The notes below the pieces were generated by a model, which was not told where the DNA came from, searched no databases, and worked only from the letters and a program-made list of their open reading frames with translations. From an uncultured Peptococcaceae bacterium (GTDB lineage: Bacteria > Bacillota > Peptococcia > Peptococcales > Peptococcaceae), in assembly GCA_949743265.1 (NCBI GenBank), contig CATJSX010000104.1, positions 1 through 41,742 of the forward strand: DNA of 41,742 nucleotides, in the 5' to 3' direction. Within the stretch, counting starts at the first letter, position 1. The number at the start of each line of letters is the position of its first letter. Of this stretch, positions 1-41,742 are shown piece by piece. The translations under genes were made by a program, and so were the position numbers.

Positions 1-477
1 CCGACAGCTATTGTTCCGCAGCCGTTTTTGCAAGAATACGTTTGGCAAAAAATAACGACGGATCAAGTTTGCATTATTGTTAATCAGCGTTCGCCGCTGG
101 CTCAGTATGAAAGGGTGACTTATAATCGATTGCGAGGTAGTCGCTTTGTCATTTATGCTCATAATAGTTTGAAAGATGGCTTTTGGAGCAAGATTTTGCA
201 TCAATTTATCAAAGAAATAGAAACGTTGTTTATCGCCAGCAATGGCTATGTATTTTATGATAAGATTGTCGAAGAAGGGTATGTGGGCTTGGGCTGTAAA
301 ATTGCTTCTCCTCGCTCGGATACACTGCAAAATGAAAAAATTCGCCAGCAAATTGCCATGATTCCTATCAAAAATAATGGCGTCATTGACAATTGCTTGG
401 TTTATAATAAAGCGGAATCTTCACCAACAGTAAGCTGTTTTTGCAATTTTTTGCAGGAATACTTGACTACATGCTGA
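1..477 (+). CDS. LysR-type transcriptional regulator, C-terminal part (5' end outside window)
   Basis: The reading frame is open from base 1 to a TGA at 475-477, so this is the 3' end of a longer gene. About 158 residues are visible. They resemble the effector-binding domain of LysR-type regulators: a strand near VCIIVNQRSPLAQ, then a segment ending in FVIYAHNS, and a distal strand near IAMIPI. The N-terminal winged helix-turn-helix would lie upstream of the window. LysR proteins bind DNA and respond to a small ligand; neither the ligand nor the targets can be read here. A TTG at 28 could serve as a start but would remove the DNA-binding domain, so a partial gene is the better reading. Assignment rests on overall pattern and is moderate. 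Confidence 0.6.
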   Translation, partial: PTAIVPQPFLQEYVWQKITTDQVCIIVNQRSPLAQYERVTYNRLRGSRFVIYAHNSLKDGFWSKILHQFIKEIETLFIASNGYVFYDKIVEEGYVGLGCKIASPRSDTLQNEKIRQQIAMIPIKNNGVIDNCLVYNKAESSPTVSCFCNFLQEYLTTC

Positions 478-597
478 GTTTACTCGTCGATTTGGTGTAG
501 TCTTGTTAACCATATACATATACGTTAAGCGGGGCAATCTTTTGGCGCAGTTTGGGAGCGGATAAAATATCTGAGCAAAGCGTTTGAACAATAGATG

Positions 598-655
598 GGG
601 GAATATTGGCTCGTGTCAATAAAGCGACCGTTAAGAAAGAGCGAAAATATTCCCC
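598..655. repeat. 10-bp perfect inverted repeat, 38-bp spacer
   Basis: GGGGAATATT at 598-607 is repeated as AATATTCCCC at 646-655. It lies between the 3' ends of two converging genes. No T-run follows on either strand, so it is not a classic intrinsic terminator. It may be a weak terminator or a protein-binding dyad. The rest of 478-702 shows nothing else. Confidence 0.45.
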
Positions 656-702
656 AGACAATGGTGTTTAATTATTGATAACGTGTGGCTTTCGTTTCGG
701 TT

Positions 703-2115
703 TTATTTTTTGATGGTGGCAAAATGTTCTTTGGTTAGTTTAATGACCACGCCGCTTAAGCCTAAAATCCCAATTAAGTTGGGAATGGCCATCATGCCGT
801 TCATGGTATCGGAAATATCCCAAATCAGCGTCAAACTGCCTTTTGAGCCAATAATAACGACCAGTACATAAATCATGCGATAAATTAAAATAGCTGTTTT
901 GCTATTGGGAAAGAGATACTCAATAGATTTTTCGCCGTAATAAGCCCAACCGAATATGGTGGAAGTAGCGAAAAGAACTGTAGCAATGGTAACGCCTATA
1001 CCGCCAATGAAAGGCAAGGATTGATTAAAAGCGGCGATGCTTAATTCTGCACCTTCCAGTGTGGTGCCTTGCCATAAGCCACTGGTCAAAATAACTAGTG
1101 CTGAGAGTGTACAAATAACAATACTGGTGAAAAATACTTCAAACATTCCCCATAATCCTTGTTCTACAGGATCTTTGGTATTAGAGGCAGCGTGAGCAAT
1201 AGGCGCACTACCCAAGCCGGCTTCATTGGAAAAGACGCCGCGGGCGAAACCATAACGCATAGCCAACATAATACCATAGCCTAATGTGCCGCCGGCAGCT
1301 GCTTGAAAGTTGAAGGCTTCACGGAAAATCAACGCCAGTGCATTCGGTACGGCTCGATAGTTAGCGATAAGCGTAATAACGGCGCAAGTAACATAAAATA
1401 CAGCCATAAAAGGCACGATTTTTTCATTCACCACCACGATACGGCGAATACCGCCTAAAATAACCGCGCCAACGACAATCATTAAAATAATTCCTGTTAC
1501 CGTGCGGTTGACATGAAACGTAGTGTCCAAAGCGGTAGCGATGGAATGGGCTTGTGTCATATTACCGATGCCAAAGCAGGCGATGGCCGTTAAAAAAGAA
1601 AAAATAACAGCCAGCCATTTGGCATGAAGACCATATTCTAAATAATACATTGGTCCGCCAATATTTTGACCAGCTTCGTTCTGACGTCTAAAATGCACAG
1701 CCAATATGATTTCTGCATATTTGGTCACCATGCCGACCAAGGCACTGATCCACATCCAAAAAATAGCGCCCGGACCGCCGGAAACAATGGCAGTGGCGAT
1801 ACCAGTGATACTGCCGGTACCGACTGTACTTGCCATAGCGGTAGCGACAGCTTGAAAAGGCGTGACTTCGTTGGCATTATTGGTTGCGGTTTGTTTTTTC
1901 AATAACGTGCCTACGGTTCTTTTCATTACATAAGCAAATTGTCGAAACTGCGGAAAACCTAATCGCAGACTTAAATAGACGCCTGTTCCAATCAAAAGAA
2001 CCAGCATGATTGGCCCCCAAATGAAATCGTTTATTACTTGATTGACAACGCTTAATTGTTTTAAAAAGGCTTCTATAGTTTGCTCAACAATATTCGGCTT
2101 TAAAAAATTTTCCAT
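703..2115 (-). CDS. AGCS family sodium:alanine/glycine symporter
   Basis: A 470-residue, strongly hydrophobic integral membrane protein. It carries the hallmarks of the alanine/glycine:cation symporter family: PGAIFWMW at about residues 115-122, GGPMYYLE at about 153-160, and the block GVFSNEAGLGSAPIAHAA at about 293-310. Family members import alanine or glycine with Na+ across the cytoplasmic membrane; substrate preference cannot be read from sequence alone. The length is typical and no truncation is seen. The ATG is preceded on the minus strand by GGAGGG at a good distance. It is a single-gene unit. The next minus-strand gene upstream ends after a short gap, so co-transcription with it is possible. 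Confidence 0.9.
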   Translation of the reverse strand: MENFLKPNIVEQTIEAFLKQLSVVNQVINDFIWGPIMLVLLIGTGVYLSLRLGFPQFRQFAYVMKRTVGTLLKKQTATNNANEVTPFQAVATAMASTVGTGSITGIATAIVSGGPGAIFWMWISALVGMVTKYAEIILAVHFRRQNEAGQNIGGPMYYLEYGLHAKWLAVIFSFLTAIACFGIGNMTQAHSIATALDTTFHVNRTVTGIILMIVVGAVILGGIRRIVVVNEKIVPFMAVFYVTCAVITLIANYRAVPNALALIFREAFNFQAAAGGTLGYGIMLAMRYGFARGVFSNEAGLGSAPIAHAASNTKDPVEQGLWGMFEVFFTSIVICTLSALVILTSGLWQGTTLEGAELSIAAFNQSLPFIGGIGVTIATVLFATSTIFGWAYYGEKSIEYLFPNSKTAILIYRMIYVLVVIIGSKGSLTLIWDISDTMNGMMAIPNLIGILGLSGVVIKLTKEHFATIKK

Positions 2116-2154
2116 TTAGGTTATTCCCTCCGTTAACAGCTTGTTGGTTGCTTG

Positions 2155-3219
2155 TTATTTTTTTGAAATCTTTTGGTGCTGGATTGATTGTCGCCGCTTT
2201 TCCAATTTAAGATCAACGCCGAAAATATCCATAAAAAACATAAAGATAGGTACGCCAATCAAAAGTCCCCAAACGCCTAAATAATGTTCGCCAACCAGCA
2301 GAATAATGAAAACAAAACATACTGGCAGATGCGTTTTGTTGCTCATCAGTTTTGGGTTTAAAATATACGCTTCCAATGAATGGATGATTACGATCATGAT
2401 GATGACGCCAATGACTTTGCTGATACCGCCAAAGTTAAAGCCAATAATAGTTAGCGGTATTAACGAAATAATGACGCCTGCTACTGGAATCAACCCTAAG
2501 AAGAAAATCATAAAACCTAATCCCACGATTTGCGGAAAGCCCATCAGAGAAAGTAATATGACTGACGCTATGGCGTTGATAAAGGCGATAGTGACTTGCA
2601 CTTTCATAACTTCGCCAAAGGTTTTAACAAAACTGGAGCCGAAATACATGAAATATTCATAGATGAAAGCAATTTTGCTTTGTGCCATCTTTTCACCGAA
2701 AGATTTAATTTCGCCTTTTTCCAAAAGCAATAACAGACTCAACAAAAGCGATACCAAGAAATTAACGCCAAATCCACCGATTTTTGTCGCTTCTGTTGCT
2801 AATAATACGCCGGCTTCGGTAAAATATTTGTTGAAATCAAGACTTTGCAGTAAGCCATTGATCTGCGGACCCAAACTATCTGCCAAAACGTAAAAATCAA
2901 AGTTGACCAGCATACGACATAAATCGGTGACCTGCGTGATGACAGTCGGCGCAAAAGCAGAGCCGACTAGCGCTACTAAAAGCACTACTAAAATATACAT
3001 GACGACGATCATTATGCCTTCCGGCAATTGACATTTTAGCCATCGTTCGCTTTTTTGTTGAATCAAACGTAACAAATGGTAAAAAATAAATGTCAGAATG
3101 AACGTCATCAGCGCGATATTTAACATATACCAAAAAGTGACTAAAATAACCGCCATGACCAATAGAGAGATGAGTTTTGCTTTGGTATCCTGTTGAGAAG
3201 GCTCATTCATTTTTTCCAT
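2155..3219 (-). CDS. AI-2E family transporter (PerM/YtvI-like membrane protein)
   Basis: A 354-residue protein with about seven to eight hydrophobic segments. An early helical pair is followed by a polar amphipathic stretch at about residues 90-135, then a C-terminal cluster of membrane helices. The C-terminal block around NPKLMSNKTHLP and GVWGLLIGVPIFMF is characteristic of the AI-2E/UPF0118 family. Members include proposed autoinducer-2 exporters, sporulation protein YtvI and Na+/H+ antiporters, so the substrate is uncertain. The start is supported by GGAGG seven bases upstream of the ATG. A 15-bp inverted repeat lies just 5' of the ribosome binding site. The basic C-terminus is unremarkable. 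Confidence 0.85.
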   Translation of the reverse strand: MEKMNEPSQQDTKAKLISLLVMAVILVTFWYMLNIALMTFILTFIFYHLLRLIQQKSERWLKCQLPEGIMIVVMYILVVLLVALVGSAFAPTVITQVTDLCRMLVNFDFYVLADSLGPQINGLLQSLDFNKYFTEAGVLLATEATKIGGFGVNFLVSLLLSLLLLLEKGEIKSFGEKMAQSKIAFIYEYFMYFGSSFVKTFGEVMKVQVTIAFINAIASVILLSLMGFPQIVGLGFMIFFLGLIPVAGVIISLIPLTIIGFNFGGISKVIGVIIMIVIIHSLEAYILNPKLMSNKTHLPVCFVFIILLVGEHYLGVWGLLIGVPIFMFFMDIFGVDLKLEKRRQSIQHQKISKK

Positions 3220-3240
3220 AGCTTGTCCTCCGTTATCCGT

Positions 3241-3290
3241 TTATCCTGAAACAAATCGTCCCAATATAACGGCGGTTTGTTTCAGGATAA
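3241..3290 (-). promoter_or_regulatory. 15-bp perfect inverted repeat in the leader of the AI-2E gene
   Basis: TTATCCTGAAACAAA at 3241-3255 is perfectly complementary to 3276-3290, with a 20-nt loop. In minus-strand RNA it forms a stem ending about ten bases before the GGAGG of the AI-2E gene. No T-run follows in that direction, so it looks less like a terminator for the upstream small gene than like a leader hairpin or operator. The loop contains CGTCCCAATATAACG, which resembles motifs at 4561, 9846 and 20356. Confidence 0.5.
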
Positions 3291-3333
3291 ATGATGATTT
3301 TTTTCTTCATTTTAGGCTACTTTGCTTTAATAG

Positions 3334-3702
3334 TCAATTATGATGCTGTTTTTGCGCTTCTTCTGTTGCTAATAATTCAGTAAATTCACTGCCGTCTAAG
3401 TCAGTAAAAGTTGTTTTAAGCGTGCGACCAGAACGTTCGATTTGGGTATAAACTACCGTTCCTGTATGGTTTTCATCGCGAGGTCTGCGCCGATCAACCA
3501 GTGTGCCATAAATGGTTAACGCTTTGGTCATATTATCTTGTTCTTTAAATTCATAAAATACAGCTTCGCCGTTCTCTTCTTCGCTGAGTAAAATCTGAAC
3601 GGCAACTAATACTTGATCGCCAGTGGAGGGCACAACGAAATAAGCATAGCCCAGCGCTATCAATAACAGAGTAACTAAAAAAATTATGGAAAATTTTCGC
3701 AT
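3334..3702 (-). CDS. small membrane-anchored protein of unknown function
   Basis: A 122-residue product beginning MRKFS. Residues 5-24 form one hydrophobic segment (signal anchor or uncleaved signal). The remaining roughly 95 residues are polar, probably extracytoplasmic and beta-rich. There is no lipobox cysteine. The ATG at 3702 is chosen over one at 3726 because AAGGAGG sits eight bases upstream of it. I do not recognise a family. A stretch resembling a small regulatory or substrate-binding fold (FYEFKEQDNMTKALTIYG) gives no firm clue. It lies upstream of the AI-2E gene on the same strand with a 114-bp gap, so a functional link is only possible. Confidence 0.65.
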   Translation of the reverse strand: MRKFSIIFLVTLLLIALGYAYFVVPSTGDQVLVAVQILLSEEENGEAVFYEFKEQDNMTKALTIYGTLVDRRRPRDENHTGTVVYTQIERSGRTLKTTFTDLDGSEFTELLATEEAQKQHHN

Positions 3703-3847
3703 GAAAAAAACCTCCTTTTTATTCATTATAGCATATTTTATTTAAGATAACAGTGCTTTGTTTCAATATACCGTCTATTCGGGAAAATTTTGTTCCTTTT
3801 TAAACGGGTATTGCGCAAAATGGTTCGTTAAAATAGTTAAAGCTAAA

Positions 3848-3880
3848 GCGTGGAACTGTCTTTATAACACAGTTCCACGC
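3848..3880 (-). terminator. hairpin terminator after the 3903-4349 gene
   Basis: A 12-bp perfect stem (GCGTGGAACTGT with its complement) and a 9-nt loop lie just past the stop codon of the minus-strand gene. The following minus-strand sequence is U-rich but interrupted, so efficiency is uncertain. Confidence 0.65.
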
Positions 3881-3902
3881 TGCTAGACGGGGAGTTTTGA
3901 GT

Positions 3903-4349
3903 TTATCTGCTATAGTCTGCTTTCAATGGGGCGATAACTTCTGGATTTTGTTTAACCCAAGCCATAGCACAGCTGCATAGAACCGTGAGCAATCGGTCAT
4001 CAATGCAGCCATTATTGCCGTTTTCTTTTAAAAGCTGAATCAGAACTTCTGCGACTTTTAAATCTTTTTCGTTAAAGCCATTGCCTAATTGAAGATATTT
4101 CAAAAAGGCGTCCAGCATTTTCAGAAAATCTTCATCCCAATTGATACAGCCGTTATCTAAAAACTCATGTTGTACCCTGCCCGCGATTCGGATAATTTCC
4201 CCTTGTGCTGTTTGCGCTTTTCCATAAGGTGGAATAAGATATTCCCAAAGCGCCTGAAATATTTCATCTTCATTTCCCTCGGGGACATTGATGGGCGAAA
4301 TGCCATCATGAATGGATTTTTCTTCGGATTTTGCATTATTTTCAGCCAT
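3903..4349 (-). CDS. conserved-looking hypothetical cytoplasmic protein
   Basis: A 148-residue acidic protein without a signal peptide or membrane segment. The first 30 residues are polar and probably disordered; the rest is predicted helical, with repeated hydrophobic spacing (FLKMLDAFLKYLQ, VAEVLIQLLKE, LLTVLCSCAMAWV). I do not recognise the family. A GAGAGGA motif lies upstream of the ATG, and the gene has its own terminator, which supports it being real. It is monocistronic. Any function would be a guess; a small helical scaffold or regulatory protein is one possibility. Confidence 0.6.
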   Translation of the reverse strand: MAENNAKSEEKSIHDGISPINVPEGNEDEIFQALWEYLIPPYGKAQTAQGEIIRIAGRVQHEFLDNGCINWDEDFLKMLDAFLKYLQLGNGFNEKDLKVAEVLIQLLKENGNNGCIDDRLLTVLCSCAMAWVKQNPEVIAPLKADYSR

Positions 4350-4560
4350 TGCAATTCCTCTCCCAAATGTCAGTTTACCGTTTTGATTATAGCACTGGCA
4401 TTGATAGGATTCAATCGCTTTTCGTGAAATTGCCGAAGTTTTCAGCTAACAACATATTTTGAAATAAGGGACAAAATTTTTTGCACTGGTTTGTAAAATT
4501 ATTTAGTTTTCACCGTTAAATGAAAAAATTTTTCCAAAGAATCTTTATCACAGCAGGTAA

Positions 4561-4579
4561 TATATTGTCCGATATATGC
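4561..4579. repeat. 19-bp dyad motif, copy A
   Basis: TATATTGTCCGATATATGC lies in the 389-bp AT-rich intergenic gap 4350-4738. It matches the sequence at 20356-20374 at 18 of 19 positions. The core TATATTG-TC-CRATATA is nearly symmetric, as expected of a site bound by a dimeric regulator. Apart from this and the promoter at 4689, the gap shows nothing I recognise. Confidence 0.5.
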
Positions 4580-4688
4580 TTTTGCGTAAAATAGTTCATA
4601 ATATAAGAATAGCGATCTTATTTTTGTTGCTTAGCGAATTCATAAGGTGAAAAATAATTAAGGAATAGTGAAATATTGTTTAAAAAGA

Positions 4689-4717
4689 TTGGTTGGGTTT
4701 CTAATATATGTTATAAT
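4689..4717 (+). promoter_or_regulatory. sigma-A type promoter for the 4739 gene
   Basis: TTGGTT (4689-4694), a 17-bp spacer and TATAAT (4712-4717), placed about 20 bp before the start codon and overlapping little else. Confidence 0.6.
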
Positions 4718-4738
4718 AAAATCTAAGGAGTGATTATC

Positions 4739-5110
4739 GTGAAGAAAGAGGCGAATAAAAGCAAAAATGTTGGCACAATAGCATTTTTGACCACAGCGTT
4801 GGCGGGCAGAGTACTTTGGGCAAAACGAGGGTTGCTTAAGGGAATCGTGCGGCTAAAGTGCCAGAAGAAAAAATTTGTTAAAATTAAAGAAAAACCAGCG
4901 ACTTTTTTGACTAAAGCGGATGAAAACAGCAAGGAAGAATTGTTTTGCTATTTGACTGAAAATAGTGCTTGGCGTTTGGTGGATCATATTGCTAATGGAT
5001 ATTTTTGGCTTAATGAGCGGGAAGAAGTTTTACTTTTGACACAAAATACCGTGATGATGAAAAAGTACTGGAGTTGGCAGGCTTCCCGATCTTTTGAGGA
5101 CAAATTATGA
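4739..5110 (+). CDS. hypothetical small basic protein
   Basis: A 123-residue product with a lysine-rich N-terminus, one short moderately hydrophobic stretch near residues 12-25 (GTIAFLTTALAGRVLW), a very basic segment at about 35-55, and a C-terminal part with WRLVDHIANGYFWL. I do not recognise a family. The GTG at 4739 is preferred over the in-frame GTG at 4730 because AAGGAG lies eight bases before it and overlaps the earlier codon. A clear promoter and a downstream hairpin argue that it is expressed. The localisation is uncertain: the hydrophobic patch is short for a membrane helix. Confidence 0.55.
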   Translation: MKKEANKSKNVGTIAFLTTALAGRVLWAKRGLLKGIVRLKCQKKKFVKIKEKPATFLTKADENSKEELFCYLTENSAWRLVDHIANGYFWLNEREEVLLLTQNTVMMKKYWSWQASRSFEDKL

Positions 5111-5123
5111 AAAATAACTGGAA

Positions 5124-5180
5124 AAAGATGCCCGAAAGGATAAACACGCAAAAAACGTGTTGATTGTTTTGGGCATCTTT
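5124..5180 (+). terminator. compound hairpin after the 4739 gene
   Basis: AAAGATGCCC (5124-5133) pairs with GGGCATCTTT (5171-5180), and an inner stem AACACG/CGTGTT lies at 5143-5161. The T-run is short and within the stem, so this may be a weak or non-canonical terminator. Confidence 0.45.
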
Positions 5181-5269
5181 GGTGATGAAATTAAATAATA
5201 CGAAAAGAAATTTTTCACAATATTTTATGAAGATACTTTTTGGCCGCTATTTGGCGATGTTACAATATC

Positions 5270-5298
5270 TTGCTATTAACAGCAAAATATAGTATACT
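5270..5298 (+). promoter_or_regulatory. sigma-A type promoter for prfA-prmC
   Basis: TTGCTA (5270-5275), 17-bp spacer, TATACT (5293-5298), about 43 bp ahead of the prfA start. Confidence 0.6.
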
Positions 5299-5340
5299 AA
5301 AGAATCAATGAGGTTGTTAAAATAAAAGGAGCCGAAATAA

Positions 5341-6408
5341 ATGATTGATAAATTAGAGAATTTAGAGGAAAAGTATGAAGAACTTAACAAATTGATGACT
5401 GATCCTGCGGTGCTGAATAATCCTCAAGAATTGCAGAAATATGCTAAGCAGCAGTCGGAATTAGAGGATATAGTGATTGTTTTTCGCCAATATAAAAAGA
5501 TCGTTGCCGAATTAGAAGATTCTAAAGCTATGCTGGAAGAAAAACTTGATGAGGATATGGAGGAAATGGTCAAAGCAGAAATTCACGATTTGACGGAACA
5601 AAAAATAAAGCTGGAAGAACAGCTGACTGTATTACTCTTGCCTAAGGATCCCAACGACAATAAAAACGTTATTATGGAAATTCGCGCCGGTACGGGAGGC
5701 GACGAAGCGGGTTTATTTGCGGCCGATCTGTATCGCATGTATACTCGCTATGCTGAAATGCAAGGTTGGAAAACAGAGTTGATGAATTCGAATTATACCG
5801 ATGTTGGCGGATTCAAAGAAGTCACATTTATGATCGAAGGAAAAGGCGCTTACAGTCGTTTAAAATTTGAAGGCGGTGTTCATCGAGTTCAACGGGTGCC
5901 CGCAACGGAAGCCAGTGGACGGATTCATACGTCCGCAGCAACAGTGGCTGTTTTGCCAGAAGCAGAAGAAGTCGAAGTTGAAATCAATATGAATGATTTG
6001 CGTATAGACGTATTTTGTTCCAGCGGTCCCGGCGGGCAATCAGTCAATACAACACAGTCGGCAGTACGTGTAACACATTTGCCTACTGGATTGGTTGTTT
6101 CTTGTCAAGATGAAAAATCTCAGCAGATGAATAAAGAAAAAGCCATTAAAGTGCTTCGTTCTCGTTTGCTGGAAAAATATCAAAATGAACAACATGGCGA
6201 GTTGGACGCGCAACGCAAAGGTATGATTGGCAGTGGCGATCGCAGTGAGCGTATTAGAACGTATAATTATCCTCAAGGACGTGTCAGTGATCATCGCATC
6301 AATTTGACGCTGCATAAATTGGATCAAATTATGGATGGCAATCTTGACGAATTGATTGAGGCGTTGGTCATGACTCATCAAGCGGAAAAATTAAAAGCGA
6401 TGGCGTAA
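5341..6408 (+). CDS. prfA: peptide chain release factor 1
   Basis: RF1 recognises UAA and UAG stop codons in the ribosomal A site and triggers hydrolysis of peptidyl-tRNA. The 355-residue protein has an N-terminal coiled domain (about 1-110), the stop-codon reading tripeptide PAT at residues 187-189, which identifies RF1 rather than RF2, and the catalytic GGQ at 231-233 within [10 protein letters not shown]. The GGQ glutamine is the target of the methyltransferase encoded immediately downstream. The ATG is preceded by AAGGAG. The length is normal and no programmed frameshift is present, as expected for RF1. The next gene begins five bases after the stop codon, which indicates an operon. Confidence 0.97.
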
Positions 6409-6413
6409 CAGTT

Positions 6414-7259
6414 ATGAGTACTGGCAAAGAATTACTTCAAGAGGCTATTGAAAGATTGGGCAGTGTCAAGAGGCTAGAGGCGGAAATGCTTCTAGCCTCT
6501 GTTTTAGGCTATGATCGCGCTCATTTATTAGCGCATGACCGTGAAGAACTGACTAATGAACAGAGCGGCTTATTTCATCAATTGCTTCAACGGCGAGTTG
6601 ACGATGAACCTTTGCAGTATATTTTGGGAGAAACTAATTTTATGGGGATGACGTTTTTGGTTAATCCTCATGTACTGATTCCTCGTTTTGATACCGAAAT
6701 TTTAGTAGAACAATCATTACAGCTGCTGCAACATATGCCTCTGCCTAAGCGTATCGCTGATATTTGTACTGGCAGTGGTGCCATTGCTATTAGTTTAGCG
6801 AAATATGGAGAGGCGCTGGAAGTTTGGGCTAGTGATTTGTCCTTTCAAGCCTTAGCAGTTGCTCAAGAGAATAATAAACGCATGGAGACAGCAGTGCGTT
6901 TTAGACAAGGTAATCTTTTTGAGCCATTTGCGGCGGAAGGATTGACGCGTTATTTTTCTTTGATTACCAGCAATCCGCCTTATGTTACTTCTCAAGAGAT
7001 GGCAACGCTTGCTCCGGAAGTGCTCAAAGAGCCCAAGATGGCGCTTTGGGGTGGTGATGACGGTTTGTTTTTTTATCGTCAGCTCATTCCTCAAGCCAAG
7101 CAATTTTTACAAACTGGCGGCGCTTTGGCAGTAGAAATTGGTTATCAGCAAGGTGAAGCGGTAAAAGAACTATTTCTGCGCGAGATGTATCAGCAAGTGA
7201 CCATTGTTAAAGATTGGCAAGGATGCGATCGTGTTGTTTTTGGTTATTGGAATGAATAG
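6414..7259 (+). CDS. prmC: release factor glutamine methyltransferase
   Basis: The protein methylates the glutamine of the GGQ motif of RF1 and RF2 using S-adenosylmethionine. In its 281 residues I see an N-terminal helical domain (about 1-80), the SAM-binding glycine-rich motif CTGSGAIAISLA (118-129), and the catalytic NPPY at 187-190. Adjacent VLIPRFDTE (about 87-95) is the usual family signature before the SAM site. It is translationally close to prfA and almost certainly co-transcribed. A terminator follows at 7270, so the operon appears to contain only these two genes. Confidence 0.95.
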   Translation: MSTGKELLQEAIERLGSVKRLEAEMLLASVLGYDRAHLLAHDREELTNEQSGLFHQLLQRRVDDEPLQYILGETNFMGMTFLVNPHVLIPRFDTEILVEQSLQLLQHMPLPKRIADICTGSGAIAISLAKYGEALEVWASDLSFQALAVAQENNKRMETAVRFRQGNLFEPFAAEGLTRYFSLITSNPPYVTSQEMATLAPEVLKEPKMALWGGDDGLFFYRQLIPQAKQFLQTGGALAVEIGYQQGEAVKELFLREMYQQVTIVKDWQGCDRVVFGYWNE

Positions 7260-7269
7260 TTGATTTAAA

Positions 7270-7318
7270 AGGTTGTTGCAAAAGGAGCAAAATCCTAAAA
7301 GCAGCAGCCTATTTTTTT
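7270..7318 (+). terminator. intrinsic terminator of prfA-prmC
   Basis: AGGTTGTTGC (7270-7279) pairs with GCAGCAGCCT (7301-7310) through ten pairs, two of them G-U. An inner AGGA/TCCT pairing is possible. A run of T residues follows. The remaining 240 bp up to spoIVA contain no recognisable gene. Confidence 0.8.
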
Positions 7319-7485
7319 ATGCAACGAATTGGTCAGCGATTTTAGAAATTATTGCTGAGAATCATTAGCTTGTATGGTTTTAGATTTCTAACAATAAAGA
7401 TGGTGAAGAAGGCGAAGGTCAAATTTTACACCAATGTTTGGTTTATCGCTGTTCTAAAGCAACAGCGACAGCCATATAAATTACT

Positions 7486-7514
7486 GTCAAGGCGTAGAAG
7501 ATAAATGGTACAAA
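7486..7514 (+). promoter_or_regulatory. possible sigma-E-like promoter for spoIVA
   Basis: GTCAAGGC followed about 13 bp later by GGTACAAA partly resembles the mother-cell sigma-E pattern (-35 near KMATATT, -10 near CATACAAT). The match is weak. It is offered because spoIVA is a known sigma-E regulon member in Bacillus and no good sigma-A promoter is visible. Confidence 0.2.
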
Positions 7515-7559
7515 CTTGGTTTACGCCAAATCAACAGACTGCCGATCAAGGAGGAGTTA

Positions 7560-9056
7560 ATGGGTATGGAAGAAACCACCAACAATAACAATATTTTTGA
7601 AGATATTTCCTATCGTACAGGAGGAAACATTTATATCTCTGCTGTAGGACCTGTGCGTACAGGGAAATCGACTTTTATCAAGAAATTTATGGATCTCATC
7701 GTTTTACCTCGTATTACTGACGAGTATGACCGCGCCCGCACAAAAGATTCATTGCCGCAAAGCGGTGCTGGTAAAACGATTATGACGACAGAGTTAAAAT
7801 TTGTGCCTGACGATGCTATTTATGTTGAAGTTAAAGAAGGTATTGAAGCTAAAATTCGTTTGGTTGATTGTGTAGGCTATGCTATCGAAGGCGCACTAGG
7901 CTTTATGGAATCAGATGGTCCTCGTATGGTGCGTACCCCGTGGTATGATCATCCCATTCCCTTTGAAGAAGCGGCTGAAATTGGTACCAAGAAAGTCATT
8001 ACCGACCACTCAACCATGGGGATTTTGATTACTACTGACGGTACCATTACTGATTTGCCCCGCGAGGCTTATGTACCAGCAGAAGAACGCGTGGTCAGTG
8101 AATTACAAGAATTGGATAAACCTTTCATCGTTGTTTTAAATACCATTGAACCAGATGATGAAGATACATTGCAATTAGCGGCCGAATTAGAAGAAAAATA
8201 TCGTGTGCCAGTCATGCCTGTAGATATTGCTAACATTGATGAAGAAGGTATTATGACCGTTTTGGAAGAAATTTTGTTTGAATTTCCCGTTTCTGAAGTC
8301 AATATCGGTTTGCCTAAATGGATTGAAGAATTGGATTGTGACCATTGGCTGCGGGCGAAATTTGAAGATGCTGTACACAGCGCTATCAGTGAAGTAAAAC
8401 GGCTGCGGGATATTGATCAATCTATTGAGACGCTGGCGGGATATGATTTTGTCAAAGACATCGTTTTGGAAAATATGGATTTAGGTACTGGTATCGCTAG
8501 TATTGAGATGGCTGCGGAAGACGATTTGTTTTATCGCGTTTATCGAGAAGTTAGCGGCGTAGAAGTAGAGGGACTTCATGATATTTTGAATGTGACCAAA
8601 GAATTTGCTTTTGCCAAAAAAGAATATGATAAATTAGAAGCAGCATTGGCTGATGTTAATGAAAAAGGCTATGGTATGGTTGTGCCTTCTATGGAGGATA
8701 TGACGCTGGACGAACCAGAACTGATTAAAAAGAGCGGCAGTTTCGCTGTGCGTCTCAAGGCCAGCGCTCCGACGTTGCATATCATTCGTTCTGATATTAC
8801 CACTGAATTAACGCCGTTGATGGGTTCGGAAAAACAATGCGAAGATTTGGTACGCTATATGATGGAAAAATTTGAAGAAAACCCACAACTAATGTGGCAA
8901 TACGATATTTTCGGCAAATCGCTCCACGATTTGGTACGAGAAAATATGGAAGGAAAAATGCAGAAAATGCCCGAAAATGTACAGAAAAAATTGCGGGAAA
9001 CCGTACGCCGTATTACTAATGACGGCAGCGGCGGCTTGATCTGCATTATTATTTAA
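7560..9056 (+). CDS. spoIVA: stage IV sporulation protein A, spore-coat assembly ATPase
   Basis: SpoIVA is a morphogenetic ATPase that polymerises on the forespore surface and forms the basement layer of the coat. The 498-residue product is close to the usual 492. After YRTGGNIYISAVG it carries the Walker A motif GPVRTGKS (30-37), the family block VDCVGYAIEGALG, and DHSTMG. The extreme C-terminus GGLICIII is the conserved tail that in Bacillus targets the protein to the forespore membrane. ATG at 7560 or 7566 are both compatible with the AAGGAGGA upstream. It is monocistronic, with a terminator at 9071. An intact copy indicates a spore-forming lineage but does not prove that this strain sporulates. 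Confidence 0.96.
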   Translation: MGMEETTNNNNIFEDISYRTGGNIYISAVGPVRTGKSTFIKKFMDLIVLPRITDEYDRARTKDSLPQSGAGKTIMTTELKFVPDDAIYVEVKEGIEAKIRLVDCVGYAIEGALGFMESDGPRMVRTPWYDHPIPFEEAAEIGTKKVITDHSTMGILITTDGTITDLPREAYVPAEERVVSELQELDKPFIVVLNTIEPDDEDTLQLAAELEEKYRVPVMPVDIANIDEEGIMTVLEEILFEFPVSEVNIGLPKWIEELDCDHWLRAKFEDAVHSAISEVKRLRDIDQSIETLAGYDFVKDIVLENMDLGTGIASIEMAAEDDLFYRVYREVSGVEVEGLHDILNVTKEFAFAKKEYDKLEAALADVNEKGYGMVVPSMEDMTLDEPELIKKSGSFAVRLKASAPTLHIIRSDITTELTPLMGSEKQCEDLVRYMMEKFEENPQLMWQYDIFGKSLHDLVRENMEGKMQKMPENVQKKLRETVRRITNDGSGGLICIII

Positions 9057-9070
9057 CTTGGTGAAATTGC

Positions 9071-9104
9071 TCCGGCGGCTTAGTCTGCCGGATTTTTTGT
9101 TTTT
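9071..9104 (+). terminator. intrinsic terminator of spoIVA
   Basis: TCCGGC (9071-9076) pairs with GCCGGA (9087-9092), extended by two inner pairs, followed by a T-rich tract (TTTTTTGTTTTT). Confidence 0.85.
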
Positions 9105-9295
9105 AACGATAAGAGCTAATTTTTTCATGTTTTTTCTTCCATAGAAATACAAATCAAAAAGTTGCTGCAAAAGTCGTTCAAAATAAGGCAGACCACTATA
9201 TACAATGAATCTGTTTTTTAGTATAATTTTCTTATGAATAAAAAATCATATGGCAAGCATTTGGTGCGAGGCTGCAATAGGAAAGGAGTATGATA

Positions 9296-9805
9296 ATGAG
9301 CGTATTGGAGAGTATGAAAAAAAGAGAGCTGCGTCGAGAATATACCATGATGCTGGGGGAAGAAAAAGCGGAATACTATTTGAATAAGTTTGATAAACTT
9401 ACCGCAAGCCGAAAAAAATTAAGTCTTAATTGGGCAGGACTGCTTTTTTCGACTTATTGGTGTTTTTATCGTAAACTGTTTTTGCCGGGCGCTGTATTTT
9501 TATTATTGAATTTTGCGGGGCTTTATCTGGTTTTGATGAAACCGGATTTGGCGTTGTTAGGCAATATGATTTCTGTTATTCCTACTGTAATTTGTGGTTT
9601 TTTCGGCAATTATCTGTATATGATGTATGTCCAGAAATCTATCGTTGTTGCCAACCAGTTGGCGACAACGGAAAAAGAACGATATTACGCTAATAATGGC
9701 GGTACCAGTATGCGAATTGTTTTAGGGATTCTGGCGGCGATGTTGTTTTTTGCTATGGCGTTGTTTTTTTCAGCAGGACCAGAAGTCATTGAAAGAATGT
9801 CCTAA
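9296..9805 (+). CDS. DUF2628 family membrane protein
   Basis: A 169-residue protein. A charged N-terminal region (about 1-40) is followed by LSLNWAGLLFSTYWCFYRKLF, the typical DUF2628 pattern in which an aromatic-rich helix precedes an R-K pair. Three or four hydrophobic helices follow, with the last near residues 142-160. The family's function is unknown. The ATG at 9296 is used, not the one at 9290, because AAGGAG ends only one base before 9290 but seven before 9296. It stands alone, converging on the Sel1-repeat gene with a shared terminator. Confidence 0.75.
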   Translation: MSVLESMKKRELRREYTMMLGEEKAEYYLNKFDKLTASRKKLSLNWAGLLFSTYWCFYRKLFLPGAVFLLLNFAGLYLVLMKPDLALLGNMISVIPTVICGFFGNYLYMMYVQKSIVVANQLATTEKERYYANNGGTSMRIVLGILAAMLFFAMALFFSAGPEVIERMS

Positions 9806-9845
9806 ATCTTGAATGGAATTAGTGTTTGAGAAAACGGTTTTTACG

Positions 9846-9858
9846 TTATATTGGACAA
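9846..9858. repeat. partial copy of the 19-bp dyad motif
   Basis: TTATATTGGACAA is the reverse complement of TTGTCCAATATAA, matching the core of the motifs at 20356 and, less well, 4561. It lies between the DUF2628 gene and the bidirectional terminator. Confidence 0.3.
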
Positions 9859-9951
9859 ACTATAGACTGGTAGTGAAAAATTTTTGGTGAAGCATACAAA
9901 AGAGTTTTCAATAGGCTGTTTTTGAAGCAGAATGATGTATAAGCAAATAAT

Positions 9952-9998
9952 AAACCACACAAAATTAACCGATTTGTTGATTTTGTGTGGTTTAAATT
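9952..9998. terminator. bidirectional terminator between DUF2628 and Sel1-repeat genes
   Basis: A 14-bp perfect stem (AAACCACACAAAAT at 9952-9965 with its complement at 9980-9993) and a 14-nt loop. It is flanked by T-rich tracts in both directions and placed between two converging genes. Confidence 0.85.
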
Positions 9999-9999
9999 T

Positions 10000-10740
10000 T
10001 TATAACCCTAATGTCTTTGCGGCTTCTTCATGACCGTGTTCAGCAGCTTTGCGATACCATTCTTTGGCGATGGCATCATCTTGGACGACGCCTTTGCCGG
10101 TTTGAAACATTTGCCCTAATACATATTCGGCATCAGCTAATCCTTGATCAGCAGCTTTTAAAAACCAGCTGAATGCTTCTTTATCATCTTGTTCCACACC
10201 TTCGCCATGGAGATAGCAAAGTCCGATATTAAATTGTGCGGCAGGATGATTGCGTTCGGAGGCTTCGCGATACCATTTCAGTGCTTCATCATGATTTTGC
10301 ACAGTGCCCAAACCCTCACTGTAACAAATCGCTAAATTGATTTGTGCTTCTAAATGACCTTTTAATGCCGCCATTTCATACCACTTAAAGGCTTCGTCAA
10401 AATTTTGTTCCAGTCCTTGTCCAAAAGTATAACATTCTGCTAAATAATGGCGAGCATGTGTATGACCTTTTTGGGCCGCGATTTTAAAATACTCGGCGGC
10501 TTTGCTCCAGTCTTGCGGTACTTCTGTTCCTTCATAATAGAGACAGCCTAATGTATAGCAAGCGTTGATGTTGCCTTGATCGGCTGATTTCGTGTACCAT
10601 TTTAGCGCTTCGTCAAAATTTTTTTCTACACCGCCGCCATGATGATAGCAAAGGGCTAAATTAAATTGTGCTCTAGCAAATCCTTCTTCAGCCGCATTTT
10701 TTAATTCTGCTAACTGAGCGGGATCCATATTGATCTCCAT
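10000..10740 (-). CDS. Sel1-like (TPR-type) repeat protein
   Basis: A 246-residue protein built almost entirely from six consecutive 36-residue Sel1 repeats plus a short partial one at the end. Each has the pattern A..LG..Y..G.GV..D...A..WY..AA..G. Such solenoids mediate protein-protein interactions; no enzymatic domain is present. There is no signal peptide, so it is probably cytoplasmic. The ATG at 10740 is supported by AAGGAGG seven bases upstream. The minus-strand TATAAT at 10793-10788, preceded by TGT, is a probable extended -10 element. The partner protein cannot be inferred, since neighbours are unrelated. Confidence 0.9.
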   Translation of the reverse strand: MEINMDPAQLAELKNAAEEGFARAQFNLALCYHHGGGVEKNFDEALKWYTKSADQGNINACYTLGCLYYEGTEVPQDWSKAAEYFKIAAQKGHTHARHYLAECYTFGQGLEQNFDEAFKWYEMAALKGHLEAQINLAICYSEGLGTVQNHDEALKWYREASERNHPAAQFNIGLCYLHGEGVEQDDKEAFSWFLKAADQGLADAEYVLGQMFQTGKGVVQDDAIAKEWYRKAAEHGHEEAAKTLGL

Positions 10741-10787
10741 ATGAGGTCCTCCTTAAAAATTGGTTGAATTTCTTTGTAATCGAATCT

Positions 10788-10796
10788 ATTATAACA
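10788..10796 (-). promoter_or_regulatory. extended -10 promoter element for the Sel1-repeat gene
   Basis: Minus-strand TGT-TATAAT, about 50 bp before the start codon. No convincing -35 is seen, which is common for extended -10 promoters. Confidence 0.5.
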
Positions 10797-10820
10797 TAGC
10801 AACAGCAACATGAATATGAA

Positions 10821-10896
10821 AATCTCTGCCAAATCACGGAAATCAAATACTGCCTAATGACGCATTAGCATGTATATACATCAATAGGCAGAGATT
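10821..10896. other. nested-hairpin region, possible structured RNA
   Basis: AATCTCTGCC (10821-10830) is perfectly complementary to GGCAGAGATT (10887-10896). Inside are TAATG-ACG-CATTA and the 12-bp palindrome ATGTATATACAT, giving a closing stem with two internal hairpins. An alternative partner (TGCCTA at 10851-10856) competes for the same right arm. It lies in the 293-bp gap between divergent genes and is followed by a terminator hairpin. A possible plus-strand promoter is TTGAAT (10764-10769), 17 bp, TATTAT (10787-10792). I match it to no known riboswitch. Confidence 0.4.
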
Positions 10897-10935
10897 GCCG
10901 CTTAAATTGATTTTGTTTAAGCAGAATTCAAAGTG

Positions 10936-10964
10936 AATTTTGTGTGTAAACACAAAATTTTTTT
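10936..10964 (+). terminator. intrinsic terminator upstream of cinA
   Basis: AATTTTGTG (10936-10944), loop of six, CACAAAATT (10951-10959), then an unbroken T-run to 10964. It lies about 70 bp before cinA with no upstream plus-strand gene, so it either ends a short RNA or acts as an attenuator for cinA. Confidence 0.65.
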
Positions 10965-11033
10965 CGTTAAATCTTGCATATACTGATATTTAGCAGTATG
11001 GTAAGGTTATACTATTTCGAGGGGGATAAACTG

Positions 11034-12275
11034 ATGAATGCTGAAATATTATGTGTCGGAACAGAATTATTGCTGGGTAATGTGATAAACACAAACAGCG
11101 CTTTTCTTGCTCAAGAATTAGCCAAGCTGGGCATTGATGTCTATTATCATACCGTAGTCGGCGATAACAATGAGCGGCTCAAAGAAGCGTTGGCAATTGC
11201 TTTTGAACGCAGTGATTTGGTCATTACTACTGGTGGTATGGGACCGACTTATGATGATTTGACCAAAGAAAGCATTGCTGATTATTTTGGTCTTTCTATG
11301 GTGCTACATCAGCCAACATTGGAAAAGATTCATGTTTATTTTGACCAGCGACCACAAAAAATGACTGCCAATAACGAAAAACAGGCGATGATTCCCCAAG
11401 GGGCTGTCGTTTTTGATAACCAAAACGGAACGGCACCCGGCTGTGCCGTCACACAAAATAACAAAACAGCCATTATGCTGCCGGGACCGCCGACAGAGAT
11501 GCAGCTGATGTTTGCTCAGTCGGTGCGTGCTTACTTAGCTCCATTTGTTGACAGCACACTAGTTTCGCATACGCTTTATTTATTTGGCATAGGTGAATCT
11601 ACTGTGGAAAATTTGTTAAAAGAATTGATGACTACTTCCACTAATCCGACGATTGCGCCTTATGCTAAAAATGGCGAAGTACTTTTGCGTATTACTGCTA
11701 AAGCGCCTAATACCAGCGAAGGCGATCGACTAATCCAACCAGTTATTGACCAAATTAGCCGGCAACTGGCAGATTATATTTATGGTATTGATATTGATAA
11801 TCTGCAAACGGCTGTGGTTAAGAAACTATTGGCGCATCATAAAACGGTTTCCAGCGCTGAGAGCTGTACTGGCGGCTTGATTAGCAAATTGCTTACCGAT
11901 GTTTCTGGCAGTTCGCAAGTTTTTTCTGGTGGCGTCTGCTCTTATACTAATACTGTTAAAGCTGATGTTTTGGCGGTCTCGCCGGATACACTAGCCCAAT
12001 ATACGGCAGTTTCTGAAGAAACTGTTATGGAAATGGCGCGAGGCGTTCGGCATTTACTAAAGACCGATTACGCTGTTGCTACAACGGGCATTGCCGGACC
12101 AGATGGTGGAAGTGATGAGCAGCCAGTAGGATTAGTTTATGTGGCAGTGGTCAGTGAAGATATTGCTGATGTGCAGAAACTCCATATTGATTTTGGACCG
12201 TTGACTAGCCGCGATGATATTCGTCAATATGCTGCCAAAGTGGCTTTATATCGCTTATGGTTGGCTATCCAATAG
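11034..12275 (+). CDS. cinA: CinA: competence/damage-inducible protein, NMN deamidase type
   Basis: A 413-residue two-domain protein. The N-terminal molybdopterin-binding-like (COG1058) domain carries CVGTELLLGNVINTN and TTGGMGPTYDDLTKE. The C-terminal domain (from about residue 260) carries SAESCTGG and GIAGPDGG, the pattern of nicotinamide mononucleotide deamidase (PncC/CinA). The family removes the amide of NMN in NAD recycling; in some streptococci the protein is competence-induced. The ATG at 11034 is chosen because GAGGGGG lies eight bases upstream; an earlier in-frame ATG at 10974 lacks a binding site. recA, often downstream in Bacillota, is absent. It is monocistronic and ends at a strong terminator. 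Confidence 0.93.
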   Translation: MNAEILCVGTELLLGNVINTNSAFLAQELAKLGIDVYYHTVVGDNNERLKEALAIAFERSDLVITTGGMGPTYDDLTKESIADYFGLSMVLHQPTLEKIHVYFDQRPQKMTANNEKQAMIPQGAVVFDNQNGTAPGCAVTQNNKTAIMLPGPPTEMQLMFAQSVRAYLAPFVDSTLVSHTLYLFGIGESTVENLLKELMTTSTNPTIAPYAKNGEVLLRITAKAPNTSEGDRLIQPVIDQISRQLADYIYGIDIDNLQTAVVKKLLAHHKTVSSAESCTGGLISKLLTDVSGSSQVFSGGVCSYTNTVKADVLAVSPDTLAQYTAVSEETVMEMARGVRHLLKTDYAVATTGIAGPDGGSDEQPVGLVYVAVVSEDIADVQKLHIDFGPLTSRDDIRQYAAKVALYRLWLAIQ

Positions 12276-12292
12276 TGGAATTTTAACCAATA

Positions 12293-12330
12293 AAAAAGCT
12301 TGCTGTTCATTTTAGAACAGCAAGCTTTTT
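12293..12330. terminator. bidirectional terminator between cinA and the DUF4405 gene
   Basis: A 16-bp perfect stem (AAAAAGCTTGCTGTTC at 12293-12308 with its complement at 12315-12330) and a 6-nt loop, with T-runs at the 3' side on both strands. Confidence 0.9.
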
Positions 12331-12340
12331 ATTGCTTAAA

Positions 12341-12817
12341 TCAATTAGTTTTCGTTGGCGAATGCATGGCGGCAGGTATTTGTTTAGAAAGTTTTTTCGG
12401 TTTTATGACGTTTTTTAGCCATTTGCGACGATTGAATAAATGGATCAAGGCGCCAATTATCGCTAGATTACCTGAAATACAATGTACTTCAATCCACTGC
12501 TCCGGCAACTGCCACGAACCAAGCGTACGAGCAATAGCCAGACCAGAAACAACAGCTAATAGAAAAACGATCAACAGCGTGTAATTGCACAAGATACGAA
12601 AACGCTGGCGGCGACCAAGACGGCGATGGACTAAATGACCAATTCCTTTTGTTAAGCTGTGGCGATTGATATAGCAATGTCCCAACAAAATCAAGGCGAT
12701 ACCAAGTCCCATGCGTTCATGTAGTCCCAACGGCAAATATTCTGCCGCTGCTAGAATAACGATTAAAAGCATCAGCAATAAATCAATTATTAGTCGTGAA
12801 CGTGTTGCTTTGTTCAT
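12341..12817 (-). CDS. DUF4405 family membrane protein (cytochrome-b-like fold)
   Basis: A 158-residue protein with four hydrophobic segments. The pattern RLIIDLLLMLLI, then HERMGLGIALILLGHCYINRH, then a basic loop, then YTLLIVFLLAVVSGLAIA, and finally EVHCISGNLAIIGALIHL matches DUF4405. This family has regularly spaced histidines in membrane helices, suggesting heme b binding; function is unproven. The ATG at 12817 lies seven bases after AAGGAGG. It begins 13 bp after the stop of the HAAS-like gene, so it is the last gene of the PadR operon. Confidence 0.75.
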   Translation of the reverse strand: MNKATRSRLIIDLLLMLLIVILAAAEYLPLGLHERMGLGIALILLGHCYINRHSLTKGIGHLVHRRLGRRQRFRILCNYTLLIVFLLAVVSGLAIARTLGSWQLPEQWIEVHCISGNLAIIGALIHLFNRRKWLKNVIKPKKLSKQIPAAMHSPTKTN

Positions 12818-12830
12818 CAAAATTCCTCCT

Positions 12831-13460
12831 TTAGTGTGTCATTTGGTGGTGTGATTCTGTTGCTAATAAATAGCATAATACGCCAATTGCTGGAATAACG
12901 AACGGAATGGCTGGCGCTAATCCCAGTGCAAGATTGCCTTCTCGGCAGTAGCTAACTGCCATTACTAATAAACCAAAAACTAAAACTGCGCAGCTAACGC
13001 CATAAATACTTCCCCGTAAGAAGATTTTGCGTTCAAAGCTATTTTGATGATATAAATACAGACAGAAACCTAACAGTCCGCATCCGCTGGTTAAAAAAGG
13101 AATATTAGTGCCAAAAAAGACTAAGGCCGCTTTATCATTGTTGACCAACGCTGAAACGCTCGCTGCCACCAATCCGAACAATATTATCATTATTGCACCA
13201 GCGAAACAGAACGCTATTAATTTCTGTGCTTTTTCCTGCGGCGGCTTTTCTTCGCAAAGACTTTGAGCAATAGCCACTATATCGCCTAGCTGGCTGATTG
13301 CTAACTCAAACGCCTCATCGTTCAGATAACCTTCCGTTTGCAAATCGGCTATCTGCGCCAGCAAATTGCCTTTGATTTCCTCGCGCAGTTCTTTAAGCGG
13401 CTGTGTGGACGGTAAATCGTGAAAAACGGTATCCAAATATCGCTCTATCCTTTCGTTCAT
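12831..13460 (-). CDS. HAAS/DUF1700-like or permease-prefix membrane protein
   Basis: A 209-residue protein. The N-terminal helical domain (about 1-70, NERIERYLDTVFHDLP... LREEIKGNLLAQIADL... ISQLGDI) matches the cytoplasmic HAAS/permease-prefix type domain that usually accompanies PadR regulators. Four hydrophobic helices follow (about 83-105, 112-133, 145-168, 178-203). The start overlaps the stop of padR by four bases (ATGA), indicating translational coupling. Known family context: PadR regulators paired with such proteins respond to membrane or envelope conditions; the ligand is unknown here. Confidence 0.75.
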   Translation of the reverse strand: MNERIERYLDTVFHDLPSTQPLKELREEIKGNLLAQIADLQTEGYLNDEAFELAISQLGDIVAIAQSLCEEKPPQEKAQKLIAFCFAGAIMIILFGLVAASVSALVNNDKAALVFFGTNIPFLTSGCGLLGFCLYLYHQNSFERKIFLRGSIYGVSCAVLVFGLLVMAVSYCREGNLALGLAPAIPFVIPAIGVLCYLLATESHHQMTH

Positions 13461-13798
13461 ACCTCGTCATCTCCCAACAGTTGGTCAATAATTTTTTTGG
13501 TAAAATTCCAATCAGCTTTGTTGCGGTCAAATAGAGCGCGACCTGCTTGTGTAATCTGATAATATTTACGTCTGGCACCTTGTGTTTCATCACCCCAGTA
13601 AGCACTGATAGCACCGTCTTGCTCCAAACGGCGAAACGAAGAATATAAGGTCGCTTCTTTCAACTCATATAAACCGTCACTTTTTTCTTTAATTTTTTTA
13701 TGAATGTCGTAGCCATAGCTGTCTCCTTTTTTCAAAATGCCCAGAACAATGGTATCAGTATGTCCTCTAAGTAGATCGGATGATACTTTTGCATCCAT
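13457..13798 (-). CDS. PadR family transcriptional regulator
   Basis: A 113-residue winged-helix regulator. The PadR pattern is clear: LRGHTDTIVLGILKKGDSYGYDI, then the recognition region LKEATLYSSFRRLEQDGAI, then the wing and RRKYYQIT.AG. The C-terminal dimerisation helix is short, typical of the PadR-s2 group. The ATG at 13798 lies seven bases after GAGGTG; an upstream in-frame start at 13873 would add unrelated sequence and lie inside the promoter. It is the first gene of a three-gene operon and probably autoregulates through repeats over its own promoter. Confidence 0.9.
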   Translation of the reverse strand: MDAKVSSDLLRGHTDTIVLGILKKGDSYGYDIHKKIKEKSDGLYELKEATLYSSFRRLEQDGAISAYWGDETQGARRKYYQITQAGRALFDRNKADWNFTKKIIDQLLGDDEV

Positions 13799-13816
13799 TT
13801 TTTTCACCTCGATAAT

Positions 13817-13873
13817 AATATATACCAAATTACTATGACTGTCAATATAATATTGCAGAAATAATATTGTCAT
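13817..13873 (-). promoter_or_regulatory. promoter and probable operator of the PadR operon
   Basis: On the minus strand TTGACA (13845-13840), 17 bp, TATATT (13822-13817) form a near-consensus promoter. Overlapping and upstream of the -35 is a repeat-rich block: ATGAC (13835-13839) faces GTCAT (13869-13873), and AATATTG occurs as a direct repeat ending at 13855 and 13869. This position suits a self-regulating PadR protein. Confidence 0.6.
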
Positions 13874-13934
13874 TATAAAAATATAGTGACCAGAAAAAAT
13901 TTTCAGCTACAGTATACTGGTTATTGATGCGAGA

Positions 13935-13963
13935 TTGACTTATTTCTCAAATTATACTATTAT
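13935..13963 (+). promoter_or_regulatory. promoter for the DUF1836 gene
   Basis: TTGACT (13935-13940), 17-bp spacer, TATTAT (13958-13963), about 28 bp before the start codon. Confidence 0.5.
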
Positions 13964-13991
13964 GAAACAAAAACTAACAGGAGATGACTAT

Positions 13992-14561
13992 ATGTCTTTA
14001 TATCATGAAGCCATTAGCGAGTGGAGTAAACAGCTATTGTCTTTTCATTTGCCTCGCTGGGAAGAATTGCCGGATATTGACCTTTATATGGATCAAGTTA
14101 TTACCTTGATCGAAAAATATGTTACCGTTTTGCCTAAGGGCGGCGATAAAATTATTACGCCAGCTATGGTCAATAATTATGTTAAACTGGGGCTTATGCC
14201 CAAACCGGAAAAGAAACGATATAACCGCACCCATCTGGCTTATTTGATCGCTATTACTTTTTTGAAACAAGTTTTGCCGATTACCGATATCAAAAACGGT
14301 ATTTTGTTGCAGTCAAAAATTAGTGGTACTCGCAGCGCCTATGACTTGTTTTGTCAAGAGCAGGAAAACGCTCTTAAAACGATTGCTCATCAAGCCATGC
14401 TGGAGCCGGTCGATGATGAGGAGGAACAACTTTCTAAAGATAATCTCGCTGTTAAAATGGCGACAATGGCTTTTGCTTGTAAGATTGTTACAGAGAAAAT
14501 TCTTGCTATCAAAACCGCAGAAGCTTCAGCAGCTCAGCAAAATGCCCCTTATGAAAATTAA
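13992..14561 (+). CDS. DUF1836 domain protein (MerR-like helix-turn-helix)
   Basis: A 189-residue protein. The DUF1836 signature is clear: LPDIDLYMDQVI, then ITPAMVNNYVKLGLMPKPEKKRY, then HLAYLIAI. The family is common in Bacillota and resembles MerR-type DNA-binding domains; its targets are unknown. The C-terminal third is helical and acidic, without a known domain. The ATG at 13992 follows CAGGAGA; starts further upstream lack a binding site. The gene is divergent from the PadR operon but has its own promoter and a very strong terminator. Confidence 0.8.
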   Translation: MSLYHEAISEWSKQLLSFHLPRWEELPDIDLYMDQVITLIEKYVTVLPKGGDKIITPAMVNNYVKLGLMPKPEKKRYNRTHLAYLIAITFLKQVLPITDIKNGILLQSKISGTRSAYDLFCQEQENALKTIAHQAMLEPVDDEEEQLSKDNLAVKMATMAFACKIVTEKILAIKTAEASAAQQNAPYEN

Positions 14562-14573
14562 AAATTATCGTCG

Positions 14574-14626
14574 AAAAAACGTCTGGCTTGCTAAGCAATC
14601 ATTGCTTAGCAAGCCAGACGTTTTTT
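14574..14626 (+). terminator. terminator of the DUF1836 gene
   Basis: An exceptionally long perfect stem: 25 bp (14574-14598 with 14602-14626) with a 3-nt central gap. It begins with six A and ends with six T, so it can act in both directions. Confidence 0.9.
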
Positions 14627-14823
14627 ATTGTATTTTTTGGCAAACGAACTTGTTGATTATTTCGCTATGTTCTCATAAACTTTTGACGTAAAGTTATCAA
14701 ATGTTCTGTAGTAATATAATGGGCCGTGATGCGCGCCTCCGTGCTCTGTTTATTTGATGTTGGTTTATCGTTATCATTGTATCGTTTTGAAACACACTGT
14801 CAATAAGCGGGAATAAGAAAAAT

Positions 14824-14857
14824 GCAGCTATCTTAACAAGCGATAGCTGCGTTTTTT
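14824..14857. terminator. bidirectional terminator downstream of htrA
   Basis: GCAGCTATC (14824-14832) pairs with GATAGCTGC (14842-14850). T-runs follow in both directions (six T on plus, ATTTTTC on minus). It terminates htrA on the minus strand. The flanking sequences 14627-14823 and 14858-14943 contain no gene that I can support. Confidence 0.8.
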
Positions 14858-14943
14858 ATGAAAATGGAGGGGGAGAGCCACAATACGCTTCATTTGAGGG
14901 GGATACAAAACGTCTTGGCTCAACTTACCTGATGGATTCATGA

Positions 14944-16251
14944 TTAGCGGGGCAATTGATAAGAATACGTATAGTTTTGGGGACGCACATTATTTTGTTG
15001 TGATTTGCCTTTATCGCCTAATTGAATTTTAGCTTCTAGTGTTTGACCATTACGGTCAATGAGCAAATGCAACACGTCGCCTGCTTTATGATTTTCCAAA
15101 ATTTCGCTTAAGTGATCCATACTTTGTAGGATTTCATCGTCAATTTTGTAGATGATATCGCCTGCTTTTAAACCCGCTTTGGCTGCGGGACCGCCTTCAG
15201 TTGTTTCGATAACGATAACGCCATTAGAAACAGCTAGTTGATATTTTTCTGCCAATTGTTTCGTCAAAGAACTACCTACAATACCCAAATACGGACGGCT
15301 GACATAACCTTTTTCCATAATTTCGGCAACAATAGGTTTTACTTCATTGATAGGAATGGCAAATCCCATACCTTCGACGCCGTTGGCACCAACTTTTACT
15401 GAATTGATGCCGATTACTTCGCCTTTGCTGTTGACTAAAGCGCCGCCGCTGTTGCCAGAATTGATGGCTGCATTGGTCTGCAACACGTGATATGTGCGGT
15501 CTTCTGCTTGAATCGTACGATCAATACCGCTGATAATACCATCGGTGACCGTACGTGCAAATTCATTGCCCAACGGATTGCCAATGGCTACTGCCAATTC
15601 GCCGACTTGCAAACTGTCGGAATCACCCAAAACTGCGGCGGTTAAATTATCTGCTTCAATTTTAATGACGGCCAGATCGGTAGTTTCATCAACACCGATG
15701 ATTTGACCATCAACGGTACTGCCATCGGCTAAACTAACGAGCAAAGAAGAGGCGCCTTCTACAACATGGTAATTGGTAATAATATAACCGTCTTCACGAA
15801 AAATAACACCAGAACCGGAGCCCATTTCTTGTTCACTGGTGTAGCCGAACCAATAATTTTGTACCAACGCTTTATTGGTAATGCCGACTATACTAGGTGA
15901 AACAGCGGCGGCAATAGCAACAACTGGCGATGCCTCGCCAGCGGTAATATTGATCGGCGCCGTACCATTGGGAATAACCGCTGCGGTACGATTGCCGACA
16001 AGCACTGTGGTTGCCAAGCTGCCTACCATACCGCCTAATAAAGAACAAATCAGCGCGATGGCAATAGTTCCTTTATGACGACTCCAAAAAGTCTGTCGCG
16101 GTTGTGATTGAGAAGAAGGCGCTGTTGTTTTTGGTGTGGCAGGCTGCATTTGATAAGACAATCCTGTTTGACTTTGGTAAATTGTCTCAGCATTTGATGG
16201 CGGCTCAATAGTGATCGCTTCTTCATTAAGAATGTTTTTTTCTTCGTTCAT
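14944..16251 (-). CDS. htrA: membrane-anchored HtrA/DegP-type serine protease
   Basis: A 435-residue protease of the Bacillota HtrA type. A cytoplasmic N-terminal tail (1-60) precedes one membrane helix (about 61-86), then the trypsin-like domain. The catalytic triad is visible: H162 in NYHVVEG, D192 in TDLAVIK, and S268 in NSGNSGGAL. One PDZ domain (about 325-410, containing GPAAKAGLKAGDII) follows. It degrades or refolds misfolded proteins at the outer face of the membrane. The start follows AAGGAG. It lies 37 bp downstream of walJ on the same strand, the arrangement seen in the Bacillus walRKHIJ-htrC locus. Confidence 0.93.
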   Translation of the reverse strand: MNEEKNILNEEAITIEPPSNAETIYQSQTGLSYQMQPATPKTTAPSSQSQPRQTFWSRHKGTIAIALICSLLGGMVGSLATTVLVGNRTAAVIPNGTAPINITAGEASPVVAIAAAVSPSIVGITNKALVQNYWFGYTSEQEMGSGSGVIFREDGYIITNYHVVEGASSLLVSLADGSTVDGQIIGVDETTDLAVIKIEADNLTAAVLGDSDSLQVGELAVAIGNPLGNEFARTVTDGIISGIDRTIQAEDRTYHVLQTNAAINSGNSGGALVNSKGEVIGINSVKVGANGVEGMGFAIPINEVKPIVAEIMEKGYVSRPYLGIVGSSLTKQLAEKYQLAVSNGVIVIETTEGGPAAKAGLKAGDIIYKIDDEILQSMDHLSEILENHKAGDVLHLLIDRNGQTLEAKIQLGDKGKSQQNNVRPQNYTYSYQLPR

Positions 16252-16288
16252 TAAGATTCACTCCTTCAACTAATGCTTGCTAGTCAAG

Positions 16289-17071
16289 CTAAATTTGAAT
16301 ATTAGCACTTGCACCGAGAGCATCAGCTACCCATAGTTTGATACTGCCGGTTAAATGACCTGCTAATAAGGTATTTTTCACACATTGATGTGCCAGCGAA
16401 GGCAAATTATTTTCTCGGCTCAAATGAGTTAAAACGACATGGCGGGTTTTGGCGCCAATCATTTCCAGCAGTCCCTGACCGCAAGCGCGGTTGGAAAGAT
16501 GACCATAGTCGCTGGAAATACGTTTTTTGAGTGGATAAGAATAGCGCCCGTGAAACAGCATCGTTTCATCATGATTGGCTTCAATGGCAATTAAATCGCT
16601 GTTATATAGTTTGCCAATCATCTCTGAATTTAAAACGCCCGTATCGGTCAATAAGCTGATTTTTTGCTCTTTATCTTGCAAAATATAGGCGACGGGTTCG
16701 TTTGCGTCGTGTTTTGTTGCTAAATAATCGATCGTTAAATTGCCTAAGACAAAAGAAGATTTTGGCAAACGCACTTTTTGCGTTTCTGCAAGATTACCAA
16801 CTTTGGCGTCAATGGCCGCCCATGTTCCTTCTGTGGCATAGACTGGCAAATGATACCGTCGGGCTAACGTCCCGATTCCTTTGATATGGTCTTGATGTTC
16901 GTGAGTGATTAAAAGAGCGCTCAGCGTCGCTGCCGTTTGACCAATATCAGCCAAAAGCTGCTCGATGTTTTTGGCGCTGACGCCAACATCGACTAAGACG
17001 CTAATACCATCATCGGTACTGATATAATAACTGTTGCCGCTGCTTGAGCTGGCTAAAGAACAAAACTTCAT
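16289..17071 (-). CDS. walJ: WalJ/YycJ-type MBL-fold metallohydrolase
   Basis: A 260-residue metallo-beta-lactamase-fold protein. The metal-binding motif THEHQDH lies at residues 56-62. Supporting residues are the D in LLTDTGVL, H in EANHDE, and H in VLTHLSREN. The opening MKFCSLASSSSGNSYYI is diagnostic of the YycJ/WalJ family, a cytoplasmic 5'-to-3' exonuclease-like protein linked to cell-wall regulation and DNA mismatch repair in Bacillus. It is upstream of htrA, as in walR operons, but walR and walK are absent from this window, so the two-component pair must lie elsewhere if present. Confidence 0.9.
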   Translation of the reverse strand: MKFCSLASSSSGNSYYISTDDGISVLVDVGVSAKNIEQLLADIGQTAATLSALLITHEHQDHIKGIGTLARRYHLPVYATEGTWAAIDAKVGNLAETQKVRLPKSSFVLGNLTIDYLATKHDANEPVAYILQDKEQKISLLTDTGVLNSEMIGKLYNSDLIAIEANHDETMLFHGRYSYPLKKRISSDYGHLSNRACGQGLLEMIGAKTRHVVLTHLSRENNLPSLAHQCVKNTLLAGHLTGSIKLWVADALGASANIQI

Positions 17072-17157
17072 GATGTTTCCTCCGCTTGGAACAATTTTTA
17101 TTATAACTGTTTAATATAATCAAATGGTTAAAACCGTTTTAAGGAATTGTCAAGATT

Positions 17158-17904
17158 TTAACAATAGGGCAGCTGCCAAATAAGCGATAATATCGCCAAT
17201 AAAAGTGGTTGATGTACTAAATATAGCCACAAGCTGTTGCGTCCGCAGAAGGCCAGAAATTTACTATGCGTTTGATATGCCCAAAACGGATAGTCGTCTT
17301 TAGAACGATAAGCGCCTAAGCCGCATCCCGATAAAAATATCCACAAATACGGTAAAAGCGGAAAATAATCTGCCGAATAATAGTTTGCCGTTGGAAATCC
17401 TAACCAAAACCAACAGGAATTTTGATACCAAGTTTCTGGCAGGGAATAATTCCATGTTCCAAATTGCAAATAGCCATTGCAGACAGGAAACGTTACATAG
17501 TAGAGCAATAAACCGCCAAGCATGATAAACGGCGGTGGTATAAACGACAATAAGGGGCGTCCAAGGGCAAAAATTAGCACCGATAACGATAGCAAGTGAA
17601 TAATGCCAAAAGAAATCATTTGCTGAGGCATCACTAGGTATGTTGCCGCGCTCAATAAAGCGGCAACGATTAAAAGTCGTAGTCCTCGTAGTACATTATT
17701 TCGGGAGAAATAGCAGCAACAACCGGAAATAAAAATAAATAGGCAAGCAACCGTTTCTTGCCACCATTCTGTCCAAGCGGAACCGAACCAAGGGATATCT
17801 ACCGCAAAAAGATAAACCAGATCGTATAGCAAATGATAAAGCACTACACACCAAATCATTGTCCCGCGAATTTCATCAAATAGTACAATACGTTTTGTTG
17901 CCAC
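17158..17904 (-). CDS. DUF1624 / heparan-alpha-glucosaminide N-acetyltransferase-like membrane protein
   Basis: A 248-residue polytopic membrane protein with about seven or eight helices. The start pattern RIVLFDEIRGTMIWCVVLYHLLYDL matches the DUF1624/HGSNAT-like catalytic region of acyltransferase-3-related proteins, where a conserved histidine (VLYHLLYD) is central. A C-terminal LVHQPLLL block supports this. It probably acylates a sugar or envelope component, but the substrate is unknown. The start codon is GTG at 17904, preceded by GAGGTGAT. The next minus-strand gene, walJ, begins about 86 bp downstream, so co-transcription is possible. Confidence 0.75.
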   Translation of the reverse strand: MATKRIVLFDEIRGTMIWCVVLYHLLYDLVYLFAVDIPWFGSAWTEWWQETVACLFIFISGCCCYFSRNNVLRGLRLLIVAALLSAATYLVMPQQMISFGIIHLLSLSVLIFALGRPLLSFIPPPFIMLGGLLLYYVTFPVCNGYLQFGTWNYSLPETWYQNSCWFWLGFPTANYYSADYFPLLPYLWIFLSGCGLGAYRSKDDYPFWAYQTHSKFLAFCGRNSLWLYLVHQPLLLAILSLIWQLPYC

Positions 17905-17938
17905 AGTATCACCTCATAGTTTTGGAAGATTGATATCA

Positions 17939-17984
17939 ATAAGTTTCAAAAAGCAGTGCCTTTTGGACGAAACTTATTATAGCA
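17939..17984 (-). promoter_or_regulatory. promoter with overlapping inverted repeat for the DUF1624 gene
   Basis: On the minus strand TGC-TATAAT (17984-17976) is an extended -10 element. ATAAGTTTC at 17939-17947 is inverted at 17969-17977, overlapping the -10, with an inner AAAAG/CTTTT pairing. It could be an operator or a leader hairpin. Confidence 0.45.
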
Positions 17985-18064
17985 TACCGAAAATAATAAT
18001 AGAAAACAATGCCAGAATCAGCAAAATATTTTAAGCGTGTGATAAGTTTGTTGCCAATTTCACA

Positions 18065-18093
18065 GAACTTTTGGCAAAAATATATGTTATACT
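18065..18093 (+). promoter_or_regulatory. possible extended -10 promoter upstream of the NimA-like gene
   Basis: TGT-TATACT (18085-18093) is an extended -10 element; the -35 position (GAACTT, 18065-18070) is poor. A transcript from here would carry a leader of about 230 nt before the gene at 18355. Confidence 0.4.
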
Positions 18094-18160
18094 ATTAGTC
18101 ACAAAATTAAACGCAACTTTTTCCGCTTGCCATTGGGTAAAGAGATGAAACGATTAAACG

Positions 18161-18218
18161 TCAAACTTTCTATCATTGGCGCATAGAAGATTGAAAGTTT
18201 GATGCCTTTTGTTTTTTT
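18161..18218 (+). terminator. hairpin followed by T-run in the NimA-like gene leader
   Basis: TCAAACTTTC (18161-18170) pairs with GAAAGTTTGA (18193-18202), followed by TGCCTTTTG and seven T residues. An inner alternative TTCTAT/ATAGAA pairing exists. It is either a terminator for a short RNA or an attenuator for the downstream gene. Confidence 0.45.
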
Positions 18219-18232
18219 AAAAGGAAATGAAG

Positions 18233-18337
18233 ATGAAAAAGTTTTTTCAATATGTAACCCTTAATATATTGGAGAGGCTAGGTTTATCCTATTTACTTAC
18301 GGAATTTATGATTTTTATAATAGGAATAATGTTGTGA
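18233..18337 (+). CDS. possible 34-residue hydrophobic peptide
   Basis: An ATG seven bases after AAAAGGA opens a short frame encoding MKKFFQYVTLNILERLGLSY and then a hydrophobic tail ending in FMIFIIGIMLL. One amphipathic stretch is followed by one membrane-like segment. Its TGA stop overlaps the ribosome binding site of the NimA-like gene, an arrangement compatible with translational coupling. Small size makes chance occurrence possible; no homologue is recognised. Confidence 0.3.
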   Translation: MKKFFQYVTLNILERLGLSYLLTEFMIFIIGIML

Positions 18338-18354
18338 AAGGAGATATGAAAAAT

Positions 18355-18846
18355 ATGTTTAGAGAATTACGCAGAAAAAGGCAAGAATTATCATTAGAAG
18401 AAAGCCTTGATATTTTAAACAAAGGAACATCTGGAGTTTTAGCATTATTAGGGGATAATGATTATCCCTATACTGTTCCGATCAGCTATGTATACGATAA
18501 TGCCAAACTCTATTTTCATGGAGCAAAAAATGGGCATAAAATAGATGCATTAAGAAAACATGACAAGGCATCTTTTTGTGTCATCAGTCAAGATAAAATT
18601 ATTCCAGAAGAATATACAACTTATTTTAGAAGTGTAATTGTTTTTGGTAAAATTCGCATAATGGAAGATGAAACAGCAATGAAAAAAGCAATACAAGCGT
18701 TGGCTATAAAATATTATCCGAGCGACAGTGAAACTGAACGACAAAAAGTAATCAATAGAGAGTGGAAACCTTTATGTATGATAGAGTTATCTATTGAACA
18801 TATATCTGGAAAAGAGGCTATTGAATTAGTCAAAGCCAAACAATAA
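18355..18846 (+). CDS. pyridoxamine 5'-phosphate oxidase-fold protein, NimA-like
   Basis: A 163-residue flavin-binding split-barrel protein. The opening MFRELRRKRQELS, then GVLALLGDNDYPYTVPISYVY and LYFHGAKNGHKIDALR, is characteristic of the family often annotated as pyridoxamine 5'-phosphate oxidase-related or 5-nitroimidazole-resistance (NimA-like) protein. Such proteins bind FMN or heme; the substrate here is unknown and true PNPOx activity is unlikely. ATG at 18355 matches the usual N-terminus of the family and lies 11 bases after AAAGGAG; ATG at 18346 is too close to it. Codon use appears more AT-rich than in neighbours, so acquisition by transfer is possible. Confidence 0.85.
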   Translation: MFRELRRKRQELSLEESLDILNKGTSGVLALLGDNDYPYTVPISYVYDNAKLYFHGAKNGHKIDALRKHDKASFCVISQDKIIPEEYTTYFRSVIVFGKIRIMEDETAMKKAIQALAIKYYPSDSETERQKVINREWKPLCMIELSIEHISGKEAIELVKAKQ

Positions 18847-18852
18847 AAATAA

Positions 18853-19129
18853 ATGACAACTATATCTAAAGAGATGGCAGCATAGATAAAAATAAGAAAA
18901 ATAATTGAAAACAGCATTAACTTTGTAGTCAAATACAGCAAAAACAATGAAGAACTGCCACTCAACAAAGTGACAGATCTTCTTAAACGTTTTATTAGAT
19001 ACAAACGGTTGATAATAATCAGTATGGGAAATAGATGCTGTTGGTTGTATTGAAAGCAAAGTCAATAAACTGTTTCCGCCCTTAATTTATTATGGAGAGG
19101 CGGTTTGCAGACGCGGAATTGACGCATGA
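18853..19129 (+). pseudogene. possible decayed reading frame
   Basis: From an ATG at 18853 a frame encodes MTTISKEMAA, meets a TAG at 18883, and continues as a protein-like stretch (IENSINFVVKYSKNNEELPL and NKVTDLLKRFIRYKR) to a TGA at 19051. A neighbouring frame then stays open from 19028 (EIDAVGCIESKVNKL) to 19129. One stop plus one frameshift would join these into about 90 residues. I do not recognise the family. The rest of the 530-bp gap, 19130-19376, holds a T-run at 19133 and the degV promoter, and nothing else I can support. Confidence 0.25.
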
Positions 19130-19252
19130 TAGTTTTTTTATTCCTACCCTCGCCTCGAAAACGGCGTTCTAAAGCGGAATAGAAATGAAGGTTAAAACGA
19201 TAGGCGCAATTATTGATTTGTAGAAAAATATAGTGAAAAATGGCTATAAATC

Positions 19253-19261
19253 TGCTATAAT
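19253..19261 (+). promoter_or_regulatory. extended -10 promoter for the DegV gene
   Basis: TGC-TATAAT is a consensus extended -10 element about 115 bp upstream of the start codon. The -35 region is not recognisable. Confidence 0.5.
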
Positions 19262-19376
19262 AAATACAAGCATATCAAGGCTCTTTCCGACGTTATAAGA
19301 ATTTCCAAAGAGATAATCATCTAATTTTACCAATAATTTTGAAGCCAATATCAATAAATTTAAGGAAGGTTGTATC

Positions 19377-20246
19377 ATGACAAGAATTATTGTAGACAGT
19401 ATTTGCGATTTGCCGCAGAAGTATCTTCAGCAATATCAAATCGAGATATTGCCTTTGAGAGTTAATTTGGATGGTCGAGATTATCGTGATAGAGTAGATA
19501 TTACTACTGATGAGGTTTATGAACAAATGCGTGCTGGCGTAGTGCCTAAAACATCGCAAGCTAGTCCAGAAGACATTTTGACCTGTTTTACACAATATGC
19601 CCAAAATGGCGAGGATTTTATTTATTTGGCTTTTTCGGCAGTATTATCCGGCACTTGTCAAACAGCGCAAATGTTGATTAAAGGGCTGGAGATTCATTAT
19701 CCGCAAGTACGCATGACGGCAGTTGATACCAAAGCAGCGGCTTTGACACAAGGTATGATGGCGTTGCAGCTTTGCCGCATGATTGAAAAAGGCGCAAGCT
19801 ATGACGACTTGTTGCAACAACTAGATTTTATGATTGCTCATGCTGAACATATTCTTTCTATTGCCGATATGGATTGGCTGGTTAAGGGGGGACGCATCAA
19901 TAAATTAGCGGGCAAAACTGGCAGTGTGCTCAATATTCATCCTGTCATTGAAGTGAATGATGGTTATTTAAAAGTTATCGGCGCTGTTCGCGGCAATAAA
20001 AAAATGCTGACCACCTTAGTTGATATGACTATGACACGAATACAAAATTTTCCTGAACAAACAATAGGGATTTGTCATGCGGGCGATTATGAACGAGCGT
20101 TGGAAACAGCAGAACTATTAAAAGCGCGTTTGGGGCATGATCGCATTTTAATTGAGCAAATTGGTTGTGTGTTGGGCGTTCACTTAGGTATCGGTGGTAT
20201 TGGTATTCTCTTTTTTAATGAGAAGCCGCCGTTTTATGAACATTGA
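19377..20246 (+). CDS. DegV family fatty-acid-binding protein
   Basis: A 289-residue protein of the DegV/FakB type, which binds a fatty acid and presents it to a fatty-acid kinase (FakA) for phosphorylation. Characteristic segments are IIVDSICDLP (residues 4-13), ILPLRVNLDG, the TSQASPED loop, and FSAVLSGTCQTA. MDWLVKGGRINKLAG around the middle is also typical. The AAGGAAGG ribosome binding site precedes the ATG. The gene is alone, with an AT-rich terminator downstream. fakA is not in this window. It takes the place directly upstream of the S10 operon where many Bacillota carry the str operon. Confidence 0.9.
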   Translation: MTRIIVDSICDLPQKYLQQYQIEILPLRVNLDGRDYRDRVDITTDEVYEQMRAGVVPKTSQASPEDILTCFTQYAQNGEDFIYLAFSAVLSGTCQTAQMLIKGLEIHYPQVRMTAVDTKAAALTQGMMALQLCRMIEKGASYDDLLQQLDFMIAHAEHILSIADMDWLVKGGRINKLAGKTGSVLNIHPVIEVNDGYLKVIGAVRGNKKMLTTLVDMTMTRIQNFPEQTIGICHAGDYERALETAELLKARLGHDRILIEQIGCVLGVHLGIGGIGILFFNEKPPFYEH

Positions 20247-20252
20247 ATACTT

Positions 20253-20303
20253 TAAAAATGATTTTTGGTGTCTATAATGACGGATAAAAATCATTTTTAA
20301 TTT
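20253..20303 (+). terminator. terminator of the DegV gene
   Basis: A 14-bp perfect AT-rich stem (TAAAAATGATTTTT at 20253-20266 with its complement at 20286-20299), followed by ATTTTAT. It is probably bidirectional. Confidence 0.75.
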
Positions 20304-20355
20304 TATCGCGTCGTCTATTGAAAAACTTTTCTTGCAGTCGGCGCGCTTCTCCCTT

Positions 20356-20374
20356 TATATTGTCCAATATATGC
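20356..20374. repeat. 19-bp dyad motif, copy B
   Basis: TATATTGTCCAATATATGC differs at one base from 4561-4579. TATATTG-TC-CAATATA is a perfect dyad around a 2-bp centre. It lies about 200 bp before the probable S10-operon promoter, in a 458-bp gap that otherwise holds the degV terminator, the palindrome at 20504 and the S10 leader. Confidence 0.5.
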
Positions 20375-20503
20375 ATGACTCTAAAACAGATAAGAAGTTT
20401 CCTTAATATACAGCTTTTAAAGAAATAATATTTTGGTAACTTAAAAATGATTAAAACGACGGTTTTTGGGAAATAGTTAAATAAAAAATCATTAGTAAAA
20501 ACA

Positions 20504-20538
20504 ATGTTATTTCATAAGAAAAAACAATGAAATAACAT
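20504..20538. repeat. 12-bp inverted repeat before the S10 promoter
   Basis: ATGTTATTTCAT (20504-20515) is perfectly inverted at 20527-20538, with an 11-bp A-rich loop. No T-run follows. The position, about 30 bp upstream of the -10 element, suits an operator or activator site. Confidence 0.5.
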
Positions 20539-20547
20539 CAAAAAAAA

Positions 20548-20575
20548 CTGGTAATTTCTAAAAAGGTGTGATAAT
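20548..20575 (+). promoter_or_regulatory. probable promoter of the S10 operon
   Basis: CTGGTA (20548-20553), 16-bp spacer, GATAAT (20570-20575) with TG dinucleotides just upstream. A transcript would start about 120 nt before rpsJ. Confidence 0.5.
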
Positions 20576-20589
20576 ATCTTAAAAGTGTG

Positions 20590-20700
20590 CTAGATGTGCG
20601 ATGAAGCGAGAGGTTGCTGGGCACGACGACACGCCAGACGCCGTGTACTAGGTAATTTTCGTGGAGAATGTCCGTCTTAAATCGGGCGCGAAGGAGGGAA
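20590..20700 (+). ncRNA. S10-operon 5' leader RNA (candidate)
   Basis: This stretch is clearly more GC-rich than the flanking AT-rich DNA. It contains GAGAGGTTGCTGG, a pattern I associate with rpsJ leaders in Bacillota, and a stem ACACG/CGTGT (20629-20633 with 20642-20646). AGACG at 20636-20640 can also pair with CGTCT downstream. It ends at the rpsJ ribosome binding site GAAGGAGGG. Ribosomal-protein leaders often mediate feedback; in E. coli L4 controls the S10 operon, but whether L4 or another protein acts here is not known. Confidence 0.5.
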
Positions 20701-20704
20701 AAAA

Positions 20705-21013
20705 ATGGCAAAGCAAAAAATTAGAATTCGTTTAAAAGCGTTTGATCATAAGTTATTGGATCAATCAGCGCAAAAGATCGTTGAAACAGCAAAGAAAACG
20801 GGAGCCAATGTTTCGGGACCGATTCCTCTGCCAACAGAAAAAAATGTATTTACGATCTTGAGATCGCCTCATGTCAATAAAGATTCTCGGGAACAGTTTG
20901 AAATGAGAACTCATAAGCGTTTGATCGACATTTTGGATCATAATGCTAAAACTGTCGACGCTTTGATGAGACTTGATTTGCCGTCAGGCGTTGAGATCGA
21001 AATTAAGTTATAA
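20705..21013 (+). CDS. rpsJ: 30S ribosomal protein S10 (uS10)
   Basis: A 102-residue protein with the classic opening [18 protein letters not shown] and the block [20 protein letters not shown]10 sits in the 30S head and also acts as NusE in transcription antitermination. It is the first gene of the S10 operon, after a leader of about 120 nt, with a strong GGAGGG binding site. Length and sequence are normal for Bacillota. Confidence 0.98.
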
Positions 21014-21041
21014 TAATTTGTTAGCTAGAGGAGGTGGCAAG

Positions 21042-21665
21042 ATGAAGGCTATATTGGGTAAGAAGATCGGTATGACGCAAATGTTTTCACCAGATGGTAA
21101 GGTTGTGCCGGTAACGGTAATTGAAGCAGGTCCGTGCGTTGTAGTACAGAGAAAAACAACGGACAATGATGGCTATGAAGCGATTCAGGTAGGCTTCGAT
21201 GAAATTAAGGAAGTTCGCGCAAATAAACCGCAAAAAGGTCACTTTGCAAAAGCAAACGTGAAACCAATGAGATATTTAAGAGAGTTTAAAGTGGATAATG
21301 CCGGCGAATATGAATTAGGACAGGAATTGAAAGCTGACGTGTTTGCAGTAGGCGATATTGTCGACGTCACTGGTAAAAGCAAAGGCAAAGGATTTCAAGG
21401 TCCTATTAAACGTCACGGGCAGTCGAGAGGACCCATGGCGCATGGTTCTAAATATCATCGCCGTACAGGTTCTTTGGGGGCTATGGGCAATAACAGGGTA
21501 TTTATTGGTCATAAATTGCCGGGACGTATGGGCGGATTAAAAGTAACCGTTCAAAATTTAGAAATTGTTAAGGTAGACACTGAACGCAATCTGATTTTAG
21601 TAAAAGGTGCAATTCCTGGCGCGAAAAAAAGTTTGGTTACGATTAAAAGCGCTGTTAAAGCGTAG
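21042..21665 (+). CDS. rplC: 50S ribosomal protein L3 (uL3)
   Basis: A 207-residue protein opening with [15 protein letters not shown]. The long internal loop that reaches towards the peptidyl-transferase centre is present ([15 protein letters not shown] and KLPGRMGG). L3 is an early-binding 23S rRNA assembly protein. ATG at 21042 follows GAGGAGGTG; in-frame upstream codons overlap rpsJ and lack a site. Order rpsJ-rplC-rplD is as expected. Confidence 0.98.
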
Positions 21666-21694
21666 GATTGCCGAAAAGAAAGGAGGAAACTACA

Positions 21695-22318
21695 ATGCCA
21701 AAAGTAGCTTTATATAATGTTCAAGGCTCTCAGGTAGGCGAAGTCGAATTAAAAGATGAGATATTCGGCATTGAGCCAAATGAAAGCGTCGTTCATGAAG
21801 CTGTTGTCATGCAGATGGCAAGCAGGCGGCAGGGCACTCACTGCACAAAGTCAAGAGGTGAAGTGAGTGGCGGCGGCCGCAAACCTTGGAAACAAAAAGG
21901 CACGGGGCGTGCCAGAGTAGGAACGATTCGTTCTCCGCTATGGCGTGGCGGCGCTATCGTATTTGGTCCAAAACCAAGAAGTTATAGTTATTCTATTCCT
22001 AAGAAAAAAAGACGTTTAGCAATGAAAAGTGTACTTTCTAGTAAAGTATTGGAAAATGAAATTATTGTAGTTGATGCTTTAAACTTTGATGCTCCAAAAA
22101 CTAAAGAAATGGTCAAAGTTTTGGAGGCTTTGAAAGTTGAGCAAAAAGCATTGGTTGTTACCGCTGAAACCGACGAGAACGTTCATCGATCCGCTCGCAA
22201 CATTAAAGGGGTAACTCCGATGGATGCGGCGTCTCTTAACGTTTATGATGTTTTAGCGCACAATAAGCTGATCATCACGAAAGATGCTGTTGCAAAGGTT
22301 GAGGAGGTGTTGGCGTAA
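21695..22318 (+). CDS. rplD: 50S ribosomal protein L4 (uL4)
   Basis: A 207-residue protein. The extended loop lining the exit tunnel is recognised by [19 protein letters not shown] and [10 protein letters not shown]. In E. coli L4 represses its own operon through the S10 leader; whether that holds here is unknown. ATG at 21695 follows AAGGAGG. The stop codon overlaps the rplW start by one base (TAATG), so the two are translationally coupled. Confidence 0.98.
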
Positions 22319-22605
22319 TGAAAGCAGCACGCGACATTATCATTAAACCAATCGTTACAGAAAAATCTGTATCTTTAATGGAAGAAAATAAATATGTTTT
22401 TAGAGTTAGCTTATCAGCTAATAAAATAGAAATCAAAAACGCTATTGAAGAAATCTTTAAAGTAAAGGTTTCAGATGTGACTACTATGCGTGTCAGTGGC
22501 AAGAAAAAACGTATGGGTCGTTATGAAGGCAAAACTTCTGATTGGAAAAAGGCCATTGTCAAATTGGTTGATGGTGACCATATTGAGATTTTTGAAGGAT
22601 TATAA
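22318..22605 (+). CDS. rplW: 50S ribosomal protein L23 (uL23)
   Basis: A 95-residue protein with the family patterns [12 protein letters not shown] and [17 protein letters not shown]23 surrounds the tunnel exit and is the docking site for trigger factor and signal recognition particle. The start overlaps the rplD stop, and GAGGAGGTG lies within the end of rplD as its binding site. Confidence 0.97.
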
Positions 22606-22650
22606 TAGCGTTATCATAATTATAGATATTTCCAGAAGGAGGGAACTGCA

Positions 22651-23484
22651 ATGGCAGTAAAAAAGTTTAAGCCTACTTCTCCTGGTAGACGTCAAATGAC
22701 CGTTTCTACATTTGAAGAGATAACCACTGATAAACCGGAAAAATCTCTTTTACAACCTTTAAAGAAACATGCTGGCAGAAATGCTCATGGTCATATTACT
22801 GTTCGCCATCAAGGCGGCGGTCATAAAAGACAGTACCGGATTATTGACTTTAAACGCAACAAAGATAATATCCCGGCTAAAGTAGCCACGATTGAATATG
22901 ATCCAAACCGTTCAGCGCGCATCGCATTATTGCATTATGTTGACGGTGAAAAAAGATATATTATTGCGCCCAACGGTTTAAAGGTTGGCGATATGGTAGT
23001 TTCTGGCCCAGAAGCTGATATTAAAATCGGAAATGCGCTTCCGATTGCTAATATTCCTGTTGGTACTATCCTGCATAATATTGAATTAAAACCAGAAAAA
23101 GGCGGGCAATTATGTCGCTCAGCAGGCACATCTGCACAACTAATGGCTAAAGAAGGCAAATATGCTCATTTGAGACTGCCATCTGGCGAAGTAAGATTAG
23201 TTTTGGTGAATTGCCGTGCTACCGTTGGTCAAGTTGGCAATTTGGAACATGAAATTATCAATATTGGTAAAGCTGGTCGCAAACGTTGGATGGGCGTCAG
23301 ACCTACTGTACGCGGTTCTGTTATGAATCCTAACGATCATCCACACGGCGGTGGTGAAGGACGTGCGCCTGTCGGTCGCAAATCGCCAGTTAGTCCTTGG
23401 GGCAAACCGGCTCATGGCGGAAATACTCGTAAGAAAAATAATATCAATGATAAATATATCGTTAAATCACGCAAGAAAAAATAA
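22651..23484 (+). CDS. rplB: 50S ribosomal protein L2 (uL2)
   Basis: A 277-residue protein with [13 protein letters not shown] at the start and [11 protein letters not shown] near residue 230, which contains the conserved histidine near the peptidyl-transferase centre. It has an OB-fold plus SH3-like domains. L2 is required for subunit association and tRNA binding. GAAGGAGGG precedes the ATG. The basic tail ending in KSRKKK is normal. Confidence 0.98.
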
Positions 23485-23534
23485 TTTTTGCTGATGGTGT
23501 ACTATTCTTGCGCGAAAGGAGGCTATCATTCCTC

Positions 23535-23819
23535 ATGAGTAGATCATTAAAAAAAGGGCCTTTTGTTGATGAAAAGCTCTTCAAAAGAATTGTAGAAATG
23601 AATGAAAAGAACGAAAAGAGAGTATTAAAAACATGGTCTCGTAGTTCTACGATTTTTCCTGAATTTATCGGTCATACGATTGCCGTTCATGATGGACGCA
23701 AACATGTGCCTGTTTATATAACGGAAGATATGGTTGGACATAAATTAGGCGAGTTTGCACCAACACGGACTTTTAAAGGTCATGGTGACCACACCGAGCG
23801 GTCAACTGCCCTGAAGTAG
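23535..23819 (+). CDS. rpsS: 30S ribosomal protein S19 (uS19)
   Basis: A 94-residue protein opening [16 protein letters not shown], with the S19 signature [16 protein letters not shown]. It forms a complex with S13 in the 30S head near the A-site tRNA. ATG at 23535 is the family start. AAGGAGG lies 12 bases before it, a long but workable spacing, and an in-frame earlier codon at 23508 would overlap that site. Confidence 0.97.
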
Positions 23820-23841
23820 AATCAAGAGAGGGGGGTTTAGC

Positions 23842-24174
23842 ATGGAAGCTAAAGCTGTCGCTAAGTTTATTAGAATTTCTCCACGCAAAGCACGCCAGGT
23901 CGTTGATTTGATCAGGGGTAAAAGCGTTGGCGAAGCATATGCGATATTAAAATTCACGCCTCATAAAGGGGCAGAAATCGTTGAAAAAGTATTGAAATCA
24001 GCCGTTGCTAATGCAGAACATAATTATGATATGAACGTAGATGAGCTATACGTCAGCCAAGCGTTTGTTGATCAAGGACCAAGCTTGAAGCGTTTTAAAC
24101 CAAGAGCTATGGGTAGAGCAGACGGTATCAGAAAAAGAACAAGTCATATTACTGTAATGGTTAGTGAAAAATAA
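23842..24174 (+). CDS. rplV: 50S ribosomal protein L22 (uL22)
   Basis: A 110-residue protein with [21 protein letters not shown] and, near the end, the tunnel-lining hairpin region ([18 protein letters not shown]). Changes in this loop can give macrolide resistance; nothing unusual is seen. The binding site is GAGAGGGGGG, and rpsC follows after 14 bp. Confidence 0.97.
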
Positions 24175-24188
24175 GGAGGGATTATTCA

Positions 24189-24854
24189 GTGGGTCAAAAA
24201 GTAAGTCCTAAAGGGTTGCGCATTGGCGTAATAAAAGACTGGGATGCCAGATGGTATGCTGATAAAAATTATGTAGAACTCCTCCATGAAGACCTTAAAG
24301 TCCGCAAGTTTGTAAAGAAAGAGTTGTTCGAAAGTGGCGTTTCCAATATCGTCATTGAAAGAACTGGCAATACAAAAATCAAAGTTACGATTTATACCGC
24401 GAAGCCCGGTATTGTTATTGGTCGCAATGGCGCTGGTGTAGAAAAATTGCGCAGCCAGTTAAATAAAATGACTAATAAAGAAGTAAGTATCAATATCCAA
24501 GAAGTGAAAAGACCAGAAGCTGACGCTCAGTTGGTTGCAGAAGCGACGGCCGCTCAGTTGGTAAGACGTGTTGCCTTCCGCAGAGCGATGAAACAAGCTG
24601 TTGGCAGAGCGTTAAAATCTGGAGCTGAAGGTATTAAAATTGCTGTTTCAGGTCGTTTAGCTGGAGCTGATATTGCTCGTACTGAATGGTATAGCGAAGG
24701 CAAAGTGCCGCTGCATACATTGAGAGCAGATATTGATTATGGTTTTGCCGAAGCGGATACAACTTATGGTAAAATAGGCGTTAAAGTCTGGATTTATAAA
24801 GGGGAAGTTCTTCCTGAAGCTAAAAATGCAGAAGCTAAGGAAGGGGGACGCTGA
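24189..24854 (+). CDS. rpsC: 30S ribosomal protein S3 (uS3)
   Basis: A 221-residue protein opening [12 protein letters not shown]. It has a KH domain with the GRNG loop in [11 protein letters not shown] (about residues 73-83) and a C-terminal domain around [12 protein letters not shown]-like sequence. S3 lines the mRNA entry tunnel and contributes helicase activity. The start codon is GTG after AAGGAGGG. Confidence 0.97.
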
Positions 24855-24857
24855 GAA

Positions 24858-25292
24858 ATGTTAGTGCCAAAAAGAGTTAAATGGCGTAGACCGCATCGCG
24901 CTAGCTTAAAAGGAAAAGCACATAGAGGAACGAAAGTTACTTATGGTGAGTTTGGTTTACAGGCGCTTGAAGGAGCATGGATTACCAATCGTCAGATTGA
25001 AGCAGCCCGTATTGCAATGACTCGTTATATTAAGCGTGGCGGGAAAGTTTGGATTAAGATTTTTCCAGATAAGCCAGTAACAGCAAAACCAGCTGAAGTA
25101 CGTATGGGTTCTGGGAAAGGTTCTCCAGAGTATTGGGTAGCAGTAGTAAAACCGGGCAGAGTTATGTTTGAACTCGCAGGCGTACCGGAAGAAGTTGCTC
25201 GTGAAGCGTTGCGTTTGGCTATGCACAAGTTGCCAGTTAAATGCAAAATCGTTAAGCGAGAAGAAATGGGTGGTGACGTAAATGAAGGTTAA
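24858..25292 (+). CDS. rplP: 50S ribosomal protein L16 (uL16)
   Basis: A 144-residue protein with [14 protein letters not shown] at the start and the conserved [15 protein letters not shown] block. L16 helps organise the A-site tRNA elbow region of the 50S subunit. It starts three bases after the rpsC stop, and its own end overlaps rpmC by 11 bases, so all three are tightly coupled. Confidence 0.97.
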
Positions 25293-25482
25293 TAAACTAA
25301 GAGATTTGAGTACAAATGAGTTGCTTAAAAAAGTTGATGATCTCAAAGAAGAACTTTTTAATTTGCGTTTCCAAATGGCTACAGGTCAGTTGGAAAATCC
25401 AATGAAAATCAAAGAAATTCGAAAAGATATTGCTAAGGCAAAAACAGTTTTGCGGGAACGTGAACTTAAAGAACAAGCCTAA
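25282..25482 (+). CDS. rpmC: 50S ribosomal protein L29 (uL29)
   Basis: A 66-residue two-helix protein, [20 protein letters not shown] and then [20 protein letters not shown]. It sits beside L23 at the tunnel exit. The ATG lies inside the rplP reading frame, with GGTGG as a partial binding site. Confidence 0.96.
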
Positions 25483-25509
25483 CGTTTTAGGTAAGGAGGT
25501 TTCAGACGC

Positions 25510-25770
25510 GTGGAGAGAGGAAATCGAAAAGTCCGCTATGGCGTTGTCGTCAGTGACAAAATGGAAAAAACGGTTACTGTATCGGTCGAAAACCATTTTC
25601 GTCATCCGTTGTATGGTAAGATTACCAAAATGAGTAAGAAATATAAAGCGCATGACGAAGAAAATGTTTGTGCAGTTGGCGATAGGGTAAAAATTATGGA
25701 AACACGTCCTTTGAGCAAAGATAAGAGATGGCGTGTCGTCGAGATAGTGGAAAAAGCGCCAGTAGTGTAA
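25510..25770 (+). CDS. rpsQ: 30S ribosomal protein S17 (uS17)
   Basis: An 86-residue OB-fold protein: [20 protein letters not shown], then HPLYGKI, and [18 protein letters not shown]. It binds 16S rRNA early in assembly. The start is GTG at 25510, after AAGGAGG. It closes the group conventionally called the S10 operon; rplN follows after 37 bp without a terminator. Confidence 0.96.
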
Positions 25771-25807
25771 GATAAAGGATCTATGCCGAAAGGAGGTAAG
25801 CCTTAAC

Positions 25808-26176
25808 ATGATACAACAAGAAACAAGATTAAAAGTCGGTGACAACACCGGGGCGAAAGAATTATTGTGTATTCGTGTATTGGGTGGTACAAAGCGTCGT
25901 TACGCATCCGTGGGTGATATTATTATTGCTGCTGTTAAAGAAGCAACACCAGGAGGCGTTGTCAAGAAAGGTGACGTTGTTAAAGCGGTAGTAGTCAGAA
26001 CAAGAGAATCTGTTCGCAGAGTAGATGGTTCTTATATTCGCTTCAGTGAAAATGCGGCGGTTATCATCAAAGATGATAAAAGTCCCAGAGGAACACGTAT
26101 TTTCGGGCCAGTAGCCAGAGAATTGCGGGACAGAGATTTCATGAAAATCGTATCTCTTGCACCTGAAGTGCTGTAA
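25808..26176 (+). CDS. rplN: 50S ribosomal protein L14 (uL14)
   Basis: A 122-residue protein opening [20 protein letters not shown], with the strongly conserved [21 protein letters not shown]14 forms an intersubunit bridge and is the site where the silencing factor RsfS binds in other bacteria. It begins the spc part of the cluster. AAAGGAGG precedes the ATG. Confidence 0.98.
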
Positions 26177-26202
26177 AAATGTAGCCTTTGGAGGTGAAAG
26201 AA

Positions 26203-26517
26203 GTGGCAAAATTAAATGTAAGAAAAGGCGATGAAGTTATTGTAATCGCTGGTAAAGATAAAGGTAAAATCGGTAAAGTCCTTCAAGCGATTCCAAGCGC
26301 TGATAAAGTAATCGTTGAAGGTGTGGCTATCGTAAAAAGACACACAAAGCCAACTCAAAAAAATCCACAAGGTGGGATTATTGAGAAAGAAGCGGCGATC
26401 CATGTATCAAACGTTATGCCATATTGCAGCGTTTGCAAAAAAGGCGTTAGAGTTGCTAAAAACATTCAAGGCGATAAAAAAGTTCGCGTTTGTCGCAAAT
26501 GTGGCAAAGAACTTTAG
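26203..26517 (+). CDS. rplX: 50S ribosomal protein L24 (uL24), cysteine-containing form
   Basis: A 104-residue KOW-domain protein: [19 protein letters not shown], then THTKP-like [14 protein letters not shown]. The C-terminus carries two CxxC pairs (C75/C78 and C97/C100), forming a putative zinc ribbon, while Bacillus-type L24 lacks these. L24 initiates 50S assembly. The start is GTG after GGAGGTG. Confidence 0.96.
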
Positions 26518-26547
26518 AAATAGTCTTAATGGAAGGGAGGCTATATA

Positions 26548-27087
26548 ATGGCAAGGTTGAAAGAAAAATATTTAAATGAAGTTATTCCGGGCTTACAGGA
26601 AAAATTTAATTATACTAATGTCATGGCTATTCCAAAGCTGGATAAAGTTGTCGTCAATATTGGTTTAGGCGAAGCTGTTCAAAATCCAAAAGCATTGGAT
26701 GCAGCTGTACAAGACTTAACACTGATTACAGGGCAAAAGCCTGTTGTTACGAGAGCTAAGAAATCTATTGCTGGTTTCAAATTAAGAGAAGGTATGCCAG
26801 TTGGCGTTAAAGTAACTTTACGTGGTGAACGGATGTATGAATTCGTTGACAAACTTTTCAACGTGGCTCTGCCTCGTGTTCGTGACTTCAGAGGAGTTTC
26901 ACCAAAATCTTTTGATGGTAGAGGAAACTACAGTTTAGGTTTGAAAGAACAGCTGATTTTCCCTGAAATCGAATACGATAAAATTGATAAGCTGAGAGGC
27001 TTGGAAGTCGTTTTTGCAACGACAGCAAAAACAGATGAAGAAGGTAGAGAACTGTTGAAGCTCCTTGGTATGCCGTTTGCAAGTTAA
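26548..27087 (+). CDS. rplE: 50S ribosomal protein L5 (uL5)
   Basis: A 179-residue protein: [20 protein letters not shown], then [16 protein letters not shown], and [18 protein letters not shown]. It binds 5S rRNA and contacts the P-site tRNA. GAAGGGAGG precedes the ATG. It is followed after 18 bp by the small zinc-binding S14. Confidence 0.97.
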
Positions 27088-27105
27088 TAATTAGGAGGTA
27101 ATCCA

Positions 27106-27285
27106 GTGGCTAAAACATCAATGAAAGTTAGAAAAGCGCCAAAATATAAAGTGCGCGAAGTCAATAGATGTAAAGTTTGCGGACGTCCACATGCTTATAT
27201 GCGTAAATTTGGTATTTGCAGAGTATGTTTCCGTGAATTAGCTTATAAAGGCCAACTGCCTGGTGTAACGAAGTCAAGTTGGTAA
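27106..27285 (+). CDS. rpsN: 30S ribosomal protein S14 type Z (uS14, zinc-binding)
   Basis: A 59-residue protein starting with GTG after TTAGGAGG. The four zinc ligands are C22, C25, C38 and C41 (RCKVCGRPH and [14 protein letters not shown]). The end LPGVTKSSW is the standard S14 tail. The short zinc form is about 61 residues in Bacillota, so it is full length. It is located between rplE and rpsH, as expected. Confidence 0.95.
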
Positions 27286-27312
27286 ACCCAAGAATGGAAG
27301 GGGGTCGCTGTA

Positions 27313-27711
27313 ATGGTAATGACTGATCCAATTGCTGATTTTTTAACAAGAATCCGTAATGCAAATATGGTTATGCACGAAAAAGTAGAAATTCCTGCTT
27401 CCAAAACGAAAATTGCTCTAGCTGAAATCTTGAAAAATGAAGGATTTATTAAAGATTACGAGCAAATCGAAGACGGAAAGCAAGGTATTATTCGTGTCTA
27501 TTTAAAATATGGTGCTAACAAAGAAAAAGTTATCACCGGTTTGAGACGTATTAGTAAACCAGGCTTAAAGGTTTATTGTAAAAGGGATGAAATTCCTAAA
27601 GTTTTAGGTGGTTTAGGTATTGCAATTATTTCAACCTCAAAAGGTATTGTCACTGATAAAGAGGCTCGCAAATTAGGTTTAGGCGGAGAAGTAATCTGCT
27701 ACGTGTGGTAG
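27313..27711 (+). CDS. rpsH: 30S ribosomal protein S8 (uS8)
   Basis: A 132-residue protein: [18 protein letters not shown] at the start and the conserved [14 protein letters not shown] near the end. S8 organises the central domain of 16S rRNA; in E. coli it represses the spc operon. GAAGGGGG lies upstream of the ATG. Confidence 0.98.
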
Positions 27712-27747
27712 TATTAAAAAATAAATAACCGTTCGGGAGGTGTAGAA

Positions 27748-28293
27748 ATGTCCAGAATTGGGAAACTTCCTGTCAATCTTGTTGACGGAGTTCAGGTGAC
27801 GATTGCTGAAGGCAATGTCGTTACGGTTAAGGGGCCAAAAGGAACTTTAATAAAACAATTACATCCAGAAATGATTCTTACCGAAGAAAATGGACAGATC
27901 AAAGTAAGTTGTCCTAATGACGATGTTAAAAACTACAATGCATTATGGGGCTTGACGCGTACATTGTTGAATAATATGGTTATTGGTGTAACTACAGGCT
28001 ATCAAAAAGCATTAGAGTTAGTTGGCGTTGGATATAGAGCTCAAATGCAGGGCAAAAAACTTGTTTTACAAGTTGGGTATTCTCATCCGGTTGAATTTGA
28101 ACCAGAAGAAGATATGGAGATTGAAGTCCCAGCGCCTACGAAAGTTATCGTTAAAGGTATTGATAAAGAAAAAGTTGGCAGTTTGGCTGCTAATATTCGT
28201 GCAGTTCGCGAGCCGGAGCCTTACAAGGGAAAAGGGATCAGATATGAAGGCGAAGTTGTTAAATTGAAAGCTGGTAAATCTGGTAGCAAGTAA
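27748..28293 (+). CDS. rplF: 50S ribosomal protein L6 (uL6)
   Basis: A 181-residue protein of two similar alpha/beta domains: [29 protein letters not shown], and the C-terminal [19 protein letters not shown]. It binds near the sarcin-ricin loop. The GGGAGGTG site precedes the ATG. Confidence 0.97.
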
Positions 28294-28332
28294 TAAAGGA
28301 AAACCTATTTCCAGTGAAAGGAGTGACAGGAA

Positions 28333-28686
28333 TTGATTAAAAAAACTCCCAGAAAAAATATCCGTTCCAAAAAACATTGGAGAATGAGAAGAAAAGTCAA
28401 TGGGACGCCTGTAAGACCTCGTTTAGCAGTTTTTAGAAGTGCTAAACATATTTATGCACAGTTGATTGACGATACTGTTGGTCATACTATCGCAGCTGCC
28501 TCAACGCTCGAATTTAAAGCCGAAGGCACTAAAACTGATGCAGCAAAACAAGTGGGCGAATTGATCGCAAAAAAGGCCCTTGAAAAAGGTATATCTCAAG
28601 TAGTTTTTGACCGGGGCGGTAACCTCTATCATGGTCGTATTAAAGCCTTGGCTGACGGAGCCAGAGAAGCTGGTCTTGACTTCTAA
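28333..28686 (+). CDS. rplR: 50S ribosomal protein L18 (uL18)
   Basis: A 117-residue 5S-rRNA-binding protein: basic start [19 protein letters not shown], then [20 protein letters not shown] and [24 protein letters not shown]. The start codon is TTG at 28333, ten bases after AAAGGAG; no ATG lies nearby in the frame. TTG starts are uncommon for ribosomal proteins. Confidence 0.95.
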
Positions 28687-28712
28687 TCGTGTAAGTAAAG
28701 GAGGGAAAGGTA

Positions 28713-29216
28713 TTGGCAAGAATAGATGCAAGTACATTGGATTTAAAAGAAAAGGTCGTTCATATCAACCGAGTTGCAAAAGTTGTAAAAGGTGGTCGTC
28801 GCTTTAGTTTTAGCGCTTTGGTTGTCGTCGGCAATGAAAATGGTATTGTGGGCGTTGGTATGGGTAAAGCTAATGAAGTGCCAGAAGCAATTCGTAAAGG
28901 TATCGAAGACGCTAAGAAAAATCTGATCGAAGTGCCTGTTGTTGAACCGTCAACGATTCCGCATGAAACGGTTGGTCGTTTCGGAGCAGCAAGAGTTATG
29001 CTGCGACCAGCTTGCGAAGGTACTGGCGTTATTGCTGGCGGGGCAGTTCGTGCGGTTGTTGAATTAGCTGGTATTAAAAATATATTGGCAAAATCTTTAG
29101 GTTCCGATACAGCGCTCAATATTGTAAAAGCAACTATCGCTGGTTTAAGTTCCATGAAACGAGTTGAAGACGTGGCTAAGTTGCGTGGAAAAACTGTTGA
29201 GGAAATTTTAGGTTAA
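28713..29216 (+). CDS. rpsE: 30S ribosomal protein S5 (uS5)
   Basis: A 167-residue protein: [20 protein letters not shown] (double-stranded RNA-binding domain), [18 protein letters not shown], and the C-terminal [14 protein letters not shown]5 lies at the mRNA entrance and affects decoding fidelity. The start is TTG at 28713 after AAAGGAGGG, the second consecutive TTG start. Confidence 0.96.
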
Positions 29217-29229
29217 GGGGGACTGAAAA

Positions 29230-29418
29230 ATGGCTGAACAAATTAAAATTACTTTGGTTAAAAGTGTGATTGGTTCATCTGAAAAACAGAGAAGAATTGT
29301 AAAAGCCCTTGGCCTAAGAAAGACGAATAGCTCTGTCATTCAAAACGATACAGCGACTATTAGAGGCATGATCAACAAAATCAATCATTTAGTAAGTGTG
29401 GACGAAGTTCAGGCTTAA
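29230..29418 (+). CDS. rpmD: 50S ribosomal protein L30 (uL30)
   Basis: A 62-residue protein: [20 protein letters not shown] and [12 protein letters not shown], with a C-terminal MINKINHLV. It is typical in size. AAGGGGG overlaps the end of rpsE and serves as its binding site. Confidence 0.95.
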
Positions 29419-29435
29419 TATAGGAGGTGTTTTTA

Positions 29436-29881
29436 GTGAAACTCCATGAGCTAAAACCTGCAGAAGGCGCAAAACATGCGCCTAAGCGCAAAGGTAGAGG
29501 TATTGGTTCTGGTCTCGGCAAAACTGCTGGTAAAGGACATAAAGGTCAAAAAGCGCGTTCTGGCGGTGGAAAAGGACCTTATTTTGAAGGCGGTCAAACA
29601 CCATTGCAACGTCGTATGCCGAAACGTGGCTTTACTAATGCCAGATTTAAAGTGGACTATACAGAAGTAAGCTTAAGTGTTTTGGATAAATTTGATTCAG
29701 GAACAGAAATTACGCCGGAGCTTTTAAAAGAAAAAGGTTTAATCAAACAGATTAAAAACGGCGGAATTAAAGTTCTTAATAATGGCGAAGTAACGAAAGC
29801 AGTAGTTGTTAAGACGAATGCAATTAGTAAAAGTGCCCAAGAAAAAATTGAGGCTGCTGGCGGCAAAGTAGAGGTGATATG

Positions 29882-29882
<1 letters not shown>
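29436..29882 (+). CDS. rplO: 50S ribosomal protein L15 (uL15)
   Basis: A 148-residue protein: [20 protein letters not shown], the glycine-rich [18 protein letters not shown], and [15 protein letters not shown]. The glycine-rich arm threads through 23S rRNA. The start is GTG at 29436, after TAGGAGGTG; a GTG nine bases earlier overlaps that site. Its stop overlaps secY. Confidence 0.97.
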
Positions 29883-31799
<1,917 letters not shown>

Positions 31800-31802
31800 C
31801 GT

Positions 31803-32552
31803 ATGATCACGATAAAATCCGATCGGGATATTCGATACATGCGTGATGCAGGAAAAATTGTTGCTATGGCTCATCAAGAAATTGCTGATGCTGTGGCAGT
31901 GGGAGTTAGTACCCAAATGCTGGATCAAATTGCAGAAGATTTTATTGTATCACAAGGAGCAACGCCTTCTTTTAAAGGTTATGGCGGTTTTCCTGCTTCA
32001 ATTTGCACATCGGTTAATGAAGTAGTTGTTCATGGAATACCAAGCAGTTTAAAAATTTTGGAAGATGGCGATATTATCAGTGTGGATATTGGCGCTGTCA
32101 TTAACGGCTATCACGGGGATGCGGCTATGACGCATCCTGTTGGTGATATATCTGAGCAAGCTCAAACACTTTTAAAAGTTACTGAAGAAAGCTTATATAA
32201 GGGGATAGAGCAAGCCGTTATTGGCAATCGTTTGTCTGATATATCATATGCTATTCAGAGTTATGTAGAGAGTAATCAATTTTCGGTAGTGAGAAGATTT
32301 TGCGGACATGGCATAGGTCGTGCAATGCATGAAGAGCCGCAAATACCAAACTTTGGAAGACCAGGACATGGTCCTCGTTTAAAAGCGGGCATTTGTTTGG
32401 CCATAGAACCGATGGTTAATATGGGAACCTTTGAAGTGACAGTTCTTGAAGATAAATGGACGACTGTTACCAAAGATGCTGCATTATCCGCTCATTTTGA
32501 ACACAGTGTTGTTGTAACAGAAGAGGGTCCTTTGATTTTAACGGAAATTTAA
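31803..32552 (+). CDS. map: type I methionine aminopeptidase
   Basis: A 249-residue metalloprotease that removes initiator methionine. The metal ligands are visible in the usual order: D in SVDIGAVINGYHGDAA (two aspartates), H in CGHGIGRAMHEEP, E in IEPMVNMG, and E in VVTEEGP. No N-terminal extension is present. It starts three bases after the adk stop. Confidence 0.97.
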   Translation: MITIKSDRDIRYMRDAGKIVAMAHQEIADAVAVGVSTQMLDQIAEDFIVSQGATPSFKGYGGFPASICTSVNEVVVHGIPSSLKILEDGDIISVDIGAVINGYHGDAAMTHPVGDISEQAQTLLKVTEESLYKGIEQAVIGNRLSDISYAIQSYVESNQFSVVRRFCGHGIGRAMHEEPQIPNFGRPGHGPRLKAGICLAIEPMVNMGTFEVTVLEDKWTTVTKDAALSAHFEHSVVVTEEGPLILTEI

Positions 32553-32562
32553 GGTGATAGCG

Positions 32563-32811
32563 ATGCAGAGCCATCAATTAAAAAAAGGTCAAATTGTCAG
32601 ATCAATAGCGGGTCGTGATAAAGGAAAATTTTATCTGATAGTTGCTTGGGAAGATGATATAGTTTGGGTGGCAGATGGCCGACAAAAAACATTGTCAAAA
32701 CCGAAACGAAAAAATATATCTCATCTTTGGTGTACCAAAGATGTTGTGTTGTGTGAAGATGATGCAACAGTAAGAGCAACATTGGACGCGTTTTTGATTA
32801 GCCCAAAATAA
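32563..32811 (+). CDS. KOW domain RNA-binding protein
   Basis: An 82-residue protein. The KOW-type core is [22 protein letters not shown], and the remainder is basic ([13 protein letters not shown]). Similar small KOW proteins occur between map and infA in many Clostridia and relatives; a ribosome-related or RNA-binding role is inferred. The ATG at 32563 is preferred because AAGGTGAT lies just before it. Confidence 0.8.
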
Positions 32812-32824
32812 AGGAGGAAAGCTC

Positions 32825-33040
32825 ATGTCTAAAGATGTCATTGAGGTTGAAGGAGTTGTTATTGAATCACTGCCAAATGCGATGTTTCAAGTAGAACTTG
32901 AAAATGGACATAAGATTCTGGCTCACGTGTCTGGTAAAATTAGAATGAATTTCATTAAAATTTTGCCCGGAGATAAAGTTACAGTGGAACTTTCTCCTTA
33001 TGATTTGACACGGGGGCGCATAACATATAGATTCAAATAG
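32825..33040 (+). CDS. infA: translation initiation factor IF-1
   Basis: A 71-residue OB-fold protein: [40 protein letters not shown], and [13 protein letters not shown]-1 occupies the 30S A site during initiation. AAAGGAGG precedes the ATG. Confidence 0.98.
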
Positions 33041-33065
33041 TACTTCCATTAAGGAGGATATGAAT

Positions 33066-33179
33066 ATGAAAGTTAGAGCGTCTGTAAAGCCTATATGCGA
33101 GAAATGCAAAATCATACATCGTAAAGGCAATGTTATGGTGATTTGTGAAAATCCCAAGCATAAACAAAAACAAGGTTAA
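33066..33179 (+). CDS. rpmJ: 50S ribosomal protein L36 (bL36), zinc form
   Basis: A 37-residue protein, [20 protein letters not shown] then [17 protein letters not shown]. The zinc ligands C11, C14, C27 and H32 are intact, so this is the zinc-containing paralogue. AAGGAGG lies before the ATG. The location between infA and rpsM is standard. Confidence 0.96.
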
Positions 33180-33211
33180 TTTAAAATAAACTTCCGTAGG
33201 AGGTGCAATGG

Positions 33212-33580
33212 ATGGCAAGAATTGCAGGTATTGACTTACCAAGAGAAAAGCGTGTAGTAATCGGCTTAACCTATATCTATGGTATCGGCAAAACAACTGC
33301 AGAAAAAATCATTGCCGAAACTGGAATCAATCCAGATACTCGCGTTCGTGATTTGACTGAAGAAGAAATTGCAAAACTGAGAGAACAAGTTGCTAAATTG
33401 AAAGTTGAAGGAGATCTTCGTCGCGAAGTTTCTCTTAATATTAAACGTTTGACTGAAATTGGCTGCTATCGTGGCGTTAGACATCGTAGAGGGTTGCCAG
33501 TGCGCGGTCAGAGAACAAAAACTAATGCTAGAACTCGTAAAGGAAAAATAAAAACAGTTGGCGCTAAACGCAAGAAATAA
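33212..33580 (+). CDS. rpsM: 30S ribosomal protein S13 (uS13)
   Basis: A 122-residue protein: [20 protein letters not shown], the helix-hairpin region [11 protein letters not shown], and the basic tail TNARTRKGK. It contacts the P-site tRNA and forms intersubunit bridges. ATG at 33212 lies eight bases after AGGAGG. Confidence 0.97.
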
Positions 33581-33596
33581 GGGGTGATGAGGTTAA

Positions 33597-33992
33597 ATGG
33601 CTAGACCAAAAACTACTGCTCGTGTAAAGCGTAGAGAACGTAAAAATATTGATAGAGGGATTGCCCATATCAAATCGACATTTAACAACACTATTGTTAC
33701 GATCACTGATGTCAATGGAAATGCTTTGTCTTGGGCAAGTGCTGGCGGTATGGGTTTTAAAGGTTCCAGAAAAAGTACGCCATTCGCTGCACAAATTGCT
33801 GCCGATACAGCTGCTAAAGCTGCCATGGAGCATGGTCTGAGAGAAGTGGAATGTTATGTAAAAGGTCCCGGTGCAGGCAGAGAAGCAGCTATTCGTTCTT
33901 TGCAGGCAGCAGGTTTAGAAGTTAGTATGATTAAGGACGTTACTCCTATTCCTCACAATGGTTGTCGTCCGCCAAAACGTAGAAGAGTATAG
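33597..33992 (+). CDS. rpsK: 30S ribosomal protein S11 (uS11)
   Basis: A 131-residue protein: [37 protein letters not shown], and the C-terminal [13 protein letters not shown], whose Asn-Gly is the isoaspartate site known in S11. It lies in the 30S platform near the Shine-Dalgarno helix. Confidence 0.98.
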
Positions 33993-34008
33993 GAGGTGTC
34001 AAAAGATA

Positions 34009-34635
34009 ATGGCTAGATATACAGGTCCTGTTTGTCGTTTGTGTCGTCGAGAAGGGGTAAAACTTTTCTTAAAAGGCGATCGTTGTTATTCAAATAAATG
34101 CGCTATTGATAAAAGAAACTATGCACCAGGTCAGCATGGTCAACGTAGAAGCAAACAAAGCGACTATGGTTTGCAGTTGAGAGAAAAACAAAAAGCACGT
34201 CGTATTTACGGTGTCTTGGAAGGACAGTTCAGAGGCTATTTTGATGAAGCAGAACGTAAAAAAGGTGTTGCTGGTGAAAACTTATTGATTATCTTAGAAA
34301 CACGTTTCGATAATGTTGTTTATCGATTGGGTTTCGCTGATTCCAGAGCACAAGCAAGACAATTCGTTCGTCATAACCACTTCACTTTAAATGGTAAAAA
34401 GGCAAATATTCCATCGATCCAATTAAAAGTCGGCGATGTTATTCAATTAAAAGAAGGTAGCAAAGATTCAGCGTTGATCAAAACAATCGTTGATAATCTG
34501 GGTACAAAAACGCCTCCAGCATGGTTGGAACTTGATATAAATGATTTATCGGCTAAAGTAGTAAACTTGCCTACTAAAGAAGAAATTGACATACCTGTTG
34601 ATGAACAAATGATCGTTGAATTGTACTCCAAATAA
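34009..34635 (+). CDS. rpsD: 30S ribosomal protein S4 (uS4), zinc-finger form
   Basis: A 208-residue protein with an S4 RNA-binding domain ([19 protein letters not shown], about residues 104-122). The N-terminal zinc motif is complete with C9, C12, C26 and C31. S4 starts 30S assembly and in E. coli represses the alpha operon. GGAGGTG lies upstream of the ATG. Confidence 0.97.
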
Positions 34636-34687
34636 TAAATGATTATGTGCTTCGAGGGTTATACCGGGTATAGTAGGAGGGGTATAG

Positions 34688-35635
34688 ATGATAGAAATTG
34701 AAAAACCCAGAATTGAATGCGTCGCCTTTGGTGATGATAACACATATGGTAAATTCGTTGTTGAACCATTAGAAAAGGGATATGGGACAACACTTGGCAA
34801 TTCCCTTAGACGTATTTTATTATCTTCATTACCGGGGACTGCGGTGACATCAATCAAAATAGATGGCGTACTTCATGAGTTTTCAACCGTTCCGGGAGTT
34901 GTCGAAGATGTGGCAGATATTATCTTAAACATTAAATCTTTGGCATTAAAATCGGAAACTGATGAACCGCAAACCATGATTATTGATGTTACAGAAGCAG
35001 GAGAAGTCACAGCTGCTGATATTATTGCGCCAGAAACGATTGAAATTTTGAATGGGGATTTGCATATCGCAACTTTGGATGAAAATAGTCGTCTTTATAT
35101 TGAGATGATTGTTGAACGAGGCAGAGGATATGTGTCAGCAGATAAAAATAAACGTGAAGAGCAGCCAATAGGAACAATTCCTATTGACGCTATTTACACG
35201 CCGATCCATAAAGTCAATTTTTATTTGGAAGATACTCGTGTCGGGCAAAAGACAGATTATGATAAATTAACGATTGAATTGTGGAGCGACGGCAGCATTA
35301 AACCAGATGATGCGATTAGTTTATCAGCGAGAATTTTGAGTGACCACTTAAAATTATTTGTAGGCTTAACAGACGGTATGGATCATGTGCCGATTATGGT
35401 TGAAAAAGAGGAAGAAGAAAAAGATAAGATTCTTGATATGACTATCGAAGAATTAGATCTTTCTGTTCGCTCTTACAACTGTTTGAAGCGAGCTGGGATC
35501 AATACTGTATATGAGTTGACCCAGAAAACTGAGGATGACATGATGAAAGTCCGAAATTTAGGGAAAAAATCTCTTGAAGAAGTCGAACAAAAAATGGAAG
35601 CTCTCGGTTTGAATTTAAGATCTACGGAAGAATAA
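34688..35635 (+). CDS. rpoA: RNA polymerase alpha subunit
   Basis: A 315-residue protein. The N-terminal dimerisation domain includes [20 protein letters not shown]. An acidic-lysine linker (EKEEEEKDK, about 238-246) joins it to the C-terminal domain ([32 protein letters not shown]), which binds UP elements and regulators. AGGAGGGG precedes the ATG. Confidence 0.98.
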
Positions 35636-35666
35636 TCTTGAAACTTGCAGTGAAGGAGGAACTGGG

Positions 35667-36008
35667 ATGAGTCGAAGAAGATCGCTTGGTCGTAATAGTG
35701 CTCAGCGCCGCGCAATGCTAAGAAACATGACAACATCTGTATTGCAACACGGTGCTATTGAAACTACAGAACCAAAAGCTAAAGAAGTAAGAAGAATCGT
35801 TGAGAAGATGATTACTTTAGGCAAAGCAGGAGATTTAAGCGCATATCGTCAAGCTTTGGCTTATTTGACTGATGAAACAGTTGCTAAAAAATTGTTTGAT
35901 GAAATCGCTCCAAAATATGCGGAGCGTCAAGGTGGATATACTCGTGTCGTCAAAACAGGTTTTCGTCGTGGCGACGGATCATCAATGGCAATCGTTGAAT
36001 TGGTATAA
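35667..36008 (+). CDS. rplQ: 50S ribosomal protein L17 (bL17)
   Basis: A 113-residue protein: [38 protein letters not shown], and a C-terminal [21 protein letters not shown]. It is the last ribosomal protein gene of the alpha operon and is followed by a probable terminator. Confidence 0.98.
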
Positions 36009-36015
36009 CAACAAA

Positions 36016-36053
36016 GAAGTCAGGCTATTTGTCTGGCTTCTATTTGTTTTTTG
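36016..36053 (+). terminator. probable terminator between rplQ and the ECF module
   Basis: GAAGTCAG (36016-36023) pairs with CTGGCTTC (36033-36040), with one G-U pair, followed by TATTTGTTTTTT. The binding site of the next gene begins directly after the T-run, so some read-through may feed the ECF genes. Confidence 0.7.
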
Positions 36054-36064
36054 GAGAAGTCACC

Positions 36065-36889
36065 ATGATAAAAATAGAGAATTTGACACATATCTATAAT
36101 AGTGGTCAAAATGAAAATATACGTGCTATTGATAATTTGACGTTAGAGATTCATTCAGGTGAACATATTGCCGTGTTAGGGCATAATGGTTGTGGAAAAT
36201 CAACCCTAGCGAAGCATTTGAATGCCCTTTTGTTACCAACTGAAGGCACAGTTGTGATTGACGACGTCGATACGGCAAACGAAGCAGATTTATGGACAAT
36301 TAGACAAATGGTAGGCATGGTATTTCAAAATCCAGATAATCAGTTGGTGGCAACTACCGTCGAAGAAGATGTTGCCTTTGGACCAGAAAATTTAGGTTTA
36401 GCGCCGGAAATTATTAGAGAACGGGTAGATAGTGCTTTAGCTGCTGTAGGTATGACTGATTTTAGGGATAAAGGTCCTCATTTATTGTCTGGTGGTCAGA
36501 AACAACGAGTGGCGATTGCCGGAGTGATTGCTATGCGACCTCAATATATTGTTTTTGATGAGCCAACTGCTATGTTGGATCCGCGAGGACGTCAGGAAGT
36601 TATTGCTACAATGCAAAAACTGAATCGCGAAGAAGGATTGACAATTATCAACATTACTCATTTTATGGATGAAGCAGTTTTAGCTGATCGGGTAATTGTT
36701 ATGGGTAATGGCAAAATTATATTAGAAGGCACGCCACGTGAAGTTTTTGCGCAAGTCGATATTCTCAAAGAGATGCGTCTTGATGTGCCGCCTATTGCGG
36801 AGTTAGCCGCATTATTACATAAAGAAATTGAAAGCATTCCTCTGAACATTATAACAGTGGAGGAACTGGTGAATATATTATGTCCTTAG
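36065..36889 (+). CDS. ecfA1: ECF transporter energy-coupling ATPase, A component
   Basis: A 274-residue ABC ATPase. Walker [10 protein letters not shown] lies at residues 39-47; the Q-loop is VFQNPDNQL, the signature LSGGQKQR, and Walker [13 protein letters not shown]; the switch histidine lies in [10 protein letters not shown]. With EcfA' and EcfT it powers vitamin or metal uptake by interchangeable S components. No S component is encoded here. ATG at 36065 follows GGAGAAG. Confidence 0.95.
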
Positions 36890-37752
36890 TCTTAAAAAAC
36901 CTTTATCATACGTATCAGCCAAACACCCCTAATGAAAGCCACGCTCTAAAAAATATTAATTTGACAATCAATGATGGGGATTTTATTGGTATTATTGGTC
37001 ATACTGGTTCGGGAAAATCGACTTTGATCCAACACTTAAACGGCTTATTAAAGCCTAGTAAGGGGCAGGTGTTGGTGGATGGTGTCGATATCAATCAAAC
37101 AAAAGGTGTTCATTTGAAAGAAATTCGTTTACGGGTTGGTATTGTTTTCCAATATCCAGAACATCAGCTGTTTGAAGAAACAGTGGCGAAAGATATTGCT
37201 TTTGGACCTAAAAATTTAGGGCTTAATGAAAAAGAGATTGTTAAGCGAGTTAAAGAAGCTATGCAGATTGTTCAGCTGGATTATAATACATTGAAAAATA
37301 TATCGCCATTTGAATTGAGTGGCGGTCAAAAACGGCGTGTTGCGATTGCTGGTGTTTTGGCAATGAAACCTAAATATTTAATTCTTGATGAACCAACAGC
37401 AGGACTTGACCCTAAAGGGCGAGAAGAGATATTAACACAGATTCAAATGTTGCAAAAGGAGTTAAAATTGACAGTTGTCTTGGTTTCTCACAGCATGGAT
37501 GATGTTGCCAGATTCGCTGACCATATGGTGGTGATGAAAAAGGGTGAAATTGTTTTATCGGGAAAGCCCAAAGAAGTATTTGGTCACTATGAGGAATTGG
37601 AACAGCTGGGAGTCGGCGTACCGACTGTGACCAAATTGATGCGTCAATTACGTATGAGAGGTTTGGACGTTTTGACGGACATTATTACTATTGAAGAAGC
37701 TAAAAATGAGATTCTCCGTGTTTGGCAGACAGGAGGGCAAAAAAATGCTTAA
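36880..37752 (+). CDS. ecfA2: ECF transporter energy-coupling ATPase, A' component
   Basis: A 290-residue ABC ATPase: Walker [24 protein letters not shown], signature LSGGQKRR, Walker [13 protein letters not shown], and switch H in VLVSHSMDD. It overlaps the first ATPase by ten bases and pairs with it as a heterodimer. Confidence 0.95.
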
Positions 37753-38545
37753 AGATATTACTATTGGACAATACATCAATGGAGATTCTTTTATTCATAA
37801 AATGGATCCTCGTAGCAAAATATTAGTTATTATGCTTTATATGATTGCGTTATTTATTGTGAATAACGTTGTGGGTTATTTGAGCGTTGTTATTGTTTCA
37901 ATAGTGATTGTGTTAGTTTCGCAGGTGCCATTGAAGTTTTTTCTTAAAGGATTAAAACCAATGGTTTTTATTGTTATATTGACTGTTGTTCTGCAAATGA
38001 TAATGACACCGGGAGAAATTGTTTATTGGCAATGGGGATTTTTAAAGATTACTCAAGAAGGACTTATTCAAGCTGTTTTTTTAGGAACACGACTAATTTT
38101 ATTAGTCAGTATTACTTCAGTACTTACATTAACTACAACACCAATTTCTCTAACAGATGGGATAGAATATTTATTAAAACCGTTTAAAAAAATTGGAGTA
38201 CCAGCGCATGAATTAGCAATGATGATGACGATTGCATTGCGATTTATTCCAACATTAATAGAAGAAACAGATAAAATTATGAAAGCTCAATCAGCCAGAG
38301 GAGCTGATTTTGAAAGTGGTAATTTAATTGAACGAGCAAAAGCACTGATTCCGTTGTTAGTACCGTTATTTTTAAGCGCTTTTAAGCGGGCAGATGAATT
38401 AGCAATGGCGATGGAGGCGCGCTGTTATCATGGCGGAGAAAATCGTACCCGTATGAAAGTATTGCGTTATACTTATCGTGATGGGCTAGCATTGATAGCG
38501 GCTGTTCTATTGTTGATTTGGGCTTTTGTGTCCAAATTATTTTAA
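37745..38545 (+). CDS. ecfT: ECF transporter transmembrane scaffold EcfT
   Basis: A 266-residue membrane protein of about five to six helices. The two coupling motifs are visible, ARGAD in [10 protein letters not shown] and ARC in MEARCYHGG; these contact the ATPases. The ATG at 37745 overlaps the end of ecfA2 by eight bases and follows AGGAGGG. Confidence 0.94.
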
Positions 38546-38557
38546 TGGAGATTGTTC

Positions 38558-39301
38558 ATGAGAAATATAAAAGCAATTATTCAATATGATGGTAAAGATT
38601 ATTGTGGTTTTCAGAGGCAAAGTAAACAAGGGTCACCATCAATTCAAGAAACGTTGGAGAAATTATTAAGTCAGGCTTTTCATGAAAAAATAACTGTTTA
38701 TAGTGCTGGCCGCACTGACAGCGGTGTCCATGCTTTAGGACAAGTGATCAATTTTTATACAAAAAGTAATATTCCTTTGGAAAAGATTGTGCCTGTTCTA
38801 AATCATAGGTTGCCAGAAGATATTGTTTTTTCGAAAGTAGAAGAAGTGCCTTTGGAATTTCATGCGCGTAAATGTGCGCTAGGGAAATATTATCAGTATC
38901 ATATCTATAATGGCCAGCAACCAACGGCGATAGGTCGGCGATATTATTATTGGGTAGCGCAAACGCTTGATGAAGAATTGTTGCGACGAGGTGCCAAGCT
39001 GTTAGAAGGAACTCATGATTTTCGCAGTTTTTGTGCCAAGGGTACATCAGTGAAGACTTTTGTACGTACTTTATATTATATTCGTGTAGAACGTCAGGAT
39101 GATTGGTGGACATTGCATTTTTATGGCAACGGCTTTTTACGTCATATGGTGCGTATTATAACGGGCACGTTAATTGATGTAGCCTTAAAACGACGTTCTC
39201 TGGAAGGTATTTCAATTGCTTTAGATGGCAAAGATCGAAAATTGGCTGGAAAGACAGCGCCGCCGCAAGGATTAGTGCTTAAATCAGTATATTATCCTTG
39301 A
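38558..39301 (+). CDS. truA: tRNA pseudouridine(38-40) synthase
   Basis: A 247-residue enzyme that converts uridines 38-40 in the tRNA anticodon arm. The catalytic aspartate is D54 in AGRTDSGVHALGQV. Other typical stretches are YDGKDYCGFQRQ, and FLRHMVRIITGTL near the end. ATG at 38558 lies seven bases after ATGGAG. The downstream rplM promoter begins at its stop codon. Confidence 0.96.
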   Translation: MRNIKAIIQYDGKDYCGFQRQSKQGSPSIQETLEKLLSQAFHEKITVYSAGRTDSGVHALGQVINFYTKSNIPLEKIVPVLNHRLPEDIVFSKVEEVPLEFHARKCALGKYYQYHIYNGQQPTAIGRRYYYWVAQTLDEELLRRGAKLLEGTHDFRSFCAKGTSVKTFVRTLYYIRVERQDDWWTLHFYGNGFLRHMVRIITGTLIDVALKRRSLEGISIALDGKDRKLAGKTAPPQGLVLKSVYYP

Positions 39302-39326
39302 CAAATTGTTTTATTTTAGATAAAAT
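39298..39326 (+). promoter_or_regulatory. strong sigma-A promoter of rplM-rpsI
   Basis: TTGACA (39298-39303), 17-bp spacer, TAAAAT (39321-39326). The -35 overlaps the truA stop codon. It gives rplM-rpsI an independent start. Confidence 0.75.
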
Positions 39327-39332
39327 AGCAAA

Positions 39333-39423
39333 GGTATCATAATTTTTGTTTAGTTAGGAAATGATCCAGAGCCCCGGATCTTGACTATATAAAAAATGTA
39401 TATGGGATGTTTTTTAAGGAGGG
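39333..39423 (+). ncRNA. rplM leader RNA (candidate)
   Basis: A leader of about 95 nt lies between the rplM promoter and its GGAGGG site. It holds a GATCC/GGATC hairpin (39363-39367 with 39376-39380). L13 leaders that mediate feedback are known in Bacillota; I cannot confirm that this matches the consensus. Confidence 0.3.
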
Positions 39424-39429
39424 AATATA

Positions 39430-39864
39430 ATGCGTACCTATATGGCGAAACCCACTGAGGTTGAGAGAAAATGGTATGTAATTGACGCTGCTGGCAAAAC
39501 GCTAGGTCGCGTTGCTACACAGGCTGCTGCATTATTGCGCGGCAAACATAAACCAACATTTACACCTAATGTTGATTGTGGTGATCATGTAATTATTATT
39601 AATGCTAAAGATGTTGTTTTGACGGGTAAGAAATTAGACCAGAAGCAACTTCGTCGTCACAGTCGTTATCCCGGTGGATTGAAAAGTACCAGCTATCGTG
39701 AAGTGATGGCTAAAAAAGCAAATGTAGCGGTTGAAATAGCTGTTAAAGGTATGTTGCCTCATAATCGTTTGGGCAGACAGATGTTTACAAAATTGAATGT
39801 ATATAACGGTTCTGAACATCCTCATCAAGCTCAGAAACCTGAAGTATATGAAATAGTTGGTTAA
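39430..39864 (+). CDS. rplM: 50S ribosomal protein L13 (uL13)
   Basis: A 144-residue protein: [36 protein letters not shown], and [16 protein letters not shown]13 is an early 50S assembly protein. TAAGGAGGG precedes the ATG. It forms a two-gene operon with rpsI. Confidence 0.98.
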
Positions 39865-39880
39865 GGAGGAGGGTTAAATC

Positions 39881-40276
39881 GTGGCTCAAGTAGTGCAATT
39901 TTATGGTACAGGTCGCCGTAAATCTTCTGTTGCTAGAGTAAGATTAGTACCGGGCAATGGACAAGTAACCATTAACGGCAGAGACTTGGATGAATATTTT
40001 TGTAAGAAAACGTTAGTAATGATAGCAAAACAGCCCTTAGTGCTGACTGAAACAGAAAGCAGATTTGATGTGTTAATCAATGCACATGGCGGCGGTAGTA
40101 CAGGTCAAGCTGGTGCAGTACGTTTGGGAATCGCGAGAGCGTTATTAAAAGCTGATCCTGAATACCGTCCTGCTCTAAAGAAAGCTGGATTTTTGACTAG
40201 AGATCCGAGAATGAAAGAAAGAAAGAAATATGGTTTAAAAGGTGCAAGACGCGCACCGCAATTCTCCAAACGTTAA
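39881..40276 (+). CDS. rpsI: 30S ribosomal protein S9 (uS9)
   Basis: A 131-residue protein: [40 protein letters not shown], and the C-terminal tail RRAPQFSKR that reaches the P-site tRNA. The start is GTG after AAGGAGGAGGG. A terminator follows. Confidence 0.98.
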
Positions 40277-40304
40277 TATCAGCGTTTGGCAGACGTTTTT
40301 TAAG

Positions 40305-40341
40305 ACCTGTTATCCTGAACGGATAGCAGGTTTTTTGTTTT
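40305..40341 (+). terminator. terminator of rplM-rpsI
   Basis: ACCTGTTATCC (40305-40315) pairs with GGATAGCAGGT (40321-40331), with one G-U, then TTTTTGTTTTG. Confidence 0.9.
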
Positions 40342-40442
40342 GATCAGATTGGCTAAAACCGTTAAATATTTACTCATAGGTGTGTCCCTTTTTACCTTTC
40401 GCGTTGTTTGCCAGAAACTCTGACAATTTAACAGCTCACAGG

Positions 40443-40471
40443 TTGAAACTGAAAATTGATCATGATATAAT
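40443..40471 (+). promoter_or_regulatory. promoter of the DUF3139 gene
   Basis: TTGAAA (40443-40448), 17-bp spacer, TATAAT (40466-40471), with a TG dinucleotide two bases upstream of the -10. Confidence 0.75.
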
Positions 40472-40509
40472 CAGTGCGACAAATCGAAATTTGATGCGGA
40501 GGTGAAATA

Positions 40510-40884
40510 ATGGTGAAGAAGAAAAGGGCATTGATTATAAGTATGGGTGTTTTTGTGGTAATTGTTTTGGTGCTTAGCCTAAATGTCTTTATAATGCAGA
40601 AATTCATTAAAACGTACACTTATGCCGAACTTGAATATAAAGGTTACACCGCACAGGATGTTAGTGAAATAAAAATAAAACACTCTTATTTAAATCGAAT
40701 TCTTAGTTATAACGAATGGATAATATCTGTAGAGTTTGAGAAAGAGCCTGATATTCTTTTTCAGTTCACCTATCGAGATGATAAAATTATTTTTGAAGGA
40801 GTAAGTTCTGAGCTTATGCTTGATAAAGATGAGATTTTGGGCTATTCAGAAAGGTTCAAAATTGGAACTTTATTGTTAGAATAA
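40510..40884 (+). CDS. DUF3139 family membrane-anchored protein
   Basis: A 124-residue protein. Residues 6-30 form a membrane helix (ALIISMGVFVVIVLVLSLNV). The rest is an extracytoplasmic domain with HSYLNRILSYNEWIISVEFE and TYRDDKIIFEGVS, the pattern of DUF3139, whose function is unknown. GGAGGTGA precedes the ATG. The gene is alone and converges on a minus-strand regulatory pair. Confidence 0.75.
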   Translation: MVKKKRALIISMGVFVVIVLVLSLNVFIMQKFIKTYTYAELEYKGYTAQDVSEIKIKHSYLNRILSYNEWIISVEFEKEPDILFQFTYRDDKIIFEGVSSELMLDKDEILGYSERFKIGTLLLE

Positions 40885-40974
40885 AGTTCAGTTTTTAAAT
40901 GGTTATTCACTACCTTTTCAGATTGGCGTTATTGACACCCAATTTTTCAAATTTTTGTAAAAACACCAGATAAG

Positions 40975-41024
40975 GTGTAAAAAATACAGAGTGACTGGAT
41001 TAAGCCAATCACCCTGTATTTATC
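40975..41024 (-). terminator. terminator of the minus-strand membrane/XRE pair
   Basis: AATACAG pairs with CTGTATT, and inner GTGA/TCAC and TGG/CCA pairs extend the stem through two mismatches. On the minus strand the stem is followed by TTTTTTACACC. Confidence 0.7.
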
Positions 41025-41030
41025 CTGATG

Positions 41031-41273
41031 CTATACGTTATTTTTCACGACTGATGTTTGTTTTTTCTTTCTAAAAACAAACGCCAAAACCACGCAAACA
41101 ACGATACCGATGAGATATGGGATGCTCAAAAGCAACGCAGTACTAGCGGGAGCACTATACCCAGCATTTTCAACGCCCCACACCATTTTACCATAGTTAA
41201 AGCCAACGACTCCACACATTACGTTGGTCAACAGAATTGCTAAAATACTAAAAAGAGTGCTGAGACCCTTCAT
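41031..41273 (-). CDS. small two-helix membrane protein
   Basis: An 80-residue protein with two hydrophobic segments (about residues 5-25 and 46-68) and a basic C-terminal tail (RKKKQTSVVKNN). No known family is recognised. The ATG at 41273 lies eight bases after AAAGGAG; an in-frame ATG at 41291 would overlap the upstream stop. It follows the XRE gene by 14 bp and is likely co-transcribed, possibly as a partner or target of the regulator. Confidence 0.6.
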   Translation of the reverse strand: MKGLSTLFSILAILLTNVMCGVVGFNYGKMVWGVENAGYSAPASTALLLSIPYLIGIVVCVVLAFVFRKKKQTSVVKNNV

Positions 41274-41287
41274 ACGAATGTCTCCTT

Positions 41288-41742
41288 TCATTTTTTGCCC
41301 CTGAGGATAAGGCTGGCACCACAGATGACAGCCATGATGCAGATAACAAGAAAAATGCCATTTCCATCAATATATATTGTAGAAGACTCGCTGATTTGGC
41401 TTGATATTGGAGGAGTCAAAATGGAAATGAGCCCCCATATAACCAAAGCGATAATTCCCGCAACACAAGTGATGATTCCCAACAGCATCTCTTTGTGACT
41501 TTTGAACGATTGTTCATTTACCATTTTCTGCTCTGTTTTTTGAATACAGTCAGCATTCTCTTTTAACAGATAGTCCAGCGTGACATTGAAATATTCGCTG
41601 ATTGCTATAAGTTTTTCACTTTCTGGAACGGATAAGCCTCCTTCCCATTTTGATATTGCCTGCCTTGAAACGCCAATTATTTCTGCAAGCTGTTCTTGTG
41701 ACAGTCCGCTCTTCCGTCTGAGTGTATATATTTTTTCAGACA
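41288..41742 (-). CDS. XRE-family HTH regulator with two C-terminal membrane helices (edge-truncated)
   Basis: The minus-strand frame is open to the window edge and reads [20 protein letters not shown] and then [15 protein letters not shown], a Cro/C1-type helix-turn-helix, followed by a short [15 protein letters not shown] segment and a linker. About 60 residues later come two membrane helices ([20 protein letters not shown] and [12 protein letters not shown]). The first two bases at the edge are TG of a probable ATG, so only one base is missing. Membrane-bound XRE regulators are known in Bacillota. An internal ATG at 41524 would start inside the linker and is not preferred. Confidence 0.8.

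Follow-up and report, generated by a model that had tools for sequence, protein, structure and literature searches.

A candidate short, terminated non-coding transcript between a sel1-repeat gene and cinA in an uncultured Peptococcaceae bacterium

Here, we report a small structured element in the spacer between a sel1-repeat gene (minus strand) and cinA (plus strand) of an uncultured Peptococcaceae bacterium (contig CATJSX010000104.1 of assembly GCA_949743265.1; "the window" below means the whole stretch of 41,742 nucleotides that was analysed). With somewhat better than even confidence, we read it as a short, lineage-specific, terminated non-coding transcript of ~165 nt that runs divergently from sel1 and is not the leader of cinA. 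Briefly, the transcript would start at ~10799 from a symmetric −10 element that sel1 would use in the opposite direction; the ~165-nt RNA (10799 to ~10964) would fold into two hairpins and stop at an intrinsic terminator; the terminator would keep the divergent transcription out of cinA, i.e., it would insulate the gene; and cinA would start from a promoter of its own just downstream of the terminator. Transcription of the element, its start site, the role of a conserved block as promoter and insulation as the main effect are all what we infer. The features are collected in Table 1.

Table 1. Features of the sel1–cinA spacer and its neighbours (positions in the window)
Feature	Position	Strand	Description
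DUF2628 gene	9290-9805	+	
sel1-repeat gene	10000-10740	−	divergent to cinA
Candidate −35, TTGAAT	10764-10769	+	17 bp before TATTAT; 9/12 consensus matches
Symmetric −10, TATTATA	10787-10793	both	TATTAT on plus; TATAAT with upstream TG on minus
Hairpin domain	10821-10896	+	10-bp closing stem, internal loop, inner hairpin 10847-10875
Second hairpin, GCTTAAA/TTTAAGC	10900-10922	+	pair probability 0.72
Intrinsic terminator	10936-10964	+	10-bp stem 10936-10945/10950-10959, T7 at 10958-10964
CTTGCAT-N10-TTTnGCAGTA block	10973-10998	+	between terminator and cinA; conserved upstream of cinA
cinA	11034-12275	+	MoCF-like domain, CinA KH domain, CinA C-terminal domain; ATG at 11034

The intrinsic terminator lies exactly where a first-pass annotation of this DNA had placed it, its stem and its run of seven Ts are exact, and it supplies, as judged from the sequence only, one feature of a stand-alone small RNA. 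An equally stable T-tailed hairpin was found in none of 100 shuffles of the spacer, in a search whose settings were picked after the site had been seen. A standard terminator scan did not report it, probably for the reason that the stem has only two GC pairs. The stems of the element fold on both strands (the minus strand folds about equally well) and the T-run follows the last hairpin on the plus strand only, which points to a plus-strand RNA. It had also been claimed that no plus-strand gene lies ahead of the element, but the DUF2628 gene does precede it on this strand. The DUF2628 transcript probably ends at 9951-9994, where DUF2628 and sel1 converge, because a 19-bp hairpin followed by AAATTTTT (−24.2 kcal/mol) is located there; our own scan for T-tailed hairpins omitted this hairpin, probably owing to its settings. 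A T-tailed hairpin on the plus strand only, in a spacer where the upstream gene should already be terminated, is one reason why we favour a non-coding unit. As a side observation, ATTTTGTGTG is common to the 9951-9994 hairpin and the terminator at 10936, which sit on opposite sides of sel1.

The closing stem of the hairpin domain (AATCTCTGCC/GGCAGAGATT, 10821-10830/10887-10896) is exact and has a pair probability of 0.79-1.0, and this part of the nested hairpins described by the first-pass annotation stands; the other part does not, i.e., the 12-bp palindrome ATGTATATACAT is present at 10870-10881 but makes no hairpin of the predicted fold, whose inner hairpin is the one given in Table 1. The whole element (10795-10970) folds at −40.1 kcal/mol with a z-score of −2.86, equalled by none of 200 shuffles; the first hairpin domain alone has a z-score of −3.26, and when the terminator is left out (10800-10935) the value is −2.34, with two of 200 shuffles as good. 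Among shuffled spacers, a 10-bp stem with at least five GC pairs appeared in 2 of 500 and an exact stem of at least 10 bp, whatever its composition, in 13 of 300. Sliding 160-nt segments along the contig gave 28 of 832 with an equal or lower z-score (30 shuffles per segment; a few of these segments overlap the element itself), and several of the best-scoring ones cover hairpins with T-runs, e.g., 12295-12328 and 14577-14623. The latter, an inverted repeat of 22 bp without mismatches, has T-runs on both strands and is a very strong candidate for a bidirectional terminator; a further T-tailed hairpin follows at 14820-14854. The main stem and the terminator beat most spacer shuffles; the structure is real and it is not exceptional.

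These statistics bear on a rather improbable alternative, namely that the spacer is silent, that it lies at a junction peculiar to this lineage, that the terminator blocks stray read-through only, and that the hairpins are chance or decayed sequence. The segments of the contig that fold as well and the shuffles with a stem of at least 10 bp agree with such a spacer, as do the different gene neighbourhoods of the relatives described below; the terminator, without an equal among its shuffles, and the main stem, whose GC-rich composition was so rarely reached, do not. The hairpin domain also weighs on our own reading, which is weakened because a mere by-product would not need so strong a domain (z-score −3.26).

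Upstream of the hairpins, the best plus-strand promoter site is TTGAAT-17-TATTAT (10764-10792), with a predicted start at ~10799, and the best minus-strand site is the TATAAT with its upstream TG, with a predicted start at ~10781 that is well placed for sel1. The two predicted starts are 18 bp apart, and this spacing, set by TATTATA, is another reason why a divergent non-coding unit is favoured. Divergent transcripts from bidirectional bacterial promoters were reportedly described by Warman et al. in 2021. In the accessible parts of two reports, 18 bp is the usual start distance at such promoters, where position −7 of one start falls on position −11 of the other (PMC10268837), and the commonest spacing, with 10 and 23 bp also common (PMC12825309). 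The −7/−11 coincidence of the two predicted starts holds at TATTATA, so that the element resembles the divergent non-coding transcripts of these sources (as far as their accessible parts go) in the symmetric −10, the predicted 18-bp spacing and the non-coding nature of the divergent RNA. It differs from them in having its own intrinsic terminator after ~165 nt, in starts that are predicted only, and in the T at −18, which the accessible part of PMC10268837 gives as typical, usual but not required, and which is absent here on both strands (on the plus strand, 10781 is a C and 10799 a G). The missing T, together with a plus-strand promoter match that is no better than chance (one in the spacer against 1.6 expected from shuffles), weakens our reading. 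A related idea, which we hold to be distinctly improbable, is that the element is an unclassified lineage-specific regulatory RNA that would be expressed in competition with sel1 from the shared symmetric promoter and would act in trans through its hairpin domain. No open frame of at least 50 codons lies inside the element on the plus strand, and the short non-coding RNA that the first-pass annotation had put forward as one of two options fits with this and with the promoter-like site, the hairpins and the terminator.

The other of these two options was a cis-acting cinA leader, a riboswitch or attenuator switching between antiterminator and terminator, and this we consider very unlikely. The position and orientation of the element would suit a leader, and so would an alternative pairing in the first domain, CTGCCT/AGGCAG. 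The competing arm that had been noticed earlier does exist; it is the CTGCCT at 10850-10855 rather than 10851-10856, and it pairs with 10886-10891. In the full fold this pairing has a probability of 0.00, and blocking the 5′ arm of the closing stem raises it to 0.71-0.72. The terminator, however, is left untouched: it forms at a probability of 0.80-1.0 whether the closing stem is blocked or not. The one antiterminator helix that was tested, ATTTTGT/ACAAAAT, has a probability of 0.00 in the full fold, and neither this candidate helix nor the closing-stem block gave an antiterminator pairing that is mutually exclusive with a terminator arm. A frame of 15 codons (10810-10857) was rejected as a leader peptide, as it has no visible ribosome site.

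An attenuator has its terminator between promoter and start codon, whereas the conserved block of Table 1 puts the likely cinA promoter after the terminator. The block is present in four of 13 genomes of the family (own included), once in each and always just upstream of cinA, and the relatives of genus g3 that carry it there are L071, L072 and L090. The region 10973-10998 is probably the cinA promoter region, i.e., cinA would have its own promoter there, with a probable −10 at either TATGGT (10997-11002) or TATACT (11008-11013). The consensus score of this proposed promoter is weak (7/12), so the promoter claim rests on conservation; the weak score weakens our reading, and so does the absence of the block from two of the five genus-g3 regions upstream of cinA (L073 and L074) and from the only other genome of the family with a full-length cinA (G003, locus L075). 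L073 and L074 have TTGCAA-17-TATAAT at a similar place before cinA. The block is at the same time a candidate operator, and a second cinA promoter may exist upstream of the terminator. It was observed in addition that the segment from the terminator to cinA (10965-11033) folds well on the plus strand (−18.3 kcal/mol, z-score −3.55) and that an inverted repeat, 10980-10988/10991-10999, overlaps the block. Because the cinA-linked block sits after the terminator, the terminator forms regardless of the closing stem with no pairing found to compete with it, and neither the 59 other relatives nor Rfam gave a match, the leader switch is not supported, and we favour the non-coding unit over it. In pneumococcus, a competence promoter precedes cinA, and no terminated hairpin RNA at this place is mentioned in the accessible parts of the reports concerned (PMC6560143, PMC11708029, PMC12029793).

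Conservation was examined with a covariance model built from the single sequence. Across 60 genomes (own plus 59 relatives; E up to 1, with stricter filters at the cost of some weak matches), only the window matched, and the same was found for the 21 genomes of the order, all among the 60, at E up to 0.1; the own genome holds no second copy at E 1 or better. Please note that the genome sets of family and order include no other genome of the source's genus. The first-pass annotation would have counted as refuting a lack, among relatives, of stems conserved ahead of cinA, combined with a lack of any plus-strand transcript, and the first of these is what the loci examined show: 68 loci brought in by CinA, some of which hold only the C-terminal domain or fewer than 100 bases before cinA, gave no convincing match (best outside the window E 0.17). 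Nine further loci, recruited through the sel1 protein and searched with filters off, gave weak scores only (best E 0.091, at L145:358-423, outside the sel1 match). We regard all the weak matches as chance, i.e., those of the window itself (E 0.071 and 0.63 on the minus strand, E 1.5 at 12283 on the plus strand), those in CinA loci (L091, E 0.17; L076, E 0.87; L065, E 1.2; L050, E 6.7) and the one in L145 with 20 weaker ones in sel1 loci. By DNA similarity, matches at E up to 10 were present in at least 97 of 100 genomes (own included); the short matches in other genomes were treated as chance too, the best of them among the matches listed being 35 bases long at E 0.002.

The neighbourhood is different in the relatives as well. 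A divergent gene before cinA, which we take from its translation to be argC-like, was found in all five genus-g3 loci that include the start of cinA, and a gene on the same strand precedes the sel1 relatives in 7/7 loci examined (of nine fetched). The differing neighbours and the lack of model matches together mean that the sel1–cinA junction and the element are seen in this genome only.

Known families did not account for the element. Against Rfam 15 the whole window gave nothing at gathering score. With the limit relaxed to E 10, no match was better than E 1.5 and every one stayed under gathering score; the earlier statement that it resembles no known riboswitch is borne out for this release. 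Like 6S RNA (RF00013), the element has a closing stem, an internal loop, an inner hairpin and a similar total length, but the genome's sole match to that family lies elsewhere (C176:34810-34992, 72.9 bits) and the element itself has none. The window contains no tRNA or tmRNA. A mobile or repeated element was rejected, the matches being one plasmid record at E 0.9 and three phage records at E 1, each covering 11-17% of the spacer; among viral contigs, two exact patterns of 20-21 bases had no match, a search that tests identical copies only. Partial matches in the own genome were found at C90, C184 and C78, those of C90 and C184 inside protein frames.

Intergenic small RNA genes usually have a promoter-like site, a structured 5′ domain and an intrinsic terminator. 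The element shares all three and their size, and this usual anatomy would also suit a functional trans-acting small RNA gene, i.e., the same transcript selected to pair with target mRNAs, for instance through the mostly unpaired stretch 10831-10846. We regard this as unlikely, though it deserves weighing: the covariance model met neither a homologue in the 59 other relatives nor a second copy in the genome, no C-rich seed was seen in any loop, and the element, in contrast to the established intergenic small RNAs, is known from sequence alone. Extremely improbable, in our view, is that the palindromes act as DNA and not as RNA, as operators to which a regulator of sel1 or cinA would bind. The 12-bp palindrome and GAATTC are indeed perfect palindromes, but a search of the 3.04-Mb genome for exact matches to the former gives a single site, and RNA termination accounts for the T-run that follows the last hairpin.

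Because it is seen in one genome only and cinA appears to have its own promoter, the element is probably a small non-coding transcript of an ordinary kind rather than a new gene switch. Nothing new is learned about the control of NMN recycling, since cinA seems to be served by this promoter of its own. If our reading is true, the element would add a further case to the lineage-specific small RNAs or terminated divergent transcripts, and it would illustrate on a small scale how the transcription of two adjacent genes is kept separate, the pair being peculiar to this lineage among the genomes examined.
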